Source of the DNA: Thiosocius teredinicola
GTDB lineage: Bacteria; Pseudomonadota; Gammaproteobacteria; Chromatiales; Chromatiaceae
Reading direction: 5' to 3'
Assembly (NCBI RefSeq): GCF_002009425.1
Contig: NZ_CP019936.1
Location: forward strand, 1,847,297 to 1,911,296
DNA length: 64,000 nt
In this document: piece after piece, positions 1 through 64,000 of the stretch
How positions within the stretch are numbered: position 1 is the first letter of the stretch
How the letters are laid out: each line of letters opens with the position of its first letter
The notes under the pieces: model-generated
The model's database searches: none
Told to the model about the DNA's origin: nothing
Seen by the model: the letters and a program-made list of their open reading frames with translations, nothing else
Made by a program: the position numbers and the translations under genes

Positions 1-915
1 GCCCAGCTCGCTGCTTCGCAGATGGCGCTCGCCTTGCAGGTTGAAGTAATCATTGGTCGAAATGATCTTCTGGCTGTCGGGCGGCAGGTATTCGTTGATA
101 CCGAAGAAGTCGCCGGCGCCCAATTGCAGCCACTGCGCCTTGAAGCTGTAGTCGTCGCTGTCTGCGTTGAACAGTATGGAACGGTAGTGTTTCTTGGAGT
201 TGGCCGGCCCTGGGGCATTGGAAAAAGCGCCGAAGCCGAACTGATACAGCGCATCACTCTGCGCATCGAGGTCGCCACCCTGGTGTGCGGCGGCTGCTGC
301 GTTCAGCGCGAAATCCCAGTCGCGGTCTTCCGACTGCCAACTGTAGACGCCGCCTCCCGACCAAGTCGCATCTTCGTCGATCTCTCCGCTCAGGCGTTTG
401 CCTTGGTTACGGGTAATGATGTTGACGATACCCATCAAGGCGAACTCGCCATGCACGGCCGAACCCGGCCCGCGAACGATCTCTATCCGTTCGACCTGGC
501 TGATGGGTACCTCCAGGAATGCCGCATTGCCGCGCAATACCGGCGAGCTGAGGCTAACTCCATTGAGCATGACTTTTACCGTGCTCGACGCGAAGGCGGG
601 GGTCATGCCGCGAACCAGGATTTGGCTGGCGCCGTGGCCATTCGAGGTGATGTTGAGTCCCGGCACCAAGGTCAGCGCCTCGGCGACCGTGCGCATCCCA
701 CGCCGTTCCAGGTCGCGGCCGTCGAGCAGGGAAACCAGGCCGGGGACGAAATCCTTGTTCAGGCCGGTCTTGGTAGCGATCTCTGTCTGTTGCTCGAGCA
801 TCTGCATCAGTGCGTCGAGTTCGGCATCGTTGTTGTTTTGCGGTTCGGCTGCCTGGCCGGAGGTGAAGAATACACAGGCGAGTACCAGGCACACCAACGC
901 ACGGATCACGGCCAT
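1..915 (-). CDS. TonB-dependent outer membrane receptor, N-terminal part (gene runs off the left edge)
   Basis: This is the first 305 codons of a TonB-dependent receptor; the 3' end lies beyond the window. The start ATG at 915 is followed by a typical signal peptide (MAVIRALVCLVLACVFF). A plug domain follows, with the family phrases LVRGMTPAF, SQVERIEIVRGPGSAVHGE and MGIVNIITRNQGK, and then the first barrel strands. The plug arrangement (duplicated E.VRGPGSA..G pattern) is that of vitamin B12, siderophore or copper receptors. The substrate cannot be told from this fragment. It is convergent with nothing nearby and reads away from ppc. Confidence 0.85.
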   Translation of the reverse strand, partial: MAVIRALVCLVLACVFFTSGQAAEPQNNNDAELDALMQMLEQQTEIATKTGLNKDFVPGLVSLLDGRDLERRGMRTVAEALTLVPGLNITSNGHGASQILVRGMTPAFASSTVKVMLNGVSLSSPVLRGNAAFLEVPISQVERIEIVRGPGSAVHGEFALMGIVNIITRNQGKRLSGEIDEDATWSGGGVYSWQSEDRDWDFALNAAAAAHQGGDLDAQSDALYQFGFGAFSNAPGPANSKKHYRSILFNADSDDYSFKAQWLQLGAGDFFGINEYLPPDSQKIISTNDYFNLQGERHLRSSELG

Positions 916-1050
916 CTATCCTCCTTATCCGTGGGCGTCTGCCGGCTCGGTTCCGACATGGTCGACGATCGATTGCTGATGCCGGGATTATACCGCCAGG
1001 TGTCCGGGCCTTGGGCGAACCCAAGGCCTTGGCTGACGCATATCGAACAA

Positions 1051-3870
1051 CTAACCCGTGTTGCGCATACCGCCGGCGATCGCGTTGATCGAACGTAGCA
1101 GGGGGTCGAGGCTTGCCTCGCGGTCCACTTCGCGGGTGGACGGATCGCGGTAGCGACGCAGCAGTTCGAGCTGGATGTGGTTGAGGGGATCGAGATACGG
1201 ATCGCGTCGTTTCAATGACGTCTTGAGCAAGGGGTTCTCGTCGAGCAGCTCATCGATCTCGGCGACCTTGCGTACCCACTTGACCGCGCGCCAGTACTCC
1301 TCTTCGATCATCTCGAAAACCTGCTTGCTTGCCGCCGTGTCGCTGCACAGGTCGGCATATTCGCGCGCGATGTCCATGCGCGATTTACTCAGTGCCATCT
1401 GCGTATTGCTGAGCAGGGCGCGGAAGAAGGGCCATTCCTGGTACATCTTGCGTAGCGACTTCAGGCGTTTTTTCTCATTGCTGCAGCAAGCCTCCAACGC
1501 CGTGCCCAGGCCGTACCATGCGGGCAGCGTCTGCCGTGCTTGCGCCCAGCCGAAAACCCAGGCGATGGCGCGCACCGAAGACTTGGAACGATCGCCTTTG
1601 GCCCGGTGCGAGGGGCGTGAGCCGATATTCAGCATGCCGATCTCGGATACCGGGGTGGCCTCGTAGAAGTAGTCGAGGAACCCCGGGGTCTGCTCGGTGA
1701 GTTGGCGATACGCCTGCTCGCCCTTATGCACCAGGATGTCCATGTTGTTGTGAAACACCGGGTTGTCGGGCTCGACCTTGCGGATCAGGCCGGTGCTCGC
1801 GCTGACCACACCGGTCAGGCCCATGGTCAGCTCGTAGATCGCGGTCTCGCGGTTGCTGTACTTGTTCGACAGCACCTCACCTTGTTCGGTGAACTTGATC
1901 TGGCCGAGCAGCGTGCCGGCCGGCTGCGAGCGGATCGCCTCGTGGGTTGGGCCGCCGCCGCGGCCGATGGTACCGCCGCGGCCGTGAAACAGCCGGATGC
2001 GCACTCCGCGCTCTTCGCCCAATGCGATCACACGTTGTTGCGCGCGATACAGCATCCAGGCGGACGCAACGATACCGCCGTCTTTCGCCGAATCCGAATA
2101 GCCGAGCATGACCTCTTGCAGCCGGCTGTGCTTGCTCAGCAGGCGGCGGTAAACCGGATGGTCGAGCAGTTCGGATACGACCGGTTCGATACGCGACAGG
2201 TCGTTGATCGTCTCGAACAGCGGTGAAACGCCGATGCGGCATTGGAAGATCTCGCCCTGCTGGCCGACCAGCCCGGCGAGGCTGCCGAGGAACATCACAT
2301 GCATCACATCGGATGCGTGATGCGCCATCGATATCACGTAGCGACCGATAACCCGCTCGCTGATGGCGTCCTGCATCTCGCCGATAACGTCGAACACCCG
2401 CAGCACTTCCTGTGTCATTTCATCGAGCACGCTGCGATCGGTGATCACCGGCGGGTTCTCGATCAGTTCGCCGAGCAATTGCAGGCGTTGGCTCTCGTCG
2501 AGTTGTTGGTAGTCGTTGTTGATGCCGAGTTTGGCCAGAACATCGGCGACCGCCTCGGTATGTACCGTCGATTCCTGCCTGACATCCAGGCGGGCGAGGT
2601 AGAAACCGAAGGTGCGCACCAGGCGAATGAGATCGAGCAGTTCGGCATTCGCTGCGTTGCTGTCGCCGTGGCTGATCAGCGAGTCGCGAATCAATTCAAG
2701 GTCGCGCAGCAGGTCGATCTCATTCGCATAACCGGGATCGGGAATGAAGTCGGTATGCGGATCCAACCAGGCGCGCGCTCGCGTCTCGGTCTTGCGCAGG
2801 CGCAGCGAGATCACATACAGCTTTTGCCGGTAGGGCTCTTGAGAGAAACGTGCCGGCCATTCCTGGTCGTAGCTCGCGCGGTAGCTCTCATCTTCCGTCA
2901 GGCTTGCCATGAAGGCGGGCGAGGGCGTGCAGAATTCCAGCGATTGGGTAAGGATGCCGATCAGCTTGTCGACGCGTTCGATATAGGTGCGCAGGATCGT
3001 AACGTGCTGGGTCAGGATCGCTTCGCGCGTCGTCGATGCCGTAACGTTCGGGTTGCCGTCGCGGTCGCCACCGATCCAGCTGCCGAAACGGATCATGGCC
3101 GGTACATCGATGCCGTGATAGTCGGGGTGATCCTGGTAGGCGCGTCTGATCGCGCCTTCGAGACGCTGATAGACGACGGGAATCGCATCGAACAAGGCTT
3201 CACGGAAGTGATGCATGCCCATGCGGATCTCGTGGCGCACATCCGGCCGCGACGGCCGTACCTCGTTGGTTTTCCACAGGGTCTGGATGTGCGTGCGCAG
3301 GTTGCGGGTGTGATGCTCTTTGTAGTCGATCGAGGTCGGCGGGGCGTCGAGCGCCTCGTTGCTTTCGAAGATCCGGCGCATCTGCAGCATGATCGAGCGG
3401 CGCTTGGATTCGGTCGGGTGTGCCGTGAAGACCGGCATGTAGCGGATCTCTTCGAACAGGTCCTGCAGCTCGTCCGGGCTCACGCCCATGTTGCGCAGGT
3501 CGCGCAGACAGGCATCGAACGACCCTTTCCACAGCACGCCGCCCTTGGCGGCGATTCGCCGGCGCTGGCGGTGCTGAAAGCTTTCCTCGGCGGTGTTGGC
3601 CAATTGAAAATAGATACTGAACGCGCGGATCACGGGGCGCAGCGCGTCCGGTGACAGCGTGCTGATGAACTTTTTCAGTCGCGCGAGTCGCACCGGGTCC
3701 GGCTCGTCGCGCATCTGGATGAAGCCCTTGCGCAGGCGTTCGACCGAGCGCAATACGTCGCCGCCGGCCTGGCTGGCGATGACGTCGCCCAACAGACGCC
3801 CGAGGAGTTTGACGCGTCCACGCAAGGACTTGTCATGTTTTACACAGGCATCGATAAACAGATCGCTCAC
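1051..3870 (-). CDS. ppc: Phosphoenolpyruvate carboxylase
   Basis: Cytosolic enzyme that carboxylates PEP with bicarbonate to oxaloacetate, an anaplerotic reaction. The protein is 939 aa, slightly longer than the roughly 880 aa of the E. coli enzyme. The catalytic histidine motif [12 protein letters not shown] lies near residue 151. The sequence also holds [17 protein letters not shown], the second signature [10 protein letters not shown], the glycine-rich loop [13 protein letters not shown] and the conserved C-terminus MRNTG. The start codon is GTG at 3870. The gene is divergent from pgi, and the 149-bp gap between them should hold both promoters. No regulatory site was recognised there. Confidence 0.97.
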
Positions 3871-4019
3871 TGGACGTTACTCGCTGGTTGGTACTGCATC
3901 GTCGGCAGCGACGACCATGTCACTGTCGTGTCTTCCGTCACTGGTATACTTTCGCAAATTTGCGGCAAGTTTGCCGCAGGAAAATTCTGAAACACCCGCC
4001 ACGCCTGAATACCTCGTAT

Positions 4020-5666
4020 ATGCCGCTGATAAGTCAAACGCCTGCCTGGAAGTCACTGGAAACACACTGGAAAGAAATCGGTCGCCTGAGAATGCGCGAT
4101 CTGTTCGAGGCAGACCCCGAACGCTGCGAACGCTTCAGCCTCGAACAATGCGGTATCTACCTCGATTATTCCAAGAACCTGATCACCGAAGAGACCGTGC
4201 GCCGTCTGATGGCCTTGGCTGAGACCGCCGATCTGTCGTTCTGGGGCAACAGCCTGTTGCGTGGCGACAAGGTCAACAATACCGAAGGGCGCGCCGTGTT
4301 GCACATGGCCTTGCGCAACCTGGGTTACCGTGACTACCAGGTCGACGGCGTCGACGTGATGCCCGGCATTCGCTCGGTCTTGGCACGCATGCGGGCATTC
4401 TCGGAAGATGTCCGCGAGCGCCGTTGGCTGGGTTACACCGGGCAGGCGATCACCGATATCGTCAGCATCGGCATCGGCGGTTCGAGCCTCGGCCCCAAGA
4501 TGGTGTGCGAGGCGCTCAAGCCTTACCAGAACCCGTGGTTGCGCGTGCATTTCGTGTCCAACCTGGACGGTGCGCAGCTCGCGCAGACGCTGACCAACCT
4601 GAACCCGGCGACCACCTTGTTCGTCGTCGCGTCCAAGACCTTCACCACGCAGGACACGCTCGCCAACGCCTGTTCGGCGCGTGAATGGTGCCTCGCCAGC
4701 CTGCATAACGAGGCCGCCATCGCGCGGCACTTCGTTGCCGTATCCACCAATCGCGATGCGGTCGTCGAGTTCGGTATCGATCCGCACAATATGTTCGAGT
4801 TCTGGGAGTGGGTCGGCGGGCGCTATTCGCTATGGTCGGCAATCGGCCTGCCGATCGCGCTGGCGGTGGGCATGGAGCGTTTCGAGGAACTGCTGGCCGG
4901 CGCGCACGACATGGACGAGCACTTCGTCGAAGCCCCGCCCGAGCAGAACATGCCGATCATCCTCGCTTTGCTGGGTATCTGGTACAACAACTTCGGCGGT
5001 GCCGACACCCAGGCGATCATTCCCTACGATCACTATCTCGAGCACTTCGCGACCTATCTGCAGCAGGTCGACATGGAGAGCAACGGCAAGCGGGTGACGC
5101 GCGACGGCGAGGCGGTCGACTACCAGACCGGGGCGGTTATCTGGGGTCAGCCCGGCACCGATGCGCAGCACAGTTTCTTCCAGTTGATTCACCAGGGCAC
5201 GCGCCTGATCCCGACCGATTTCATCCTGCCGATGCGCAGCCACAAGCCGCTCGATGGACACCACGACAAGCTGGTCGCCAACTGCCTGGCGCAGGCCCAG
5301 GCGTTGATGCGTGGGCGCACCGAGCACGAGGCACGGGCCGAACTGGTAGCCGCCAATATGCCGTCGGAAATGGTCGAAAAGCTGGTGCCGCACCGTGTGT
5401 TTCCCGGCAATCGACCGAGCAACATGCTGGTGGTCGAGCAGGTCACGCCGCGCGTGTTGGGCGCCCTGATCGCACTGTACGAACACAAGGTGTTTGTGCA
5501 GGGCGTGGTGTGGGGTGTCGACTCGTTCGACCAGTGGGGTGTCGAACTCGGCAAGCAGTTGGCTGGACACATCCTCGCCGACTTCAGCCAGATCGCCTGT
5601 TCACCGGGTGTGGATTCGTCGACGGCCAGCCTGGTGCGGCGTTATCACCTGGCGATGAACGACTGA
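4020..5666 (+). CDS. pgi: Glucose-6-phosphate isomerase
   Basis: Interconverts glucose 6-phosphate and fructose 6-phosphate in glycolysis and gluconeogenesis. The 548-aa length is the usual one for bacterial Pgi. The phosphate-binding motif GIGGSSLGPK lies near residues 151-160. ASKTFTTQDT, the signature VGGRYSLWSAIGLPIAL, and the catalytic regions MESNGK and GTDAQHSFFQLIHQG are all present. The reading frame is open further upstream, to 3888, but the ATG at 4020 starts the conserved N-terminus, so it was chosen. A hairpin terminator follows 22 bp after the stop. Confidence 0.97.
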   Translation: MPLISQTPAWKSLETHWKEIGRLRMRDLFEADPERCERFSLEQCGIYLDYSKNLITEETVRRLMALAETADLSFWGNSLLRGDKVNNTEGRAVLHMALRNLGYRDYQVDGVDVMPGIRSVLARMRAFSEDVRERRWLGYTGQAITDIVSIGIGGSSLGPKMVCEALKPYQNPWLRVHFVSNLDGAQLAQTLTNLNPATTLFVVASKTFTTQDTLANACSAREWCLASLHNEAAIARHFVAVSTNRDAVVEFGIDPHNMFEFWEWVGGRYSLWSAIGLPIALAVGMERFEELLAGAHDMDEHFVEAPPEQNMPIILALLGIWYNNFGGADTQAIIPYDHYLEHFATYLQQVDMESNGKRVTRDGEAVDYQTGAVIWGQPGTDAQHSFFQLIHQGTRLIPTDFILPMRSHKPLDGHHDKLVANCLAQAQALMRGRTEHEARAELVAANMPSEMVEKLVPHRVFPGNRPSNMLVVEQVTPRVLGALIALYEHKVFVQGVVWGVDSFDQWGVELGKQLAGHILADFSQIACSPGVDSSTASLVRRYHLAMND

Positions 5667-5687
5667 ACGCCGCCGCAGGCGGAAACG

Positions 5688-5724
5688 AAAAAGGCCTGGA
5701 ACAATGAATGTTCCAGGCCTTTTT
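5688..5724 (+). terminator. Rho-independent terminator after pgi
   Basis: A perfect 10-bp stem (GGCCTGGAAC at 5693-5702 paired with GTTCCAGGCC at 5710-5719) with a 7-nt loop is preceded by an A run and followed by a T run. It ends pgi. With A and T runs on both flanks it could also stop transcripts leaving the tRNA-Asn gene on the other strand. Confidence 0.9.
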
Positions 5725-5730
5725 AATGTG

Positions 5731-5805
5731 TGGCTCCCCCGGTTGGATTCGAACCAACGACCAACGGATTAACAGTCCGCTGCGCTACCGCTGCGCCACA
5801 GGGGA
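5731..5805 (-). tRNA. tRNA-Asn (anticodon GTT)
   Basis: Read on the minus strand, a 75-nt cloverleaf begins TCCCCTG and ends CGGGGGA-G-CCA. The 7-bp acceptor stem includes one T-G pair. The D arm contains GCGCAGCGGTAGCGC, the anticodon loop reads CTGTTAA, and the T loop is GGTTCGAATCC. The CCA end is encoded. The intact gene has no repeat copy next to it. Confidence 0.96.
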
Positions 5806-5893
5806 ATAACAGCGAGCGCGAAGTTTACTTGCCGCCGCGGGTGGGGTCAACACCGCACCCGCGGCCTGTCCAAGTCGTCGTGCCATGCGGCAT

Positions 5894-6451
5894 TCAAAGC
5901 GGGTTGCAGATGATCGGACGGTTGCTCGGGCCGGTGTCGTCGACGCGCGCCCGTCCACTGCCGTACAGGATGACGGCGCGTTTCGAACCCGGACCGGCGC
6001 AGATGTTGAACGTGGCGTTGGTGCTCCATGCGGCACCGTCGCGGCGGAATCGAATCGCCGGCCGGCCGCTGGTGGTGGCTACCTGCGTGGCGGGATACTG
6101 CAGCGTCTCGTGGCGCAAAAGTTCCTCGTGGCTGCCGCGCTGTTTATTGCTGTCGTTGTCGACGAAGATCAGGTAACCCTGCGACCAGCCGCGGAAGTCG
6201 CCGGAACAGGTGCTACCGTCGTCGCTGGGGCAGAGCGAGACATGCCGCTGCCGTGAAACGGCCTCGTTGCGGGCGTAGCGCAGGCTGGTCAGAAACTGGT
6301 TGGCGGTGGTGGATACCGCAGAGCGTTCGGCGAATGCCGCCCAACTGGGGATGGTAATCGCCAGCGCAACGCTGATTACAGCTATCGTTGCAGTGAGTTC
6401 AACGAGGGTGAGGCCGCGTGCATGCGGCGGTAGGTTTTTCTCGACATCCAT
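5894..6451 (-). CDS. GspH/FimT-family type IV pseudopilin
   Basis: A 185-aa minor pilin-like protein. A short basic leader ends in a glycine, followed by LTLVELTATIAVISVALAI. This is the prepilin peptidase site and hydrophobic helix of type IV pilins and type II secretion pseudopilins. The Glu at mature position 5 is present. The C-terminal part has the GspH/FimT globular domain pattern (GWSQGYLIFVDND and a pair of late cysteines). It would be processed by PilD and sit at a pilus tip or in a pseudopilus. No other pilus genes are nearby, so it is an orphan FimT-like protein. The exact role is unknown. Confidence 0.85.
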   Translation of the reverse strand: MDVEKNLPPHARGLTLVELTATIAVISVALAITIPSWAAFAERSAVSTTANQFLTSLRYARNEAVSRQRHVSLCPSDDGSTCSGDFRGWSQGYLIFVDNDSNKQRGSHEELLRHETLQYPATQVATTSGRPAIRFRRDGAAWSTNATFNICAGPGSKRAVILYGSGRARVDDTGPSNRPIICNPL

Positions 6452-6535
6452 GTCGTAAAGCCTCCGTGCTTGTTATGCGACGCCCCGATCCGTGGGGCGT
6501 ACGTTGAATTTTCGTGTTTCGAAAAGAACGACCGT

Positions 6536-7723
6536 TCAGGCAACCACCTTCGCGATACGGTCGAGTGCATTGTCGAGGTTTTCCATGCTGGTCGCAATCG
6601 AGATGCGCACGTGGCCGGATAACCCGAATGCGGTGCCTGGAACCAGCGCAACGCCGGCATTGACGATCAGGTGCTCGGCCAGTTGCAGGTCGTCGTGCAC
6701 CTCGTCGATGGCATCGATCAGGCCCTTGACCGAGGGAAACACGTAGAAGGTGCCATCGGTCGGCAGGCACTCGATGCCCGGCATCGCGTTGAGGCGCTCG
6801 ACGACATGGTCGTGACGTTTCTTGAACTGCACCAGCATCTCGCCGATGCATTCCTGCGGGCCGTTCAGCGCGGCTTCGGCGGCGTACTGCGAGATCGACG
6901 TCGGGTTCGACGTGCTCTGCGACTGGATCTTCTTCATCGCCTTGATGATGTCCGCTGGGCCGGCGGCATAGCCGATGCGCCAGCCGGTCATCGAATAAGC
7001 CTTGGACACGCCGTTCAGCACCAGCGTGCGATTGGCCAGGTCCGGACACACGTTCAGGATGTTGACGAACGGCTCATCCTGGTTCCAGCGGATGTGCTCG
7101 TACATATCATCGGTGGCAATGGCGACCTTCGGGTAGTCGCGCAGTACCTCGCCCAGCGCCGCCAGCTCTTCGCCGGTGTAGGCCATGCCGGTCGGGTTCG
7201 ACGGGCTGTTGATGACGAACAGGCGCGTCTTGTCGGTCAGCGCGCCGCGCAGTTGGGCAGGGGTGATCTTGAAGTGCTGGTCGGCGCCGGCATGCACCAA
7301 CACCGGCACGCCGCCGGCCAGGATCGACATGTCCGGATACGAGACCCAGAAGGGTGCCGGAATGATCACTTCGTCGCCCGGGTCGAGGATCGCCTGGGCC
7401 AGGTTGTAGAAACTCTGCTTGCCGCCGCACGAAACCAGGATCTGCTCCGGCGTGTAGTCGAAACTGTTGTCGCGTCGGAACTTTTCGATGATCGCCTGTT
7501 TCAAACCCGGCGTGCCGTCGACCGGTGTGTATTTGGTCTTGCCGGCGGCAAGCGCCTGGCGAGCGGCCTCTTTGATGTGCTCGGGCGTGTCGAAATCCGG
7601 TTCACCGGCCCCCAGGCCGATAACGTCTTTACCCTCGGCGCGTAGCGCTGCGGCGCGTGCCGTGATGGCCAGGGTGGGTGAGGGCTTGACGGCCTGTACT
7701 CGGCTGGAAAGCTTGATGCTCAT
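6536..7723 (-). CDS. aspC: Class I pyridoxal-phosphate aminotransferase, aspartate aminotransferase type
   Basis: A 395-aa PLP enzyme of aminotransferase class I, subfamily Ib. It most likely moves the amino group of aspartate to 2-oxoglutarate and may also serve prephenate. The Schiff-base lysine is K241 in SKAYSMTGWRIGY. The family motifs GAGEPDFDTP, NSPSNPTG and DDMYEHI are all seen. The start ATG at 7723 gives the standard N-terminus. It is convergent with nothing, and its 5' end faces uvrB across about 90 bp. Substrate preference within Ib enzymes cannot be fixed from motifs. Confidence 0.92.
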   Translation of the reverse strand: MSIKLSSRVQAVKPSPTLAITARAAALRAEGKDVIGLGAGEPDFDTPEHIKEAARQALAAGKTKYTPVDGTPGLKQAIIEKFRRDNSFDYTPEQILVSCGGKQSFYNLAQAILDPGDEVIIPAPFWVSYPDMSILAGGVPVLVHAGADQHFKITPAQLRGALTDKTRLFVINSPSNPTGMAYTGEELAALGEVLRDYPKVAIATDDMYEHIRWNQDEPFVNILNVCPDLANRTLVLNGVSKAYSMTGWRIGYAAGPADIIKAMKKIQSQSTSNPTSISQYAAEAALNGPQECIGEMLVQFKKRHDHVVERLNAMPGIECLPTDGTFYVFPSVKGLIDAIDEVHDDLQLAEHLIVNAGVALVPGTAFGLSGHVRISIATSMENLDNALDRIAKVVA

Positions 7724-7813
7724 GGCGTTCGAATGGGTCTCTCGGGCTTGAACTCGTCGCGGACGGATTGGTTGGTATCATAACGGATTGGTTCAGGGCC
7801 GATCACCACCTTT

Positions 7814-9823
7814 ATGGCAAAAAAAATCTTCGATCTGCAGTCGCGCTTTGCCCCGGCGGGTGATCAGCCGGCTGCGATTCGGCAATTGACCGAGGGTCTG
7901 CGCGATGGCGAGGCCGGCATGACCCTGCTCGGCGTGACCGGCTCGGGCAAGACCTTCACGATCGCCAACGTGATCGACGAGGTGCAGCGCCCGACCATGA
8001 TCCTGGCGCCGAACAAGACGCTGGCGGCCCAGCTGTACGGCGAATTCCGCGATTTCTTCCCCAACAACTCGGTCGAGTACTTCGTCTCCTATTACGATTA
8101 CTACCAGCCCGAGGCCTATGTGCCGTCGTCCGACACCTTCATTGAAAAGGACGCCTCGGTGAACGAGCACGTCGAGCAGATGCGCCTGTCGGCGACCAAG
8201 GCGCTGCTGGAGCGGCGCGACGTTATCGTTGTCGCCACGGTGTCGTCGATCTACGGCCTGGGCGATCCGCGCCAGTACCTGCGCATGATGCTGCACCTGT
8301 CGCGCGGTGAGCGCATTGATCAGCGCGCCATCCTGCGGCGCCTGGCCGAGCTGCAGTACAAGCGTAACGACATGGAACTGGCGCGCGGCACCTACCGGGT
8401 GCGTGGCGAGTTGATCGACATCCACCCGGCCGAATCGGACGACGAGGCGGTGCGTGTCGAGCTGTTCGATGACGAGGTCGAGACGCTGTCCATTTTCGAC
8501 CCATTGACCGGCGAGGTGTTGCGCAAAGTGCCGCGCTACACCGTCTACCCCAAGACCCACTACGTCACGCCACGCGACACCATCCTCGAGGCGGTCGACG
8601 GGATCAAGGTCGAACTCAAGGAGCGCCTCGAACAGCTGTACGGCGTGCAGAAACTGGTCGAACACCAGCGCCTGCAGCAGCGCACCCAGTTCGACCTCGA
8701 GATGATGGTTGAACTCGGCTATTGCTCGGGGATCGAGAACTATTCTCGCTACTTGTCTGGTCGTGCGCCGGGCGAGGGGCCGCCGACCCTGTTCGACTAC
8801 CTGCCCGAAGACTCGCTGCTGGTAATCGACGAGTCGCACGTGACGGTGCCGCAGCTCGGTGCCATGTACCGCGGCGACCGGTCACGTAAAGAGACGCTGG
8901 TGGAATACGGTTTCCGCCTGCCGTCGGCGCTGGACAACCGGCCGCTGCGCTTCGAGGAGTTCGAGGCGCGCGCCCCGCAGACCATCTATGTATCGGCGAC
9001 GCCGCGCGATTACGAGCGCGAGCACTCGGGCGTAATTGTCGAACAGGTGGTGCGGCCGACCGGCCTGGTCGATCCCGAGGTCGAGGTGCGGCCAGCCTCG
9101 ACCCAGGTCGACGACCTGCTGTCCGAGATCAATGCGCGCACCGAGATGGGCGACCGGGTGCTGGTCACGACGCTGACCAAGCGCATGGCCGAGGACCTGA
9201 CCGACTACCTGATCGAGCACGGCGTGCGTGTGCGCTATCTGCACTCGGATATCGATACGGTGGAGCGGGTGGAGATCATCCGCGACCTGCGCTTGGGTGA
9301 GTTCGATGTGCTGGTCGGCATCAACCTGCTGCGCGAAGGCCTGGACATGCCCGAGGTGTCGCTGGTCGCCATTCTCGATGCCGACAAGGAGGGCTTTCTG
9401 CGTTCCGAGGGTTCGTTGATCCAGACCATCGGCCGTGCGGCACGTAATGCCCGCGGCAAGGCGATCCTCTACGGTGACCGGATCACCGGCTCGATGCAGC
9501 GCGCGATCGACGAAACCGAACGTCGCCGCACCAAGCAGATGGATTTCAACAAGGAACACAACATCACGCCGAGGACGGTCGAGAAGAACATCGCCGACAT
9601 CATGGAGGCCGCCTACCCGGGTGCGCCGCCGGCGCCGAGGCGTTTCGCCAAGGTGGCCGAAGAGACCTCGGAGTACGCGTCGCTGACCCCGGCGCAGATG
9701 ATGAAGAAGATCAAGGAACTCGAAAAGACGATGCACAAGCACGCCAAGAATCTCGAGTTCGAAGAGGCCGCCAGGATTCGCGACCAGTTGAAGTCGCTGC
9801 AAGGCAAGGGCCTGGTCGCCTAG
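7814..9823 (+). CDS. uvrB: UvrABC excinuclease subunit B
   Basis: DNA damage verification helicase of nucleotide excision repair; works with UvrA and UvrC. The protein is 669 aa, the normal length. It contains Walker A GVTGSGKT at residues 40-47 and the DNA-gripping beta-hairpin region [20 protein letters not shown]. The DEAD-like box is IDESH, and the helicase motifs [16 protein letters not shown] and QTIGRAARN follow. A C-terminal UVR coiled-coil domain (around residues 630-665) contacts UvrC. Complete and unremarkable. Confidence 0.98.
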
Positions 9824-9833
9824 CGGCGATCGG

Positions 9834-10775
9834 TCAGCGGCGATCTTTGCGGCCGGCATTGCCGGGTTCGACAATCCGGCCATTCTCCACGGTCATGCGG
9901 TTGAGCAGGTCGATGAACGACTGCTGGTAGCGCCGCAGATATTTTTCGCGATGATAGGCAACCCAGGTCGTTTCCCACGGCAACAGGTGCTTCAGTTCAC
10001 GCATCGACAGGTCCTTGTCGATGGTCGGTGAATACGCCGTCTGCGCGATCAGCCCCACGCCCAGTCCTTCGCGCACATAGGTCTTGATCACATCGGTATC
10101 CACCGCGCTCAACACGATGTTGGGGCGCAGGCCGCTGCGTGCAAACGTCGACTTCAGGTGCGTCGAGCCGTTGAGACCGAAGGTGTAGGTGATCAAGGGG
10201 TATTTGCAGATGCACTCCAGACCGAGTGGCTTGCAACGCAGCACTGCGTGTCGCTTGGGTGCAATCAGCACGCGGTTCCAGCGGTAGATCGGCAATGCGG
10301 TCAGGGTGGGGTGCTCGCCGAGTTCCTCGGTGCAGATTGAGAAGTCGACCTTGTCGGCCAATGCCATCTCGACCAGCTGCTGCGGCGTGCCCTGATGGAT
10401 CTGCAGCGAAACATCGGGAAACACCTTGCGGAACTCCTGGATGACACGCGGCAGTACGTAGCGCGCCTGGGTGTGCGTGGTGCCGATGCGCAGAATGCCT
10501 TTGTCTTCATCGACATGGTCGCGACCGACCGCGAGGATGTTTTCGCGCAGCGCCAACGACTGGCGGGCATAGTTCAATACTTTCTCGCCGCTGGCAGTCA
10601 GGCTTACCAGGCGCTTGCCCTTGCGGGTGAAGATCTCGGTTCCCAGCTCGCCTTCAAGACGTGCCAGTTGCTGTGAAACCGCCGACTGCACGATGTGCAG
10701 GCGCTCTGCTGCCTCGGTCACGTTGAAGTTTGCCTCGACGACCGCGACCAGTGAGGCAAGTTGCCTCAGTTCCAT
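9834..10775 (-). CDS. cysB: CysB-type LysR-family transcriptional regulator
   Basis: A 313-aa LysR-type regulator. The N-terminal winged helix-turn-helix covers residues 1-60 (NVTEAAERLHIVQSAVSQQL), followed by an effector-binding domain. CysB-type features are IGTTHTQARYVLP, QIHQGTPQQL, YPLITYTFGLNGS and DTDVIKTYVREGLGVGLIA. CysB proteins sense N-acetylserine/O-acetylserine and activate sulfate assimilation. It is divergent from cysJIHC, with 102 bp between the starts. That AT-rich gap is the obvious place for its binding sites, though no clear site could be delimited. It could equally be a Cbl-type paralogue. Confidence 0.88.
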   Translation of the reverse strand: MELRQLASLVAVVEANFNVTEAAERLHIVQSAVSQQLARLEGELGTEIFTRKGKRLVSLTASGEKVLNYARQSLALRENILAVGRDHVDEDKGILRIGTTHTQARYVLPRVIQEFRKVFPDVSLQIHQGTPQQLVEMALADKVDFSICTEELGEHPTLTALPIYRWNRVLIAPKRHAVLRCKPLGLECICKYPLITYTFGLNGSTHLKSTFARSGLRPNIVLSAVDTDVIKTYVREGLGVGLIAQTAYSPTIDKDLSMRELKHLLPWETTWVAYHREKYLRRYQQSFIDLLNRMTVENGRIVEPGNAGRKDRR

Positions 10776-10877
10776 ATCGCCAAAAGTGATAGAGCATCAA
10801 AATTCATAACTTCAAAAGATAAACCCCTTGCCGCAGTCTTGCCAGCAAGTAAGCACGACAAACGTTATGGGGTAAGC

Positions 10878-12656
10878 ATGTCAACTGCGGTACAAGTACA
10901 AGCCAGCCAACCGATTGGGCTTCTCGATGAGCCGCAACTGTCACGTCTGGCACAGGCGATTGCCGACCTGAGCAGCGAGCAATTGCTGTGGGCCAGCGGT
11001 TACCTGGCGGCATTGAGCAATCCCGCGAACGTCGCCCAACCGATAGCGCAGTCTCGCCTGACGATTCTGTATGCATCGCAGACCGGCAACGCCCGAGGCG
11101 TTGCTGAACGCCTGGCGGACGGCGCAGCCGAACGCGGTCTGCAGGCGCGGCTGGTATCGGTCGAAGACTACCGCCCGCGCGAGCTGCTCAAGGAGCAGTT
11201 GCTGTATGTCGTGATCAGTACGCAGGGCGAGGGCGAGCCACCGGAGAGCGCGTTCGAACTGTTCCGTTATCTCAACGTGGGCAAGGCGCCGGACCTGAGC
11301 GGTCTGCAATACGCGATCTTCGGCCTCGGCGATTCGAGCTACGAGTTTTTCTGCCAGGCTGCAAAGGACCTCGACGAGCGCTTCGCTGCGCTGGGGGCGA
11401 CGGCGGTCGCAGAGCGCGTCGATGCCGATGTCGACTACGACAACGCGGCGCAGAGCTGGCGAACGCAGGTGTTGCAGGAGGCCGAACGCCAGGTGCCCAC
11501 TGCCGATGCGAGGGTCGTGCCGTTGCAGGCCGTGCGCACAACGCCGCGCCATGATCGCGGTCACCCCTATGTTGCCGAGGTGGTCGAGAACCGCCGCATC
11601 ACCACGCACGATGCGCTGTCGTCGGTACACCATATCGCCCTCGATATCGATGCATCGGCGGTGAGTTACCAGCCCGGCGATGCGCTCGGGGTGTACTTCA
11701 ACAATGCGCCGGCGCTGGTTGAGCGGGTTATTGCGGCAGGTGGTCTGACCGCCAGCCATGCGGTACAGGTCGATGACGCCACGATGCCGATCGAAGATGC
11801 GTTGTACCGGCATCTCGAACTCACGCAACTGCATCCTTCGGTCATCAAGGCATGGGCGGCTCTGGCCGGTGGGGAATCTTTGCAGCGGTTGTGTGCCGAT
11901 GGGCAAGGCCTACGCGACTATGCTGCAAGCCACCAGGTCATCGACTTGTTGACCGAACACCCTGCGGGGATCGATGCACAGCAGCTCGTCGATGCCTTGC
12001 AGGCGCTGCAGCCACGACTCTATTCCATCGCATCGAGTCAGGATCTGTACCCGGACGAGGTGCATCTGACGGTGGCGAAACTCAGCTACGAGATCGGTGG
12101 CGAACCGCGACTGGGCGGTGCCTCGGGCTACCTGACCGAACGTCTGTCGACGGGCGAAGCCTTGCCTGTCTATGTTGCGCAGAACACGGCGTTTCGCCTG
12201 CCGGACGATCCCGATGTGCCGGTCATCATGATCGGCGCCGGAACCGGCATCGCGCCATTTCGCGCGTTTCTTCAGCAACGCGAGGCGAACGGAGTGAACG
12301 GCCGACAATGGCTGGTGTTCGGTAACCGGCATTTTCATCGCGACTTCCTGTACCAAACCGACTGGTTGGCCCATCGCAAGGCTGGACGTCTGGATCGCAT
12401 CAGCCTGGCGTTTTCACGCGACAGCGACGATCGACCCTATGTGCAACGGCGGCTGCTGGATGAGGGCAAAGAGGTCTATCGCTGGTTGGACGATGGTGCG
12501 CGCATCTACGTGTGTGGCGGTTTGGCCATGGAAAAGGCCGTGCAGGCAAGTCTTGCCGAGATCGCGCAGACCCACGGTGGATTGGGCGACGATGCAGCGC
12601 ATGCCTTTGTCGATGAGCTGCGGGTTCAGGGCCGATACCTGAAGGACGTGTACTGA
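10878..12656 (+). CDS. cysJ: NADPH-sulfite reductase flavoprotein alpha subunit
   Basis: Carries electrons from NADPH through FAD and FMN to the CysI hemoprotein for sulfite to sulfide reduction. The protein is 592 aa, close to E. coli CysJ. The flavodoxin domain begins at LTILYASQTGNARG (residues 61-74). The FAD domain holds RLYSIASS and GGASGYL. The NADPH domain holds MIGAGTGIAPFRAFLQQR, and the C-terminus is GRYLKDVY. The frame is open upstream to 10761, but the ATG at 10878, preceded by a GGGG-rich ribosome binding site, starts the conserved protein. Its TGA overlaps the cysI ATG. Confidence 0.97.
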   Translation: MSTAVQVQASQPIGLLDEPQLSRLAQAIADLSSEQLLWASGYLAALSNPANVAQPIAQSRLTILYASQTGNARGVAERLADGAAERGLQARLVSVEDYRPRELLKEQLLYVVISTQGEGEPPESAFELFRYLNVGKAPDLSGLQYAIFGLGDSSYEFFCQAAKDLDERFAALGATAVAERVDADVDYDNAAQSWRTQVLQEAERQVPTADARVVPLQAVRTTPRHDRGHPYVAEVVENRRITTHDALSSVHHIALDIDASAVSYQPGDALGVYFNNAPALVERVIAAGGLTASHAVQVDDATMPIEDALYRHLELTQLHPSVIKAWAALAGGESLQRLCADGQGLRDYAASHQVIDLLTEHPAGIDAQQLVDALQALQPRLYSIASSQDLYPDEVHLTVAKLSYEIGGEPRLGGASGYLTERLSTGEALPVYVAQNTAFRLPDDPDVPVIMIGAGTGIAPFRAFLQQREANGVNGRQWLVFGNRHFHRDFLYQTDWLAHRKAGRLDRISLAFSRDSDDRPYVQRRLLDEGKEVYRWLDDGARIYVCGGLAMEKAVQASLAEIAQTHGGLGDDAAHAFVDELRVQGRYLKDVY

Positions 12657-14344
12657 TGGATATCGAAGTGAACCCCAACGAGATCATCAAGACCAACAGT
12701 CGCGGTCTGCGCGGCACGCTCAAAGAGAGTCTGGCCGATGAAGTGAGCGGTGCGCTGGCACCGGCGGACGCACAGATCAGCAAGTTTCACGGTTTCTACG
12801 AGCAGGACGACCGCGACGTGCGACGCGAGCGTCAGGTTCAGTTCCTCGAGCCTTACTACAGTTTCATGTTGCGCGCGCGTTTGCCCGGCGGTGTCTGCTC
12901 GGCGCAGCAGTGGCTGGCGATCGACGAAGTCGGTCGCGAGCTGGGCAACGGCAGTATCCGTCTGACCACGCGACAGACCTTCCAGTACCACGGGATTCTC
13001 AAAAAGAATCTCAAGCCGCTGATAAAACGTATCAACCAGGCGATGATCGATTCGATCGGTGGCTGCGGCGACATTAATCGCAACGTGCTGTGCAACCCGA
13101 ACCCGGAGCAGTCGGCGTTGCACCAGACGGTGTACGGTTGGGCGCGCCGGATCAGCGAGCATCTCTTGCCGAGAACGCGGGCCTATCACGAGATCTGGCT
13201 GGACGGCGAAATCCAGTCGGGCGGTGAAGACGAATCGATCTACGGGAACACCTATCTGCCACGCAAGTTCAAGACGGCTGTTGCGGTACCGCCGCACAAC
13301 GATGTCGATGTGTACACCAATGATCTCGGTTTTATCGCCATCGCCGAGGGCGACGAGCTGGTCGGCTTCAATGTTGTCGCCGGCGGTGGAATGGGTGTTA
13401 CGCACGACGATCCCAGCACCTATCCGCGTCTGGCAGACGAACTCGGTTTTGTCAGTCCCGAAGACGTGATTGCCGTTGCCGAGGCGGTCGTAACAACCCA
13501 GCGTGATTTCGGTAACCGGGTGAGTCGACGTCATGCGCGCTTGAAATACACCATCGATCGCATGGGGCTTGATGACTTCGTGGCGCAGGTGGAAATGCGC
13601 AGCGGTGTTCGCTTCAGGCCGTCACGCCCTGTGACCTTTACCAGCCAGGGCGATCGTTTCGGTTGGGCTGCCGACGCCGACGGAAGCTGGTACCTCACGC
13701 TGTTTATCGAGAATGGCCGGGTGGTCGATGCAGAGCAATCGCAGTTGATGAGCGGTCTGCGCAAGATTGCCCAGGTACACACGGGCGAGTTTCGTATCAC
13801 GCCCAGCCAGAACCTGATCATTGCCGGCGTAGATGCTGCCGACAAGGTGGCTATCAGTACCCTGGCGCGCGAGCATGGTCTGCTCACGGATGGACCCAGC
13901 CCAACGCGATTGGAGAGCATCGCCTGCGTGGCCTTGCCGACTTGTCCGCAGGCAATGGCGGAAGGCGAGCGTTACTTCCCCGCGTTTATCGATGCGATCG
14001 ACGAGATGGCACGGCGCAAAGGGATTGAACGGCAGCCGATCGTGATCCGCATGACCGGTTGCCCGAACGGTTGTGCGCGGCCCTATGTCGCCGAGATCGG
14101 CCTGGTCGGCAAAGGCCCGGGGCGCTACAACCTGCTGATCGGCGGTGATGGCGTCGGCATGCGCATAGCCCGCTTGTACCGTAAGAATTTGAATGAAGCT
14201 GAATTGCTGAACACGATCGGCGAGCTGTTCGAGCGGTACGCAGCCGAAGGCTCGCCCGAAGAGCGGTTTGGTGACTTCACGGTCAGAGCCGGGATTGTGC
14301 AGCCGTTGCACAATCCGGCGGAGGGCTTTCATGAACCTGCTTGA
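12656..14344 (+). CDS. cysI: Sulfite reductase hemoprotein beta subunit
   Basis: Siroheme/[4Fe-4S] enzyme that reduces sulfite to sulfide with six electrons from CysJ. The protein is 562 aa. The four cluster/siroheme cysteines are C424 and C430 in [19 protein letters not shown] and C469 and C473 in [11 protein letters not shown]. The substrate-binding region has [12 protein letters not shown]. The start codon shares a base with the cysJ stop (TGATG), so translation is coupled. The end overlaps cysH by 14 bases. Confidence 0.97.
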
Positions 14345-15053
14345 AATCCCCCATCGTGAACTGCTCGGCGACGCGCGCCGCCTGGATGAATTGAACGGCC
14401 ACCTGGAGAAGCTCAATGCCCAACAGCGTATTGAATGGGCGATGCAGCGGCTACCCGGCAATCATGTATTGACGTCGAGTTTCGGTATCCAGGCGGCGTT
14501 GATGCTGCACATGGTCACCCGGGTCGCGCCGAACATCCCGGTGGTTCTGGTCGATACCGGTTATCTGTTTCCTGAGACCTATCGTTTCGTCGATGAGCTT
14601 ACCGAGCGACTACAGCTCAACCTGCACATCTACCGCGCGCCGGTCTCGCCTGCGTGGCAGGAAACCCGCTACGGCAGATTGTGGGAACAGGGCACGGCCG
14701 GTCTCGAACACTACAACCGAATCAACAAGGTCGAACCTCTAAAGCAGGCGCTGCACGACCTCGACGTTCAGACATGGTTCGCCGGACTGCGACGCGTGCA
14801 GGCCGACAGTCGCGAACAGTTGCCGGTGCTGCGTGCACAGGAAGCGCGCTTCAAGGTGCACCCGGTGATCGATTGGAATAACCGCGATCTCTATCGCTAT
14901 CTGCGCAAGCACGGCCTGCCGTATCACCCGCTGTGGGAAGCCGGTTATGAATCGGTCGGCGATTGGCACACCAGTCAGCCCCTGCAGCCCGGCATGCGCC
15001 CGGAAGACACCCGCTTTTTCGGCCTGAAAAGGGAATGCGGTATTCACGATTGA
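14331..15053 (+). CDS. cysH: Phosphoadenosine phosphosulfate (PAPS) reductase
   Basis: A 240-aa cytosolic reductase that uses thioredoxin or glutaredoxin to release sulfite from PAPS. The P-loop-like region [13 protein letters not shown] and the catalytic C-terminal cysteine C236 in LKRECGIH are present. The CC...CxxC iron-sulfur motif of APS reductases is absent. This makes it the PAPS type and fits the APS kinase gene 67 bp downstream. The ATG at 14331, just inside the end of cysI, was chosen over longer in-frame starts because it opens the conserved N-terminus. Confidence 0.95.
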
Positions 15054-15120
15054 GTTTGATTGACGTGGTTCAAGGCGATGCCCGGCGACCATCGAGTGAA
15101 ATAAACAGGAAGCGAAAAAT

Positions 15121-15747
15121 ATGAGCAATAACGTTGTATGGCACAAACATGTCGTGGACCAGGAGGTTCGCGCCGAGCAGAAATCCCAGCGCCCGCTGGT
15201 GATCTGGTTTACCGGGCTGAGTGCGTCCGGTAAATCCACCATAGCCGGTGCGCTGGAACAGATCCTGACGCACCAGGGTTATCACACCTACCTGCTCGAC
15301 GGTGACAATGTGCGTCACGGCCTGTGCAGCGATCTGCACTTCAGCGACGCCGACCGCAAGGAGAACATCCGACGGGTCGGCGAGGTCGCCAAGCTGATGG
15401 CCGATGCCGGTCTGATCACCCTGGCTGCATTCATTTCACCGTTCCGCGCCGACCGCCGCCTGGTGCGCGAGATCCTGCCCGAGCACCAGTTCGTCGAGGT
15501 GTTCGTCGATGCGCCGCTGGACACCTGCCGCGATCGCGACCCCAAGGGGCTGTACGCGAAGGCGGATGCCGGTGAGATCAAACAGTTCACCGGCATCGAC
15601 AGCCCGTATGAAGAGCCGGAAAACGCCGAGGTACACATCCGGGCCGGTGACGTGACGGTCGCCGAGGCGGTCAACCAGTTGCTCGCCTATCTGCACGAGG
15701 TCGATGTGCTGCGTGCCGGCTACGAGCCGATTCAACAGGAGGCGTGA
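15121..15747 (+). CDS. cysC: Adenylylsulfate (APS) kinase
   Basis: Phosphorylates APS at the 3' position to PAPS, the substrate for the CysH just upstream. The 208-aa protein has the Walker A motif GLSASGKST at residues 32-40. APS-kinase signatures [35 protein letters not shown] and ECF-like [19 protein letters not shown] are present. Sulfate adenylyltransferase (cysDN or sat) is not in this window, so ATP sulfurylase must be encoded elsewhere. Confidence 0.96.
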
Positions 15748-15769
15748 GGCCGGAGGCCCACGACCGATC

Positions 15770-16111
15770 ATGCTGCTGTTCAGTAAGAAGATCGACGCCG
15801 AGGTAGAGAGCACCGCGGCAACCACCGCGGACCGACCGATCCGCAGTCTGGCCAAGGCCATATCGTGGCGGGTGACCGGTTCGCTCGACACGATCTTTTT
15901 GTCCTGGTTATTCACCAGCGACATCCGGGTGGCAGCGGCGATCGGGTTGACCGAGGTGATCACCAAGATGGCGTTGTACTACGGCCACGAGCGTATCTGG
16001 AACCGCATTTCGCTCGGGCGGACTGTCGAAAGCGCCACGCCTGTACCGATCAAGGTCGAGAGCAAGGACGCTCTGACCCCCATTCGGCCGGTCCGAGACA
16101 CCGCGGCCTAG
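15770..16111 (+). CDS. DUF2061 small membrane protein
   Basis: A 113-aa protein. Residues about 24-80 match the DUF2061 pattern: SLAKAISWRVTGSLDTI, two hydrophobic segments, then EVITKMALYYGHERIWNRI. The function of the family is not established. It is often found near sulfate assimilation genes. Here it starts 22 bp after cysC and probably closes the cys operon. The ATG at 15770 has a GGAGG-like site 11 bp upstream. A role in sulfate or sulfite handling is only a guess from context. Confidence 0.8.
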   Translation: MLLFSKKIDAEVESTAATTADRPIRSLAKAISWRVTGSLDTIFLSWLFTSDIRVAAAIGLTEVITKMALYYGHERIWNRISLGRTVESATPVPIKVESKDALTPIRPVRDTAA

Positions 16112-16214
16112 CATCCGCCCCACCGGCTTGAATGCGGCATGGGGCGGGGTGGCAAATTGTGAATCGCAACGGCTTGTACACACCAAAAAGGATGTGTATG
16201 ATTGCCGCCTCTTT

Positions 16215-16291
16215 AGGCGCGTAGCTCAGTTGGTTAGAGCACCACCTTGACATGGTGGGGGTCGGTGGTTCGAGTCCACTCGCGCCTACCA
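16215..16291 (+). tRNA. tRNA-Val (anticodon GAC)
   Basis: A 77-nt cloverleaf with acceptor stem AGGCGCG/CGCGCCT, D arm GCTCAGTTGGTTAGAGC, anticodon loop CTTGACA and T loop GGTTCGAGTCC. CCA is encoded at 16289-16291. The gene is intact and stands at the left border of the monooxygenase island. A degenerate copy of its 3' part lies at 27782. Confidence 0.97.
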
Positions 16292-16354
16292 GCATTCTGC
16301 TTGGTTGGCAGGCACATAAGACGGACCCCGCAAGGGTCCGTTTTTTGTTTGGGG
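16243..16354 (+). repeat. Left copy of a direct repeat (tRNA-Val 3' half plus downstream DNA), putative attL
   Basis: From the anticodon stem of tRNA-Val through the CCA end, the following spacer and the terminator, this segment recurs at 27782-27894 in the same orientation. By hand alignment there are about 11 differences over about 112 bp. The similarity begins abruptly at CACCTTGACATGG and stops just after the terminator T run. The arrangement is that of an integration site: whole tRNA on one side, 3' fragment on the other. Confidence 0.75.
16321..16347 (+). terminator. Rho-independent terminator after tRNA-Val
   Basis: Stem CGGACCC (16322-16328) pairs with GGGTCCG (16334-16340) around a CGCAA loop and is followed by six T. 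It ends the tRNA-Val transcript. The same hairpin, slightly altered, is found in the right repeat at 27860. Confidence 0.9.
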
Positions 16355-16629
16355 AAAACCTGCTCGGATGTTTTCAGCTCAAGATCCTTCGCTAAAGCTC
16401 GTTACATTGGTCTTTGTTCCACTTTCAGCCAACTTCTGAAGTCTGGCGGTGGTTGCAGTCACGGTCTGTAGTTCGGCCGAAGCTGTCGCGCAACAAACGA
16501 CCCGGCAGCAGCTGAGGTGAGTTGTTAAGCTGCTATTGGCCCAGATAGCGGGAAATCATCAAAACGGAAAATATGTCAGTGATCGTACCCCTGGAAGTGA
16601 ACCGCGTTTGATGTGGGCGTCCGCGCGTG

Positions 16630-16737
16630 TCAGGCCACTTCTTGGGCGAACGCGGCGGGTGGTGTCTTCCCCGGTGATCGATGCGGCCCGATGTGGTTGT
16701 AATGGTTGCACCAGATGCCGATGGTTTCGCGAGCAAT
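16630..16737 (-). pseudogene. IS3/IS481-type transposase remnant (C-terminal about 35 codons)
   Basis: Read on the minus strand between two in-frame stops, the peptide includes ETIGIWCNHYNHIGPHRSP and GKTPPAAFAQEVA before a TGA. The pattern W-x-x-x-Y-N-x-x-R/G-P-H-x-S-x-G-x-T-P-A-x-F is the end of the DDE transposase of IS3-like elements. The rest of the transposase and both inverted repeats are gone or decayed. It marks past insertion activity beside the tRNA-Val border. Confidence 0.5.
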
Positions 16738-17171
16738 TCAACCGACCGATGGAACGAGAGCTTGTCTACGCTTACCTGATCGAAGGGTTGAATTACGCTC
16801 CGCGGGACGGCGTGGCCCTGGTGGCTGCATTGCAACCACGAGCTTAAGCACGAAAATCTGGGCGGCCTACCGCCCGGCGTATTCCGACGAAAACGGAAAT
16901 ACTCTAACTTGCCATTGCCTCAATAGTTGGGGTGTGGACACCGTCTTGCGTCTCAGTGCCTGCGTCTTATGCGCTGTAGCTGCCCATTAATGGACAAGCG
17001 AAGCGGATCCAAACAAGCCGGCAAGCATCAACGTTCACAGCTGCCTTCGAAGCTCAGGAGCACTCCCGAAGCTACCCGTCGAGCTCAATCTCCAATCTGA
17101 TGCGTTTTCCTACCTAACCGTATCCGACGTTCATATAGCTTCAAGAAATAGCGTCGTTGTTGCGATGCAAC

Positions 17172-17186
17172 TAAACCATCGTCTAA
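17172..17186 (+). promoter_or_regulatory. Putative TodT/StyR-type activator box upstream of tmoA
   Basis: The sequence TAAACCATCGTCTAA is an imperfect inverted repeat, with TAAAC and GTCTA around CATC. It closely resembles the tod and sty boxes recalled from toluene and styrene operons (ATAAAC-N4-GTTTAT). It lies about 135 bp before the tmoA ATG, a normal distance for activation by a TodT-like regulator. Such a regulator is encoded at the end of this island. No second box of the same quality was seen. Confidence 0.55.
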
Positions 17187-17319
17187 TACCGCGCTTCGAT
17201 CGCTCGGCATAAGGTTCAGTTCGGCGTTCGAAGAAAACCGCGTGCTATCCAGAACTTTGTGGGTTGCTTCGGAAAGGGCGTCAGCGAGACTACTAACCCA
17301 AAATGCAAAGGAGACATCG

Positions 17320-18884
17320 ATGGCCGTACTCAATCGCATGGACTGGTATGACTTAGCGCGCTCCACGAACTGGACACCCAGATACGTCAGTGAGGATGAA
17401 TTGTTCCCACCAAGACTTTCCGGAGACTTCAGATTGCCGCTTTCTGCTTGGGAGGGTTATGACGAACCTTACAAGCAGACCTATCCGGAGTATGTGAAGG
17501 TGCAGCGGGAAAAGGATGCGGGCGCTTATTCGGTCAAGGCTGCTTTGGAGCGTAGCCGAATTTACGAGAACGCCGACGAAGGTTGGAAGTCGGTGATGAA
17601 AGCCCACTACGGGGCCATTGCTCGAGGCGAGTACGCTGCAGCGAGCGCCGAGGCAAGGATGATGCGTTTCTCCAAAGCACCTGGGATGCGCAACATGGCA
17701 ACGCTCGGCTGCATGGATGAGATTCGCCATGGGCAGATGCAGCTCTACTTTCCCCATGAGCATGTGACAAAGGACCGTCAGATGGACTGGGCCTTTAAGG
17801 CCTACGATACCAATGAATGGGCGATGATCGCGGCGCGCCACTTCTTCGACGACATCATGATGACGCGCGATGCAATCAGCGTTTCCATCATGCTTACGTT
17901 CAGCTTCGAGACCGGGTTTACCAATATGCAGTTCCTCGGCCTCGCTGCCGACGCTGCAGAGGCAGGTGACCACACTTTTGCCAACCTGATTTCGAGTATT
18001 CAGACGGATGAATCACGCCACGCACAAATTGGCGGACCAGCACTCAAGCTGCTCATCGAAAATGGCCATAAAGAAGAGGCTCAGCAGCGCGTGGATATCG
18101 CGTTGTGGGGGCGTGGAAGCTGTTTTCGGTGCTGACTGGGCCGATCATGGACTACTACACGCCGCTTGAACACCGAAAGCAGTCTTTTAAAGAGTTCATG
18201 GAAGAGTGGATCGTTGCTCAGTTCGAGCGTGCCCTCACGGATATGGGTCTGGATCTGCCTTGGTACTGGGACATCTTCCTCAATGATCTGAGCGAGACCC
18301 ATCACGGAATGCATCTCGGTTCTTATTACTGGCGCCCGACTGTTTGGTGGAACCCCGCCGCCGGTATCACACCGGAAGAACGAAGCTGGCTTGAGGAAAA
18401 GTATCCGGGGTGGAATGACACTTGGGGCGAGTGCTGGGACGTGATCATCGATAACGTGGTCGATGGAAACATGGATAAGGCATATCCAGAAACGTTGCCC
18501 TATGTTTGCAACATGTGCCAACTACCGATCCTCGGCACGCCGGGGAAGAAGTGGAATGTCGTTGACTATCCCCTCGAGTACAAAGGCCGACTTTATCATT
18601 TTGGTTCGGAAGTAGATCGCTGGATATTCCAGCAAGAGCCTGAACGCTACGCCGGCCACCTCTCGCTCGTGGATCGATTCCTTGCCGGGATGATCCAGCC
18701 AATGAACCTGGAAGGTGCTCTGGCTTACATGAACATCGCACCCGGTGAGTGTGGTGACGATGCTCACAACTACGCGTGGGCCGAGGTTTATCGAGCTATG
18801 CGAGATCAACGCGAGGCAGCCGCGTACCGATCCACGTCGCCCAGCAAGCCGTTTCAAGGTGCTTCACGCGAGGAGATTTCATAA
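17320..18884 (+). CDS. tmoA: Toluene/aromatic monooxygenase hydroxylase alpha subunit, interrupted by a frameshift
   Basis: Catalytic di-iron subunit of a soluble four-component toluene 4-monooxygenase-type enzyme that hydroxylates an aromatic ring with O2. The first frame (17320-18135) carries all six iron ligands at the TmoA positions: E104, E134, H137, E197, E231 and H234. I100, G103, A107 and T201 of the active-site pocket are also as in TmoA. At a run of five G (18107-18111) the frame breaks and runs to a stop at 18135. The C-terminal half (KLFSVLTGPIMDYY onwards, to 18884) continues in the -1 frame. One missing base would restore a product of about 521 aa. A good AAGGAG site precedes the ATG at 17320. 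Confidence 0.85.
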
Positions 18885-19151
18885 ATGTCCCTATTCCCGT
18901 TGACCTCAAATTTCGAGGGAGATTTCGTTTTACAGCTGGTTCCAGTTGATACCGAAAACACCATGGACGAAGTCGCTGCAGCAGCGGCCGTCCACTCGGT
19001 TGGTCGCCGAGTACGTGCTCGCCCCGGTCATATTCTGCGTGTCCGGCGACAAGGTAGTAAGGAGTTTCTACCTCGTAATATGACGGTAGTCGAGGCGGGC
19101 TTTTTGCCTACAGAGACCGTCGAGATCATCTGGCAGGCGTCAGCCGGCTGA
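18885..19151 (+). CDS. tmoB: Toluene monooxygenase hydroxylase gamma subunit
   Basis: An 88-aa ubiquitin-fold subunit of the hydroxylase (alpha-beta-gamma)2 complex. It follows the TmoB pattern: MSLFPLTSNFEGDF, a central MDEVAAAAAVHSVGRRV, then FLPRNMTVVEAGFLPTE. The ATG directly follows the TAA of tmoA. Stoichiometric production by coupling to tmoA is likely. It is intact, whereas the alpha gene is frameshifted. Confidence 0.9.
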   Translation: MSLFPLTSNFEGDFVLQLVPVDTENTMDEVAAAAAVHSVGRRVRARPGHILRVRRQGSKEFLPRNMTVVEAGFLPTETVEIIWQASAG

Positions 19152-19176
19152 TGCGTGGTCGTACAAGGGGCGGGGA

Positions 19177-19512
19177 ATGAGTTTCACGAAAGTATGCACG
19201 CTTGATGATGTATGGGAAGGCGAGATGGAGCCTTTCACAGTCAACGGCCATGAAATTGTGTTGGTCTGTGCCGAAGGTGGAGAAATAAGTGCATTCCAAG
19301 GCGTCTGTCCTCACCAAGACATTGCGTTAAGTGAAGGCACGTTCGACGGTAAGAAGCTCATCTGCCGTGCTCATCTGTGGCAATTCGACGCCGGAACCGG
19401 GAAAGGCATTAATCCAGACGACTGTGCCCTGGCGGTATATCCGATCCGCATCGATGGTGAAGACATTCTTGTGGAAACGGAGGGTGTCGAACCTCTCTTT
19501 GCACACAGCTAG
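19177..19512 (+). CDS. tmoC: Rieske-type ferredoxin of the toluene monooxygenase
   Basis: A 111-aa electron carrier between the reductase (TmoF) and the di-iron hydroxylase. The [2Fe-2S] Rieske ligands are C44 and H46 in VCPHQDIALSEG and C63 and H66 in ICRAHLWQFD. The start follows a GGGGCGGGGA ribosome binding region. Confidence 0.93.
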   Translation: MSFTKVCTLDDVWEGEMEPFTVNGHEIVLVCAEGGEISAFQGVCPHQDIALSEGTFDGKKLICRAHLWQFDAGTGKGINPDDCALAVYPIRIDGEDILVETEGVEPLFAHS

Positions 19513-19621
19513 CAGGTTCCATATCTGATCCATTCAGTCGGGCTTGCTCGACGATAGTGGGTCAGCCAACGGTTTATCCTCGCGAGTCGCTGGCTGTGAG
19601 GAATATAGAAAAGAGGCAAAC

Positions 19622-19936
19622 ATGAATACGTCAGTTTCGGGCAAGGCTTATCACAACAACCTTGTAGGGCCAGTCATGAGAGCAGGAGATCTGGCTCAAG
19701 CCGTCGTAGAAGCTGCGCGGTTGGACAACCCGGGCAAAGAAATCTTCGTAGACGACAAGCGGGCGTACATCCGAATCCATACGGAACAAGAAATGATTCT
19801 GCGCCAAGCGACTATTGAGGAGGAACTTGGACGCCCATTTCAGATGAATGACCTCGAAGTCGATCTGAGCTCTTTTGCCGGTCAGATTGAGAGCGGCGAT
19901 GATTCGATCCGCTTCTACTTCGTCAAGACACTCTGA
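19622..19936 (+). CDS. tmoD: Toluene monooxygenase effector (coupling) protein
   Basis: A 104-aa cofactor-less regulatory protein that binds the hydroxylase and tunes its active site. The MmoB/DmpM/TmoD family pattern is seen in NNLVGPVMRAGDLAQAVVEAA, YIRIHTEQEMILRQATIEEE and the C-terminal SGDDSIRFYF. The ATG at 19622 fits the normal length of about 103 aa. A longer frame starting at 19544 adds unrelated residues. Confidence 0.9.
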   Translation: MNTSVSGKAYHNNLVGPVMRAGDLAQAVVEAARLDNPGKEIFVDDKRAYIRIHTEQEMILRQATIEEELGRPFQMNDLEVDLSSFAGQIESGDDSIRFYFVKTL

Positions 19937-20068
19937 TCTGCCTGGATGCCAACGTCTAGCTATGGGTGTGCCACCAATAACACACTCGAACTCGGGCACT
20001 GCGCCGGCGCCTCCAGCGGGAGAGAGCTCGTGCAATCTCGCCTAAAACGAAGAATCAAGGAGACATAC

Positions 20069-21055
20069 ATGTCAGACGCCCAAATCCTTAAGCCTCAGAA
20101 AACGTGGAGTCACTTGGCTGCGCGGCGCCGTAAGCCGAGTGAGTACGAGATCGTCAGTACCAATTTGCACTACAACGATCGCGATCCTGACTCGCCGTAC
20201 GAACTCGATCCAAACATGTTCATGAACACATGGTACAAGAAGAACACCTTTGATACGGCGCTCAAGCACGCTGATTGGAATGCATTTCGTGATCCTGACG
20301 AGGTTGTGTACCGCACCTACAACCTAATGCAGGACGGACAAGAGACGTACGTTTTCGGTCTGTTTGATCAGTTTAACGAGCGTGAACACGATAAAGCTCT
20401 CGATCCCTGCTGGGCAGGTTCGCTCGTTCGACTCTATTCCCCAGCGCGTTTTCTGTTTCACGCGCTGCAAATGGCCTCTGCCTACGTAGGTCAGGTGTCG
20501 CCCGCCAGTACGCTTACGAATTGCAATTACTTTCAGATGGCCGACAGCCTGCGTTGGCTGAGCCATACGGCGTACCGAACCAAAGAGTTGGCATTGGCCT
20601 TTCCCGATAAAGGATTCGGCGTCGAAGAACGCAGATACTGGGAAGACGATCTTGCATGGCAGGGGTTCCGTGAGCTCATGGAAATGGCTCTCACAGTGTG
20701 GGATTGGGGCGAGGCGATTGTGGTTCTGAGCCTTGTCGTCAAGCCTGCGGTTGAAGAGGCGGTACTAAGGCAGCTGGGGGCATCAGCGCGGCATAACGGC
20801 GACACTTTGCTCGGTTTGCTCACCGACGCCCAACTCATTGACGCCGACCGCCATCGTCGGTGGACCGCAGCTTTCGTTTCCATGGCGCTTGAAACCGCGG
20901 GAAATCAAGAGCCCATAAAATCTTGGCTAGCGCGTTGGGAGCCCCTCGCAGATGCTGCCATCGACGCTTATTGTGGTGCTTTGCCGAACGCGCCCGGGGC
21001 GGCAGAAGCAGCGCGTGCCGCAACTCATGATTTGCGCCGCAGTCTTGGGTTGTGA
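20069..21055 (+). CDS. tmoE: Toluene monooxygenase hydroxylase beta subunit
   Basis: A 328-aa structural subunit of the hydroxylase, a ferritin-like fold without iron ligands. It matches TmoE in length and in motifs such as KTWSHLAARRRKPSEYEIVS, WYKKNTFDTALKHADW and AYVGQVSPASTLTNCNYFQ. An AAGGAG ribosome site precedes the ATG at 20069. The end overlaps possible early starts of tmoF. Confidence 0.93.
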   Translation: MSDAQILKPQKTWSHLAARRRKPSEYEIVSTNLHYNDRDPDSPYELDPNMFMNTWYKKNTFDTALKHADWNAFRDPDEVVYRTYNLMQDGQETYVFGLFDQFNEREHDKALDPCWAGSLVRLYSPARFLFHALQMASAYVGQVSPASTLTNCNYFQMADSLRWLSHTAYRTKELALAFPDKGFGVEERRYWEDDLAWQGFRELMEMALTVWDWGEAIVVLSLVVKPAVEEAVLRQLGASARHNGDTLLGLLTDAQLIDADRHRRWTAAFVSMALETAGNQEPIKSWLARWEPLADAAIDAYCGALPNAPGAAEAARAATHDLRRSLGL

Positions 21056-21086
21056 GCGAGAGTCTGCGGTCTGCGGGAATTTTCGT

Positions 21087-22100
21087 GTGACCAATCCCGT
21101 GATTGAGAACGACAAGGACGGTAGCCGATTCGAACAGATCCCCGGTGACACCATTCTTAGAGCCGCGTTGCGTTCTGGGGTCGGAATGTCTTACGAGTGC
21201 AATTCCGGAGGGTGTGGTGGGTGCAAGTTCGAACTACTCAGCGGGGAGGTTGAGTCGCTGTGGCCAGATGCTCCGGGGCTCGGGGAGCGGGACAAGAAGC
21301 GGGGTCGACGGCTGGCCTGCCAGTGCAGGGCAATCGGGGATGTGTCGATAAAGGCGGCGACGGCGCCAGAGTATATCCCTCCGATTCTGCCGAGGCGAAA
21401 CAAGGCGGTACTCACCGAGACCGCCGCTATCACCCACGACATTAGGTCGTTTCGTTTCCAATCTGATAGTCCGGCGGAGTTTCTCGCCGGACAGTTCGCG
21501 ATGTTAGATCTGCCAGGAGTTCATGCTGCACGAGCCTACTCCATGGCAAACCTCCCGAACAGCGCTGGCATCTGGGAGTTTCACATTCGACGCGTCCCAC
21601 ATGGGAAAGCGACGAGTCTACTCTTCGATTCACTCCCCCTCGGCCTGGAGATCGGTATTGATGGGCCCTACGGCATGGGGTACTTGCGACCCGAATCGCC
21701 TCGCGATCTTGTTTGCGTAGCTGGAGGTTCGGGGTTGGCGCCGATGATCTCAATTGCCCGTGGAGCATCGGCGGCAGGGCTCTTCGAGAGTCAACGCTTG
21801 TTCTTCTTCTACGGAGCACGTGAGCCGCGAGATGTATGTGGTGACACGATGTTGACAGCGTTACCCGGATTTTCTGATCGGATCGTTTATTGCCCTGTGG
21901 TGTCCTCACCAGACGCTGCTCATTGGACAGGGGCTACGGGATACGTGCACGAAGAAGTCGCAAAGAATTTACCCAACGAGCTATCGAGCTACGAGTTCTA
22001 TTTCGCTGGTCCCGCTGCGATGACTCAGGCGTTGCAGGAGCTATTGATGGTTGAACACAAAGTGCCGTTCGACCAAATCCACTTCGATCGATTCTTTTAG
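21087..22100 (+). CDS. tmoF: Toluene monooxygenase NADH-ferredoxin reductase
   Basis: Takes electrons from NADH to the Rieske ferredoxin TmoC. An N-terminal plant-type [2Fe-2S] domain has C38, C43 and C46 in YECNSGGCGGCKFEL and a later CQC. An FAD domain (RAYSMANLP) and an NAD domain (VAGGSGLAPMISIARG) follow. The C-terminus FDQIHFDRFF is that of the TmoF family. The start is uncertain: GTG at 21087 gives 337 aa, close to the family. ATG at 21027, inside tmoE, is an alternative. Confidence 0.88.
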   Translation: MTNPVIENDKDGSRFEQIPGDTILRAALRSGVGMSYECNSGGCGGCKFELLSGEVESLWPDAPGLGERDKKRGRRLACQCRAIGDVSIKAATAPEYIPPILPRRNKAVLTETAAITHDIRSFRFQSDSPAEFLAGQFAMLDLPGVHAARAYSMANLPNSAGIWEFHIRRVPHGKATSLLFDSLPLGLEIGIDGPYGMGYLRPESPRDLVCVAGGSGLAPMISIARGASAAGLFESQRLFFFYGAREPRDVCGDTMLTALPGFSDRIVYCPVVSSPDAAHWTGATGYVHEEVAKNLPNELSSYEFYFAGPAAMTQALQELLMVEHKVPFDQIHFDRFF

Positions 22101-22126
22101 TCCCCTTGTTGGGCAATGGAGCCAAA

Positions 22127-23533
22127 ATGACAATAAAGCAGCACCAATCGCCTCACACTATTGGCCGCAACTTCCGGCTCATTGCCGGCATCCTGGCGCT
22201 GGCAGCTTGCGCTAAACCGGCCAACGCTACCGATGTTTTTCGTTTTGAAGGATTTGGTGCGATCTCCAGAGGTATGGGGGGAGTCGCGACCGCTTACGAT
22301 ACTGGTCTGTCCGGAATGATGACGAACCCAGCGACGCTTTCGCTGATGGAGACTGGTAGCGAGATTCAGTTGGGATTCGACTTCGTCAGCACGGATATCG
22401 AGGTCAAAAACAAAGCGACCGGAGAACACGTATCGTCGGATTCTCATGGCAATAACCGTCACCCCTATTTTGCGCCACAGATCGCGTACGGACGACAGAT
22501 CGGTTCATTGACGCTCGGCGCAGGTGTATTCGCACAAGGCGGACTTGGAACCGAGTACGGGCGCGACAGTTTCCTGTCGCGAGCAAGCGGGAATCTAGAT
22601 ACGGAACTAGGCAATTCGAGCCGACTGCTCGTCCTCAATATACCGTTGGCCGCCAGTTACAAGGTTTCCGAGTCGCTAACGCTGGGGGCGGGAGTCGATG
22701 CAACCTGGCAAGGTCTGAACCTTGACCTGCTTCTAGGTGCAGATCAGGTGGGAAGTCTAATGGGTGCAGGCCGGGTGTCGGGCTCGCTTGTGCCGGTGCT
22801 TGGGGGGTTGCCTGATCTGCGTGGTGCCCATTTCAGTCTGACCCGCAATTCCCCTATCAAGAGCGGGGTGAGCGCATGGGGCCATACGGCTCGGGTCGGA
22901 ATGACTTATGCTTTCTCTGAAGACACTCGTGTGGGCGTCGCATACACGGCCAAGAGTCGAGTCGCAGATATGGAGGGTAGGGCAACCCTTACGGCAATCG
23001 ACGGTGTTGCGGGCCAGATTGCCTTGCCCGGAGACATCACTATCCGCGACTTCCAGATGCCTGCGGTCTTAAACCTGGGCTTGAGCCAACGTGTGTCGGA
23101 TAAGCTTGATGTGGCAGTCGATGTTTCTCGGGTTTATTGGTCAGATGTCATGAAGGACATCAAGGTTGGATTTGTGTCGGATAGTGGTGGCGATATCAAC
23201 ATTCTGCTACCCCAAGACTATCGCGACCAGACCGTACTTGCCGTAGGAGCTGCTTATCGGGCCAGCGACAAGTGGACGCTGCGCGGCGGGTTTCGTATCG
23301 CGCAGCAGGCGTTGCGCGGTTCAACGCTTTTTGCAGTCGTTCCGGCAGTTCCGAAAAAGCACGTGTCACTTGGGGCGGGCTACGCGTTCTCAGAGCGTGC
23401 AAGTCTTGATTTTGCTTGGTCGCACGCTTTTGAAGAGCAAATGGACAACGAAGGAACGCCGAATACCTCCGCACCTATCCGCGTGAATCATTCTCAGGAC
23501 AATGTAACGCTTGTATATTCCTACCGATTCTAA
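22127..23533 (+). CDS. todX: TodX/FadL-type outer membrane hydrocarbon channel
   Basis: A 468-aa outer membrane protein of the FadL/TodX/TbuX family that lets hydrophobic aromatics enter the cell. A signal peptide ends near ANA, followed by TDVFRFEGFGAISRGMGGV, the family's start of the hatch domain. NPATLSLM, repeated beta-strand patterns and the terminal YSYRF (C-terminal Phe) follow. It begins 26 bp after tmoF with a GGAG site. Its place beside tmo genes supports toluene or a similar compound as substrate. Confidence 0.92.
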   Translation: MTIKQHQSPHTIGRNFRLIAGILALAACAKPANATDVFRFEGFGAISRGMGGVATAYDTGLSGMMTNPATLSLMETGSEIQLGFDFVSTDIEVKNKATGEHVSSDSHGNNRHPYFAPQIAYGRQIGSLTLGAGVFAQGGLGTEYGRDSFLSRASGNLDTELGNSSRLLVLNIPLAASYKVSESLTLGAGVDATWQGLNLDLLLGADQVGSLMGAGRVSGSLVPVLGGLPDLRGAHFSLTRNSPIKSGVSAWGHTARVGMTYAFSEDTRVGVAYTAKSRVADMEGRATLTAIDGVAGQIALPGDITIRDFQMPAVLNLGLSQRVSDKLDVAVDVSRVYWSDVMKDIKVGFVSDSGGDINILLPQDYRDQTVLAVGAAYRASDKWTLRGGFRIAQQALRGSTLFAVVPAVPKKHVSLGAGYAFSERASLDFAWSHAFEEQMDNEGTPNTSAPIRVNHSQDNVTLVYSYRF

Positions 23534-23643
23534 GACGACACTGTGATTGCTTGTGATTGGAATCATAGGGATCTGTGCATGATTCTGGTTCGCGACCATG
23601 TATGGACGCGGTGCTCAGCGGAGCTGGATGGGATGGTCAAAAA

Positions 23644-26538
23644 ATGAAACCTGACGAGGGCGCTTGCCAGCGGAAACGGGGGACCTCGGTTCGAGGCGTT
23701 GTGATCCACGCCGATGATGAGCAAGAAGTACGCCGGCAGAAGATGGCGCGGATCATCCTCGACTCCATGTATCAGTTTCTTGGTTTGCTGGATGTGGATG
23801 GCACAGTGTTGGAGATCAACCAAGCTGCGCTTGATGGCGCAGGGCTGGGTCTTTGCGACGTCGTCGGCAAGCCGTTTTGGGAAGCTCGGTGGTGGGCGGT
23901 GTCCGACGATGTTCGAGAGCGGGTCCGTGCAATGATCGGAGAAGCTCGATGCGGACAATTTGTACGCTGCGACTTCGAGGTCTTTGGGGATCACCGGGGA
24001 AGTAGGACCATCGCAATTGATTTTTCTCTAACCCCGATTCTGGACGATGACGGCAAGGTCGCCTTTCTGCTTCCTGAAGGTCGAAACATTTCCGAAAAGA
24101 TCGCGCAAAGCGCCGAATTGTCACGTAAGAATGGGGAGTTGCAGGCGGCACTAGAGCGACTCAAAGAGCTCGATGGCTACAAGACCCGTTTCTTCGCAAA
24201 CGTGAGTCACGAACTGCGTACGCCGCTGACGCTGATCCTCGGTCCAGTAGATCAAATGCTCAAGGAAGGCGGAGACCTGAGCGACAGGGAACGGTTTCGG
24301 CTTGCAGCGATACAACGCAACGCACGCTCTTTGTTGCAGCAAGTGAACAATTTGCTGGATTTGGCGCGGATCGATTCAGATCGAATGCCAATGGCCTATG
24401 TACATGCGAATGTGTCCGCAATGTTGAGAGAGGTAGCCGCAGGCTTCGAAGCTGCGGCACAGGATCGTGGGGTTACGCTTACCGTACTCGGGGACCGGGA
24501 GTTATACGCAGATTTAGACCGTGCAAAGTTTGTTCGGGTTCTAAGCAACCTCGTATCAAATGCGTTTAAGTTTTCCCCGGTGGGTGGGCAGATCGTGTGT
24601 ACAGCAGAGAGTGTTGCTCGAGGGCGAATACTAATAACTGTCCAAGACAATGGTCCGGGCATCCCTGCTGCAATGAAAAAGCATATCTTCGATCGATTCG
24701 CACAAGGCGGCGACGGAACTGTTAGTACTGGTAGCGGGCTCGGGCTGAGCATCGTCACAGAGTTTGTGGAGTTGCATAGGGGGGCTGTGGCGGTACTCGA
24801 TGCCCCCGGAGGAGGTGCGATGTTCCAAGTTGAGATTCCCGCGCGAGCGCCCAAGGGTACGTTCGTACGCAAGAGTATTGGCAAGGAGGTCCCAGCCTCG
24901 ATGGATCCCTCCGCTCCACTTGAGCGAGAGCTGCCACTACCCAAACGAGTTGCGATGGAAGGAAGCAGGCCGGCGGTGTTGGTCGCAGAAGATAACGCCG
25001 ACCTCCGCCTGTTTCTTTACGACGTACTGTCCGACGAGTACAACGTAACGCTACTCGAGGATGGAAAATCGGCATTTCAGAGTGCTGTTTCTGATCCGCC
25101 AGATCTCATAATCACTGACTTGATGATGCCGTCATGGGATGGCGAGCGCTTTATCAAGGCTTTGCGGGCGCAGGCGAGCTTCCCGAATGTGCCGATTCTG
25201 GTTTTGTCTGCCCGGTCCGATGATGAGCTGCGAGAAAATCTTCTAGAAAATTTCGTTCAGGATTTCCTCGTCAAGCCATTCTCGGCACAGGAGCTGCGAG
25301 CTCGCGCGCGGAACCTGGTAGCAATTAAGCGAACCGTGAATGTCCTGCAGAGAGAGCTCAATTCGCAAGCCTCAGACATCCTGGACCTCGCAGCGAACTT
25401 GGTCGATAGCCGTAACTCTCTGCAACGCAGTTTGACGGCATTGCGGGTGCTCGATCGTCGCTGGCTAGGGCTCTACGAGAACACCGCTGTCGGCATTGCG
25501 CTGGCCGACAGAGACGGGCGGGTGCTGTCGGCGAATCCAGCACTGCAGCGTATGCTTGGTTACGAAGAGGACTCGATGATCGGCGTCTCACTGATCGAGG
25601 TCACCGAGCCCGCAGAACGAGCGAAGACGCAGAGTAATGTGGATGGTTTGTTTAAAGGAGATTTTCCCAGTTACAAGAGCGAAAAGCGCTACGAAAGAAC
25701 TGACGGGAGTTTCTTGTGGGCGAACGTCTGCGTGTCGCGTATCCCTGCTGTGGAAGAAGATGGCCCGATGCTGGCTGTGCTTGTCGAAGACACTACGCTG
25801 CGTATGCAGGCGGAGCGCTCGCTTGCAACTACCCGTAGTGAGCTTGCGCGAGTGGGACGCTATACAGCCATGGGGGAGCTCGTTGCTTCTATCGCACATG
25901 AGATCAACCAGCCTTTGTCTGCCGTAATCACCAATAGTGAGGCAGCGCTACGCTGGATTTCGCCTGAATCGTTCAACCGCGATGAAGTGGTGGCCGCTCT
26001 GCAGCGAGTCAACCGCGATGCCTCGATGGCCAGTTCTGTGATCTCGCGGATTCGCTCTTTTCTTAGAGCGAATGAGATTCACCGAGAGCCTGTCGATGTC
26101 TCGCTCATGCTGGACGAGCTGCTTCAGATGTTGAGGATGACGCTTGCCGATGCAAGCGTCCGAGTGACTGTGGTGCCAGCACAATCGACCCTATTTGTCA
26201 TGGCCGATCAAGTGCAACTCCAGCAAGTGCTCCTGAATCTAATTGTAAACGCGATAGACGCGATGTGTGAGCAAAGTGAAGGCGATCGCAGTGTTAGCAT
26301 TGCTGCGGTGCCGCTCTCTTCCGGTGGTGTGAGATTCACCGTACAAGACAGCGGGCCCGGCGTTGAACAAGGTTCCGAGGGGAAGCTATTCGAAGCCTTT
26401 TTTTCTACCAAACAGAAGGGTTTGGGCATGGGGCTCGCCATTAGCCGGGGAATTGTTGAGAACCATGGTGGGCGTTTGTGGTTGGAGCAGGGGAACGGAT
26501 CTGGAGGTTGTTTTTCGTTCACTATCCCAGATCAGTAA
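23644..26538 (+). CDS. tmoS: TodS/StyS-type double hybrid sensor histidine kinase
   Basis: A 964-aa soluble sensor for aromatic inducers. Domain order is PAS1 (about 35-150), histidine kinase 1 (H189 in VSHELRTPL), receiver (D492 in LIITDLMMP), PAS2 (about 600-720) and histidine kinase 2 (H752 in IAHEINQPLSAV). This is the five-domain layout of TodS/TmoS. In PAS1 the toluene pocket residues known for TodS align as F45, V73, F78 and V113, i.e. F46 and F79 conserved, I74 and I114 changed to Val. The frame is open from a GTG at 23575. ATG 23644 was preferred because numbering then matches TodS almost residue for residue, but no strong ribosome site was seen. Confidence 0.92.
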   Translation: MKPDEGACQRKRGTSVRGVVIHADDEQEVRRQKMARIILDSMYQFLGLLDVDGTVLEINQAALDGAGLGLCDVVGKPFWEARWWAVSDDVRERVRAMIGEARCGQFVRCDFEVFGDHRGSRTIAIDFSLTPILDDDGKVAFLLPEGRNISEKIAQSAELSRKNGELQAALERLKELDGYKTRFFANVSHELRTPLTLILGPVDQMLKEGGDLSDRERFRLAAIQRNARSLLQQVNNLLDLARIDSDRMPMAYVHANVSAMLREVAAGFEAAAQDRGVTLTVLGDRELYADLDRAKFVRVLSNLVSNAFKFSPVGGQIVCTAESVARGRILITVQDNGPGIPAAMKKHIFDRFAQGGDGTVSTGSGLGLSIVTEFVELHRGAVAVLDAPGGGAMFQVEIPARAPKGTFVRKSIGKEVPASMDPSAPLERELPLPKRVAMEGSRPAVLVAEDNADLRLFLYDVLSDEYNVTLLEDGKSAFQSAVSDPPDLIITDLMMPSWDGERFIKALRAQASFPNVPILVLSARSDDELRENLLENFVQDFLVKPFSAQELRARARNLVAIKRTVNVLQRELNSQASDILDLAANLVDSRNSLQRSLTALRVLDRRWLGLYENTAVGIALADRDGRVLSANPALQRMLGYEEDSMIGVSLIEVTEPAERAKTQSNVDGLFKGDFPSYKSEKRYERTDGSFLWANVCVSRIPAVEEDGPMLAVLVEDTTLRMQAERSLATTRSELARVGRYTAMGELVASIAHEINQPLSAVITNSEAALRWISPESFNRDEVVAALQRVNRDASMASSVISRIRSFLRANEIHREPVDVSLMLDELLQMLRMTLADASVRVTVVPAQSTLFVMADQVQLQQVLLNLIVNAIDAMCEQSEGDRSVSIAAVPLSSGGVRFTVQDSGPGVEQGSEGKLFEAFFSTKQKGLGMGLAISRGIVENHGGRLWLEQGNGSGGCFSFTIPDQ

Positions 26539-26709
26539 GCACTACCTCGATTGCATCACTGGAAAGAACCTGGCGGAGGCGATAGGTCATATTCCTGGCC
26601 TGGAATTGCGGTAGCAGCACATCACAGATATTGAAGGGTCTCATGAGGCAAAGTTCCAACTGTTCTATTGGCGAAGCGCACGCGCTCATTTGAGTATTCT
26701 CATGTAAAC

Positions 26710-27366
26710 ATGGATACGACAAAGTCTCCCAGCACTGACGAAGTTGCTGAATGGGTATATGTGGTGGATGATGATCTCTCTGTTCGAGAGGCGCTCAGCA
26801 GTCTCATTCGTTCAGTTGGTTTAAATGTCGAAACGTTTTCCAGTGCGGCTGCCTTTCTTGCCGTGCCCAGGAAATCAAGTCCAGCGTGCCTCATACTAGA
26901 CGTGCGCATGCCTGATCTCAGCGGTCTCGAATTGCAGGCGCTGCTCACTCGCGCAGGTATCTGTATTCCGATAGTTTTTATCACTGGGCACGGGGATATT
27001 CCCATGGCGGTGCGCGCGATCAAACACGGTGCTATCGAGTTTCTCGCTAAGCCGTTCCGGGATGAGGATCTGATTTCAGCAATCAGGTCAGCCTTGGCTC
27101 GCGCACATGACGACCAGCATGAAGCGCAGGAGATTGCCAGGGTTCGACAAAGATTCGAGCAACTCACGGGCCGAGAGAAGGAGGTTGTCGCGTATATAGT
27201 GCAAGGCTACCTTAACAAGCAGGTTGCCGCAGAGCTTGGTATTTCTGAAACGACAATCAAGGTGCACCGGCATAACATCATGAGCAAGATGAATGTTCGG
27301 ACTTTACCCGACCTCGTTCGAATGATGGAAAAGTTGGCGCCGTCGGAGTCGAAGCCTCGCAAGTGA
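26710..27366 (+). CDS. tmoT: TodT/StyR-type LuxR-family response regulator
   Basis: A 218-aa response regulator, the partner of the kinase upstream. The receiver domain has the acidic pocket near YVVDDD, phospho-acceptor D64 in LILDVRMPDLSG and K in AKPFRDED. The C-terminal LuxR helix-turn-helix contains YLNKQVAAELGISETTIKVHRHNIM, near-identical in pattern to TodT. It is expected to activate tmo and todX transcription through the box at 17172. The frame extends upstream to 26668, but ATG 26710 fits the family. Confidence 0.92.
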   Translation: MDTTKSPSTDEVAEWVYVVDDDLSVREALSSLIRSVGLNVETFSSAAAFLAVPRKSSPACLILDVRMPDLSGLELQALLTRAGICIPIVFITGHGDIPMAVRAIKHGAIEFLAKPFRDEDLISAIRSALARAHDDQHEAQEIARVRQRFEQLTGREKEVVAYIVQGYLNKQVAAELGISETTIKVHRHNIMSKMNVRTLPDLVRMMEKLAPSESKPRK

Positions 27367-27781
27367 AGCACATGATGCGAAGCTGCGAACGCTATGCTGA
27401 CATTGAGGCAGAGCAGCTATGGATCGACGGCTCGCCTCAACATTTCGTGACCACTGAATAATGCAGCTTCCACCGCACCGCCCGCGCCGAATCGATCAAG
27501 CCGGTCGATGAACTCGTTGAAGTGTTTGACGAGTCTATTGTCTTCGTGTGTGCTCACAGCCGCCTCTTTCGCAACTCCTCGGCCGAGTATGGCAAAGTGA
27601 GAAAGGGGAGGGGGGAGGAGAATAATAGGCACGCGGTAGCGGTTGGCACGGCCATGCGCGGGGAACGTTTTTTGGGAAAAAGTCACGTAGGTTATTGAGT
27701 CACGGTGGCGTACTTTGAGTCGCAGTGAGACAGCAATGTCTTGCTGTTCGCTTTAATACGAGGTTGGTGGGTAACCGGCGT

Positions 27782-27894
27782 CACCTTGACATGGTGGGTG
27801 GCGATGGTTCGAGACCACTCGCGCTTACCAAAACTTTGCTTGGTTGGCAGGCACATAAGACGGACCCCACAAGGGTCCGTTATTTTGTTTGGGA
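27782..27894 (+). repeat. Right copy of the direct repeat: tRNA-Val 3' fragment, putative attR
   Basis: This copy begins in the anticodon stem, at CACCTTGACATGGTGGG, and covers the T arm and the CCA-bearing end. It then continues about 63 bp through a terminator hairpin. The 5' half of the tRNA is missing and several stem positions are changed, so it is not a functional tRNA gene. It matches 16243-16354 with about 11 differences, which suggests an old duplication. Confidence 0.75.
27860..27888 (+). terminator. Terminator hairpin inside the right tRNA-Val repeat
   Basis: CGGACCC (27861-27867) pairs with GGGTCCG (27873-27879) and is followed by TTATTTTG. The stem is the same as after the intact tRNA-Val, with a one-base change in the loop and an interrupted T run. 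Confidence 0.75.
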
Positions 27895-28011
27895 AGATTT
27901 AGAAGAATCTTGCGCCGCAGCTCTGCGTTCGCTTAATCAAAAGGGGCAATAGCGGTATTCTTAGATTTGGCAGTCGCCAACCCGATTTGTTCAGTCCAGA
28001 CAGGGGGAATG

Positions 28012-28620
28012 ATGTCGTTCGGAAAGAGCCGCAAACAGGCTTTCTGTTTCCTGTTGAATGTGAGTTTGTTGCTTCCCGGTACTGTGTATTCTGACTCTCT
28101 CTATTCATCGTGTGCCGGTTGTCATGGCACCGATGGGGTCAACCAGTCGACACACATTCCGACCATTCAAGGTCTGAACTTCCAATACTTCTATGCCTCC
28201 ATGCAGGACTTCAGGAAAGACCGTCGTCCTTCAACCGTCATGGGGCGGATCGCCAAGGGTTATAAAAGCAGTCAGCTGCAGATGATGGCGTTGCACTACG
28301 GCAGCAAGCCTTGGGCCGGCGTGCAGGGCGAGTTCGACGAGGAGCTGGCACAACAAGGAAAGCTGCTGCACGAAGAATATTGCGAGAAGTGTCACGAGCA
28401 GAACGGCCATTTTCAGGACCGGGATACGCCACCGATCGCCGGGCAGGCGAAGGGCTACCTCTACTACCAGATGATCGATTACAGGGAGTCGTCGAAAGAT
28501 CTGCCGAGGCCACCCATCATGCAGGAACGATTGGAAAAGCTCTCCGACAAGGAGCTGTTGGCGCTGGCTGAATTTTACGCGAGTAATCCACCTCCGACGG
28601 GTGACTCGGAAGGCAAATAA
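28012..28620 (+). CDS. Diheme cytochrome c, FccA/c4-like
   Basis: A 202-aa exported protein with a signal peptide (about residues 10-27) and two class I heme c domains. The heme motifs are CAGCH near the mature N-terminus and CEKCH in the second half. Patterns such as ADKA-type RPSTVMGRIAKGY resemble the cytochrome subunit of flavocytochrome c sulfide dehydrogenase and cytochrome c4. The flavoprotein FccB is not nearby, so it is an orphan periplasmic electron carrier. An AGGGGG site stands 4 bp before the ATG at 28012. It is convergent with the diheme peroxidase gene. Confidence 0.85.
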   Translation: MSFGKSRKQAFCFLLNVSLLLPGTVYSDSLYSSCAGCHGTDGVNQSTHIPTIQGLNFQYFYASMQDFRKDRRPSTVMGRIAKGYKSSQLQMMALHYGSKPWAGVQGEFDEELAQQGKLLHEEYCEKCHEQNGHFQDRDTPPIAGQAKGYLYYQMIDYRESSKDLPRPPIMQERLEKLSDKELLALAEFYASNPPPTGDSEGK

Positions 28621-28648
28621 AAAAAGGGCCGGTTTTCACCGGCCCTTG
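28620..28648 (-). terminator. Terminator of the diheme peroxidase gene
   Basis: AAGGGCCGG (28624-28632) and CCGGCCCTT (28639-28647) form a 9-bp stem with a 6-nt loop. On the minus strand it is followed by a run of T (A run at 28619-28625 on plus). It therefore ends the minus-strand gene, and it may also slow readthrough from the cytochrome gene. Confidence 0.85.
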
Positions 28649-28666
28649 CTCTGACTTGGTCGTAGC

Positions 28667-29668
28667 TTACTTCGCCCAGGGATTCGGCAGCGGGGTCTTC
28701 TCGGAAGACGGCGGCAAAATCGGCAGCGCGAAGTTCGGCTGATCACCCGTCATAGACTTGAGAAATGCCACGATCTGCGCATTCTCTTCGTCGGTGAATT
28801 TCTTACCGAGCTGCAAGCGGCCCATGATGTCGACCGCTTCGGTCAGGGTCTCGGCTTCGCCATCGTGGAAATAAGGGTAGGTCATTTCAACGTTACGCAA
28901 GGTTGGCACCTTGAACTTGAAGCGGTCTGCATCTTTGCCAGTCACAGCCACCAAGCCTTCAGCTTTGCTGGTGCTCACGTAGGGCTCGACGATACCCATT
29001 TTCTGGAACGTGTTGCCACCCGCGGCAGAGCCGTTGTGGCAAGCGGTGCAGCCACTGTCCTTGAACAACTTGTAGCCGGTCTTTTCGTCTGCGGTCAGCG
29101 CGTCCTCATCGCCCAGCAGCCACTGGTCGAAGGGAGAGTTCGGGGTGACCAGAGTCTTCTCGAACTCGGCAATGGCGTCGGTGATCATGTCGATGTCGAT
29201 GTCATCACTACCGAACACCAGCTTGAACTCCTTGACGTAGCCCGGGATGGATTTGAGCAGGTCGACAGCCAGGGTGTGGGTGAATGCCATTTCACCAGGG
29301 TTGGCGATCGGTCCGCCGGCCTGCGCTTTGAGGTCGGCCGCACGACCGTCCCAAAACTGCGCGACGTTGAGGCTGGAGTTGAGCACCGTCGGTGCGTTGA
29401 TGGGACCCTGCTGCCAGTGGTCGCCGATCGAGGTCTTGAGGTTGTCGGTGCCGCCCATGCTCAGGTTGTGGCAAGAGTTGCACGAGATAAAGCCGGACTT
29501 CGACAATCGTGGGTCGAAATACAGTTTCTTCCCCAGCTCGGCTTGGGCGAGGTTGATTTCCTGCGCCGGACGAATAGGGGTAATCGGTTCTTCGGCCATG
29601 GTAGCGCCGGTGCCAAAGGTCGCGGCACCGACCAGGACGCCCGCTATAGCGCGCTTCAAAGGTTTCAT
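28667..29668 (-). CDS. ccpA: Diheme cytochrome c peroxidase (CcpA/MauG family)
   Basis: A 333-aa periplasmic enzyme that reduces H2O2 to water with electrons from small cytochromes c. The signal peptide ends near MAEE. The two heme sites are CNSCH (N-terminal, peroxidatic) and CTACH (C-terminal, electron-accepting). Family motifs LGKKLYFDPRLS, PTVLNSSLNVAQFWDGRA, NPGEMA and VPTLRNVEMTYPYFHDG are all present. A strong terminator follows. It may take electrons from the convergent cytochrome. Confidence 0.95.
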   Translation of the reverse strand: MKPLKRAIAGVLVGAATFGTGATMAEEPITPIRPAQEINLAQAELGKKLYFDPRLSKSGFISCNSCHNLSMGGTDNLKTSIGDHWQQGPINAPTVLNSSLNVAQFWDGRAADLKAQAGGPIANPGEMAFTHTLAVDLLKSIPGYVKEFKLVFGSDDIDIDMITDAIAEFEKTLVTPNSPFDQWLLGDEDALTADEKTGYKLFKDSGCTACHNGSAAGGNTFQKMGIVEPYVSTSKAEGLVAVTGKDADRFKFKVPTLRNVEMTYPYFHDGEAETLTEAVDIMGRLQLGKKFTDEENAQIVAFLKSMTGDQPNFALPILPPSSEKTPLPNPWAK

Positions 29669-30185
29669 GGTTATCCCTCGAGTGTCAGAAGTGTATCCTC
29701 CGGCCTACAAACAACACGGCTTTGGATGTGCGGCTTGTTCGTGCGGCATGCCGCTCGCAATCCGCGAGTGACTTCCCAGGCTTGGAGTGAGGTTATTTTT
29801 AGCCTAAGTCTAAATTGGGCTCACTGACATGCGTCAATCAATCTTTGCTTTTCGAACGCTGATGTAGAAAGTCCTTCGCTGGGGATGGCAGCTGGACCGA
29901 ATACAGGTGCGCCACGATGACATTGCACTCGCGTTTCGCGCTACTCGAGAGCAGCACAAACCGTTGTAGCTCGGCGGGCATTTCTTTCGTATCGGTTGGT
30001 TGCTGGGTAGCGACGTCGAAGACGGGGATTACACGTGGACCAATGGCTCGGTAATTGAGCGCGAGATCAACAAGGTCAACCGCTGCGCAGGGATGTTCTC
30101 CCGTCGATAGCGATTTGTTCTCGGCGCTTCGCTTGCGAGGCGAACCGTGCTCGCAACGCGATACGGAATGGCGTTTGCCGGCATG
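29669..30185. other. Intergenic region with transposase debris
   Basis: Upstream region of the diheme peroxidase and downstream region of the phosphatase gene. The only interpretable content is an ISL3-like transposase end, described separately. No inverted repeats of an intact insertion sequence were seen. Confidence 0.5.
29990..30165 (+). pseudogene. ISL3-like transposase C-terminal remnant
   Basis: In one frame the peptide WTNGSVIEREINKVNRCAGM ends FSRR followed by a stop. In the next frame it continues SDLFSALRLRGEP. This follows the ISL3 transposase end pattern W-S/T-N-G-x-x-E-x-x-x-N-x-x-K-x-x-K-R-x-M-Y/F-G/S-R-x-x-x-x-L-L. The frame is broken and most of the gene is missing. Confidence 0.42.
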
Positions 30186-31658
30186 TCATCCGTTTGCGTC
30201 GCGCGCAGTGGCTTTGGTTCCGTTCGTCGTTGCGAGGGCGGGATCTATGCCCAGGTTTTTAGCCAACTGACCGGCATGAATCTCGAGGAGCGTGATGTCA
30301 TCACCGATCGGCGTGTCGCTGATGAAATTGTTGAAGATGGACATCACCTCATCAAATGAATTCGCATCGTGTCGCGCTAGTCGCGCTGCGTTGGCGAGTC
30401 GGGCACGCCCAAAGGGAATGCCGGTGGCGTCCACTGCCTCGGTGATTCCGTCGGTGTAGACATACACGCGGTCGTCGGCTTCCAGTGTCAAATCGACGAA
30501 CCGCGTCGAACAGTCTTTGGGAGCGAGGATGCCGAGTGCCAGGTTGTCCGATGGCAGTTCCACCACTTCGCCGGAGCCACCAACGATCAGCAGATTTTCC
30601 AGACCGCCGTTCCAGATGCGCGCGCGACACCGCTCACCATCAAGGGCACTGATCTCGATCACTGCTGCCGCCATGAACATGCCGGTCGGCAGCAGGCGGT
30701 GGAGATTGCGGTTCAGCTCGTCGAGAAGAGAGGAAAGCGGCAGATTCTTTTGGTTCATCGTGCTGAACGTTTGGGCGACCGGGATCGCGGCAAGCGCCGC
30801 CGACAGTCCGTGTCCCGTCGCATCTCCCAGCAAGATTCGAACACACCTGTCACCGACTTTGTCCAGGAGCACCACATCACCGACAAAATTCTGCAGAGAT
30901 CGTTGATAGTGGCGAACCCCACTTTGGGCACAGACGTGCGGATCGATGATGCTCTCCATGACGTGTGAAGCCACTTGCTGTTCGCGCAATATCATGTTTT
31001 GCGCTGTTCGTAGTTCAGCGTGGTCGCTCCGCAGTTTGTCGAGCAGATCCTGATTGCGATGACCGAGGTCGAAGGCCTTGACCAGCTGGGCGTTGTAGCG
31101 TTTCGCAGCAACCATCAGCGTTGCGAAGAAGACGAGCGACAACACGGAAATCTCGGGCTGCGTGGGTGACGCAAAGAACGCAGACCAGCACGCAAAGGTA
31201 CCCAACAGGGTTGCCGCATAAACGGCATACATCAGCCTGATTGCCGACATCGAACCGAAGGCGCCGGCGGACACGCCGGCCAGTACAACGCCCATGAACA
31301 AGCCGCTGTTGCTTTCATGGATGTTCGGTTGCGTGAATGGCAGCAATCCCCATGTCAGTCCGGTGAGAACGGCGGCTACAGCATAGGTGGTCAGCCAGGG
31401 CCGAAGGTTATCCGGACCCGGTTGGGCACGGTGGTATTGTTGCGCCAGCACCAGGCGAAACACCGTGAGCAACACGTGGCTCGACAGCCAGATGCCGGTA
31501 TGACCTTGATTCAGACCCAGTGCAGCGGCAGTGACGCCTGCAACCAGGATATTGGCTACCAAGGCACTCTTCAGGTGCGCGAACAGCAGGTCCGTGTGTT
31601 CTTTGCACAAGACGCGGCTGCGTTCATCCGAGGAAGAGAATGCTGCCTGCCCGGTCAT
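30186..31658 (-). CDS. Membrane-anchored SpoIIE/PP2C-type serine phosphatase
   Basis: A 490-aa protein. The N-terminal half has about six hydrophobic segments (for example LVANILVAGVTAAALGL and VLSLVFFATLMVAA). A coiled-coil-like linker (residues about 190-220) follows, then a C-terminal SpoIIE phosphatase domain with GDVVLLD, GDATGHGLSAALAAI, LYTDG-like VYVYTDGITEA and PIGDDITLL. Such phosphatases usually act on anti-sigma-factor antagonists in partner-switching systems. No STAS or HATPase partner gene lies next to it. The frame reaches 31748, and ATG 31658 is the best of several possible starts. Confidence 0.85.
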   Translation of the reverse strand: MTGQAAFSSSDERSRVLCKEHTDLLFAHLKSALVANILVAGVTAAALGLNQGHTGIWLSSHVLLTVFRLVLAQQYHRAQPGPDNLRPWLTTYAVAAVLTGLTWGLLPFTQPNIHESNSGLFMGVVLAGVSAGAFGSMSAIRLMYAVYAATLLGTFACWSAFFASPTQPEISVLSLVFFATLMVAAKRYNAQLVKAFDLGHRNQDLLDKLRSDHAELRTAQNMILREQQVASHVMESIIDPHVCAQSGVRHYQRSLQNFVGDVVLLDKVGDRCVRILLGDATGHGLSAALAAIPVAQTFSTMNQKNLPLSSLLDELNRNLHRLLPTGMFMAAAVIEISALDGERCRARIWNGGLENLLIVGGSGEVVELPSDNLALGILAPKDCSTRFVDLTLEADDRVYVYTDGITEAVDATGIPFGRARLANAARLARHDANSFDEVMSIFNNFISDTPIGDDITLLEIHAGQLAKNLGIDPALATTNGTKATARDANG

Positions 31659-31973
31659 GACATGGATTGTTGCATCGCGGCCTTTATCCCTGGCTGGTGT
31701 CGAAGTGGGGCCGCGTCGGGCCCATCTGCCATCAACAGGCAGCGGCAACCCGGGGATCTTCTTTAGATAGCCCAGTCACGAGAATAGGAACAAAATGCTG
31801 GGTGTGCGAGTGTCTCTGATCCGAGTTGCTGCTTGCAGCGCTTTTGACTGCCGATCGGCGTCTTGCTACTTCACGCAGCGGGAGAATGCGCACCGGGTGA
31901 CTGCGGCCGTTGCTGCACCAAACGTGGGGCCTTGAAGGCACCGCTGCGTGCCAAGGTTTGCAAGACCAATCGA
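31659..31973. other. Intergenic region, nothing recognised
   Basis: About 315 bp between two minus-strand genes. No conserved open frame, RNA, terminator or operator was recognised. Confidence 0.5.
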
Positions 31974-32534
31974 CTAGCCGGCGGACTTCTCGCAGAACGC
32001 AGTGAAGTCCGGATCGCCGGCTACCAGCACGCTATCTTGATCGTCGGCCCAGCTTCGCGTCTGTCCGAGAACGAGTTCGCCGCTATCGACATCCGTGCGA
32101 GAAACGCCCATCGATCCCCAATCCCAGCCGCCGTCGCGGTAGCGTACGTTGACGTCCCCTGTGATCCGCAGGCGTGTTCCTGCAGGCACCGAGACCCGAT
32201 AAATCGAAGGCCGGTGACCGCTGCGCGAAACGCTATGGCCGCACAGTTCGCTGATTTCGACATCCGTCCGCGCCGACCTGATCATGTCTTCACGCAGTGT
32301 TGTGGTGCCGGTGAAGCTGGTCAGGTAACTCCGCAGCGGATCGCCGGGGCGTCCCCGGGGACGATGTCGCAAGGTGATGTCGATTACGTCGAGTTCGGGT
32401 TCGGCGCGTTCGATCTCGGCGGCGACTTCGTATCGATCCGGCACGGCCAGATAAAACAGCCAAACGTAAAAAAGCACGCCCGCTGCCAAGAAAGCGGCCA
32501 GGAGTATTGCTGTGCCATACAAGAAAGTTTTCAC
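31974..32534 (-). CDS. Hypothetical single-span membrane protein
   Basis: A 186-aa product from a GTG at 32534. One N-terminal transmembrane segment (LYGTAILLAAFLAAGVLFYV) is followed by a soluble domain of about 150 aa that would face the periplasm. The soluble part has a patch like SIYRVSVPAGTRLRITGDV and VNVRYRDGGWDWG, suggestive of a beta-rich fold. No family was recognised. It stands alone between the phosphatase and the ECF42 sigma gene. A longer frame begins at 32627 without a better start. Confidence 0.55.
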   Translation of the reverse strand: MKTFLYGTAILLAAFLAAGVLFYVWLFYLAVPDRYEVAAEIERAEPELDVIDITLRHRPRGRPGDPLRSYLTSFTGTTTLREDMIRSARTDVEISELCGHSVSRSGHRPSIYRVSVPAGTRLRITGDVNVRYRDGGWDWGSMGVSRTDVDSGELVLGQTRSWADDQDSVLVAGDPDFTAFCEKSAG

Positions 32535-32817
32535 GCTAATTCCAAAGCAACCTTGATAGAGCAGTCCTTGCACGGTCTTGCTTGGAGAACGACGTGGCCA
32601 TCCAGGCTTGAATGGTTTGCGGACCAATCAAACGCGTCGACTACGCATGGTCGGACTTGCTGAGCCAAAAAATGCATCCGGATCCTAACGCGCCTACGCA
32701 AGTCCTCCAATTGATGCCGTGGTCCAAAGCCGAAAAGTTCGACCTGGCTCACGACCATCCAGGCCGAGGGGCGGCGGTGCGGGCGTTGAGAGTAGGGTGC
32801 GGACGGTCTTGTGTTCG

Positions 32818-34086
32818 TTACGAACGGCAGTCGGCGATGCGACGTTGGAGAACGCCCAGTTCCCGTTCGTTATTGGTGAGCTCGGCGGCACGTTCGAACG
32901 CCGCCTTGGCTTCTGCCATCCGCTCCAACTTGAACAGCAGGTCGCCGCGCACGCTGTAGAAGTGTGGATAGTCCTTCAGCATCGGCTCCTGCATGAGCAC
33001 GTCGACAATCTCCAAACCGCTTTGCGGTCCGAAGGCCATACCGACTGCCACTGCACGGTTCAGCTCGACAACCGGTGACGAGGTGATCTGCGCCAGCGCG
33101 TCGTACAGTGCGGTGATGCGTTGCCAATCGGTGTTGTCGGCGATGGAAGCCTGCGCATGGCAGGCGGCAATCGCGGCCTGCAGGCAATAGGGGCCAAAGG
33201 CGCCGTTGTTTTCCTGCGCCGCGTATTCGGCACGTCGGATAGCCGCGAACCCGCGTTTGATCAGCAACTGGTCCCAGCGCGTGCGGTCCTGGTCGAGCAG
33301 CAGAATTGGTTCGCCATCTTTGCCGACGCGGGCCTTGCTGCGGGATGCTTGCAGTTCGAGCAGGGCCGACAGGCCGTGCACCTCGGGCATCTGTGGCATC
33401 AATTCGGCCAAGATCCGACTCAGGCGCAAGGCCTCGTCGCATAGCGACTGGCGAATCCAGTGCTCGCCGCTGCTGGCCGCATAGCCTTCGTTGAAGATCA
33501 GGTAGATCACTTCGAGCACGGAGGCGAGGCGTTCGTCGAGTTCTTGCTGTGCGGGCAAAGCGAAAGCCACCTTGGCCTCAGACAGTGTCCGCTTGGCGCG
33601 CACAATCCGTTGCGCCATCGTGGTTTCCGATTTGAGGTAGGCGCGTGCGATCTCCTTCGTCGACAGGCCGCCGACCACCTTGAGCGTCAGCGCGACACGA
33701 GCCTCGGCCGACAATACCGGATGGCAGGCGGTGAAGATCAGGCGCAATACGTCGTCTTCGACCGTTTGGTCGAGAGCATCGATGAGACGGTCATCGCTGT
33801 GCGACGACTCGGTGCCAAGGGCCAGCTCCTGGTGTTTTCGATCGAGCATCGGTGCACGCCGCAGGTGATCGAGCGCGCGGTGCTTGGCGGCCGTCGTCAG
33901 CCAGGCGCCGGGGTTGTTGGGGATGCCTTCCTTGGCCCAGCGTTCCAGTGCTGCGATCAGCGCATCCTGGGCAAAATCCTCCGCCAGCCCGATGTCATGC
34001 GTCAGCCGTGCGACTGCTGCGATCACCTTCGAGGCCTCTATTCGCCAAACGGCTTCGATAGCGCGATGTGATGATTGCTGCGACAT
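32818..34086 (-). CDS. ECF42-type RNA polymerase sigma factor with C-terminal extension
   Basis: A 422-aa protein. An ECF sigma part (region 2 with LTHDIGLAEDFAQDALIAAL, region 4 with GGLSTKEIARAYLKSETTMAQ) is followed by a C-terminal domain of about 200 aa with tetratricopeptide-like helices. This is the ECF42/COG4941 architecture. In that group the extension replaces an anti-sigma factor, and the usual neighbours are DGPF/YCII proteins, as here. The ATG at 34086 was chosen over a TTG two codons upstream. Its target promoters are probably those of the three small genes that follow it upstream in this block. Confidence 0.9.
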   Translation of the reverse strand: MSQQSSHRAIEAVWRIEASKVIAAVARLTHDIGLAEDFAQDALIAALERWAKEGIPNNPGAWLTTAAKHRALDHLRRAPMLDRKHQELALGTESSHSDDRLIDALDQTVEDDVLRLIFTACHPVLSAEARVALTLKVVGGLSTKEIARAYLKSETTMAQRIVRAKRTLSEAKVAFALPAQQELDERLASVLEVIYLIFNEGYAASSGEHWIRQSLCDEALRLSRILAELMPQMPEVHGLSALLELQASRSKARVGKDGEPILLLDQDRTRWDQLLIKRGFAAIRRAEYAAQENNGAFGPYCLQAAIAACHAQASIADNTDWQRITALYDALAQITSSPVVELNRAVAVGMAFGPQSGLEIVDVLMQEPMLKDYPHFYSVRGDLLFKLERMAEAKAAFERAAELTNNERELGVLQRRIADCRS

Positions 34087-34153
34087 ACACAATTACTGGT
34101 AGTAACCGATGATGACCGCGGCTCGAAACGAGGCCAAAGCCATCTGCCGGTAT

Positions 34154-34567
34154 TCAGCCTGGCTGTTCATTCATCGAGCGCATGCGCTCAAGTCCCTCGC
34201 TGGGCTCAAAGTCATCGAGCTCGAATAGCTGGCGGACCTCTATCTGCCCGACGCCATGATCGACCGCGGGGTTGGGGTAGCGTCGACTCCATTCGATCGC
34301 CTCCTCGCGCGACGACACCTGGATCATCGTATAGCCGGCGATGAGTTCTTTGGTGGCTGCGAATGGGCCCTGGGTGATGCTGTGTTCGTCTCCGTCATAG
34401 TCGATGCGCCAGCCGGTGCTACTCGGTTTCAACCCAGAGCCGTCCAGCAGCACGCCGGCCTTGGCCAGTTGCTCGTGGTAATCGGCCATTTCGGCAATCA
34501 ATCCGGCACTGGGCATCACGCCGGCTTCCGAATCTACGGTGGCTTTTACGATGATCATAAATCGCAT
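34154..34567 (-). CDS. YCII/DGPF-domain protein
   Basis: A 137-aa protein of the YCII-related superfamily (MRFMIIVKATVDSEAG and ITQGPFAATKELIAGYTMIQ). ITQGPF corresponds to the DGPF signature. The biochemical role of these proteins is not known. They are the standard partners of ECF42 sigma factors. A GAGG ribosome site precedes the ATG. It lies 67 bp from the sigma gene in the same direction. Confidence 0.88.
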   Translation of the reverse strand: MRFMIIVKATVDSEAGVMPSAGLIAEMADYHEQLAKAGVLLDGSGLKPSSTGWRIDYDGDEHSITQGPFAATKELIAGYTMIQVSSREEAIEWSRRYPNPAVDHGVGQIEVRQLFELDDFEPSEGLERMRSMNEQPG

Positions 34568-34605
34568 GCTTTACCTCGTTACCAAATTTGTGTGGCTGAA
34601 CGCCG

Positions 34606-34986
34606 TCAAGCCATCGAGTGCAGTCCGAACATATTGCCTTCGGTATCGGTGGCCAGCGCGATAAAGCCGTATTCGCCTATCGAGAATTTCTCCCGATGAA
34701 CCTTGCCGCCGGCCGCTTCGACGCGGCCGGCCTCGATGGCGCAGTCTTCGCAAGCGAAATACACGACGGTGCTGTTGTTGCCTGCTTTGACGCCTTCCAT
34801 CTTCGCCAGTGCACCGTTGGCGCCATAGCTTGTGGGGCTGCATCCCTCCATCGGAAATGTCCACATCTCCAGTTCGGGGCTGTCGTGCTTCTGCAGTTCG
34901 GTGTTCAACACCGTGGTGTAAAACGTCTTGGCGCGCTCCATGTCGTCGACATAGATCTCGAACCATACGGCAGGGTTGGATTGCAT
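34606..34986 (-). CDS. VOC-family (glyoxalase/bleomycin-resistance fold) protein
   Basis: A 126-aa vicinal-oxygen-chelate protein with the repeated beta-alpha-beta-beta-beta pattern: WFEIYVDDMERAKTFYTTVL, then VYFACEDCAIEAGRVEAAGG and FIALATDTEGNMFGLHS. Start ATG 34986 has a GAGGAG site 6 bp upstream, so it is preferred over the start six codons earlier. Substrate unknown. It lies inside the ECF42-associated block. Confidence 0.85.
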   Translation of the reverse strand: MQSNPAVWFEIYVDDMERAKTFYTTVLNTELQKHDSPELEMWTFPMEGCSPTSYGANGALAKMEGVKAGNNSTVVYFACEDCAIEAGRVEAAGGKVHREKFSIGEYGFIALATDTEGNMFGLHSMA

Positions 34987-35098
34987 CGGATTCTCCTCGT
35001 TCATGTTGCGGTCAATGCGGTTAGGGCGACGGTTCGCCGTGAAACTCTTGGATACGACGACTCACGCAAGCGTAAATCGACAACGTTGCGCATCGGTG

Positions 35099-35452
35099 TC
35101 ATCGATAGCAGGGCGCCAGTTCGCGGACCTCGACCGTAGCCCACGCCGCCGCGGGACATTGCACAGCGATCTCGACCGCTTGTTCTTTTGAGACGTTGTC
35201 CAGCAGAAAGAAACCACCGATCATCTCTTTTGACTCGGTGAAGGGGCCGTCGATCAGGCGCTTCTCGCCGTCATGTACCGTCACGCGCACACCTTCGCGG
35301 TCTGCCGACAACGATTGGCTGGCACGCAACAGCCCTTTTTCGGCGAGGCCTTCGGCGAACTTTTCCATCTGTGCATAGGCTTTTTTGCCTTCGTCCGGTG
35401 TTCGCGCCGCACGCTGGCCGTGGGGTTCAAGAATAAGGAGCAGATAGGCCAT
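35099..35452 (-). CDS. YCII/DGPF-domain protein
   Basis: A 117-aa protein with MAYLLLILEP at the start and the exact signature DGPFTESKEMIGGFFLLDN. It is the second DGPF-type protein of the ECF42 cluster. The frame extends to 35635, but a GGAGGA site before the ATG at 35452 and the family N-terminus fix this start. It is probably the first gene of the small cluster transcribed towards the sigma gene. Confidence 0.88.
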   Translation of the reverse strand: MAYLLLILEPHGQRAARTPDEGKKAYAQMEKFAEGLAEKGLLRASQSLSADREGVRVTVHDGEKRLIDGPFTESKEMIGGFFLLDNVSKEQAVEIAVQCPAAAWATVEVRELAPCYR

Positions 35453-35658
35453 GGATTGGTGTCCTCCGGTTGTCGTTGGCGTCTTTTCGACGGGTATACC
35501 GTCAAACTCATAGCTTGTCATGGCGACCCTCGCTGAGTTTTTGCGGAATTGCTGAACAAGCGACGATTGGCGGCGTGTCGAATCGACAAGGGTCGACAGC
35601 TTTTGTTCGTGCGAAGGGGAGAGGGGCTCCGGCAAAGACGCTGCCGGAGCCGCGGCTG

Positions 35659-38600
35659 TCAGGGCTCGGCCGGATGATGACTCGGTGTGTGTGGCGCCGT
35701 GTTCGGTTTGACGTGTGGCGCCTTGTCGAACTCGGCATCATTGGTCTTCAAACGGTGGTCGGCCACCAGGCGATAGAACAGCGGGATGAAGAAGATCGCG
35801 AGGAACGTGGCGGCCAGCATGCCGCCGGCAACGCCGGTGCCGACCGCGTGACGTGCGCCGGCGCCGGCACCGGTCGAGATGGCCAGCGGCAGCACGCCGA
35901 GAATGAACGCCAGCGAGGTCATCAGGATCGGCCGGAAACGCAGGCGGGCGGCCTCGACAGCGGCAGCGGTCGCCGAATAGCCTTCGTCTTTCTTCAACAC
36001 CGCGTACTCGACGATCAGGATCGCGTTCTTGGCCGCCAGGCCGAGCAGGGTCACCAGGCCGATTTGAAAATACACATCGTTGTTCAGATCGCGCAGCCAC
36101 ACCGCGGCGAGGGCGCCGAAGGTACCGAAAGGCAATGCGAGTTGTACCGCCAGCGGCAGTGACCAGCGCTCGTACTGCGCTGCCAGTATCAGGAATACCA
36201 TGACCACGGCCAGGATCAGCGCCAGTGCCGAGGTGCCGCTGGAGCGCTTTTCCTGGAACGATGCCCCGGTCCATTCGTAGCTGAACCCGGGGGGCAGGGC
36301 ACGGTCGGCGATCTCTTCGACGATCTCGAGCGCCTGACCCGAACTGATGCCGGGTGCTGCGTTGCCGAAGATCTTGACCGCCTGCAGGTTGTTGTAGCGG
36401 TCGATGGTCTCGGGGCCCGACGTGTACTGGATGTCCGCCAGCGCGGACAACGGCACCTGCGCGCCGTCGCGTCCCGGTACGAACAGCGCACTGATGTCCT
36501 CAGGGCGTGAACGGTAATCAGGTTCGGCCGACATCAACACCTGCCAGGTACGCCCGAAGCGGTTGAAGTCGTTGATGTAATAGGTACCGAGCGTGGCCGC
36601 GACCGTGGTGAATAACGAATCGATATCGACGCCCAGCAGCTTGGCCTTGGCGCGATCGACGTCGACGTACAACTGCGGCACGCGTGAGCGCCATAAGGAG
36701 AGCGGCTGCACGATGCGTTCGTCCTTGCGCAGCTCGGTCAGCAGGGTCTCGCTGGCCGCGGCCAGTGCCTTCGGATCATTGTCGCCGCGGTTCTGCACGT
36801 ACAACTCGAAGCCGCCGGCGTTGCCCAGGCCGAAGATCGGCGGTGGGCCGAACGCGATCACCATGGCCTCGCGGATCCCGGCGCTGCTGCCCATCAATTG
36901 ACCGACCATGTCGTTGATCGAACGCTTGCGCTGATCCCAATGCTTGGCGGCGACGAAGATGGTCGCGGCACTGTTGCGGAAACCGCCGCCGAGAAAGTCC
37001 AGCCCGGCGAACGCGACGACGTGTTCCGCATCTTCATCGGAACGCATGATGTCGATCACCTGTTGGGTGATCTCTTCGGTGCGCGCCAGGGTCGAGCCGT
37101 CCGGCAGATAGACCGCGCCGATGTAGTAACCCTGGTCTTCGTCGGGGACGAGGGCGCCCGGCGTGATCTGCCACAGGTAGACCGCGGCCGCGACCATGAC
37201 CAGGTACAGGCCGATGCCCAGGCCGGTGCGCTTGAGCAGAAAGCCGACGCCGCCGAGATAACCGCGGGTCATGTGATGGAAGCCGCGGTTGAAGGCGTTG
37301 AAGAATCGGCTCTCGCGCCGGTTCTGGTTACGCAGGATGATGACCGACAGCGCCGGCGTCAGCGTCAACGCGACGAAGCCGGAGAGCACGACGGCGATTG
37401 CAATCGTTACCGCGAACTGGCGGTACAACTCACCGGTCAGGCCGCCGAGAAACGCGATCGGGATGAACACCGCGCACAGCACCAGCACGATCGCGATGAC
37501 CGGCCCGGTGACCTCGTGCATCGCCTTGATTGCCGCCTCGCGAGCGTCGCGCCGCTCTTCGTGCATGATGCGCTCGATGTTTTCGAGTACGACGATGGCG
37601 TCGTCGACGACGATACCGATCGACAGCACCATGCCGAACAGGGTCAGGGTATTGATGGTGTAGCCCAACAGGTGCAGGCCAACGAACGTGCCGAGCAGTG
37701 AAACCGGCACGGCGATCACCGGTATCAGCGTGGCGCGCCAGTTCTGCAGGAACAGGTAGACGACCAGCACAACCAGCAGGATGGCCTCGCCCAGGGTCTT
37801 CAATACCTCGCGAATCGACACCTCGACAAAGCGCGTGGTGTCATAAGGTATGGAATAGGTCAGCCCTTTCGGAAACTGCTCGGCAAGTTCGGCGACCGTG
37901 GCCTTGACTTCGTCGCCGACCGCCAGCGCGTTGGCACCGGGCTGCAGAAAGATACCCACCAGTGTCGCCGGCTTGCCGTTATACAGGCCGGTGAAGTCGT
38001 AGTCCTTCGAACCCAGTTCAACCTTGGCGACATCTTTGAGCTGCAACAGCGAGGTGCCCTCACCGGTGCGGATGATAATCTCTTCGAACTCGTCCGGCGT
38101 GCTCATGCGGCCGCGCGCATTGACCGTGTAGACCAACTCCTGGTCGGTGACGATCGGCGGCTGGCCGATCTTGCCGGCGGCGAACTGTGCATTCTGCTCC
38201 TGCACTGCACGCACGATCTCGGCGGCGGTTACCCCCAATTCGGCCATGCGGTCGGGTTTCAGCCAGATGCGCATGGCGTAGTCTTTGGCGCCGAAGATCT
38301 GCACGTTGGTCGTGCCGGGTATGCGCTTGAGGCGGTCTAGCACATTGAGCGTTACATAGTTGCTCGTGTAGATGTCGTCGTAGCTGCCGTCCGGCGACAG
38401 GAAGGCGATGACCTGCAGAAACGCCGACGAACTCTTTTCGACCGTCACGCCCTGGCGCCGCACCTCTTCGGGCAGGCGCGATTCGGCCTGCTTGACGCGG
38501 TTGTTCACGTCGAGTGCGGCCTGGTCTACGTCGGCGCCGATCTCGAACGTCACCTGGATTTCGAGCACGCCGTTGGAGGCCGATGTCGAACTCATGTACA

Positions 38601-38832
38601 TCAACGCTTCGACGCCGTTGATCGCGTTCTCGAGTGGCGCAGCCACCGTTTGTTCGATCGTCTGTGCCGAGGCGCCGGGATACAGCGCGCGCACCGTGAC
38701 CACCGGCGGGGCGATCTCCGGGTATTGAGCGATCGGCAGAATGCGCATCGCCAGCAGGCCGGCCAGCACCAGGAACAGAGACATGACCGTCGCGAACACC
38801 GGACGGTCGATGAAGAAGCGCGATACGACCAT
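35659..38832 (-). CDS. RND efflux transporter, AcrB/MexB (HAE1) type
   Basis: A 1057-aa inner membrane proton antiporter of a tripartite drug efflux system. It has two similar halves with 12 transmembrane helices, IDRPVFATVMSLFLVLAG at the N-terminus, the TM4 proton-relay pair in GIVVDDAIVVLENI, and AAKNAILIVEYA in the second half. The large periplasmic porter loops are intact. The ATG at 38832 overlaps the stop of the adaptor gene (TGATG). No outer membrane factor gene follows, so a TolC-like protein from elsewhere must be used. Confidence 0.95.
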   Translation of the reverse strand: MVVSRFFIDRPVFATVMSLFLVLAGLLAMRILPIAQYPEIAPPVVTVRALYPGASAQTIEQTVAAPLENAINGVEALMYMSSTSASNGVLEIQVTFEIGADVDQAALDVNNRVKQAESRLPEEVRRQGVTVEKSSSAFLQVIAFLSPDGSYDDIYTSNYVTLNVLDRLKRIPGTTNVQIFGAKDYAMRIWLKPDRMAELGVTAAEIVRAVQEQNAQFAAGKIGQPPIVTDQELVYTVNARGRMSTPDEFEEIIIRTGEGTSLLQLKDVAKVELGSKDYDFTGLYNGKPATLVGIFLQPGANALAVGDEVKATVAELAEQFPKGLTYSIPYDTTRFVEVSIREVLKTLGEAILLVVLVVYLFLQNWRATLIPVIAVPVSLLGTFVGLHLLGYTINTLTLFGMVLSIGIVVDDAIVVLENIERIMHEERRDAREAAIKAMHEVTGPVIAIVLVLCAVFIPIAFLGGLTGELYRQFAVTIAIAVVLSGFVALTLTPALSVIILRNQNRRESRFFNAFNRGFHHMTRGYLGGVGFLLKRTGLGIGLYLVMVAAAVYLWQITPGALVPDEDQGYYIGAVYLPDGSTLARTEEITQQVIDIMRSDEDAEHVVAFAGLDFLGGGFRNSAATIFVAAKHWDQRKRSINDMVGQLMGSSAGIREAMVIAFGPPPIFGLGNAGGFELYVQNRGDNDPKALAAASETLLTELRKDERIVQPLSLWRSRVPQLYVDVDRAKAKLLGVDIDSLFTTVAATLGTYYINDFNRFGRTWQVLMSAEPDYRSRPEDISALFVPGRDGAQVPLSALADIQYTSGPETIDRYNNLQAVKIFGNAAPGISSGQALEIVEEIADRALPPGFSYEWTGASFQEKRSSGTSALALILAVVMVFLILAAQYERWSLPLAVQLALPFGTFGALAAVWLRDLNNDVYFQIGLVTLLGLAAKNAILIVEYAVLKKDEGYSATAAAVEAARLRFRPILMTSLAFILGVLPLAISTGAGAGARHAVGTGVAGGMLAATFLAIFFIPLFYRLVADHRLKTNDAEFDKAPHVKPNTAPHTPSHHPAEP

Positions 38833-40067
38833 CAATGCGCTCCGGTTTGTGCGGTGTTGGCCTGTTCGGCGGCAGCGGCTGCTTCGGCCTCAGTCTGTGG
38901 TTGGATCGGCATGCCCGGGAAGTGGATGCGGGCGGTGCCGTCGATCACGATGCGGTCGCCGGCGGCCACGCCCGAGCGGATCACCCACAGGCGCTCGGTC
39001 TTGCCGTTATTGTCCTGTTCCACCCATTGGCCGACCTCGACCGGTTTGGGCATGGCGACATGGCCGCCACCTTCGCCTTCCGAGGCGACATAGACGAACT
39101 TGCCGTTGGCATCTTCCTGCACCGCACGTTGCGGCACCGCGAGTGCGCCGGGCAACACGCCGCCACCGACCAGCACGCGCACGAACTGGCCGGGACTCAG
39201 CTTGTTGTCGGCATTCGGCAGCGTCGCACGCAGTGCAAACGCTCCGGTCTGCGTATCGGTTCGGTAGTCGGTGAAATCCAATTGACCGCTCTGGGCGTAC
39301 GATGAGCCATCCGCCAGGCGCACCGTGATCGGTGTGTTTTCAGGTGCGGGCAGGGTCAGACTGCCATCGGCCTGTTGTTGCTCGATCGCCAGGCGGTCCT
39401 TTTCCGATATCGAGAACTGCACGTAGATCGGATCGGTCTGGGCTATGCGTGTCAGCGCGCCCGACGTGGGCGAGACCAAGGCGCCTTCGACCTGCAGTGC
39501 ACGACCGATGCGGCCGGCGATAGGGGCATCGACCTGCGTGTAGTCCAGATCGAGTTGCGCCTGGGTGACCTCGGCCTTGGTGGCGGCGACTGCGGCGCGC
39601 GCCAGATCGCGATTCGACAGCGCATCGTCGTACTCGCGTTTGCTGATCGCCTTGGCCTTGTTCAAAGGCGTTACCCGCGCGACCTCGCGCTGGGTCTGGG
39701 TGAGACGCGCCTGGGTTTCGGCAAGTGCTGCCTGCGCCGCCTCGAGCCTGGCTTCGAAAGGCGCGCGGTCTATGCGGAACAACACATCACCTGCGTCGAC
39801 ATGACCGCCTTCGTCGAACAGGCGCTGTTCTATGAGGCCGGTGATGCGCGGCCGGACCTCGATCTCGCGCGATGCCTCGAGTCGGCCGATATATTCGAAG
39901 CGCGCCGTCAGGTCTTTCGGCTGCAGCTCGAGAACAGTCACGGCCTGCGGCGGCATCGAGGGCTCGGCCGATTGCGACTCGCTCTGCTCGCAGCCGAGCA
40001 ACGGCAAGGTAATCAATGACACCACCAGGCCGGCGAGCCTCGAAGATCGGTACAACTTGGAAATCAT
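38832..40067 (-). CDS. RND efflux periplasmic adaptor (membrane fusion) lipoprotein
   Basis: A 411-aa AcrA/MexA-type adaptor. The lipobox LPLLGC puts the lipidated cysteine at C26. The lipoyl halves are in EIEVRPRITGLIEQRLFDEGG and APIAGRIGRALQVEGALV. The alpha-hairpin lies between about residues 105 and 170, followed by beta-barrel and membrane-proximal domains. A low-complexity Ala/Glu tail ends the protein. It is translationally coupled to the transporter gene downstream. No regulator (TetR, MarR or two-component) is adjacent. Confidence 0.94.
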   Translation of the reverse strand: MISKLYRSSRLAGLVVSLITLPLLGCEQSESQSAEPSMPPQAVTVLELQPKDLTARFEYIGRLEASREIEVRPRITGLIEQRLFDEGGHVDAGDVLFRIDRAPFEARLEAAQAALAETQARLTQTQREVARVTPLNKAKAISKREYDDALSNRDLARAAVAATKAEVTQAQLDLDYTQVDAPIAGRIGRALQVEGALVSPTSGALTRIAQTDPIYVQFSISEKDRLAIEQQQADGSLTLPAPENTPITVRLADGSSYAQSGQLDFTDYRTDTQTGAFALRATLPNADNKLSPGQFVRVLVGGGVLPGALAVPQRAVQEDANGKFVYVASEGEGGGHVAMPKPVEVGQWVEQDNNGKTERLWVIRSGVAAGDRIVIDGTARIHFPGMPIQPQTEAEAAAAAEQANTAQTGAH

Positions 40068-40455
40068 TTGGTGTCACTCCGGGGAGTCATTCATCGGTTC
40101 CGGTCGTTTCGTTCAATTCATGCCTGCCCGTTAAATCATTCGACAACGGATGGGCCGATAGGATCGCAAATTTGGCTGGCTACATGTGACTGTCTGATGA
40201 CCGCGAGCGCCCGGTAGCTGGCTGTAACGCCCTCCGAGTCCACCGGCCATAGAAATCGCGCGCAGCGATCTCAATTAAGGGACCGGTCGGTATCGTCGGG
40301 GGTGTGAGCACGACGCTACGATTCATCGGCTCGCGATCCATCTTCGCACGCCGCATTGTGTCTTGTCTGCAAATACGAGGCGATTGCATCAATAGTTTCA
40401 ATATCGCGCGCGTTTAGATGAGATCTTGCTCAAACCCGGTTTCAGTAAGGGGCAA
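40068..40455. other. Intergenic region upstream of the efflux operon, nothing recognised
   Basis: About 390 bp that should contain the efflux promoter. Short open frames on both strands lack ribosome sites and family patterns. No clear operator palindrome or terminator was found. Confidence 0.5.
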
Positions 40456-40806
40456 TCACAGCGACTTGCCATCGAAATGCTGCACCTCGATGCCGGCGAG
40501 GTCGACGTCTTCCAGGCAGCGGGCATTGACCGCGACCATCGCTTCTCCGGTTGCCGGGTCGATACCCTGACCAAACACATGGATACCGCATTCCGGGCAG
40601 AAGCGGTGCTCGATGGTCGCCTCGCCGAAGGTGTAGTTGCCGATCGCGCTTTCGTCGGTGGTCAGGTGCAGCGCAGGGCGTGGTACGAACCAAAGCAAAG
40701 AGCCTCTGCGCGCGCATATTGAGCAGTTGCATGCCAGCAGCGATGTCACATCGCCTTCGACGTCGAAGGCTATCTTGCCGCAGTGGCAGCTTCCGTGGTG
40801 TTTCAT
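40456..40806 (-). CDS. GFA (DUF636) family zinc-binding protein
   Basis: A 116-aa protein of the glutathione-dependent formaldehyde-activating enzyme-like family. Zinc ligands are in SCHCGKI, ACNCSICARRG and FCPECGIHVFG, the standard CxC, CxxC and CxxC arrangement. The family is broad and most members have no proven enzymatic role. The ATG at 40806 opens the conserved MKHHGSCHCG. The longer frame adds unrelated residues. Confidence 0.9.
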   Translation of the reverse strand: MKHHGSCHCGKIAFDVEGDVTSLLACNCSICARRGSLLWFVPRPALHLTTDESAIGNYTFGEATIEHRFCPECGIHVFGQGIDPATGEAMVAVNARCLEDVDLAGIEVQHFDGKSL

Positions 40807-41324
40807 ATTGTTCAGATCTCTCGGTGGATTGGTTTGCCGTTGTGTTTGAATACGACGAATGGGGCCGTGCGACTTCGACATGGGTATGCCGGTCGGTCTG
40901 CAGTTCGTGTCGCCCGGCGCGCCGGGCAGGTGTTTGGCTCGCCGATGAGCGCCAAAATAGCCGCCAGCTTTGCCGTGCCGCCTTACATTGGGAATCTCGT
41001 GATTCTACGGTTGGCCAATCACCGCATTGTGACCCATCCGCCGTTTTGTTCCTTTGTAATTGTGGCGCGGCGCATGTTGTTGCACGCCGCTGTTCGGCTG
41101 CCGCACGCCGGCAAGGCGTCGGATGCGGCGAGAGGATGCCCGATTCGGCAATCGCGCTATGCTATGGCATGACGACCGACTCGCAGACCCCCGCCGCCTG
41201 GGCGTCGCAGTTTTGTCGTCAGCAAAAGAAATAACGACTTGTGCCGCTGATTATTGGAGCCTGAGCGCTCACTCATCTGTGGGTGCCCAGCGAAAAACTC
41301 GTCTGACGGAAGAAGGGTACAGTC
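40807..41324. other. Intergenic region with amidase debris
   Basis: About 520 bp between the GFA gene and the HDOD gene. It contains a short amidase C-terminal remnant (described separately). No complete gene, RNA or terminator was seen. Confidence 0.5.
40859..40948 (+). pseudogene. Amidase C-terminal remnant
   Basis: The frame reads GPCDFDMGMPVGLQFVSPG and, after a few more residues, ends at a TGA. P-x-G/D-F-x-x-G-M/L-P-V-G-L-Q-x-V-x-P is the conserved C-terminal block of the amidase-signature family. Nothing upstream continues the amidase, so only about 30 codons are left. Confidence 0.5.
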
Positions 41325-42263
41325 GTGGAAATTCGTATGGATGAATCGCTGCAGCAGGCATTGCTGGGCGCGCAATTACCGACCTTGCCGGCAGTAGCCG
41401 TGCAACTGATCGGATTGGGTCAATCGGAGCATGCGGATGTCACCCAGCTGGTCGACATCGTAATTCGTGATCCGGCGTTGTCTTCCACGCTGCTGCGGCT
41501 GGCCAACTCCGCGGCCTATCGGCGAGTGACCCCCGCCGACACATTGACACTCGCGACCAGCTATCTGGGGTTTGAGCCTTCTCGGATGATCGCCTTGTCG
41601 GCCACCTTGGTTCCGGCTTTGGCGGGGGACAGGGAGCAGCCCTTTTGTTACACCCCGTATTGGCGTCGCGCCTTGCTGGCAGCGTCGTGTTCGCGCGCGA
41701 TTGCCCGTCGGCTGTTCCCACGTGATGTCGAGTCTGTGTCGCTCGCGGCGTTGCTGCAGGATGTCGGGATGCTGGCCATCGCGCAATTGCCGAACGCCGT
41801 ATACCAGGGCCAGGCCTGCGAAACGTTCGATCACAAAGGCGCCGTGGCGCGTGAACGCGAAGTGCTCGGCGAGGACCACGCCACGATCGGTGCGTGGCTA
41901 TTGAAGCGCTGGGAGTTTCCGGAAAACCTCGTTGATGCGGTGGCCGTGAGTAACGACTACTCGCGCTGGCAGGCCGAGGGCAAGGCCGGCGATTTTGACG
42001 GTGCGGTGATGGCGTCGGGCCTGATGGCGGACGCGTGGATGTCGGCCGATCAACCCGAGGCAGTGCCTACATTGCACGACCGGATCTGCGCACTGCTCGG
42101 CGCCGGTTGGGACGATGTTATCGAGATCATGACCGAGGCATCCGCCGAGGTGCCGATCGTCGAGGCGTTGTGCAGCACCAAGGTGATGGATGAGGCCAGT
42201 CTCCAGGCCGCACTTGATGTGTTGGCTGTTGCCAAGGTGGACGCAGCCGGTCAGGCCGAGTGA
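41325..42263 (+). CDS. HDOD-domain signalling protein
   Basis: A 312-aa protein. The HDOD domain covers roughly residues 18-215: LPTLPAVAVQLIGLG, VDIVIRDPALSSTLLRLANSA, and ALLQDVGMLAIAQL in place of the metal-binding HD. HDOD proteins are related to HD phosphohydrolases but usually lack catalytic residues and act in signal transduction. The GTG at 41325 has an AGAAGGG site at a good distance. ATG four codons later is an alternative. Confidence 0.88.
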   Translation: MEIRMDESLQQALLGAQLPTLPAVAVQLIGLGQSEHADVTQLVDIVIRDPALSSTLLRLANSAAYRRVTPADTLTLATSYLGFEPSRMIALSATLVPALAGDREQPFCYTPYWRRALLAASCSRAIARRLFPRDVESVSLAALLQDVGMLAIAQLPNAVYQGQACETFDHKGAVAREREVLGEDHATIGAWLLKRWEFPENLVDAVAVSNDYSRWQAEGKAGDFDGAVMASGLMADAWMSADQPEAVPTLHDRICALLGAGWDDVIEIMTEASAEVPIVEALCSTKVMDEASLQAALDVLAVAKVDAAGQAE

Positions 42264-42312
42264 TTGGTAACCTGTTGCCTACGGGGCAACCCGGGCTGCC
42301 CGTTGACGCACC

Positions 42313-42723
42313 TTAGTCGTTGGCCGCCGGCATACCGAGCTGATCGATTGCCTGCCGCCACTTGTTGGCGTCGAAGGCGATCGACATATCACTGAAGTAA
42401 ACCTGCGCATTGTCGATCGTGTCGAGCAGTATGGCCTGAACATACTGAGGCGCGATACGTGATTGCGAAATCTTTTCCGGCACCGCCACGTGCACGTATA
42501 AGGTGTTGTCGCGATCGTTGTATGCACCCATGCGCATCCCTTCAAACGGCGGCGCATCCTGAGCAGTGGATAGCATGAAGGTCAGGTCAAGTTTCGGTCC
42601 ACCGGGCAGGTGACCCCCTCGCTTCTGCGTCGCGATTCCCGTCGCGTAGTAGATGATGGCTTTGTCGATCGGGCTCTTGTCCAGATCCGCGGTCGGTTTC
42701 TTTACGCTGATAAACAGGCTCAT
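42313..42723 (-). CDS. Hypothetical protein
   Basis: A 136-aa soluble protein with no signal peptide or membrane segment. The sequence (for example LDLTFMLSTAQDAPPFEGM and YVHVAVPEKI) looks like a real folded protein, but I recognise no family. The ATG at 42723 starts MSLFISVKKP. A longer frame begins at 42765. It is convergent with the HDOD gene, separated by a short GC-rich palindromic stretch without a T run. Confidence 0.6.
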   Translation of the reverse strand: MSLFISVKKPTADLDKSPIDKAIIYYATGIATQKRGGHLPGGPKLDLTFMLSTAQDAPPFEGMRMGAYNDRDNTLYVHVAVPEKISQSRIAPQYVQAILLDTIDNAQVYFSDMSIAFDANKWRQAIDQLGMPAAND

Positions 42724-42993
42724 CGTTTCGTCTCGCTGCGAACTAACGTTGCTGTGTTGAGGCAATTAGTGCGCCAAGCCGTGCATTTTGTAGCGTGAGG
42801 TTAGGGTGGGATCCGTCTTGGAGCCGCTTAAGCGTGTGCATTCGGTAGATCGTGAGTGCGAGCTGTACAGCACGCCGATGGCCAGGGGAGGGAGCATCGG
42901 CGCGGGTGGTTTGTGCCAATCAGCGTCGCTTTGTCGCCAGTCCGACAATCAGCTCGAGCACCATCGGCATGCGTTGTGCGTGGTGCCGAGCGG

Positions 42994-43725
42994 CTAGGGC
43001 GTCTCTGACCATTTCTTCAGATTGACGCACACGCCTTCGTACAGCACCTGCGATCCGGGAGCCGTCTGCGCTTCGCTCATGTCGTTGAGCGAGACGATCA
43101 ATGCCTTGGCACGTCGCAACAGCTTCCAGGGTCCGTCGGGAATCTCGAACGTGGTCTGGTCGGCAGGGATCGCGGCAAGGAACACCGGCTGATCGGTGTC
43201 ACGGTCGCGTATCCACAGACGCAATTCCTTGCCGGATTCGGCCGGCAGCGGCGTTTTCGCCGCGATCTCCAGGCGGTTGGGGCGGTTGTAGGCCATTACG
43301 GCGACGCCGGGCTTGGATTGCGCGTCCGACAGTACACCGACATAGACCAACTCGGATTCAGCATCTTCCTGGGGCAGTACGCCCACGGCGACAACCGCTA
43401 TCAGGGCCGCCGCGATCAGGCCGTTGGCGGTCGCCAGGCTGCGCCAGAATCCCAGGTGCTGCCACCATTTCTGTGGTGCAGTGTCGGCCCGCGTCGTCGG
43501 CTTGGTGGCCTGTTCCAGGGCTGCGCGCAGTCGCGACGGTGGTATGACATCGGGCGCCGACAGTGACAGCGGCGTGAGGTCTTCCTGGTATTCGACGACC
43601 AGCCGGCGCAGCGCGGGATCGTCTGCCATCAGGCGTTCAAAGCGGGCACGCGCGGCGCCGTGCAGTGAGCCCAAGGCGTACTCACCGGCCAATTGTTCGC
43701 GCAATAAAGGATCGTCGTATTTCAT
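42994..43725 (-). CDS. Anti-sigma factor, RskA-like
   Basis: A 243-aa membrane protein. A cytoplasmic N-terminal anti-sigma domain (EYALGSLHGAARARFERLM) is followed by one transmembrane helix near residues 95-118 (GLIAAALIAVVAVGVL) and a periplasmic RskA domain (VMAYNRPNRLEI, LRLWIRD, then VSLN). It should hold the ECF sigma factor encoded immediately upstream. The ATG at 43725 overlaps the sigma stop as ATGA, which decides between two nearby starts. Confidence 0.9.
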   Translation of the reverse strand: MKYDDPLLREQLAGEYALGSLHGAARARFERLMADDPALRRLVVEYQEDLTPLSLSAPDVIPPSRLRAALEQATKPTTRADTAPQKWWQHLGFWRSLATANGLIAAALIAVVAVGVLPQEDAESELVYVGVLSDAQSKPGVAVMAYNRPNRLEIAAKTPLPAESGKELRLWIRDRDTDQPVFLAAIPADQTTFEIPDGPWKLLRRAKALIVSLNDMSEAQTAPGSQVLYEGVCVNLKKWSETP

Positions 43726-44288
43726 CGGCGCATACATTTCCGAATCTGTTCGAGTCCCCTGCGTACCCAGGTCTTGACCGTGCCTATCGGCCGGTTATCG
43801 TTCCTTGAGACCTCTGTGGGCGTGTATCCGTGGTGATAAATCTTCAGAATACACAGCCGCTGACTTTCATTCAGTTCCTCCAGGCATCGGCGTAGCCGTT
43901 CCATCTCACTGCCGGTTTCCGTGGTCTTTAGTGGATCCAGGGCGGACGGCAGTGTCTCGTCGAGCAGATCGCTGCGCTGCGCGGCCGCGTGTTCGGCGCT
44001 GCGCAGGAAATCGATCGCACGGTTGCGGGCAATATTGATCAGCCATGTCATCGGCTGCCCGCGCGATGCGTTGTAGCTGTCTGCCGCGTTCCATACCTTC
44101 AGGTAGACGTCTTGTACGACCTCTTCTGCCCAGTGCTCTCGATTAACTATACGAAGTACGACGCCGAAAAGTTTCGCCGACGTTGCGTCATACAGGGAAA
44201 GAAAGGCTTTTTGATCGCGCAGGGCACAGCGGCCGATCAGCGTGGCTAGCTGGGTCTGGTCCTGCGATGCGATGGAGCGGCTTGTCAT
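43722..44288 (-). CDS. ECF sigma factor of the SigK/RskA-paired type
   Basis: A 188-aa sigma-70 family ECF factor. Region 2 has AEEVVQDVYLKVWNAADSY and the DNA-opening part TWLINIARNRAIDFLR. Region 4 has CLEELNESQRLCILKIYHHG and an HTH ending GTVKTWVRRGLEQIRKCM. It is translationally coupled to the anti-sigma gene. Its regulon is unknown. Confidence 0.93.
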   Translation of the reverse strand: MTSRSIASQDQTQLATLIGRCALRDQKAFLSLYDATSAKLFGVVLRIVNREHWAEEVVQDVYLKVWNAADSYNASRGQPMTWLINIARNRAIDFLRSAEHAAAQRSDLLDETLPSALDPLKTTETGSEMERLRRCLEELNESQRLCILKIYHHGYTPTEVSRNDNRPIGTVKTWVRRGLEQIRKCMRR

Positions 44289-45162
44289 GCGCGGTGATCA
44301 ACGTGGCGTTGGCAGCGGTCGGTTCCGGGGCAAACCCTGCCGCTGGCCACTGCTGCCGATGGGTTTGTCGATGCCGTACCGTTTGACCTTGTAGACGGTT
44401 CAGTTTGTTTTCCGCGAAGGGCTATGGCCGCACCCCTGGTTCGACCGCTACTGCCGCCTTCGTCGCCCGGCTAGTTTACACGCCGGGAATCTCGTTACCA
44501 GCCTTTGGGCGCGGCACCGCTGCGACCGGATCTCGCGACCGGTGGCAACTCCGCTGAATCCCCCCGGTGCGTTTCGTTCGTAAAAGCAGACAGACACGGC
44601 GGCACGCGATGGTCGTCCATACACACATTGGGTGCGTGTCTACGTCTGGGTCTCCCTGAAGCGACCCGTGGCTATCGGGTCTTTGCCTGCCCGATCGAGT
44701 TGGCTTGGCGGTGCAGGCTTTTTTTTATTCCATCCCGGTGGGTGGTCGGCAGCGCCGGCGACCCATCGGGAATCCTCTGACCTTGTTGAACACCTCTGGC
44801 GTTCTGAGGGGCCAATCAGGACGCCGACGAAAAGGTAGAACACCGCCGTGGTCATCGGCATGCGGCGGATACGCGAGGCAAGCAGCCCCATCGAGATCAG
44901 TACCAGCCCGACCAGGATGTACCAGCCGACCGGTGTCATGGGTGTGTTCGTGTGTTCGGACACACGTCTTGGCGACGATCAATCCCCAAGACAAGGAATC
45001 TGCTCTGCTTATACGGCTTCATGGTGCACGCAGACCTTTCGTTACCGGTTGTTCGATAGCGCCGACGGTAAACCGCGGGCAGCGGGCAGACAAGCCGACA
45101 AAGGCAGCGGTAGTTGGCGCTGTCGCGCGTCGGACAGCGTTAAAGGCAACGGCAGACTGTGG
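44289..45162. other. Gene-poor region with antiporter debris
   Basis: About 870 bp upstream of the ECF sigma gene. Apart from the N-terminal fragment of a cation/proton antiporter (minus strand, about 44780-44939) nothing coding was recognised. The sigma promoter should lie near 44300-44400. Confidence 0.5.
44640..44963 (-). pseudogene. Truncated cation/proton antiporter (N-terminal fragment)
   Basis: The open frame begins MSEHTNTPMTPVGWYILVG and continues with LLASRIRRMPMTTAVFYL and FVGVLIGP. This is the first two transmembrane segments of a CPA-type Na+/H+ antiporter. Directly after IGP the sequence becomes an unrelated hydrophilic, charged tail with no membrane segment. The remaining ten or so helices are missing, probably through deletion. 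Confidence 0.55.
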
Positions 45163-47046
45163 CTACCAGGAGCCGAGCGGGTTGTCGGTAGACAGCGACA
45201 CCATGAACGAATAGCCGGGTTCGTCTTCGCTGCCTCTTACCGCCGGGTTGCCGTGCAGCACGTTGCCGGAGAAGGCCAGGGCCAGGCCGCGGCGGGTGGA
45301 AGAGGGCTGTTGCAGCGTCCACACCAGGTTGGCGCCCAGGTCTGCGACGCTGTCGTTGTCGACATCGTCGGAACGTGAGCGGCTTTGATAGGCGACGTCG
45401 AAGTTGGCCTGCAGATCGTGGCGCAAGGTAATCGCCGAAGAGGAGATGCCGGCGCGCCATTTATCGGCCGTCGTGCCGGTGGCCGCATCGCGCTTGCGCT
45501 GCCACGACAGGGCCGGCTTTACCGACATCGGCAGGCCGGCAGATATGTCGCCATAAACGTCGAAACCCATGGTGCGGATACCGGCACTGGTGGCTGCGTC
45601 GATCTTGCCGGGGGCGCGTCCACCCTTGGCGCGCATGCCCCACAGCCACTCGTCGTGAGCGAACTCGCTCTGTAGCGACAGGTCGATCGAACGCTGCAGC
45701 GGGTCTTGTGCGGCGCTGTTGTCGCTGGTGGCGACATAGTGACTTTTGCCGAATTCGCTGGCCACCTTGTACGACGGCTTGCCGAGCACATCGAAGAAGG
45801 GCGCCTCGGTCGGTGACCAGATCGTCGCCAGCTGCAGCTTGTCGGTGATGATCACCGGGCGCGACGGGTCTTCTTCGAGATTGTTGCGCCGGCGATCGAC
45901 AGCGGCATCGAACTGCCATTCGTCGACGGTGATGCCGCCGTAGGTGCGCAGGTTGATCCGGTCGGTCGACAGCGTGGGGTTGCCCAGGCTGCCGAACCAG
46001 GGAGTGACTTCGCTGTATTGGGTGCCGACGTGCCACTTGTGCGGAGCATCTTCCGCGGCGTGATACTCCATGCTCATCGCGTAGGCCTGACCGGCATCGA
46101 CTTCTTTGGTATCAGCCGCCGAGCGATCCCATTCGAATTCCGAGCCGGCGTACTCGGCGTGCAGGCGCAGTTGGTTCGACAGCATCGAGGCGTTGCCGGC
46201 CACCGACCACGCGCTGCCGCCGTGCTGCTCGGAGCCTTTCGAGCGTGCCGTGCCGCTAACCCAGCCGCTGACGATGCTGAACTGATTGTCGCCGTATGAA
46301 GGCAGTTGCTGTTCAACGAGCACGCCGTTGAGCTGATAGCGCGCATCGTCCGTACCGACCAGGCGCTTGTAACCGCTGTCGGCCTGCGAGCTGACGCCGA
46401 ATCCGCGGATCTGGATCTGTTCGCCAAGATCCCATTCGGCGACGGCACCGGGGCGGTCGAGGTCTTTATGAATCAGGCTGTTGTAGGCGAGTTTCTGCGG
46501 CCCGACGCGCGCCTGCATCTGACCGGCACGCAGCGTGGCCAGAAACTTCTCCGGCGAGTCTTCGCGGTCACTTTCTTTGACCTCGTCGTCAGCCACTTCG
46601 AGTTCGAGTTCGGCGAACGCGCCGAACGGCGTCACGGCGCGCTTCGACGTTACCGCGGTTGCATCGCCGCCGGTATCGCTGTCCTGTTTGACGGCAAACT
46701 GCCACACGCCGAGTTCACGCCAACGGCCACGGTCGGGTGCGTACACCAGGCGCAGGCGATGGCTGCCTTCGGCAAGTGGTTGGATGGGGCGGTAGGTGGC
46801 GACACCGGCGTCGAAGACGATGGCGTCGGTGATGCTGACATCGTCGAGTTCGAAATGCAGCGCGGCGCGCACCGGGGTGGGCAAGGACTGCGGCAGTTCG
46901 AGACGGATCGGCTCGGCCGCGGAGACGGAGTGCGTATTATTGAGCAGGCGTACTGTCCAATCGCGGTGCGACAACGACGCGCCGGCGCTGCCGACCCATG
47001 TCGACAGGCTCAACAACAATACCGCTGACCACCAAATCCGTTTCAC
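45163..47046 (-). CDS. Unrecognised exported, probably outer-membrane beta-barrel protein
   Basis: A 627-aa product from a GTG at 47046 with a GGAAG site. A signal peptide (about residues 1-23, ending AGA) precedes a domain of about 100 aa with the beta-sandwich look of a periplasmic module (ALHFELDDVSITDAIVFDAG, RLRLVYAPDRG). From about residue 150 the sequence has alternating amphipathic strands and aromatic girdle residues, and it ends in Trp, as outer membrane barrels often do. No family recognised. Monocistronic. An inverted repeat lies about 85-115 bp upstream. Confidence 0.65.
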   Translation of the reverse strand: MKRIWWSAVLLLSLSTWVGSAGASLSHRDWTVRLLNNTHSVSAAEPIRLELPQSLPTPVRAALHFELDDVSITDAIVFDAGVATYRPIQPLAEGSHRLRLVYAPDRGRWRELGVWQFAVKQDSDTGGDATAVTSKRAVTPFGAFAELELEVADDEVKESDREDSPEKFLATLRAGQMQARVGPQKLAYNSLIHKDLDRPGAVAEWDLGEQIQIRGFGVSSQADSGYKRLVGTDDARYQLNGVLVEQQLPSYGDNQFSIVSGWVSGTARSKGSEQHGGSAWSVAGNASMLSNQLRLHAEYAGSEFEWDRSAADTKEVDAGQAYAMSMEYHAAEDAPHKWHVGTQYSEVTPWFGSLGNPTLSTDRINLRTYGGITVDEWQFDAAVDRRRNNLEEDPSRPVIITDKLQLATIWSPTEAPFFDVLGKPSYKVASEFGKSHYVATSDNSAAQDPLQRSIDLSLQSEFAHDEWLWGMRAKGGRAPGKIDAATSAGIRTMGFDVYGDISAGLPMSVKPALSWQRKRDAATGTTADKWRAGISSSAITLRHDLQANFDVAYQSRSRSDDVDNDSVADLGANLVWTLQQPSSTRRGLALAFSGNVLHGNPAVRGSEDEPGYSFMVSLSTDNPLGSW

Positions 47047-47130
47047 TGAGATACCACTTCCGCCGACTGGAAAGAGAACACGATCACAATTCCCAAAACA
47101 TTGGGGAAATTACTAGTTCACGTTAGGAAA

Positions 47131-47159
47131 TCTCTGTAAGTTTCTGCTTTTTACAGAGA
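47131..47159. promoter_or_regulatory. Inverted repeat upstream of the outer-membrane protein gene
   Basis: TCTCTGTAA (47131-47139) and TTACAGAGA (47151-47159) are perfect complements around an 11-bp spacer in an AT-rich stretch. It lies before the start of the minus-strand gene at 47046. It could be an operator or an RNA hairpin. No protein family was matched to it. Confidence 0.4.
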
Positions 47160-47331
47160 AATCATCCAAATTCTGAAGATTTAGCGACCGCGAATGGGAT
47201 ATCTGAAGCAAATCTGTCGGCGGGTGAAGAGCGGAAGCGCCCGGCGGGCCGTGCTCGAACCTGCAGGTTGGGAAGTGGCTGCCTGAAATGCCCCTATGTC
47301 TTGAGTGACGCGAGGCGGAACCGGGGGTCGC

Positions 47332-48345
47332 TCAGATCAGCTTGAGCGTGCCCAGCCAGGTAATCCCGAGGCTCGTGATGAGTACCGAACCGATCGTGGT
47401 CAGGACAATGATGTTGGCGGCCAGCGTGGCGTTGCCGCCCATCGCCCGTGACATCACATAGCTCGCAGCTGCCGTTGGCGCCGACGCCATCAGGAAGACG
47501 ATGCCGAGTTCCATGCCGCGAAAACCAGCCAGGTAGGCCACCGCTGTCATCAACAATGGCGAAACAATCGCCTTGCCGGCCGTCGCGATCATCGCATTGC
47601 GCGATTCCAGGTTGAGTGCCGCAACGCTCAGCGATCCACCGGTACACAACAACGCCAGCGGCAACGTCATCTGAGCGAAGTACTCGCCGGTCTGCAGGAT
47701 GAGCTTGGGCAACGGTATATCGAAATAGGCGAACGGCAACGCCGCCAGTATGCCGATGATCAAGGGGTTCTTGGCGATATCCAGCAACACCGGGCGGATC
47801 GAGCGGTGACTGTTCAATGAGCGGTTCAGCGTTACCACAGCCAGGATGTTGTAGAAGATGGTCACCACACCGAGGTACAGCGAAGCGGTTGCCAAACCCA
47901 CGTCGCCGTAGGCGTTGACGCAATAGGCCAGGCCGACGATGCCCATATTGGACCTGAAACTCCCTTGTACCACTACGCCGCGGTCGCGGGCGGGCTCGAC
48001 CAGGTATGCCGCGGCAACCTCTGCCAACAGGAAGACGGTGAGCGTACCGACCAGGCCGAGAATCACCAGCGGCAGGTTGGCCGTCTGATGGAAATCCGTC
48101 TGGCTGATGGTAATGAACAACAAGGCCGGCAGCGTGACCGTGAATACCAGTTTGGAGCCGGCGTCGATGAAACCGTCGGTGATAATGCCGGCACGCGCGA
48201 GTACCACGCCGAGCGCCAGCACCAGCATGATTGGGCCGGTCACGGCAAATGCGAACAGCAGGTTGGAGATCAATGCGTCCAAGGGATCGGCGGATGAAAC
48301 AGGTGGTGTTGCGGGTAGTAACAGTAACTCGGGCCCAGCGCGCAT
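47332..48345 (-). CDS. AEC-family (auxin efflux carrier type) transporter
   Basis: A membrane protein of about 337 aa with ten predicted helices in two halves. Typical AEC traits are LVFTVTLPALLFITIS in the first half, GSFRSNMGIVGLAYCVNAYG in the middle, and LALLCTGGSLS plus ASAPTAAASYVMSRAMGG in the second half. Bacterial members export or import small organic acids. The substrate here is unknown. The start is uncertain: the frame is open to 48654 and ATG 48345 was taken as the likeliest, with TTG 48279 as another choice. Confidence 0.85.
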   Translation of the reverse strand: MRAGPELLLLPATPPVSSADPLDALISNLLFAFAVTGPIMLVLALGVVLARAGIITDGFIDAGSKLVFTVTLPALLFITISQTDFHQTANLPLVILGLVGTLTVFLLAEVAAAYLVEPARDRGVVVQGSFRSNMGIVGLAYCVNAYGDVGLATASLYLGVVTIFYNILAVVTLNRSLNSHRSIRPVLLDIAKNPLIIGILAALPFAYFDIPLPKLILQTGEYFAQMTLPLALLCTGGSLSVAALNLESRNAMIATAGKAIVSPLLMTAVAYLAGFRGMELGIVFLMASAPTAAASYVMSRAMGGNATLAANIIVLTTIGSVLITSLGITWLGTLKLI

Positions 48346-48677
48346 TATGGGTGCAGGCGCGCGACAGCGGCCAGTAGCCCAGTCGTGGCTTACGCCAATG
48401 CTTACCGTCGGTGATCGGCAAATCCCGCCGCGTGGGCGAATACGGGTCGCGCGGGTCCGGCGTGCTGCGGGCCTGGCGGTGCGTAGACGTCTTTCGCCTT
48501 CGACACCGTCGCGAGCATGCCCCGAGGCGGCTCGGCTGGGGGTTTTTGGCCGTTTTAGTTGATGTGCCTGGGGTTCTGCGAAGCGTGTACGAGACGCTTT
48601 TGACCTACACTTCGTTGGAGTTGGCCGGAATAAACAGACCGCAGGGAGTCGCAAGGAAGCGCAAAGGAAGGTGCTGC
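48346..48677. other. Divergent intergenic region
   Basis: About 330 bp between the AEC transporter and the diguanylate cyclase, reading apart. It should contain both promoters. Open frames extend into it from both genes but lose family similarity. No operator was recognised. Confidence 0.45.
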
Positions 48678-49835
48678 TTGGAAGGTAAAGCCCAACACCA
48701 ATCAGATTTCTCGGAACGAAGCGCCGTCTTCGTTCAAGTGGAACAGTGTTTTCGGCAACTCCCGATCTCTCTGGCCGTCAACCTCATCAATGCGGCGATA
48801 ATCGCTGCCGTTCTGTGGGGCGTCGTCGGCAGTACGCGCGTCATTGCCTGGTTGGTGCTCATGGTCTTGGTGAGTGGCGCACGCTACAGGCTGCTGCACG
48901 AGTTCAGAAAGGCCGGACGCGATGCCTTGTTTGCCTTGGACCGCTGGACGCAGCGGTTCGTCTATGGTGCGTGCGGTGCCGGTGTTGCCTGGGGTGTCGC
49001 CGGGGTGCTGCTGTTTCCGCACGGACAGTTTCCCTACCAGGTTTTTCTCGCGTTTGTCGTCGGCGGCATGATCGCCGGCGCGATCCCTCTGCTATCCGCC
49101 ATTGGCCACGCCTATCGCTGTTTTGCGATACCGGCAGCGCTACCGATCAGCCTGCAGATGCTCGCCGTGGGCGATCGGATTCACCTGATCATGGGCGCGA
49201 TGATGCTGATCTACTTCGTGGCGATGTTGACGTCGTCGGTGTTGGTCAAGCGTCTTTTCGACGAGTCCGATCGACTGCGCCGCGAGCTGTGGCAGTCGGC
49301 CGAAGCCGCCATCGAACTCGAACAGATGCTGCGTCTCGACGTGCTGACCGGCATCGCCAACCGGCGCCTGTTCGAAGAGGAGCTCGACAAGGAATGGCGG
49401 CGCTCGAGACGCCAAGGCGACACGCTGTCGGTGATCACGGCCGATATCGACCATTTCAAAGAGTACAACGATCACTACGGCCACCCAGCCGGCGACAGGT
49501 GTTTGGTCAGCGTCGCGCAGACGATGCAGCAGGCATTGTCGCGACCGGGCGATATCGTGGCGCGTATCGGCGGCGAAGAATTCGCCTTCGTTCTGCCGCG
49601 AACCACATTAAACGGGGCCCAGTCCGTTGCTGAACAGGTACGCGAGCGGGTGTTGGCGTTGAAGTTGCCGCACGCGGCCTCGCCGGATTCGGACCAGGTC
49701 ACACTGAGTTATGGAATCGCCTGTTCGGACCAGCCAGGGATTGAAACGCCGGCGGACCTGCTCGGCGCATCGGATACGGCCTTGTACGAAGCAAAGCGGC
49801 GCGGGAGGAACCGCATCGTGGTAAAGGAGGACTGA
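48678..49835 (+). CDS. Membrane diguanylate cyclase (GGDEF)
   Basis: A 385-aa protein. The N-terminal part has about five or six transmembrane segments (residues 25-200, for example LINAAIIAAVLWGVVG and MGAMMLIYFVAMLTSSV). A linker helix leads to a C-terminal GGDEF domain with DVLTGIANRRLFEE, ITADIDHFKEYNDHYGH and the active-site loop RIGGEEFAF. GGEEF is a functional variant, so it should make cyclic di-GMP. The TTG at 48678 has an AAGGAAGG site 6 bp upstream and is preferred over longer frames. Confidence 0.9.
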   Translation: MEGKAQHQSDFSERSAVFVQVEQCFRQLPISLAVNLINAAIIAAVLWGVVGSTRVIAWLVLMVLVSGARYRLLHEFRKAGRDALFALDRWTQRFVYGACGAGVAWGVAGVLLFPHGQFPYQVFLAFVVGGMIAGAIPLLSAIGHAYRCFAIPAALPISLQMLAVGDRIHLIMGAMMLIYFVAMLTSSVLVKRLFDESDRLRRELWQSAEAAIELEQMLRLDVLTGIANRRLFEEELDKEWRRSRRQGDTLSVITADIDHFKEYNDHYGHPAGDRCLVSVAQTMQQALSRPGDIVARIGGEEFAFVLPRTTLNGAQSVAEQVRERVLALKLPHAASPDSDQVTLSYGIACSDQPGIETPADLLGASDTALYEAKRRGRNRIVVKED

Positions 49836-49991
49836 CCGACTCCGAACAACCGGCAGCTGGCCTGCCGGTAGCGACGCCGTTGTCTGCGGCACAGTGCTGA
49901 ATCCCCTGAATCGTCACGGGAACGGTCCGCTGAAATCGATGCGGATTGCCCCTATCATCGAAAGAGACACGGTCACTCGGCGGTTGGTGCT

Positions 49992-50771
49992 ATGGCGATC
50001 CTGTTCGATCTCGATGGTGTTTTTTATCAGGGCGAAAAGGCGATCCCGCATGCGGCATCCGTTGCGGCATGGGCGCGTGACGAAAACATTCCCCACCTGT
50101 TTCTCACCAACACGACGTCGCGGCCACGCACAGCGTTGCTGGAAAAGCTTGCCGGATTCGGCATCCACACCGACGTCGACCACATCCTGACGCCACCGGT
50201 CGCGGCAGTGAACTGGTGTCGGCAGCACATCGGCGATCGACCGGTCGCCCTGTTCGTGCCGCAGCAGACGCGGGTGGAATTCGACGAACTCAGCGTTGAC
50301 GAAGAAGGTAGTGAGGTCGGCGCGATCGTCGTTGGCGACCTCGGCGAACAGTGGACGTTCGAAGTGCTCAACCGCGCGTTCAGGCTGCTGATGCAATCGT
50401 CCAGGCCACAGCTGATTGCGCTGGGCATGACCCGCTATTGGCAGGCGGCGGATGGATTGCGCCTCGATGTCGCGCCTTTCGTTCAGGCGCTGTCGTATGC
50501 ATCGGGCGCCACGCCCGTGGTGTTGGGCAAGCCGGCGGTGGATTTCTATCGAACGGCGATCGCCATGCTCGAAACCCAAGCCTCGCAGATCGTCATGGTC
50601 GGCGACGATATTCGTGGCGATGTCGAGGGTGCGCAAAAGGCGGGTTTGCGCGGTGTGCTCGTGCGTACCGGCAAGTTCCGGGAAGACGATCTGTCACTCG
50701 GCATACAACCCGACGCAGTGTTGCCTTCGGTGGTCGAGCTGCCCGATTGGTATCGCGCGAACGTTCAATAA
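49992..50771 (+). CDS. HAD-IIA family phosphatase (LHPP/NagD-like)
   Basis: A 259-aa haloacid dehalogenase superfamily hydrolase. Motif I is FDLDGVFYQG, motif II FLTNTTSRPR, motif III GKPAVDF and motif IV MVGDDIRGD. The layout with a C2 cap between motifs II and III places it in subfamily IIA, with LHPP-type phosphatases closest in appearance. The natural substrate is unknown. It is convergent with the small Cys/Arg-rich membrane protein downstream. Confidence 0.88.
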   Translation: MAILFDLDGVFYQGEKAIPHAASVAAWARDENIPHLFLTNTTSRPRTALLEKLAGFGIHTDVDHILTPPVAAVNWCRQHIGDRPVALFVPQQTRVEFDELSVDEEGSEVGAIVVGDLGEQWTFEVLNRAFRLLMQSSRPQLIALGMTRYWQAADGLRLDVAPFVQALSYASGATPVVLGKPAVDFYRTAIAMLETQASQIVMVGDDIRGDVEGAQKAGLRGVLVRTGKFREDDLSLGIQPDAVLPSVVELPDWYRANVQ

Positions 50772-50790
50772 GCGATCGGGACCGGTCCGG

Positions 50791-51234
50791 TCAAAGATGA
50801 CCGTACGCCTCCCAGGAATTCTTGTCCGCCTCGCGCCGCGGAAAACTGGCACGCCGCTCTGAGGCATCCATGCGCAGTGCACGGCGGCGATCTTCGCCGG
50901 CCCGCCGGTCGCGCTGATGGCGCCGCTCGGGCAGACCGACATAGCAACACTCGCACGCCCCTGAATCGCAGCCGGAAACCGGAAGGTGGGGGATTGAACC
51001 GAAGGGATACTGTCGGCCCACGAGTTGTGAAGACGCCCGGCAATGCGACTCCACGCGCACCCCCCAGAAGCGTTGCATCTTCTGCAGCTTCTGCAATTGT
51101 GCGGTGGGTGACAGGCGTATGACCTTTTCCTGCATCGCAGGCAGCACTTCTTTGCCGTGTTGCGCCCGCTGTAACAAAAACCAACCGAGCACCAACAGAG
51201 CCAGGCCGGCGATTGCGAACAGTAGATAGATCAT
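50791..51234 (-). CDS. Conserved hypothetical membrane-anchored protein with Cys and Arg-Arg motifs
   Basis: A 147-aa product. An N-terminal transmembrane helix (MIYLLFAIAGLALLVLGWFL) is followed by a central region with FWGVRV and Cys at C-x-x-x-x-C-x-C-C spacing (GCDSGACECCYV). The tail is rich in RR pairs (RDRRAGEDRR, ASERRASFPRRE). Proteins of this general look (small, DRR-rich, with a CxC region) occur in many gammaproteobacteria, but no function is known to me. The start ATG at 51234 has a GGAG site. Confidence 0.6.
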   Translation of the reverse strand: MIYLLFAIAGLALLVLGWFLLQRAQHGKEVLPAMQEKVIRLSPTAQLQKLQKMQRFWGVRVESHCRASSQLVGRQYPFGSIPHLPVSGCDSGACECCYVGLPERRHQRDRRAGEDRRRALRMDASERRASFPRREADKNSWEAYGHL

Positions 51235-51413
51235 GGGATCTCCGCAGATTCCGTTGCTAGCGATACCGCAGATACTTCAGGGGTTCGTTGATAAGAGTAT
51301 GGTCTGCAGACTCAAGCAAAGCCAGCAGTGTTAAGCGCTGATAAGTATGGCTGATGCGCGACTGAACGGATTGCGGTCTGTGTCACATTCGGGCGAGCAG
51401 TAGTTTCCCGAGA

Positions 51414-51926
51414 TCAGACGCCGCCGCTGTGGACGATCTCGTAGTACAGTTTTTCCAGTTCGGCTTTGTGTTCCGTTTCTTCATCTGCAAGAAATGCAAA
51501 CAGGTTGCGGATCGGGCCGGGCTCAGTGGTTTCCGACAGCTCCCGATACTGCTCCATCGCGGCATGCTCACGACCCAGGGCGTATTGCAGCACCGATTGG
51601 TCGTCGGGATTGTCTCCGAGGTCGGGCAGGTGGATGCAATCGGAGAATTTGGGATCCGACGCCGGTACGGCGATGTTGGCCTGGACCATCTCGTTGATGT
51701 CGTCGCGTTTCATCAGGTCGGTAAACAGGTCGACGTGACGCTGCTCTTCGACGGCGAGTTCATCGACCAGCCAGCGGATACGCTTGCTGACTTTGGGGGC
51801 CAGGCCGCTGTAGAAATCGCGCGCTGTGCGTTCGAACGAGATTGCGGTTTCCAACACCTCGCCGACTGTCGTGCTGGCACGCAACCGGTCTTTGCCGTGA
51901 ATGTGGCCTTCTGCGGGTTCGCTCAT
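51414..51926 (-). CDS. Rubrerythrin-like ferritin-family di-iron protein
   Basis: A 170-aa four-helix-bundle protein without a rubredoxin domain. Candidate di-iron ligands are in SFERTARDFY, VEEQRHVDLF, GREHAAMEQY and DEETEHKAELE, giving two E-x-x-H type helices. Rubrerythrins usually reduce peroxide. It is the last gene of the Mrp/complex-I-like operon: its ATG overlaps the flavoprotein stop (TGATG). The frame is open further upstream inside the flavoprotein gene, but the ATG at 51926 opens the conserved part. Confidence 0.85.
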   Translation of the reverse strand: MSEPAEGHIHGKDRLRASTTVGEVLETAISFERTARDFYSGLAPKVSKRIRWLVDELAVEEQRHVDLFTDLMKRDDINEMVQANIAVPASDPKFSDCIHLPDLGDNPDDQSVLQYALGREHAAMEQYRELSETTEPGPIRNLFAFLADEETEHKAELEKLYYEIVHSGGV

Positions 51927-53758
51927 CAGGCGGTCTCCTTCGCGGCGCTCGCGCCAAGAAATTGATGGATGCTGCGTGCCGTGCGATGGCCGTCGGCAAC
52001 CGCATGCACCACGTCCGGACCATGCACCATGTCGCCGGCAGCCCACAACCAGGACTCGGAGGTGCGGCAATCGTCGCCGACCTTGAGTCGGCCGCGATTC
52101 CATTCCAGCGCCTCGGTCAGTGCTTCGCCGAGCAGATCGGTATCGGTCATCTGGCCGATGGCCTCGATGACCATCTCGCCGTGGTGCAGTTGCTCGTCGT
52201 TCTCGTCGTACTTCGGCGCGAAGCGGTGTTGTTCGTCGAAGATCGATAGTACCCGCAGCGTGCGCAGACCGACCAAGTTGCCGTTCTCGACTACGCAGGC
52301 CTGTGGCCCGCGGCTGTCGAGAATCTCGATGCCTTCTTCGAGCGATTCGGAAACTTCGGCCGGATCGGCGAGGAAGTGCTCGAAATCTTCCAGTGCGCTG
52401 ACCGTGATCTTGACCTCGCCGTACTGCTTCTTCTGCAGGCGGGCGAGGGTGCGTGCGGCATCCATGGCGACGTTGCCGCCACCGATCACGACGGCCTGCT
52501 TCGGCAGGTCGAAGGTATCGAGATTGGTCACACGGCGCAGTACGTCGACCGCCTTCAATACGTTCGGATGATCAGAGCCGGGTATGCGTGTGGAGCGACC
52601 CAGTTGCAGACCGAGCGCGAGCATCACCGCGTCATGGTCGTTGCGCAACTGCTCCATCGTCACGTCGCGCCCGACCCAGGTGTTGCAGCGGATCTCGACG
52701 CCCATGGCCTGGATCACATCGATGTCGGCATCGAGCCGGTCGTAGGGCAGGCGGTATTCGGGGATGCCGTAGCGCGGCATGCCGCCCGGTTTGTCCAGGC
52801 CCTCGAACACGGTCACCGAGTGACCAAGGCGCGCCAAGTCATAAGCGGCAGTCAGGCCGGCCGGCCCCGAGCCGATGATCGCGACCTTGTATCCAGTGGA
52901 TGCCACGTCGGGCTTGCCGACGATGTCGCGTACCTGTTCGGGGGTGAAGGCATCCATCGCATAGCGCTTGAGCCAACGGATCGCGATCGGTTCGCCGCGC
53001 TTGCCGATCGAACAGGCCGTTTCGCAGCGGTGGGTGCACACGCGTCCGCAGGTATGGGCGAACGGGTTGGTGTTGTAGATCTGGCGCACCGCTTCTTCGA
53101 GGTCGTCCTGCCAGATCGCACGGATGTATTCGGGGGCGTCCATGTGCGTTGGGCAGGCCTCATGGCACATGCCGCACTGCACGCAACGCGAGGCCTCGAC
53201 GATCGCCTGCTGTTTGCTGTAGCCGGCGACGATCTCGGTGAAGTTGTCGATGCGCTCTTCGGCTGGCTTTTCGTCCATGTCCTGGCGCACCGGGTCGACC
53301 AGGTCGTTCTCCAGCGTCTTGTTCCAGCCCTCGCCGTAGTGCGCGTTATGGATACCGTTGGGATCGGGCAGGATGAAGTAGCTCGACAGCTGATCGTCGG
53401 TGCAGGTGTGTACGTATTCGCGCGACAGACTGATCGAACCGGTCGGGCACAGGTCGACACACAGTGCACACCAGCAGCAGCGGCCATAGTCGATTGCGGG
53501 GCGCAGATTGCGCACACCTTGAAGTGGGTCTTCCGGCAGCGACGGCACTTTGACCATCGTGATCGCCGCGTTGTCGCAGACCTTCTGGCAGGTCGAGCAG
53601 CCAACGCACTTTTCCCAATCATTGATATGGAAGCCTCGGTAGCGTAGCGAGGCCAGCCGGGGTTCGAGCGGCTCGGTGACGGCAGGTCGGCCGAAGAACG
53701 ACAGGCTCTTCAGCGGATTGAGCACGCTGCCGGCCTTTTTGTAGTCGATGTCGGACAT
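51926..53758 (-). CDS. Iron-sulfur/FAD NAD(P)H oxidoreductase, NuoI-like plus GltD-like fusion
   Basis: A 610-aa electron-input or output subunit of the membrane complex. An N-terminal ferredoxin domain binds two [4Fe-4S] clusters (C51, C54, C57, C61 and C94, C97, C100, C104). A GltD/NfnB-type domain adds eight cysteines (C192-C202 and C237-C249). The FAD site is GSGPAG at 296-301 and the NAD(P) site GGGNVA at 426-431. It replaces the separate NuoI and NADH dehydrogenase module of complex I. Its start overlaps the stop of the NuoD-like gene. Whether NADH, NADPH or ferredoxin is the partner cannot be read from the sequence. Confidence 0.85.
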   Translation of the reverse strand: MSDIDYKKAGSVLNPLKSLSFFGRPAVTEPLEPRLASLRYRGFHINDWEKCVGCSTCQKVCDNAAITMVKVPSLPEDPLQGVRNLRPAIDYGRCCWCALCVDLCPTGSISLSREYVHTCTDDQLSSYFILPDPNGIHNAHYGEGWNKTLENDLVDPVRQDMDEKPAEERIDNFTEIVAGYSKQQAIVEASRCVQCGMCHEACPTHMDAPEYIRAIWQDDLEEAVRQIYNTNPFAHTCGRVCTHRCETACSIGKRGEPIAIRWLKRYAMDAFTPEQVRDIVGKPDVASTGYKVAIIGSGPAGLTAAYDLARLGHSVTVFEGLDKPGGMPRYGIPEYRLPYDRLDADIDVIQAMGVEIRCNTWVGRDVTMEQLRNDHDAVMLALGLQLGRSTRIPGSDHPNVLKAVDVLRRVTNLDTFDLPKQAVVIGGGNVAMDAARTLARLQKKQYGEVKITVSALEDFEHFLADPAEVSESLEEGIEILDSRGPQACVVENGNLVGLRTLRVLSIFDEQHRFAPKYDENDEQLHHGEMVIEAIGQMTDTDLLGEALTEALEWNRGRLKVGDDCRTSESWLWAAGDMVHGPDVVHAVADGHRTARSIHQFLGASAAKETA

Positions 53759-54900
53759 CAGCGATCGACCTCCGGTGGGCAGGCATCAAGACTGAACATG
53801 ATTTGCGCGACGTCTTCGATGCGTGCGCCGGTCACCAGGTGTTCGAGCACCTGTACCGCATGCATCGATGATGGGCCGCGCACGTGCACGCGATAGGGTT
53901 TTTCGCTGCCGTCGGAAACAACATACCAACCGAGTTCACCCTTGGACGACTCGATGCGCACGTAGGTCTCGCCGGCCGGCACCTTCCACGCCAGCGGGTT
54001 GGGGATCGGTGCGCGGATCGGGCCTGCCACACCGGGCAGGCGTTCGACCACCTGGCGCAGGATGCGCACGCTCTGTTGCAGTTCGCCGCGCCGCACAAGA
54101 GTGCGCGCCCAGGCGTCGCCCGGCTCTTCGGTCGGGATGTCGAAATCGAGCTGGTCGTAGACCAGGTAGGGGTCGTCGCGCCGTACGTCGAACTTAAGGC
54201 CCGTGGCGCGCAGGTTCGGCCCGGTCACGCTCCATTCCAACGCCTGCGTCTGGCTGATCGGCCCGGTGCCCTTGGCGCGGGTAACGAACACGCGGTTGGT
54301 GAACAACAGGTTGTCGTAGTCGGGCAGACGCGAGTCGAGATAGTCGAGCGTGTCGCTCAAGCGTTGCAGGAAGCCGTCCGGCACATCGCGGCGCACACCG
54401 CCGGGAATGTTGTAGATGCTGTAGACACGACCGCCGGTCAGCTCTTCGAACAGGTCGAGGATCAGGTCGCGATCGGCCACACCCCAGAACATCGGGCTGT
54501 ACATACCGGTGGTCGCGGCGTGTCCGCCAAACGTGAACAGGTGTGCGGCGACACGCGAGAGTTCGAGTTGCAGCACGCGCAGCCACTGCGCACGCTCCGG
54601 TACATCCAGGCCACACAGCTGTTCGACCGCCATCGAGTAGGCAACTTCCATCGGCGCCGGGTCGGGCACACAGATGCGTGGTACCAGCGCGATGTTTTGA
54701 ATCCAAAGGCGCTGCTCCATGAGCTTTTCGAAGCCACGGTGCAGGTAGCCGCCATCGGCGCGTGCCGCGACGATCTCATCGCCATGCACTTTCACCTTGA
54801 GCGCGTAGTTGCCCTCGATACCCGGATGGTTCGGGCCGAAGTTGATCTCGAACTCGTTGCTCGGCGGGTGATTGCGCGCCTCGTAGTTCTCAGCTCTCAT
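53758..54900 (-). CDS. NuoD/hydrogenase-large-subunit-like protein lacking NiFe ligands
   Basis: A 380-aa homologue of NuoD and group 4 hydrogenase large subunits (PNHPGIEGNYALKVKVHGD, GYLHRGFEKLMEQR, TGPNLRATG). At the two places where hydrogenases have CxxC pairs this protein has RICVPD (C77 kept, second Cys replaced by Asp) and DACPPEVDR (C374 kept, second replaced by Glu). It therefore cannot bind a normal NiFe centre and belongs to the hydrogenase-related (Ehr/Mbs-like) or complex-I-like class. It overlaps the NuoC-like gene by 11 bases. Confidence 0.88.
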   Translation of the reverse strand: MRAENYEARNHPPSNEFEINFGPNHPGIEGNYALKVKVHGDEIVAARADGGYLHRGFEKLMEQRLWIQNIALVPRICVPDPAPMEVAYSMAVEQLCGLDVPERAQWLRVLQLELSRVAAHLFTFGGHAATTGMYSPMFWGVADRDLILDLFEELTGGRVYSIYNIPGGVRRDVPDGFLQRLSDTLDYLDSRLPDYDNLLFTNRVFVTRAKGTGPISQTQALEWSVTGPNLRATGLKFDVRRDDPYLVYDQLDFDIPTEEPGDAWARTLVRRGELQQSVRILRQVVERLPGVAGPIRAPIPNPLAWKVPAGETYVRIESSKGELGWYVVSDGSEKPYRVHVRGPSSMHAVQVLEHLVTGARIEDVAQIMFSLDACPPEVDR

Positions 54901-55486
54901 CGTCTGGCTCCTGCATGCCGCGACGGCTGAAGCGTTGTTCGTCGGGCGGGATCACGATGCCGCCGCCCTGCTGTTCGAGTTCGATCAGCCAGTCCGGCCG
55001 GTAGTTCTGCCAGTCGAAGTGGTCGTTGACCCAGGCCTCGCTGTCGAACTCCTTGCGCATCGGTGGTGGGCCGTCCCATTCGGTCAGGATGAACTTTTCC
55101 ATGTCCGGTGCGCCTTCGAAAAACACGCCGTACATCTCGTGGATGTCGCGCTCGAAGAAACCGGCCGGGTGGTAGATGTCGTAGACCGATACATAGACAC
55201 CGGGATCGCGTGCGATGCGCGTATGCACCGACACCAGCAGTTGCAACTCGTACGACCACAGGTGATAGACCAGCTCGAACTGGTCGTCGTCCGGCCAATC
55301 GACGCAGCTGATCGCCGACAGATGGACGAAGCCCGAGCGACCTTTGAGCAATTCGAGCAGGGCGGGCAGGGCATCGGGTTCGACATCCACCCGCGTGCGG
55401 CGATCGCCGCGCTTGCGCACGCGCACATCCTTGAACTCGCCGAGGATGATGCTCAGGCGTTCGACCGGCAGGTGGGTTTCGCTCAT
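54890..55486 (-). CDS. NuoC-like (30-kDa) subunit
   Basis: A 198-aa peripheral-arm subunit. The NuoC signature region ERDIHEMYGVFFEGAPD is followed by FILTEWDGPPPMRKEF. In complex I this protein scaffolds the NuoB and NuoD subunits. Its start overlaps the end of the NuoB-like gene as ATGA. The C-terminal tail beyond residue 165 is not conserved. Confidence 0.9.
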   Translation of the reverse strand: MSETHLPVERLSIILGEFKDVRVRKRGDRRTRVDVEPDALPALLELLKGRSGFVHLSAISCVDWPDDDQFELVYHLWSYELQLLVSVHTRIARDPGVYVSVYDIYHPAGFFERDIHEMYGVFFEGAPDMEKFILTEWDGPPPMRKEFDSEAWVNDHFDWQNYRPDWLIELEQQGGGIVIPPDEQRFSRRGMQEPDDES

Positions 55487-56220
55487 GGTTCCACCTTGTC
55501 CTTGCTATCGAGACCGAGACGCATCTCCAATGCCTCGAGCGGCTTTTGATGTTGCTGCAACAGCTTGGTGTGTTCACCCAAAGTCTCGTTGCTGAACAGA
55601 CCGTAGTGTTTCGCTTCGGCGATCACGTCGGTCGGTGTCTGCCAGGTCTCGCCGAACAACCGCTGCTGATGACCGAGGTAGTGATCGTAGCGTTGGTAGT
55701 AGTCCTGCCAGCCATTGGCCTCGCCGCGGCGGATGTTCTCCATCAGTTGGCGCAGCCCGGTGATCACCGCCTCGGGACGCGGCATGCAGCCGGCGATATA
55801 CAGGTCGACCGGCATATAGTCATTGAGCTTCTTCGCCGTGGCATACGACTGCCAATACATGCCGCCGTTGACGGTGCACGAGCAGATGCCGATCACGTAC
55901 TTGGGCGAGCCCATCTGTTCGTAGGTCAGGATCACGCGCTTGAGCGTTTTGACCGACACGTAGCCGGTGATCAGCAGGATGTCGGCCTGGCGTGGCGAGA
56001 CCATCGGCGAGATGCCCAGACGCTCCATGTCGAAGCGCGAGGTCATCGCCGGCGGCAGCTCGATCGCGCCGCAGCCGGTGCAATAGTGCAGGATGAACAG
56101 CGAGCGCGAACGACAGAACGCGGTCAGCTCGTCGAACACGCGCGCAAAGATGTTGCCGCTCCCGCCGGGTTGTTCGACCTTGACCGGGAACTGTTGATTG
56201 ACCAATTCGTTGTCGGACAT
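55483..56220 (-). CDS. NuoB/hydrogenase-small-subunit-like [4Fe-4S] protein
   Basis: A 245-aa subunit carrying the cluster next to the quinone or active site. The ligands are C47 and C50 in HYCTGCGAIELPP, a Cys in GICSCTVNGG and C145 in AGCMPRPE. The CxxC spacing of the first pair is that of energy-converting hydrogenases, not the tandem CC of complex I. A C-terminal extension of about 60 aa is unlike short MbhJ proteins. The gene starts 22 bp after the NuoH-like gene. Confidence 0.9.
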   Translation of the reverse strand: MSDNELVNQQFPVKVEQPGGSGNIFARVFDELTAFCRSRSLFILHYCTGCGAIELPPAMTSRFDMERLGISPMVSPRQADILLITGYVSVKTLKRVILTYEQMGSPKYVIGICSCTVNGGMYWQSYATAKKLNDYMPVDLYIAGCMPRPEAVITGLRQLMENIRRGEANGWQDYYQRYDHYLGHQQRLFGETWQTPTDVIAEAKHYGLFSNETLGEHTKLLQQHQKPLEALEMRLGLDSKDKVEP

Positions 56221-56242
56221 ACCTGCTTATTCCTCGTCGAAA

Positions 56243-57142
56243 TCAGTTGGTCACGAACACAAGACCGATCAGGCCCAAAATCACCGGCCATTTCCACAGC
56301 ATCGCCAACATGTCTTCGGTGCGGTAGCGGGGGAACAGAAACGCCAGTGACATCGGCACGACCAGCACGGCGAACGATTTGGCCAGGAAGGTGATCCAGT
56401 TTTCGCCGCCACCTAAGAACAGCGTCACGTACAACACGCTGGCGGTGTACAACTGGAAGCACTGCATCACGAACAGGCCGCCGAGAAACTTGCCGCCCAT
56501 CTCGACCATCGGACCGGTGGCGATCTCGGCAGGCGCAACATAGATCTCGAACGGTTGCTTGCCGAGCATGCCCTGCAGGGCGAACAGGCCTGCGAGCGCC
56601 AGCAGCGGCATCTGCACCGCACCCCAACTCTCGAAGCCGCCGGCCTGCTGTTGCGCGACCACGTCGACCAGGTTGGTGGTGCCGAAGTGCATCGCGACGC
56701 CTGCGATGACGATCACGAAAGGAATGTCGTAGGCGAGCATCGCGGTCAGCGCGCGCGAGATGCCGATCGAGCCGTTCGGGTTGGCGCACTGACCGACGCC
56801 CAGCGCCAGGCCGAGCGACGGGATCATCGTCAGGTACAGCAGGGTGATCATGCCGCCTTTCTCGGCGATGCCGTTCATGCCCGGCACCGGCAACAGGGTT
56901 TCGGCGGCCACGTAGCCGCCGACGGCCATGACGATACCGAAGTCGTGCAGCAGGCCATGCGAGGTCTGCGTCTTCTTACCAAACAGCTTGACGATGTCGT
57001 ACAGCGGTTGCAGCACCGGCGGGCCGACGCGTCGCTGCAGCTTGGCGGCGATCTTGCGCATCATCAGCACCATGAACAGGCCGACGATGAATGCCACCAG
57101 CGGCATCAGCACGAGTTCTGCGATCAGTTCAGCCCAATGCAT
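56243..57142 (-). CDS. NuoH-like membrane subunit
   Basis: A 299-aa integral membrane protein with about eight helices that links the peripheral arm to the antiporter-like subunits. The family blocks RRVGPPVLQPLYDIVKLFGK, SIGISRALTAMLAYDIPFV and VAPAEIATGPMVEMGGKFLG are present. The last two contain the conserved acidic residues of the E-channel. It overlaps the preceding antiporter-like gene by 14 bases. Confidence 0.92.
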   Translation of the reverse strand: MHWAELIAELVLMPLVAFIVGLFMVLMMRKIAAKLQRRVGPPVLQPLYDIVKLFGKKTQTSHGLLHDFGIVMAVGGYVAAETLLPVPGMNGIAEKGGMITLLYLTMIPSLGLALGVGQCANPNGSIGISRALTAMLAYDIPFVIVIAGVAMHFGTTNLVDVVAQQQAGGFESWGAVQMPLLALAGLFALQGMLGKQPFEIYVAPAEIATGPMVEMGGKFLGGLFVMQCFQLYTASVLYVTLFLGGGENWITFLAKSFAVLVVPMSLAFLFPRYRTEDMLAMLWKWPVILGLIGLVFVTN

Positions 57143-59006
57143 GCCACATCACCCATGTCACGATAAGCGTTGTACCGACCAGCACCCAAAGCGCCGGGTT
57201 GGCCTGTTCGAAGAATCCGCGCGCCGCGCTACTGGCGGCGCCGACCGCTGAAACCAGGGCCGATTCGGCCCACTCGAACGTGCCGCGATACCAGGGGCGG
57301 ATGCGGTGCATCAGCCCGGCGTAGAAGTTGTCGCTGTACTGGTAGCGCACGTCAGCGGTCAGGAAGTGGCCGCCGGCATAGTTGTCCAACTGGTGCACGC
57401 GCTTGGTCCGGCCACCCATCAGGTAGAACAGGATTGCGCCGATACCGAAGCCGGCGAACAACACGCCGGTGATCCAGATCATGTCGAGGCTGCCGGCCTT
57501 CGATTCGATACCGCCGAGCACGAACGCTACCGGCGTCAGCCCGATGGCTGCCTGCGCGTCGGCGATGTAGCCGAGCACCAGTCCCGGCATCACGCCGGTC
57601 ACGAACACCACGGTGCACAGCAGCATCATCGGTACCGTCATGCTCCACGGCGCCTCTTTGACGTATTCGTGTTCCAGGCGCAGCTGGCCGAGGAAGGTGT
57701 TGTGCAGCAGCTTGTACACACTCAGTACGGTGCCGAGCGTGCTGATCACACTGGCGACGAACAGCAGAGGCATACCCTCGGTCACCAGCGAGCGGTAGAC
57801 CATCCACTTGGAGACGAAGCCGTTCATCGGTGGCAGACCGGCGAGTCCGATGATGCCGATCAGCATCGCGAGGAAGGTCAGCGGCATGCGTGCGACCAGG
57901 CCGCCAAGGCGGTTCAGATCGGCAGTGCCGGTACGATGGATCACGGCAAACACGGCCATCAGCAAGATCGCCTGGTAGGTCGCGTAGTTGAACACGTGCA
58001 ACAGGCCGCCGGCACTGCCGAGGCTGTCGGTGATCATCAGGCCGAGCAGCATGTAACCGCCCTGGCCGACGCCGTGCCAGCTCAGCAGCAGGCGTGCATC
58101 GTTCTGCCGCATGGCAACGTAGGTCGGCAGGATCGCAGTGAACGCAGCGGCCCACAAAAGGATATCGCGCAGGTTGATGACATCGCGCCACAGCGAGAGC
58201 GAGGCGAAACCGTCGAGGCCGATCAGCTTCAACACCACCAGCCCGATCGCGAACAGCCCCATACGTGCCGAGATGGCACCGAGAAACGCCGAGGCAGGTC
58301 CCGGGCTGAAGGCGTAGGCGGGCGGTTGCCACAAGTGGAACGGCAGGATGGCCATTTTGACCGCGAAGCCAACGACGAACAGCAGCGTGATTGCCCACAA
58401 GGTGCCGGTCGACACAGACGCGATGGCCGCAGCGACCTCGGCATACTGCAGCGAGCCGGTCGCGCCCGCCGTCATGACCAGGCCGGCGAAGATCGCCATG
58501 CCGCCGGCGATCGCATAGATGATGTAACGGCGTGCTGCGAGCAATGCCTGGCCACCGCCGAGCAGCATCAGGATCAAGCCGGCCCAACTGGTCAGCTCCC
58601 AACCGATGAAAAGCGAGATCAGATCGCCGGCCGACAGCAACAGCAACATCGCCGTGACGTTGATCTGCAGGCCTGCGTACAGCCAACGCATGCTCAAGCC
58701 GGAGCCGGCATTGGTCGCACCCCATTCGCCGGCGGCGTAGGCGGCGCAAAAGCCGGCTATGCCGATCGTGATCATTGCGAAGAACCAGCCGAAGGCGCTG
58801 AGCTGCCAGCCGACGGGGTTGTCGAGCAGGTGGAAGGCAACGGCGCTCTGTGCACCGTCGGTACCCGGCGCAATTGAGAACAATAACGCGAACTGCAGGG
58901 CGTAGAGGGCGGTCAGCACCCAGCGCCCGAGTTGCTGACCAGCCAAGAGGCCGTTCAGAACGATCGCGATCGCCGCGACCGAGAGCAGCAGGTCCAGGTC
59001 ACTCAT
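57129..59006 (-). CDS. Second antiporter-like subunit (MrpA/MrpD/NuoL family)
   Basis: A 625-aa membrane protein with about 14 or more helices. It contains the proton/sodium antiporter domain (LISLFIGWELTSWAGLILM, GFAVKMAILPFHLWQPPAY, PPMNGFVSKWMVYRSLV) and a C-terminal extension. The Glu in GWEL and Lys in VKMAILP are the conserved channel residues. It follows mrpD with an ATGA overlap. In Mbh-like complexes such a second subunit sits between the Mrp module and NuoH. Confidence 0.9.
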   Translation of the reverse strand: MSDLDLLLSVAAIAIVLNGLLAGQQLGRWVLTALYALQFALLFSIAPGTDGAQSAVAFHLLDNPVGWQLSAFGWFFAMITIGIAGFCAAYAAGEWGATNAGSGLSMRWLYAGLQINVTAMLLLLSAGDLISLFIGWELTSWAGLILMLLGGGQALLAARRYIIYAIAGGMAIFAGLVMTAGATGSLQYAEVAAAIASVSTGTLWAITLLFVVGFAVKMAILPFHLWQPPAYAFSPGPASAFLGAISARMGLFAIGLVVLKLIGLDGFASLSLWRDVINLRDILLWAAAFTAILPTYVAMRQNDARLLLSWHGVGQGGYMLLGLMITDSLGSAGGLLHVFNYATYQAILLMAVFAVIHRTGTADLNRLGGLVARMPLTFLAMLIGIIGLAGLPPMNGFVSKWMVYRSLVTEGMPLLFVASVISTLGTVLSVYKLLHNTFLGQLRLEHEYVKEAPWSMTVPMMLLCTVVFVTGVMPGLVLGYIADAQAAIGLTPVAFVLGGIESKAGSLDMIWITGVLFAGFGIGAILFYLMGGRTKRVHQLDNYAGGHFLTADVRYQYSDNFYAGLMHRIRPWYRGTFEWAESALVSAVGAASSAARGFFEQANPALWVLVGTTLIVTWVMWHALG

Positions 59007-60463
59007 GGTTGCTTGACCTCCGGATCGGCCAGGACCGTTTCGATATAGGCATCGGTGTTTGCCGCGGTCTTGCCCATGTCACTCAGCGGCGGCCACAGCG
59101 GCATGACGAACAGCGCGGCACCGATCAAGGCCAGAGCGAACACGCCGGTCGAGGCCAGGTTGGCGAGGGAGTGTTTCATCGGCGGCGCTTCGCTGTCGGG
59201 CTTCGAGTACAGGGTGACGACCACCCTCAGCAGGTAGGCGCCTTCGATCACCGTGCCGATCAGAACGGCCGCCATCGCCATCAGCTGCAGCGGATCGCCT
59301 GCCGCAGCCAAGCCGGAAAGTACGAGAAACTTCGACCAGAAGCCCGGCAGCGGCGGAAAGCCCAGCAGGGACAAGGCGAACAACACGAACAGACCAGCCG
59401 CCAACTTGGAGCGGACGCCGGCGCCGCGCAGCGCCGCGATAGCACCGCCCCATTTGTCGGCGAGCAGGAACAGCGCCGATTTGACCACCAGGTGATGCAG
59501 GGCGACCACGATGCCCGCCACCACACCGGCCTCACCGGGCAGCGAGAAGGCGATGAACACGACGCCGAGTTGGCCGATCGACGACCAGGCCAGCATGCGT
59601 GTGACATCACGCGCCTGCAGCGCGGCCAGTTCGCCACTGATCACGCCGAGAATGCCGAGGATCAACAACAGCTGGCGCGTTTCCTCGTACGGAAAGACCA
59701 GCAGCAACACACGCACGATCACCAACACGGCCAGCTTGGATGCCAGCCCGGCGAGCAGCGCAGAGACGCGCTTACTGGCTGCAGCATACAGATCGGGTAC
59801 CCAGCCGTTGACCGGGAACAGCTCGGCCTTGACGCCGAAGCCGATCACCAGCATGGCGAACGCGGCGAGCCCCTGCGGGTTGGCGAGTTGGTCGCTCAGG
59901 CTTGCGAGATGGGCGAGGTTCAGGGTGCCGGTCGTGAAGTAGATCAGACCGATACCCAGCAGCGCGACAACCGAGCCGAGCGCGCTGATCAGCAGGTAGC
60001 GGAAGGCCGCAACGAAGCCTGCCGAGCTGCCGCTGCCCGCGGCGAGGCCATAAGATGCGACCGCGGCGAGTTCATAGAATACGTACATATTGAACAGATC
60101 GCCCGACAACGCCAAGCCGACCAGTGAGGCGACCAGCAGCAGGGTCAACGATTCGCGTCTGACGGCTTGTTCATCATTGATGCCGGGCCACAACAACAGC
60201 GTGGTGATCGGCACGGCCAACGCGAACAGCAGGGCCATGGTGTCGATATAAAACGCGATGCCGAGCGGCGGGGCGAAGTTGCCGAGCGCAACAACATAGG
60301 GTGTCTCAAGCGCGGTCCAGTTGAACGCGATAATGACCGCCGTGAGCGCCAACAGCACCGGGCCGAGCAGACGGCCGAGCCAACGCAGCGCGGGTTCTTT
60401 GAGCAGCGGCAACAGGAAGGCACCGAGCAGCGGCAGTGCAACTGCCAGCGTGATGTCAGTCAT
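59003..60463 (-). CDS. mrpD: MrpD-like antiporter subunit
   Basis: A 486-aa membrane protein of the MrpD/NuoN family. It has DLFNMYVFYELAAVASYGL, GVKAELFPVNGWVPDLYAAA and FPPLPGFWSKFLV, with conserved Glu and Lys in the transport path. The ATG at 60463 has a GGAG site and overlaps the end of mrpC by 8 bases. The longer frame to 60511 lies in mrpC. Confidence 0.92.
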   Translation of the reverse strand: MTDITLAVALPLLGAFLLPLLKEPALRWLGRLLGPVLLALTAVIIAFNWTALETPYVVALGNFAPPLGIAFYIDTMALLFALAVPITTLLLWPGINDEQAVRRESLTLLLVASLVGLALSGDLFNMYVFYELAAVASYGLAAGSGSSAGFVAAFRYLLISALGSVVALLGIGLIYFTTGTLNLAHLASLSDQLANPQGLAAFAMLVIGFGVKAELFPVNGWVPDLYAAASKRVSALLAGLASKLAVLVIVRVLLLVFPYEETRQLLLILGILGVISGELAALQARDVTRMLAWSSIGQLGVVFIAFSLPGEAGVVAGIVVALHHLVVKSALFLLADKWGGAIAALRGAGVRSKLAAGLFVLFALSLLGFPPLPGFWSKFLVLSGLAAAGDPLQLMAMAAVLIGTVIEGAYLLRVVVTLYSKPDSEAPPMKHSLANLASTGVFALALIGAALFVMPLWPPLSDMGKTAANTDAYIETVLADPEVKQP

Positions 60464-60923
60464 GCGCCACTCCTGCATTAACACCGACTGGTGGCGGCAA
60501 CGGGCGCTCACCGACCGGTCGTTCGTCGCTGGCCGACGGTTTCACACCGGCCTGCGCATCGAGTTCCTGCTGCATCATGCGGCGCGCCTCGCGCATGTCG
60601 AGCGTGCCGTAGCGTTGCTTGATGCGAATTACCAATGTCAGCGCCAACGCCTGCACGCCGACGCCGATCACGATCGCGGTCAACACCATGGCCTGCGGCA
60701 CCGGGTCGACCATGCTTTGGGTCGATGGCATGCCGGTGACGATCGGCGCCACTGCGTCCCAGCGGTAGCCGGCGAGTATCAGCAGCATGTTGGCGCCGGC
60801 CTCGGTGATCGCCAGTGCGAGCACCATGCGGAACATATGGTTGGACAGCACGATACCGGCGATACCGATGGTGACCAGGCCTATCGCGCCGATGAAAAAG
60901 ACCATGCCGATGGAGAGGCTCAT
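60456..60923 (-). CDS. mrpC: MrpC/NuoK-like subunit with hydrophilic tail
   Basis: A 155-aa protein with three helices in the first 105 residues (IGLVTIGIAGIVLSNHMFRM, ITEAGANMLLILAGY, AMVLTAIVIGVGVQALALTL). The tail, about 45 residues rich in Arg, Glu and Pro, is absent from ordinary MrpC of about 110 aa. It overlaps mrpB by 4 bases. Confidence 0.9.
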   Translation of the reverse strand: MSLSIGMVFFIGAIGLVTIGIAGIVLSNHMFRMVLALAITEAGANMLLILAGYRWDAVAPIVTGMPSTQSMVDPVPQAMVLTAIVIGVGVQALALTLVIRIKQRYGTLDMREARRMMQQELDAQAGVKPSASDERPVGERPLPPPVGVNAGVAHD

Positions 60924-61606
60924 GATGTCACCTCGTCGTCGCCGGCCAGTCGCATCAACAGGCTTGCCAGTTCCGAACCCACTTTGAGCCCGACGGCGAG
61001 GTACAGCAGCGGCAGACTGCCGCTCGACACCAGTTCACCGAGCACGCCTTTGTCGAACAGCGGTGTCAGAAATGCTTCGCCCTGCGCCAGGGCATACACG
61101 CCGATGCCGATGAAGGCGGCGCCGGCCAGGCCTTCGACGACCGACAACAGCGAATGATTCAACGACTCGCCGGGCCGGGCCAGCAACGGCAGGAAGAACG
61201 CGGCCGCCAGCACGACACCGCCCTGGAAGCCGCCACCCGGTGTCAGGTGGCCGTGGATCACGATATACAGACCGACCACCAAAAGCAGCGGAAACATCAG
61301 GTCGGCCCCGGTGCGCAGAATGAATCCGGATGCCTGCTTCGCCCGGCTATGTGCAGTGCCGAGCACCAGTCCGCCGGCAGTCGCGGCGGCAAACAGGATC
61401 GATAGCTCGCCCAGGGTATCGAGTCCGCGATAGCCGAGCACCACGGCGGTAACCAGATTGCCCGCGCCGACATTCTCGGGCGCGGCATAGCGAATGGCCT
61501 CACCGATCAGCATCGGCGGCTGACCGAAGTTCAGGCTGTTGGTGATCACCAGCAGCAGAAACGTGAGCCCGCCGAGGAACAATACGGTCGCAACGCTACG
61601 CATCAT
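60920..61606 (-). CDS. mrpB: MbhE-MrpB fusion subunit
   Basis: A 228-aa membrane protein in two parts. The first about 85 residues resemble MbhE and the tail of MrpA (NLVTAVVLGYRGLDTLGE). The second resembles MrpB/MnhB (TGADLMFPLLLVVGLYIVIH and HLTPGGGFQGGVVLAAAFFL). In archaeal Mbh these are two separate proteins. The start has two tandem ATG codons (61606 and 61603) behind a GGAG site. Confidence 0.88.
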   Translation of the reverse strand: MMRSVATVLFLGGLTFLLLVITNSLNFGQPPMLIGEAIRYAAPENVGAGNLVTAVVLGYRGLDTLGELSILFAAATAGGLVLGTAHSRAKQASGFILRTGADLMFPLLLVVGLYIVIHGHLTPGGGFQGGVVLAAAFFLPLLARPGESLNHSLLSVVEGLAGAAFIGIGVYALAQGEAFLTPLFDKGVLGELVSSGSLPLLYLAVGLKVGSELASLLMRLAGDDEVTS

Positions 61607-61898
61607 GTGACTCCGGGTCGGGCGTGGCGGGGTTGGATGATTCGGACAGCGTCGGCATCTGCAGCGAAACCAGACCCAGGCGGCGCAACGCCAGCACCAG
61701 GATCAGCCCGCTCAGGCCGGCACCGACCGCGGCCTCGGTCATCGCCACATCGGGTGCGCGCATCATGACGAACACGATCGCGACGCCGAGTGACACGACG
61801 GAGGCGGCAGCGACCGCGGCCAGCAGGTTGCGCAACACCATTACGGCAATCGCGGCAGACAGCGTAAGCACGACGACCGATGCGGCGATCCAGATCAT
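61596..61898 (-). CDS. MbhD-like (DUF4040) subunit
   Basis: A 100-aa membrane protein with three helices. The block FVMMRAPDVAMTEAAVGAGL is typical of the DUF4040/MbhD part of MrpA. This piece of MrpA is thus a free-standing protein here, as in membrane-bound hydrogenase-type operons. It overlaps mrpG by 4 and mrpB by 11 bases. Confidence 0.88.
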   Translation of the reverse strand: MIWIAASVVVLTLSAAIAVMVLRNLLAAVAAASVVSLGVAIVFVMMRAPDVAMTEAAVGAGLSGLILVLALRRLGLVSLQMPTLSESSNPATPDPESHDA

Positions 61899-62194
61899 GA
61901 CTCACTCCGTTCTTTCTTCCAGGCAATCACGCCGGCGTGCTGGAAGGCGCGTGCCAGCGATGACGAACCGATCGGGTTGGTCAGCAGGATGAAGATGCCG
62001 ACGATCAGCAGCTTGGCCCACCAATCCGGGTGATGCAGTCCGACACCGATCAGCAAAGAAAGCGAACCGAGCGTGACCGCCTTGGTGCCGGCCTGGATGC
62101 GGTTGTACACATCGGGCATACGCAGCAAGCCGAGTGCGCCGAGAAAGCAGAACACAGCGCCGATGATCAGAAACACGTCACCGATGATGCTCAT
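61895..62194 (-). CDS. mrpG: MrpG subunit
   Basis: A 99-aa protein with three helices of the MrpG/MnhG/PhaG family (FLGALGLLRMPDVYNRIQAG and TKAVTLGSLSLLIGVGL). The ATG at 62194 overlaps the mrpF stop. A longer frame lies within mrpF and is not coding. Confidence 0.92.
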   Translation of the reverse strand: MSIIGDVFLIIGAVFCFLGALGLLRMPDVYNRIQAGTKAVTLGSLSLLIGVGLHHPDWWAKLLIVGIFILLTNPIGSSSLARAFQHAGVIAWKKERSES

Positions 62195-62457
62195 GACTGT
62201 TTGGCCTCGATCACGCGGGCCAGCGCGACGACCCCGACAAAGGCGAGCACGCCGTACAGCAGGGCGACGTCGAGGTAGAACGGCGAATCGAACAGCATCG
62301 CGCAAACGACGATTGCCGCCGTGGCGATTACCGCCAGAGTATCTGTCGCGACGATGCGGTCCGGGGTATAGGGTCCGATCCACATTCGCACCAGGGCGAG
62401 CACTGCGGCAGCACTGAGCAGCGCCACCACGACAACATTAACCAGGTTAAGTGTCAT
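62191..62457 (-). CDS. mrpF: MrpF subunit
   Basis: An 88-aa protein with three helices of the MrpF/MnhF family: VRMWIGPYTPDRIVATDTLA, then DVALLYGVLAFVGVVALAR. The conserved P-DR-A-D motif is present. It is coupled to mrpE and mrpG through 4-base overlaps. Confidence 0.93.
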   Translation of the reverse strand: MTLNLVNVVVVALLSAAAVLALVRMWIGPYTPDRIVATDTLAVIATAAIVVCAMLFDSPFYLDVALLYGVLAFVGVVALARVIEAKQS

Positions 62458-62957
62458 TCCAGAAAGCCTCTCAGGTGGCGCTCGAAGTCACCGGCGATCG
62501 TCTGTGTCGCCGACTGCAGATCGGTGCCGGGCGGGCAGTCGATCCAGTGGATCGTCAATGTGTCGTCTTCGACGTCGACCGTCAGCGTGCCGGGGGTCAG
62601 GGTGATGCTGTTGGCCAGCACCAACCGCCCCAAATCCGAGCGTAACGAGGTCTTGATGTGCACTATTGCAGGGCGGATCGGTAGCGATGGCGACAACACA
62701 CGACGCGCCATGTCGATGTTTGCCCGAACCAACGACCAGGCCAATGCGAGTACATAGCGCGCGAAGGCGAGCGGCGCCATCGGGGTGAGGCGGATGCCGG
62801 CAAACACTGGCGCCCGGTTGGCTGCGAGCACGGCAACGGCGGCCGCGACCAGCACGCCTGCAATCAGTTCCTGTCGGGCCAATGTTCCGACCAGCAGCAG
62901 CCAGAACCCAAAAACCACGAAGAACGTCAGTAAGGAATGTCGAAGCTGTCGATACAT
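62454..62957 (-). CDS. mrpE: MrpE subunit, first recognised gene of the complex
   Basis: A 167-aa MrpE/MnhE-family membrane protein. Two or three N-terminal helices (LLTFFVVFGFWLLLVGTL, ELIAGVLVAAAVAVLAA) are followed by the cytoplasmic domain with ANSITLTPGTLTVDVEDDTL and a C-terminal amphipathic helix. The ATG at 62957 fits the family, and in-frame ATG 62999 is possible. The next thirteen genes follow with overlaps or very short gaps, indicating one transcript of about 11.5 kb. Confidence 0.9.
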   Translation of the reverse strand: MYRQLRHSLLTFFVVFGFWLLLVGTLARQELIAGVLVAAAVAVLAANRAPVFAGIRLTPMAPLAFARYVLALAWSLVRANIDMARRVLSPSLPIRPAIVHIKTSLRSDLGRLVLANSITLTPGTLTVDVEDDTLTIHWIDCPPGTDLQSATQTIAGDFERHLRGFLE

Positions 62958-63504
62958 CTTGTTAGCTTGTTGTGATCCGGTCGGTGAGCGGGCGGTCATG
63001 CTGCTGACATCTTTGCACAACAGTGTCCGCCTTGGGTTTCAAACTGATGAACGCTTGATCCTGATCGATAGAGTTTGCTGCGCGGGCTCCGTGGGGATCC
63101 ATAGGCACAAACGATAACGCAAGCTTCATGCCGTGTTGTTGCGCTGCGACATAAAAACTACGGATTGTGCCGGCAATGGTTTCGGCCGCCGCCAATGAAG
63201 GGGCGGGATTCGTGCGCCGTATCCACAGGTAAGAATCCGGCGATCGCCGAAATTCGAAAGCATGGCGTTCGTGCATGTTGTGATTGACGCCAAGACGCGT
63301 GTCGGCACCTCAGTTCAATGCGTCTCAATGCGTCGACCAATGGCGTTGAAAATGGACTGGCGATTACCAACGTCAAAAAGCATGACGTGTTTTGTTCGAC
63401 GGGTTGGTGGTTCGCGTGACGGTCGGAAATCGATCGGTCGGGTGGCGAGTCCTTGCCTGTTGATTGCTATCATGGCCAGCTGACTTGTAAGCAATCGATC
63501 GAAC
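62958..63504. other. Intergenic region between mrpE and bioA
   Basis: About 550 bp between divergent genes. It should hold the promoters of the mrp operon and of bioA. It also contains the uncertain open frame 62962-63276 listed separately. No operator or riboswitch was recognised. Confidence 0.45.
62962..63276 (-). CDS. Uncertain small open reading frame upstream of mrpE
   Basis: A 104-codon frame (MHERHAFEFRRSPDSYLWIR) that ends 4 bases before the mrpE start and reads in the same direction. It has no membrane segment and matches no family I know. Its position is that of a first gene of the operon, but no clear ribosome site precedes it and codon use is not decisive. Confidence 0.3.
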   Translation of the reverse strand: MHERHAFEFRRSPDSYLWIRRTNPAPSLAAAETIAGTIRSFYVAAQQHGMKLALSFVPMDPHGARAANSIDQDQAFISLKPKADTVVQRCQQHDRPLTDRITTS

Positions 63505-64000
63505 ATGAAAGCGACACCGCACGCCGACACCTTGCAGCAGCGCGACAGCGAATTCATCTGGCATCCCTACAGCGCGGTCGGTGCCGGCGCCACTGCCGTG
63601 CCCGTGGTTTCCGCCAGCGGCGTGAAACTGCGCCTCGCCGACGGGCGCGAGCTGATCGATGGCATGGCGTCGTGGTGGTGCGTGATCCATGGCTACAACC
63701 ACCCGCGCCTGAACGCGGCGATATCGCAACAGCTCGATGCCATGGCGCATGTGATGTTCGGCGGCATCACCCATCCGCCGGCGGTCGCACTTGCCGAGCG
63801 GTTGGTCGACATCACCCCCGCCGGGCTTGACCTGGTGTTCTTCGCCGATTCCGGTTCGGTAGCGGTCGAGGTGGCCTTGAAGATGGCGATCCAATACTGG
63901 CGCAGCCGGGACCTGTCGGCGAAATCGCGTTTCATTGCGCTGCGCAACGGCTATCACGGCGACACGCTGCACGCGATGTCGGTGTGCGATCCGGTAACCG
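63505..64000 (+). CDS. bioA: Adenosylmethionine-8-amino-7-oxononanoate aminotransferase (5' part)
   Basis: The first 165 codons of the biotin pathway PLP aminotransferase BioA; the gene leaves the window. The family N-terminus FIWHPYSAV is followed by DGMASWWCVIHGYNHP, HVMFGGITHPPAVALAERL, FFADSGSVAVEVALKMAIQYW and LRNGYHGDTLHAMSVCDP. These match BioA (class III), including the SAM-binding Trp-Trp. The catalytic lysine is beyond the edge. Confidence 0.93.
   Translation, partial: MKATPHADTLQQRDSEFIWHPYSAVGAGATAVPVVSASGVKLRLADGRELIDGMASWWCVIHGYNHPRLNAAISQQLDAMAHVMFGGITHPPAVALAERLVDITPAGLDLVFFADSGSVAVEVALKMAIQYWRSRDLSAKSRFIALRNGYHGDTLHAMSVCDPVT

Follow-up and report, generated by a model that had tools for sequence, protein, structure and literature searches.

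Previous work on the archaeal sulfane reductase MBS, solved for Pyrococcus furiosus (PDB 6u8y), has defined an active-site signature in which the quinone residues are lost, one cysteine of each NiFe pair is retained, and the CTGC loop at the proximal cluster is shortened, with three cysteines (PMC7684303). In bacteria, the MBX of Thermotoga maritima has been named as a 13-subunit MBS homologue; its mbxA gene is up 4.36-fold on S0, and its authors assigned ferredoxin, not NADH, as the donor (PMC9431562). An 'Mrp-Mbx' has also been named in Endoriftia, the gammaproteobacterial symbiont of Riftia, with function and direction given as unknown, and we found no subunit analysis of it in the accessible part of that paper (PMC11636981). 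The initial annotation regarded the locus studied here as the best candidate in the window for a poorly described energy-conserving system. This description had to be abandoned, since the kind of complex is known as MBS/MBX and has been named both in T. maritima (PMC9431562) and in a gammaproteobacterial symbiont (PMC11636981). The fused Nfn-like module is the under-described part of this otherwise known kind of complex: we found no description of a GltD fusion of MBX in the mostly open-access full-text literature searched, and no activity measurement on any GltD-fused MBX in the literature searched.

We analyzed a stretch of 64,000 nucleotides (the window) from Thiosocius teredinicola, the genome of which is a single contig of 4.79 Mb. 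Open reading frames and a Pfam profile search confirmed the annotated set of an Mrp-type module, NuoH/B/C/D-like subunits and a flavoprotein, with all 14 genes present on the minus strand from 62957 to 51414. Twelve of the 13 gene junctions overlap, by 1-14 bases, and the sole gap (22 bases) separates the NuoH-like from the NuoB-like gene; a stand-alone Mrp antiporter was rejected, because the redox genes belong to this same string. The best Pfam assignments were MNHE, MrpF_PhaF, PhaG_MnhG, MbhD, MnhB, Oxidored_q2, two Proton_antipo_M, NADHdh, Oxidored_q6, Complex1_30kDa, Complex1_49kDa, Fer4_20 plus Pyr_redox_2, and Rubrerythrin. The last of these was the weakest of the 14. The genes are as follows.

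62454..62957, minus strand: MrpE-like (MNHE; PF01899, E = 3.8e-40; alternative longer starts at 62999 or 63020)
62191..62457, minus strand: MrpF-like (PF04066, E = 1.5e-17)
61895..62194, minus strand: MrpG-like (PF03334, E = 1.9e-26; start corrected to 62194)
61596..61898, minus strand: MbhD-like (PF13244, E = 6.5e-19)
60920..61606, minus strand: MnhB-like (PF04039, E = 1.9e-24)
60456..60923, minus strand: MrpC/NuoK-like (PF00420, E = 5.7e-21)
59003..60463, minus strand: MrpD/MbsH-like antiporter-type pump subunit (top solved match 6u8y_H, MbsH, 204.6 bits; next 136.1; start possible at 60463, 60478 or 60511)
57129..59006, minus strand: MbsH'-like (NuoL/M-like) second pump subunit (top solved match 6u8y_X, 161.8 bits; next 118.2)
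56243..57142, minus strand: NuoH/MbsM-like membrane anchor (PF00146, E = 8.3e-50)
55483..56220, minus strand: NuoB/MbsJ-like, proximal [4Fe-4S] site, motif CTGCGAIE (6u8y_J, MbsJ, 221.5 bits; next 119.1)
54890..55486, minus strand: NuoC/MbsK-like (PF00329, E = 4.5e-28)
53758..54900, minus strand: NuoD/MbsL-like large subunit without NiFe site (6u8y_L, MbsL, 402.6 bits; Nqo4 269.4; MbhL 130.0)
51926..53758, minus strand: 610-aa NuoI-GltD fusion (NF010590, 816.9 bits over residues 11-602, below the curated cut-off of 946)
51414..51926, minus strand: ferritin-like (rubrerythrin family), EExxH motifs, last gene of the operon (PF02915, E = 2.8e-14)

This one operon holds the gene content of MBS/MBX, namely an Mrp-type arm, two pump subunits (H and H') and homologues of M, J, K, L and N. 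An ordinary second NuoD is encoded elsewhere in the genome, so the 14-gene complex is additional to the complex I of the host. In the proteobacterial loci, a ferritin-like match accompanies the fused gene in 27 of 29 cases. Scans for promoters and terminators gave matches no more numerous than in shuffles, and plasmid searches gave only matches below 60% identity. Among the 40 largest groups of conserved neighbors beyond the 14 genes, which were mostly shadow frames of operon genes, no sulfur gene was recognized by eye.

By sequence, the complex is a bacterial MBX, a relative of archaeal MBS. Among solved structures, none matched the L-, J-, H- and H'-like subunits or the N-like part better than the P. 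furiosus enzyme, MbsL being ahead of the next chain by 133 bits for the NuoD-like subunit and MbsJ by 102 bits for the NuoB-like one. Trees against complex I and Mbh, which the initial annotation had proposed, placed both subunits with MBS and outside ordinary complex I: 30 MBX rows of the NuoD-like subunit formed a clade with MbsL (support 100/99, with a long-branch warning), separate from complex I and from Mbh/HycE, and the J subunits grouped with MbsJ, not with complex I (support 90/95, again with a long-branch warning). Motif alignment revealed the MBS active-site signature in both proteins. The large subunit retains a single cysteine of each hydrogenase CxxC pair and therefore lacks a NiFe site, as the initial annotation had stated. 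Mbh, a group 4 NiFe hydrogenase, resembles the complex in its Mrp-derived membrane arm but has four NiFe cysteines in its large subunit, two of which are missing here; a NiFe hydrogenase was rejected for this reason. At the quinone residues of Nqo4, His38 is replaced by Glu and Tyr87 by Val, the latter within a motif (RICVPDP) close to that of MbsL; a second motif reads DACPPEVDR. The loss of quinone and NiFe residues is thus the same as in MBS, and quinone, one of the substrates initially suggested, is disfavored. In the Thermotogota and Izimaplasma rows, by contrast, the His at the H38 position is kept. The proximal [4Fe-4S] cluster of the NuoB-like subunit has three Cys ligands by motif, and its CxxC loop is shortened to the MbsJ spacing. 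An extra cysteine (ICSC), found in 16 of the 17 NuoB rows of the main gammaproteobacterial clade, adjoins the C93 equivalent and could close the open iron site of this cluster. It distinguishes the Thiosocius operon from MBS, as does the ferritin-like gene.

MBS takes its electrons from ferredoxin (PMC7684303) and has a MbsN subunit of 208 aa, whereas in Thiosocius the N-like part is fused to a Nfn-type flavoprotein of ~450 residues. Residues 6-127 of the fused protein are NuoI/MbsN-like, with two [4Fe-4S] sites (top solved match 6u8y_N, 76.7 bits), and residues ~160-606, which match NfnL and GltD chains, contribute two more such sites and FAD. Of the up to four [4Fe-4S] sites initially noted for this protein, all four hold up: its 16 cysteines form four patterns of this type and are kept in 33-34 of 34 loci. 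An AlphaFold2 model (pLDDT 88.1, pTM 0.85) had the NfnI L chain as best fold match, with about 480 aligned columns for the GltD part, and the likeness to NfnL, Nfn-ABC and GltD extends to fold, FAD and the two [4Fe-4S] sites. Two conserved arginines are known to bind the extra phosphate of NADP (PMC6405883). The corresponding YRR motif is present in all five Nfn-type chains compared but not in the Thiosocius fusion; in 32 of 34 loci an insertion and A/S/C-L/M-E or Q stand in its place, Glu457 being found in 38 of 39 rows. The 9bov chain in the alignment of the loci is, by structure match, a Nfn-ABC chain. Because the arginine pair is missing, the nicotinamide site is predicted to bind NAD(H). 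NADPH may be used in loci L055 and L057, where the YRR motif is retained. No chain of the five combines C237 with K264, but each residue occurs singly: T. maritima NfnB has the Cys, and three Nfn-ABC/Stn chains have the Lys. Nfn has a NfnS partner; by Pfam, neither a NfnS-like subunit nor a NuoEFG input module was found among the 14 operon genes. The lack of NfnS and of the YRR pair sets the protein apart from the Nfn bifurcating transhydrogenases.

The fusion is shared with other MBX loci. The T. maritima protein scores over the NF010590 cut-off, and in two Thermotogota loci the gene order is the same and ends in the fused gene, the proteins being 50% (L015) and 47% (L017) identical to that of Thiosocius; L017 has no ferritin-like gene adjoining it. 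For the fused proteins of other tubeworm symbionts, identity rises to 70-71%. The search for the same gene order that had been suggested found it in Thermotogota, Izimaplasma and Spirochaetota loci. Co-occurrence was counted in samples of 369 genomes (the host's class) and 299 genomes. The combination had been called unusual for Gammaproteobacteria; it is indeed rare (17 of the 369 class genomes), but it is spread over 15 families, and a dsrA match was present in all 17 carriers (16 over cut-off) as compared with 117 of 369 in the background (p = 1.4e-9, kinship ignored). Outside the class, 5 of 5 carriers in the phylum sample had a dsrA match; in one of them (G640) separate frames encode the NuoI-like and the GltD-like part, and a genome with a match to residues 198-607 only (G593; 344.6 bits), which has no dsrA match, was left out of this count as not MBX. 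The dsrA association fits sulfur reduction and sulfide oxidation alike and does not separate them. nifH showed at most a weak side association (5/17 carriers versus 37/369, p = 0.020; within the dsrA-positive set 5/17 versus 16/117, p = 0.056) and was dismissed as an explanation of the distribution. PFOR, rnfC and PhaC_N were counted in 80 of the 117 dsrA-positive genomes: every carrier (17) and, of the 100 non-carriers, the first 63 on the list that were at least 95% complete. PhaC_N, used as a marker of storage polymer, was found in 3/17 carriers and 6/63 non-carriers (p = 0.39), a comparison limited by the fact that this Pfam model misses class III PHA synthases.

We propose, with moderate confidence, that the complex acts as a reversible, ion-pumping NADH:sulfane-sulfur oxidoreductase, its substrate, direction, cofactor and coupling ion being predictions. 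In this scheme, the FAD of the GltD part would accept two electrons from NADH and hand them on along four [4Fe-4S] clusters, two in the GltD part and two in the fused MbsN part. They would end at the proximal cluster of the NuoB/MbsJ-like subunit, the predicted place of cleavage of a polysulfide or persulfide S-S bond. Conversion of this redox step into the export of H+ or Na+ would fall to the NuoH-like anchor and the two antiporter-type subunits. Most probably, cells would use the complex to unload NADH onto stored sulfur under anaerobic conditions, and the ferritin-like protein may shield the proximal cluster against O2 or peroxide. The initial annotation had argued that a redox reaction other than that of a hydrogenase must be coupled; this agrees with the lack of a NiFe site, and of the reactions it offered, the motifs favor polysulfide with NAD(P)H, while the absence of the quinone residues speaks against quinone. 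From textbook potentials, we calculated that transfer from NADH to S0 yields ~13-38 kJ per 2 e- at 10 mM to 10 μM sulfide. With so small an energy drop, an ion gradient could also run the complex in reverse, forming NADH from sulfide.

It is rather unlikely, in our view, that the complex normally runs in this uphill direction, in which the gradient would drive the reduction of NAD+ by sulfide or persulfide to serve CO2 fixation, by-passing the quinone pool. Complex I relatives are reversible, the step costs little energy, and the dsrA match in 17 of 17 class carriers is in line with it; however, the gene set also occurs in two loci (L015, L017) of Thermotogota, a group of fermenters. Moreover, the characterized MBS runs as a reductase (PMC7684303), and in the Riftia symbiont Mrp-Mbx shares its expression neighbors with the rTCA cycle, as do globule proteins and the two hydrogenases; the sulfur-oxidation genes, by contrast, mostly group with the CBB cycle (PMC11636981). 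Ferredoxin may be involved, given that the arginine at FAD N5 (R336), linked to bifurcation in Nfn, is invariant in 39 rows. The Nfn-like FAD could then bifurcate or confurcate electrons among NADH, ferredoxin and sulfane sulfur, as would suit the fold match to NfnI L, the somewhat higher frequency of PFOR in carriers (10/17 versus 20/63 dsrA-positive non-carriers, p = 0.051) and the donor assumed for T. maritima (PMC9431562). We nevertheless judge a second partner of this kind improbable, as the operon has no NfnS-like subunit and the fused MbsN domain would fill the ferredoxin docking place predicted near the distal cluster of Nfn (PMC6405883).

Two findings lower the likelihood of free ferredoxin as the partner, which had also been suggested: a nicotinamide site comes with the covalently attached Nfn-like module, and rnfC is already encoded in 15 of 17 carriers (versus 47/63 dsrA-positive non-carriers, p = 0.33). 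A plain ion-translocating ferredoxin:NAD(P)+ oxidoreductase with a Rnf-like role would agree with an older view of P. furiosus Mbx as a ferredoxin:NADP oxidoreductase (cited in PMC6349859), but later work demonstrated sulfane sulfur reduction by MBS (PMC7684303), the proximal-cluster cavity would be left without a substrate, and the rnfC counts speak against this role as well; this makes it a very improbable reading. Equally remote is a variant complex I, that is, a NADH:quinone oxidoreductase with the GltD module in place of NuoEFG. Complex I is the nearest tree group after MBS, the host's own complex I would imply a quinone pool, and the His of the Thermotogota and Izimaplasma rows would fit; yet Nqo4 His38 and Tyr87 correspond to Glu and Val, the proximal loop has the MbsJ spacing rather than the vicinal CC of complex I, and the same gene set is found in Thermotogota, held to lack quinones (PMC9431562). 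The motifs and the lack of NuoEFG put a quinone-reducing enzyme far down.

Reduction of stored sulfur in anoxia has been documented in Beggiatoaceae, in a report the accessible part of which names no enzyme (PMC4959497). In another symbiont only psr/phs-type genes were proposed for sulfur reduction, the polysulfide/thiosulfate reductase rising in anoxia (PMC8269255), and for the Riftia symbiont sreABC appears in the same list as MBX (PMC11636981). Other enzymes are thus candidates for sulfur reduction, and the dsrA-linked, NADH-fused MBX adds a concrete one to their number. Its predicted use of NADH rather than ferredoxin runs contrary to the published T. maritima scheme, and it would represent another route to equipping a complex I-type core with a nicotinamide module. 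In the Solemya velum symbiont, 'MrpEFGBBCDD' is listed as an antiporter (PMC4287430); these genes may form the membrane half of a MBX-type operon, in which case the complex is being overlooked in annotation. More tentatively, and with appreciable doubt, the complex may be the missing enzyme of anaerobic stored-sulfur respiration in Dsr-type sulfur bacteria, a NADH-driven sulfane reductase in which the covalent Nfn-like module replaces ferredoxin and the second proximal-cluster cysteine of Gammaproteobacteria forms a ferredoxin:thioredoxin-reductase-like pair cutting protein-bound or low-molecular persulfides. If so, sulfur bacteria would switch one enzyme between sulfide production under dark or anoxic conditions and the formation of NADH from sulfide when energized.

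The operon consists of 14 minus-strand genes, which overlap at 12 of their 13 junctions, in a source genome assembled as one contig of 4.79 Mb. The features are as follows.

62957 down to 51414, minus strand: 14-gene MBX operon
55876-55884, minus strand: ICSC motif in the NuoB-like gene of the operon

Searches with Pfam and NCBIfam identified an Mrp-type set (MrpE, MrpF, MrpG, an MbhD-type protein, MnhB, MrpC and two antiporter-type pump subunits), a redox set (homologues of NuoH, NuoB, NuoC and NuoD, and a 610-residue iron-sulfur flavoprotein) and a rubrerythrin-family protein. An ordinary NuoD was also encoded elsewhere in the genome, which additionally contained PFOR, nifH and dsrA matches and three rnfC matches. 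The latter were located at C1:1456475, 1491017 and 3610502, with nifH (1506927) lying about 15 kb from one of these sites.

Among solved structures, the large subunit best matched MbsL of the P. furiosus sulfane reductase MBS (402.6 bits, versus 269.4 for Thermus Nqo4 and 130.0 for MbhL). The same was found for the NuoB-like subunit with MbsJ (221.5 bits; runner-up, 119.1), the first pump subunit with MbsH (204.6; 136.1), the second with MbsH' (161.8; 118.2), and residues 6-127 of the fusion with MbsN (76.7; next NuoI-type chain, 47.0). The reported hallmarks of MBS are the loss of the quinone residues H38 and Y87, the retention of two of the four NiFe cysteines (C85 and C385), and a proximal cluster with three cysteine ligands (C28, C93 and C123), due to a CxxC loop three residues shorter than in MBH (PMC7684303). 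Motif comparison showed all of them in the window complex: the large subunit carries GPNHPGIEG, RICVPDP and DACPPEVDR, and the NuoB-like subunit carries CTGCGAIE, SCTVNGG and GCMPRPE. Slightly altered forms of this pattern were found in other gammaproteobacterial rows and in those from Spirochaetota, Thermotogota and Izimaplasma; the Thermotogota and Izimaplasma rows retain His at the H38 position. In a maximum-likelihood tree of the large subunit, which carried a long-branch warning, 30 MBX sequences and MbsL formed one group (support 100/99), distinct from a complex I group of four rows (95/90) and from the pair of HycE and MbhL (100/99). The NuoB tree agreed, with weaker support (90/95).

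Four loci (L013, L043, L055 and L057) formed their own clade, with which four loci outside the class (L068-L071) were grouped by motif; no separate MrpD-like gene match was found in the loci of this second subtype. Their NuoB-like proteins contain GTGC and their large subunits terminate in YPPE(I/V)ER; they thus naturally lack counterparts of MbsJ C25 and MbsL C385 but retain those of C28, C93 and C123. This is consistent with published work on MBS, in which C25 and C85/C385 are reported to be dispensable for catalysis (PMC7684303). In the main gammaproteobacterial clade, by contrast, the ICSC motif places an extra cysteine beside the C93 equivalent in 16 of 17 NuoB rows; this cysteine was absent from the rows of Thermotogota, Spirochaetota and Izimaplasma and from those of the second subtype. 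Mainly because of this residue, the active sites of the window complex and MBS should not simply be equated.

The fused protein scored 816.9 bits along its length against NF010590, below the curated cut-off (946). Among control genomes, T. maritima was positive, above the cut-off, and none of the 13 others had a match at E≤1e-100. The AlphaFold2 model (39-row alignment; pLDDT 88.1, pTM 0.85) matched NfnI, Nfn-ABC, Stn, GltD and DPD chains in fold, and the 16 cysteines for four clusters were kept in 33-34 of 34 loci. We compared five Nfn-type chains (4ylf, 5vj7, 9bov, 8oh5 and 9n5u). Position 237 was Cys in all 39 MBX rows and in 4ylf (T. maritima Nfn), while it was Thr in 5vj7 and Ile or Leu in the other three; position 264 was Lys in all 39 rows and in 9bov, 8oh5 and 9n5u, but Glu in 4ylf and 5vj7. 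Since each residue also occurs in some Nfn-type chains, only the pair distinguishes MBX. The presence of C237 makes four cysteines available to the second cluster.

All five Nfn-type chains contained a YRR motif, in place of which nearly all MBX rows had an insertion and A/S/C-L/M-E (Glu457 in 38 of 39 rows). An acidic residue at the equivalent place is typical of NAD(H) sites, and NADH is therefore the predicted cofactor of the fused module. Two conserved arginines are reported to hold the extra phosphate of NADP (PMC6405883). YRR was kept in 2 of 34 loci, the second-subtype L055 (G233) and L057 (G264), whose GltD parts lacked the insertion; these may represent an independent fusion event or a form specific for NADPH. 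R336 was invariant and, as assigned from the chain alignments, corresponds to the FAD-N5 arginine (Arg187 of T. maritima NfnB), which would still permit bifurcation. In L072 (G640), the NuoI-like and GltD-like parts were in two frames, reflecting a split or a frame break.

The fused gene (E≤1e-100) was found in 17 of 369 genomes of the class, across 15 families, and dsrA (scored at E≤1e-60) in 117, of which 112 above cut-off; that of the carrier G264 was a contig-edge fragment below it. All 17 carriers had dsrA (p = 1.4e-9 by chance, kinship not being corrected for). A phylum sample of 299 genomes, from whose carrier count a partial match (G593) and the window's own genome were left out, yielded five more carriers outside the class, all five with dsrA. 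Carriers G319, G350, G218 and G448 had two dsrA matches apiece. The order from MrpE to GltD was repeated in Pseudomonadota, Thermotogota, Izimaplasma and Spirochaetota loci on long enough contigs. Of 29 proteobacterial loci, 27 had a ferritin-like match together with the fused gene (exceptions, L012 and L055), as opposed to none of L014, L017 and L021, which have downstream sequence and are not known to be Pseudomonadota. In L009, L011 and L019 (Thiotrichaceae, Thiomargarita), both genes were separated from most other subunit genes, a NuoH-like gene being the sole other MBX gene found in the L011 and L019 loci.

MBS and MBX are known systems: MBX has been named in T. maritima (PMC9431562), and a 'putative Mrp-Mbx', its direction given as unknown, in the gammaproteobacterial Riftia symbiont (PMC11636981). 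'MrpEFGBBCDD' of the Solemya velum symbiont, listed as an antiporter (PMC4287430), has the gene order seen in the membrane half of the window operon and may belong to an MBX operon whose redox half was overlooked. In the full-text literature searched, which did not extend to subscription papers, we found no description of the fused Nfn-type module with its predicted NADH site, nor of the ferritin-like companion, the extra cysteine or the dsrA association of MBX, and we came across no assay of a fused MBX.

The best explanation, which we hold with moderate confidence, is that the complex passes electrons from NADH to sulfane sulfur with ion pumping. Electrons would enter at the FAD of the GltD part and proceed through its two clusters and the two MbsN-type clusters to the proximal cluster, where a sulfane S-S bond would receive them, while the Mrp-derived arm would move H+ or Na+. 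The authors of the T. maritima study assume ferredoxin rather than NADH as the donor (PMC9431562), which makes this explanation less certain. Based on redox potentials, NADH to S0 would yield about 13-38 kJ per two electrons (10 mM to 10 μM sulfide), or some 1-2.5 ions at 160 mV, so that the enzyme would operate near equilibrium. The reductive direction is supported by the reductase activity of characterised MBS (PMC7684303), by a 4.36-fold rise of T. maritima mbxA on S0 (PMC9431562), by the Riftia symbiont, in which Mrp-Mbx, globule proteins and both hydrogenases share expression neighbours with the rTCA cycle and most sulfur-oxidation genes do so with the CBB cycle instead (PMC11636981), and by Beggiatoaceae, which reduce stored sulfur using storage polymers and presumably H2 (PMC4959497).

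The proximal cluster of MBS loses iron oxidatively (PMC7684303); this and the occurrence of the ferritin-like protein suggest that the latter may provide oxygen protection. Sulfur reduction in bacteria of this kind may also be due to psr/phs genes (PMC8269255) or sreABC (PMC11636981). These candidates temper the best explanation and slightly lower the odds of a bolder reading, which we rate as rather unlikely, in which MBX would be the missing enzyme of stored-sulfur respiration in Dsr-type bacteria.
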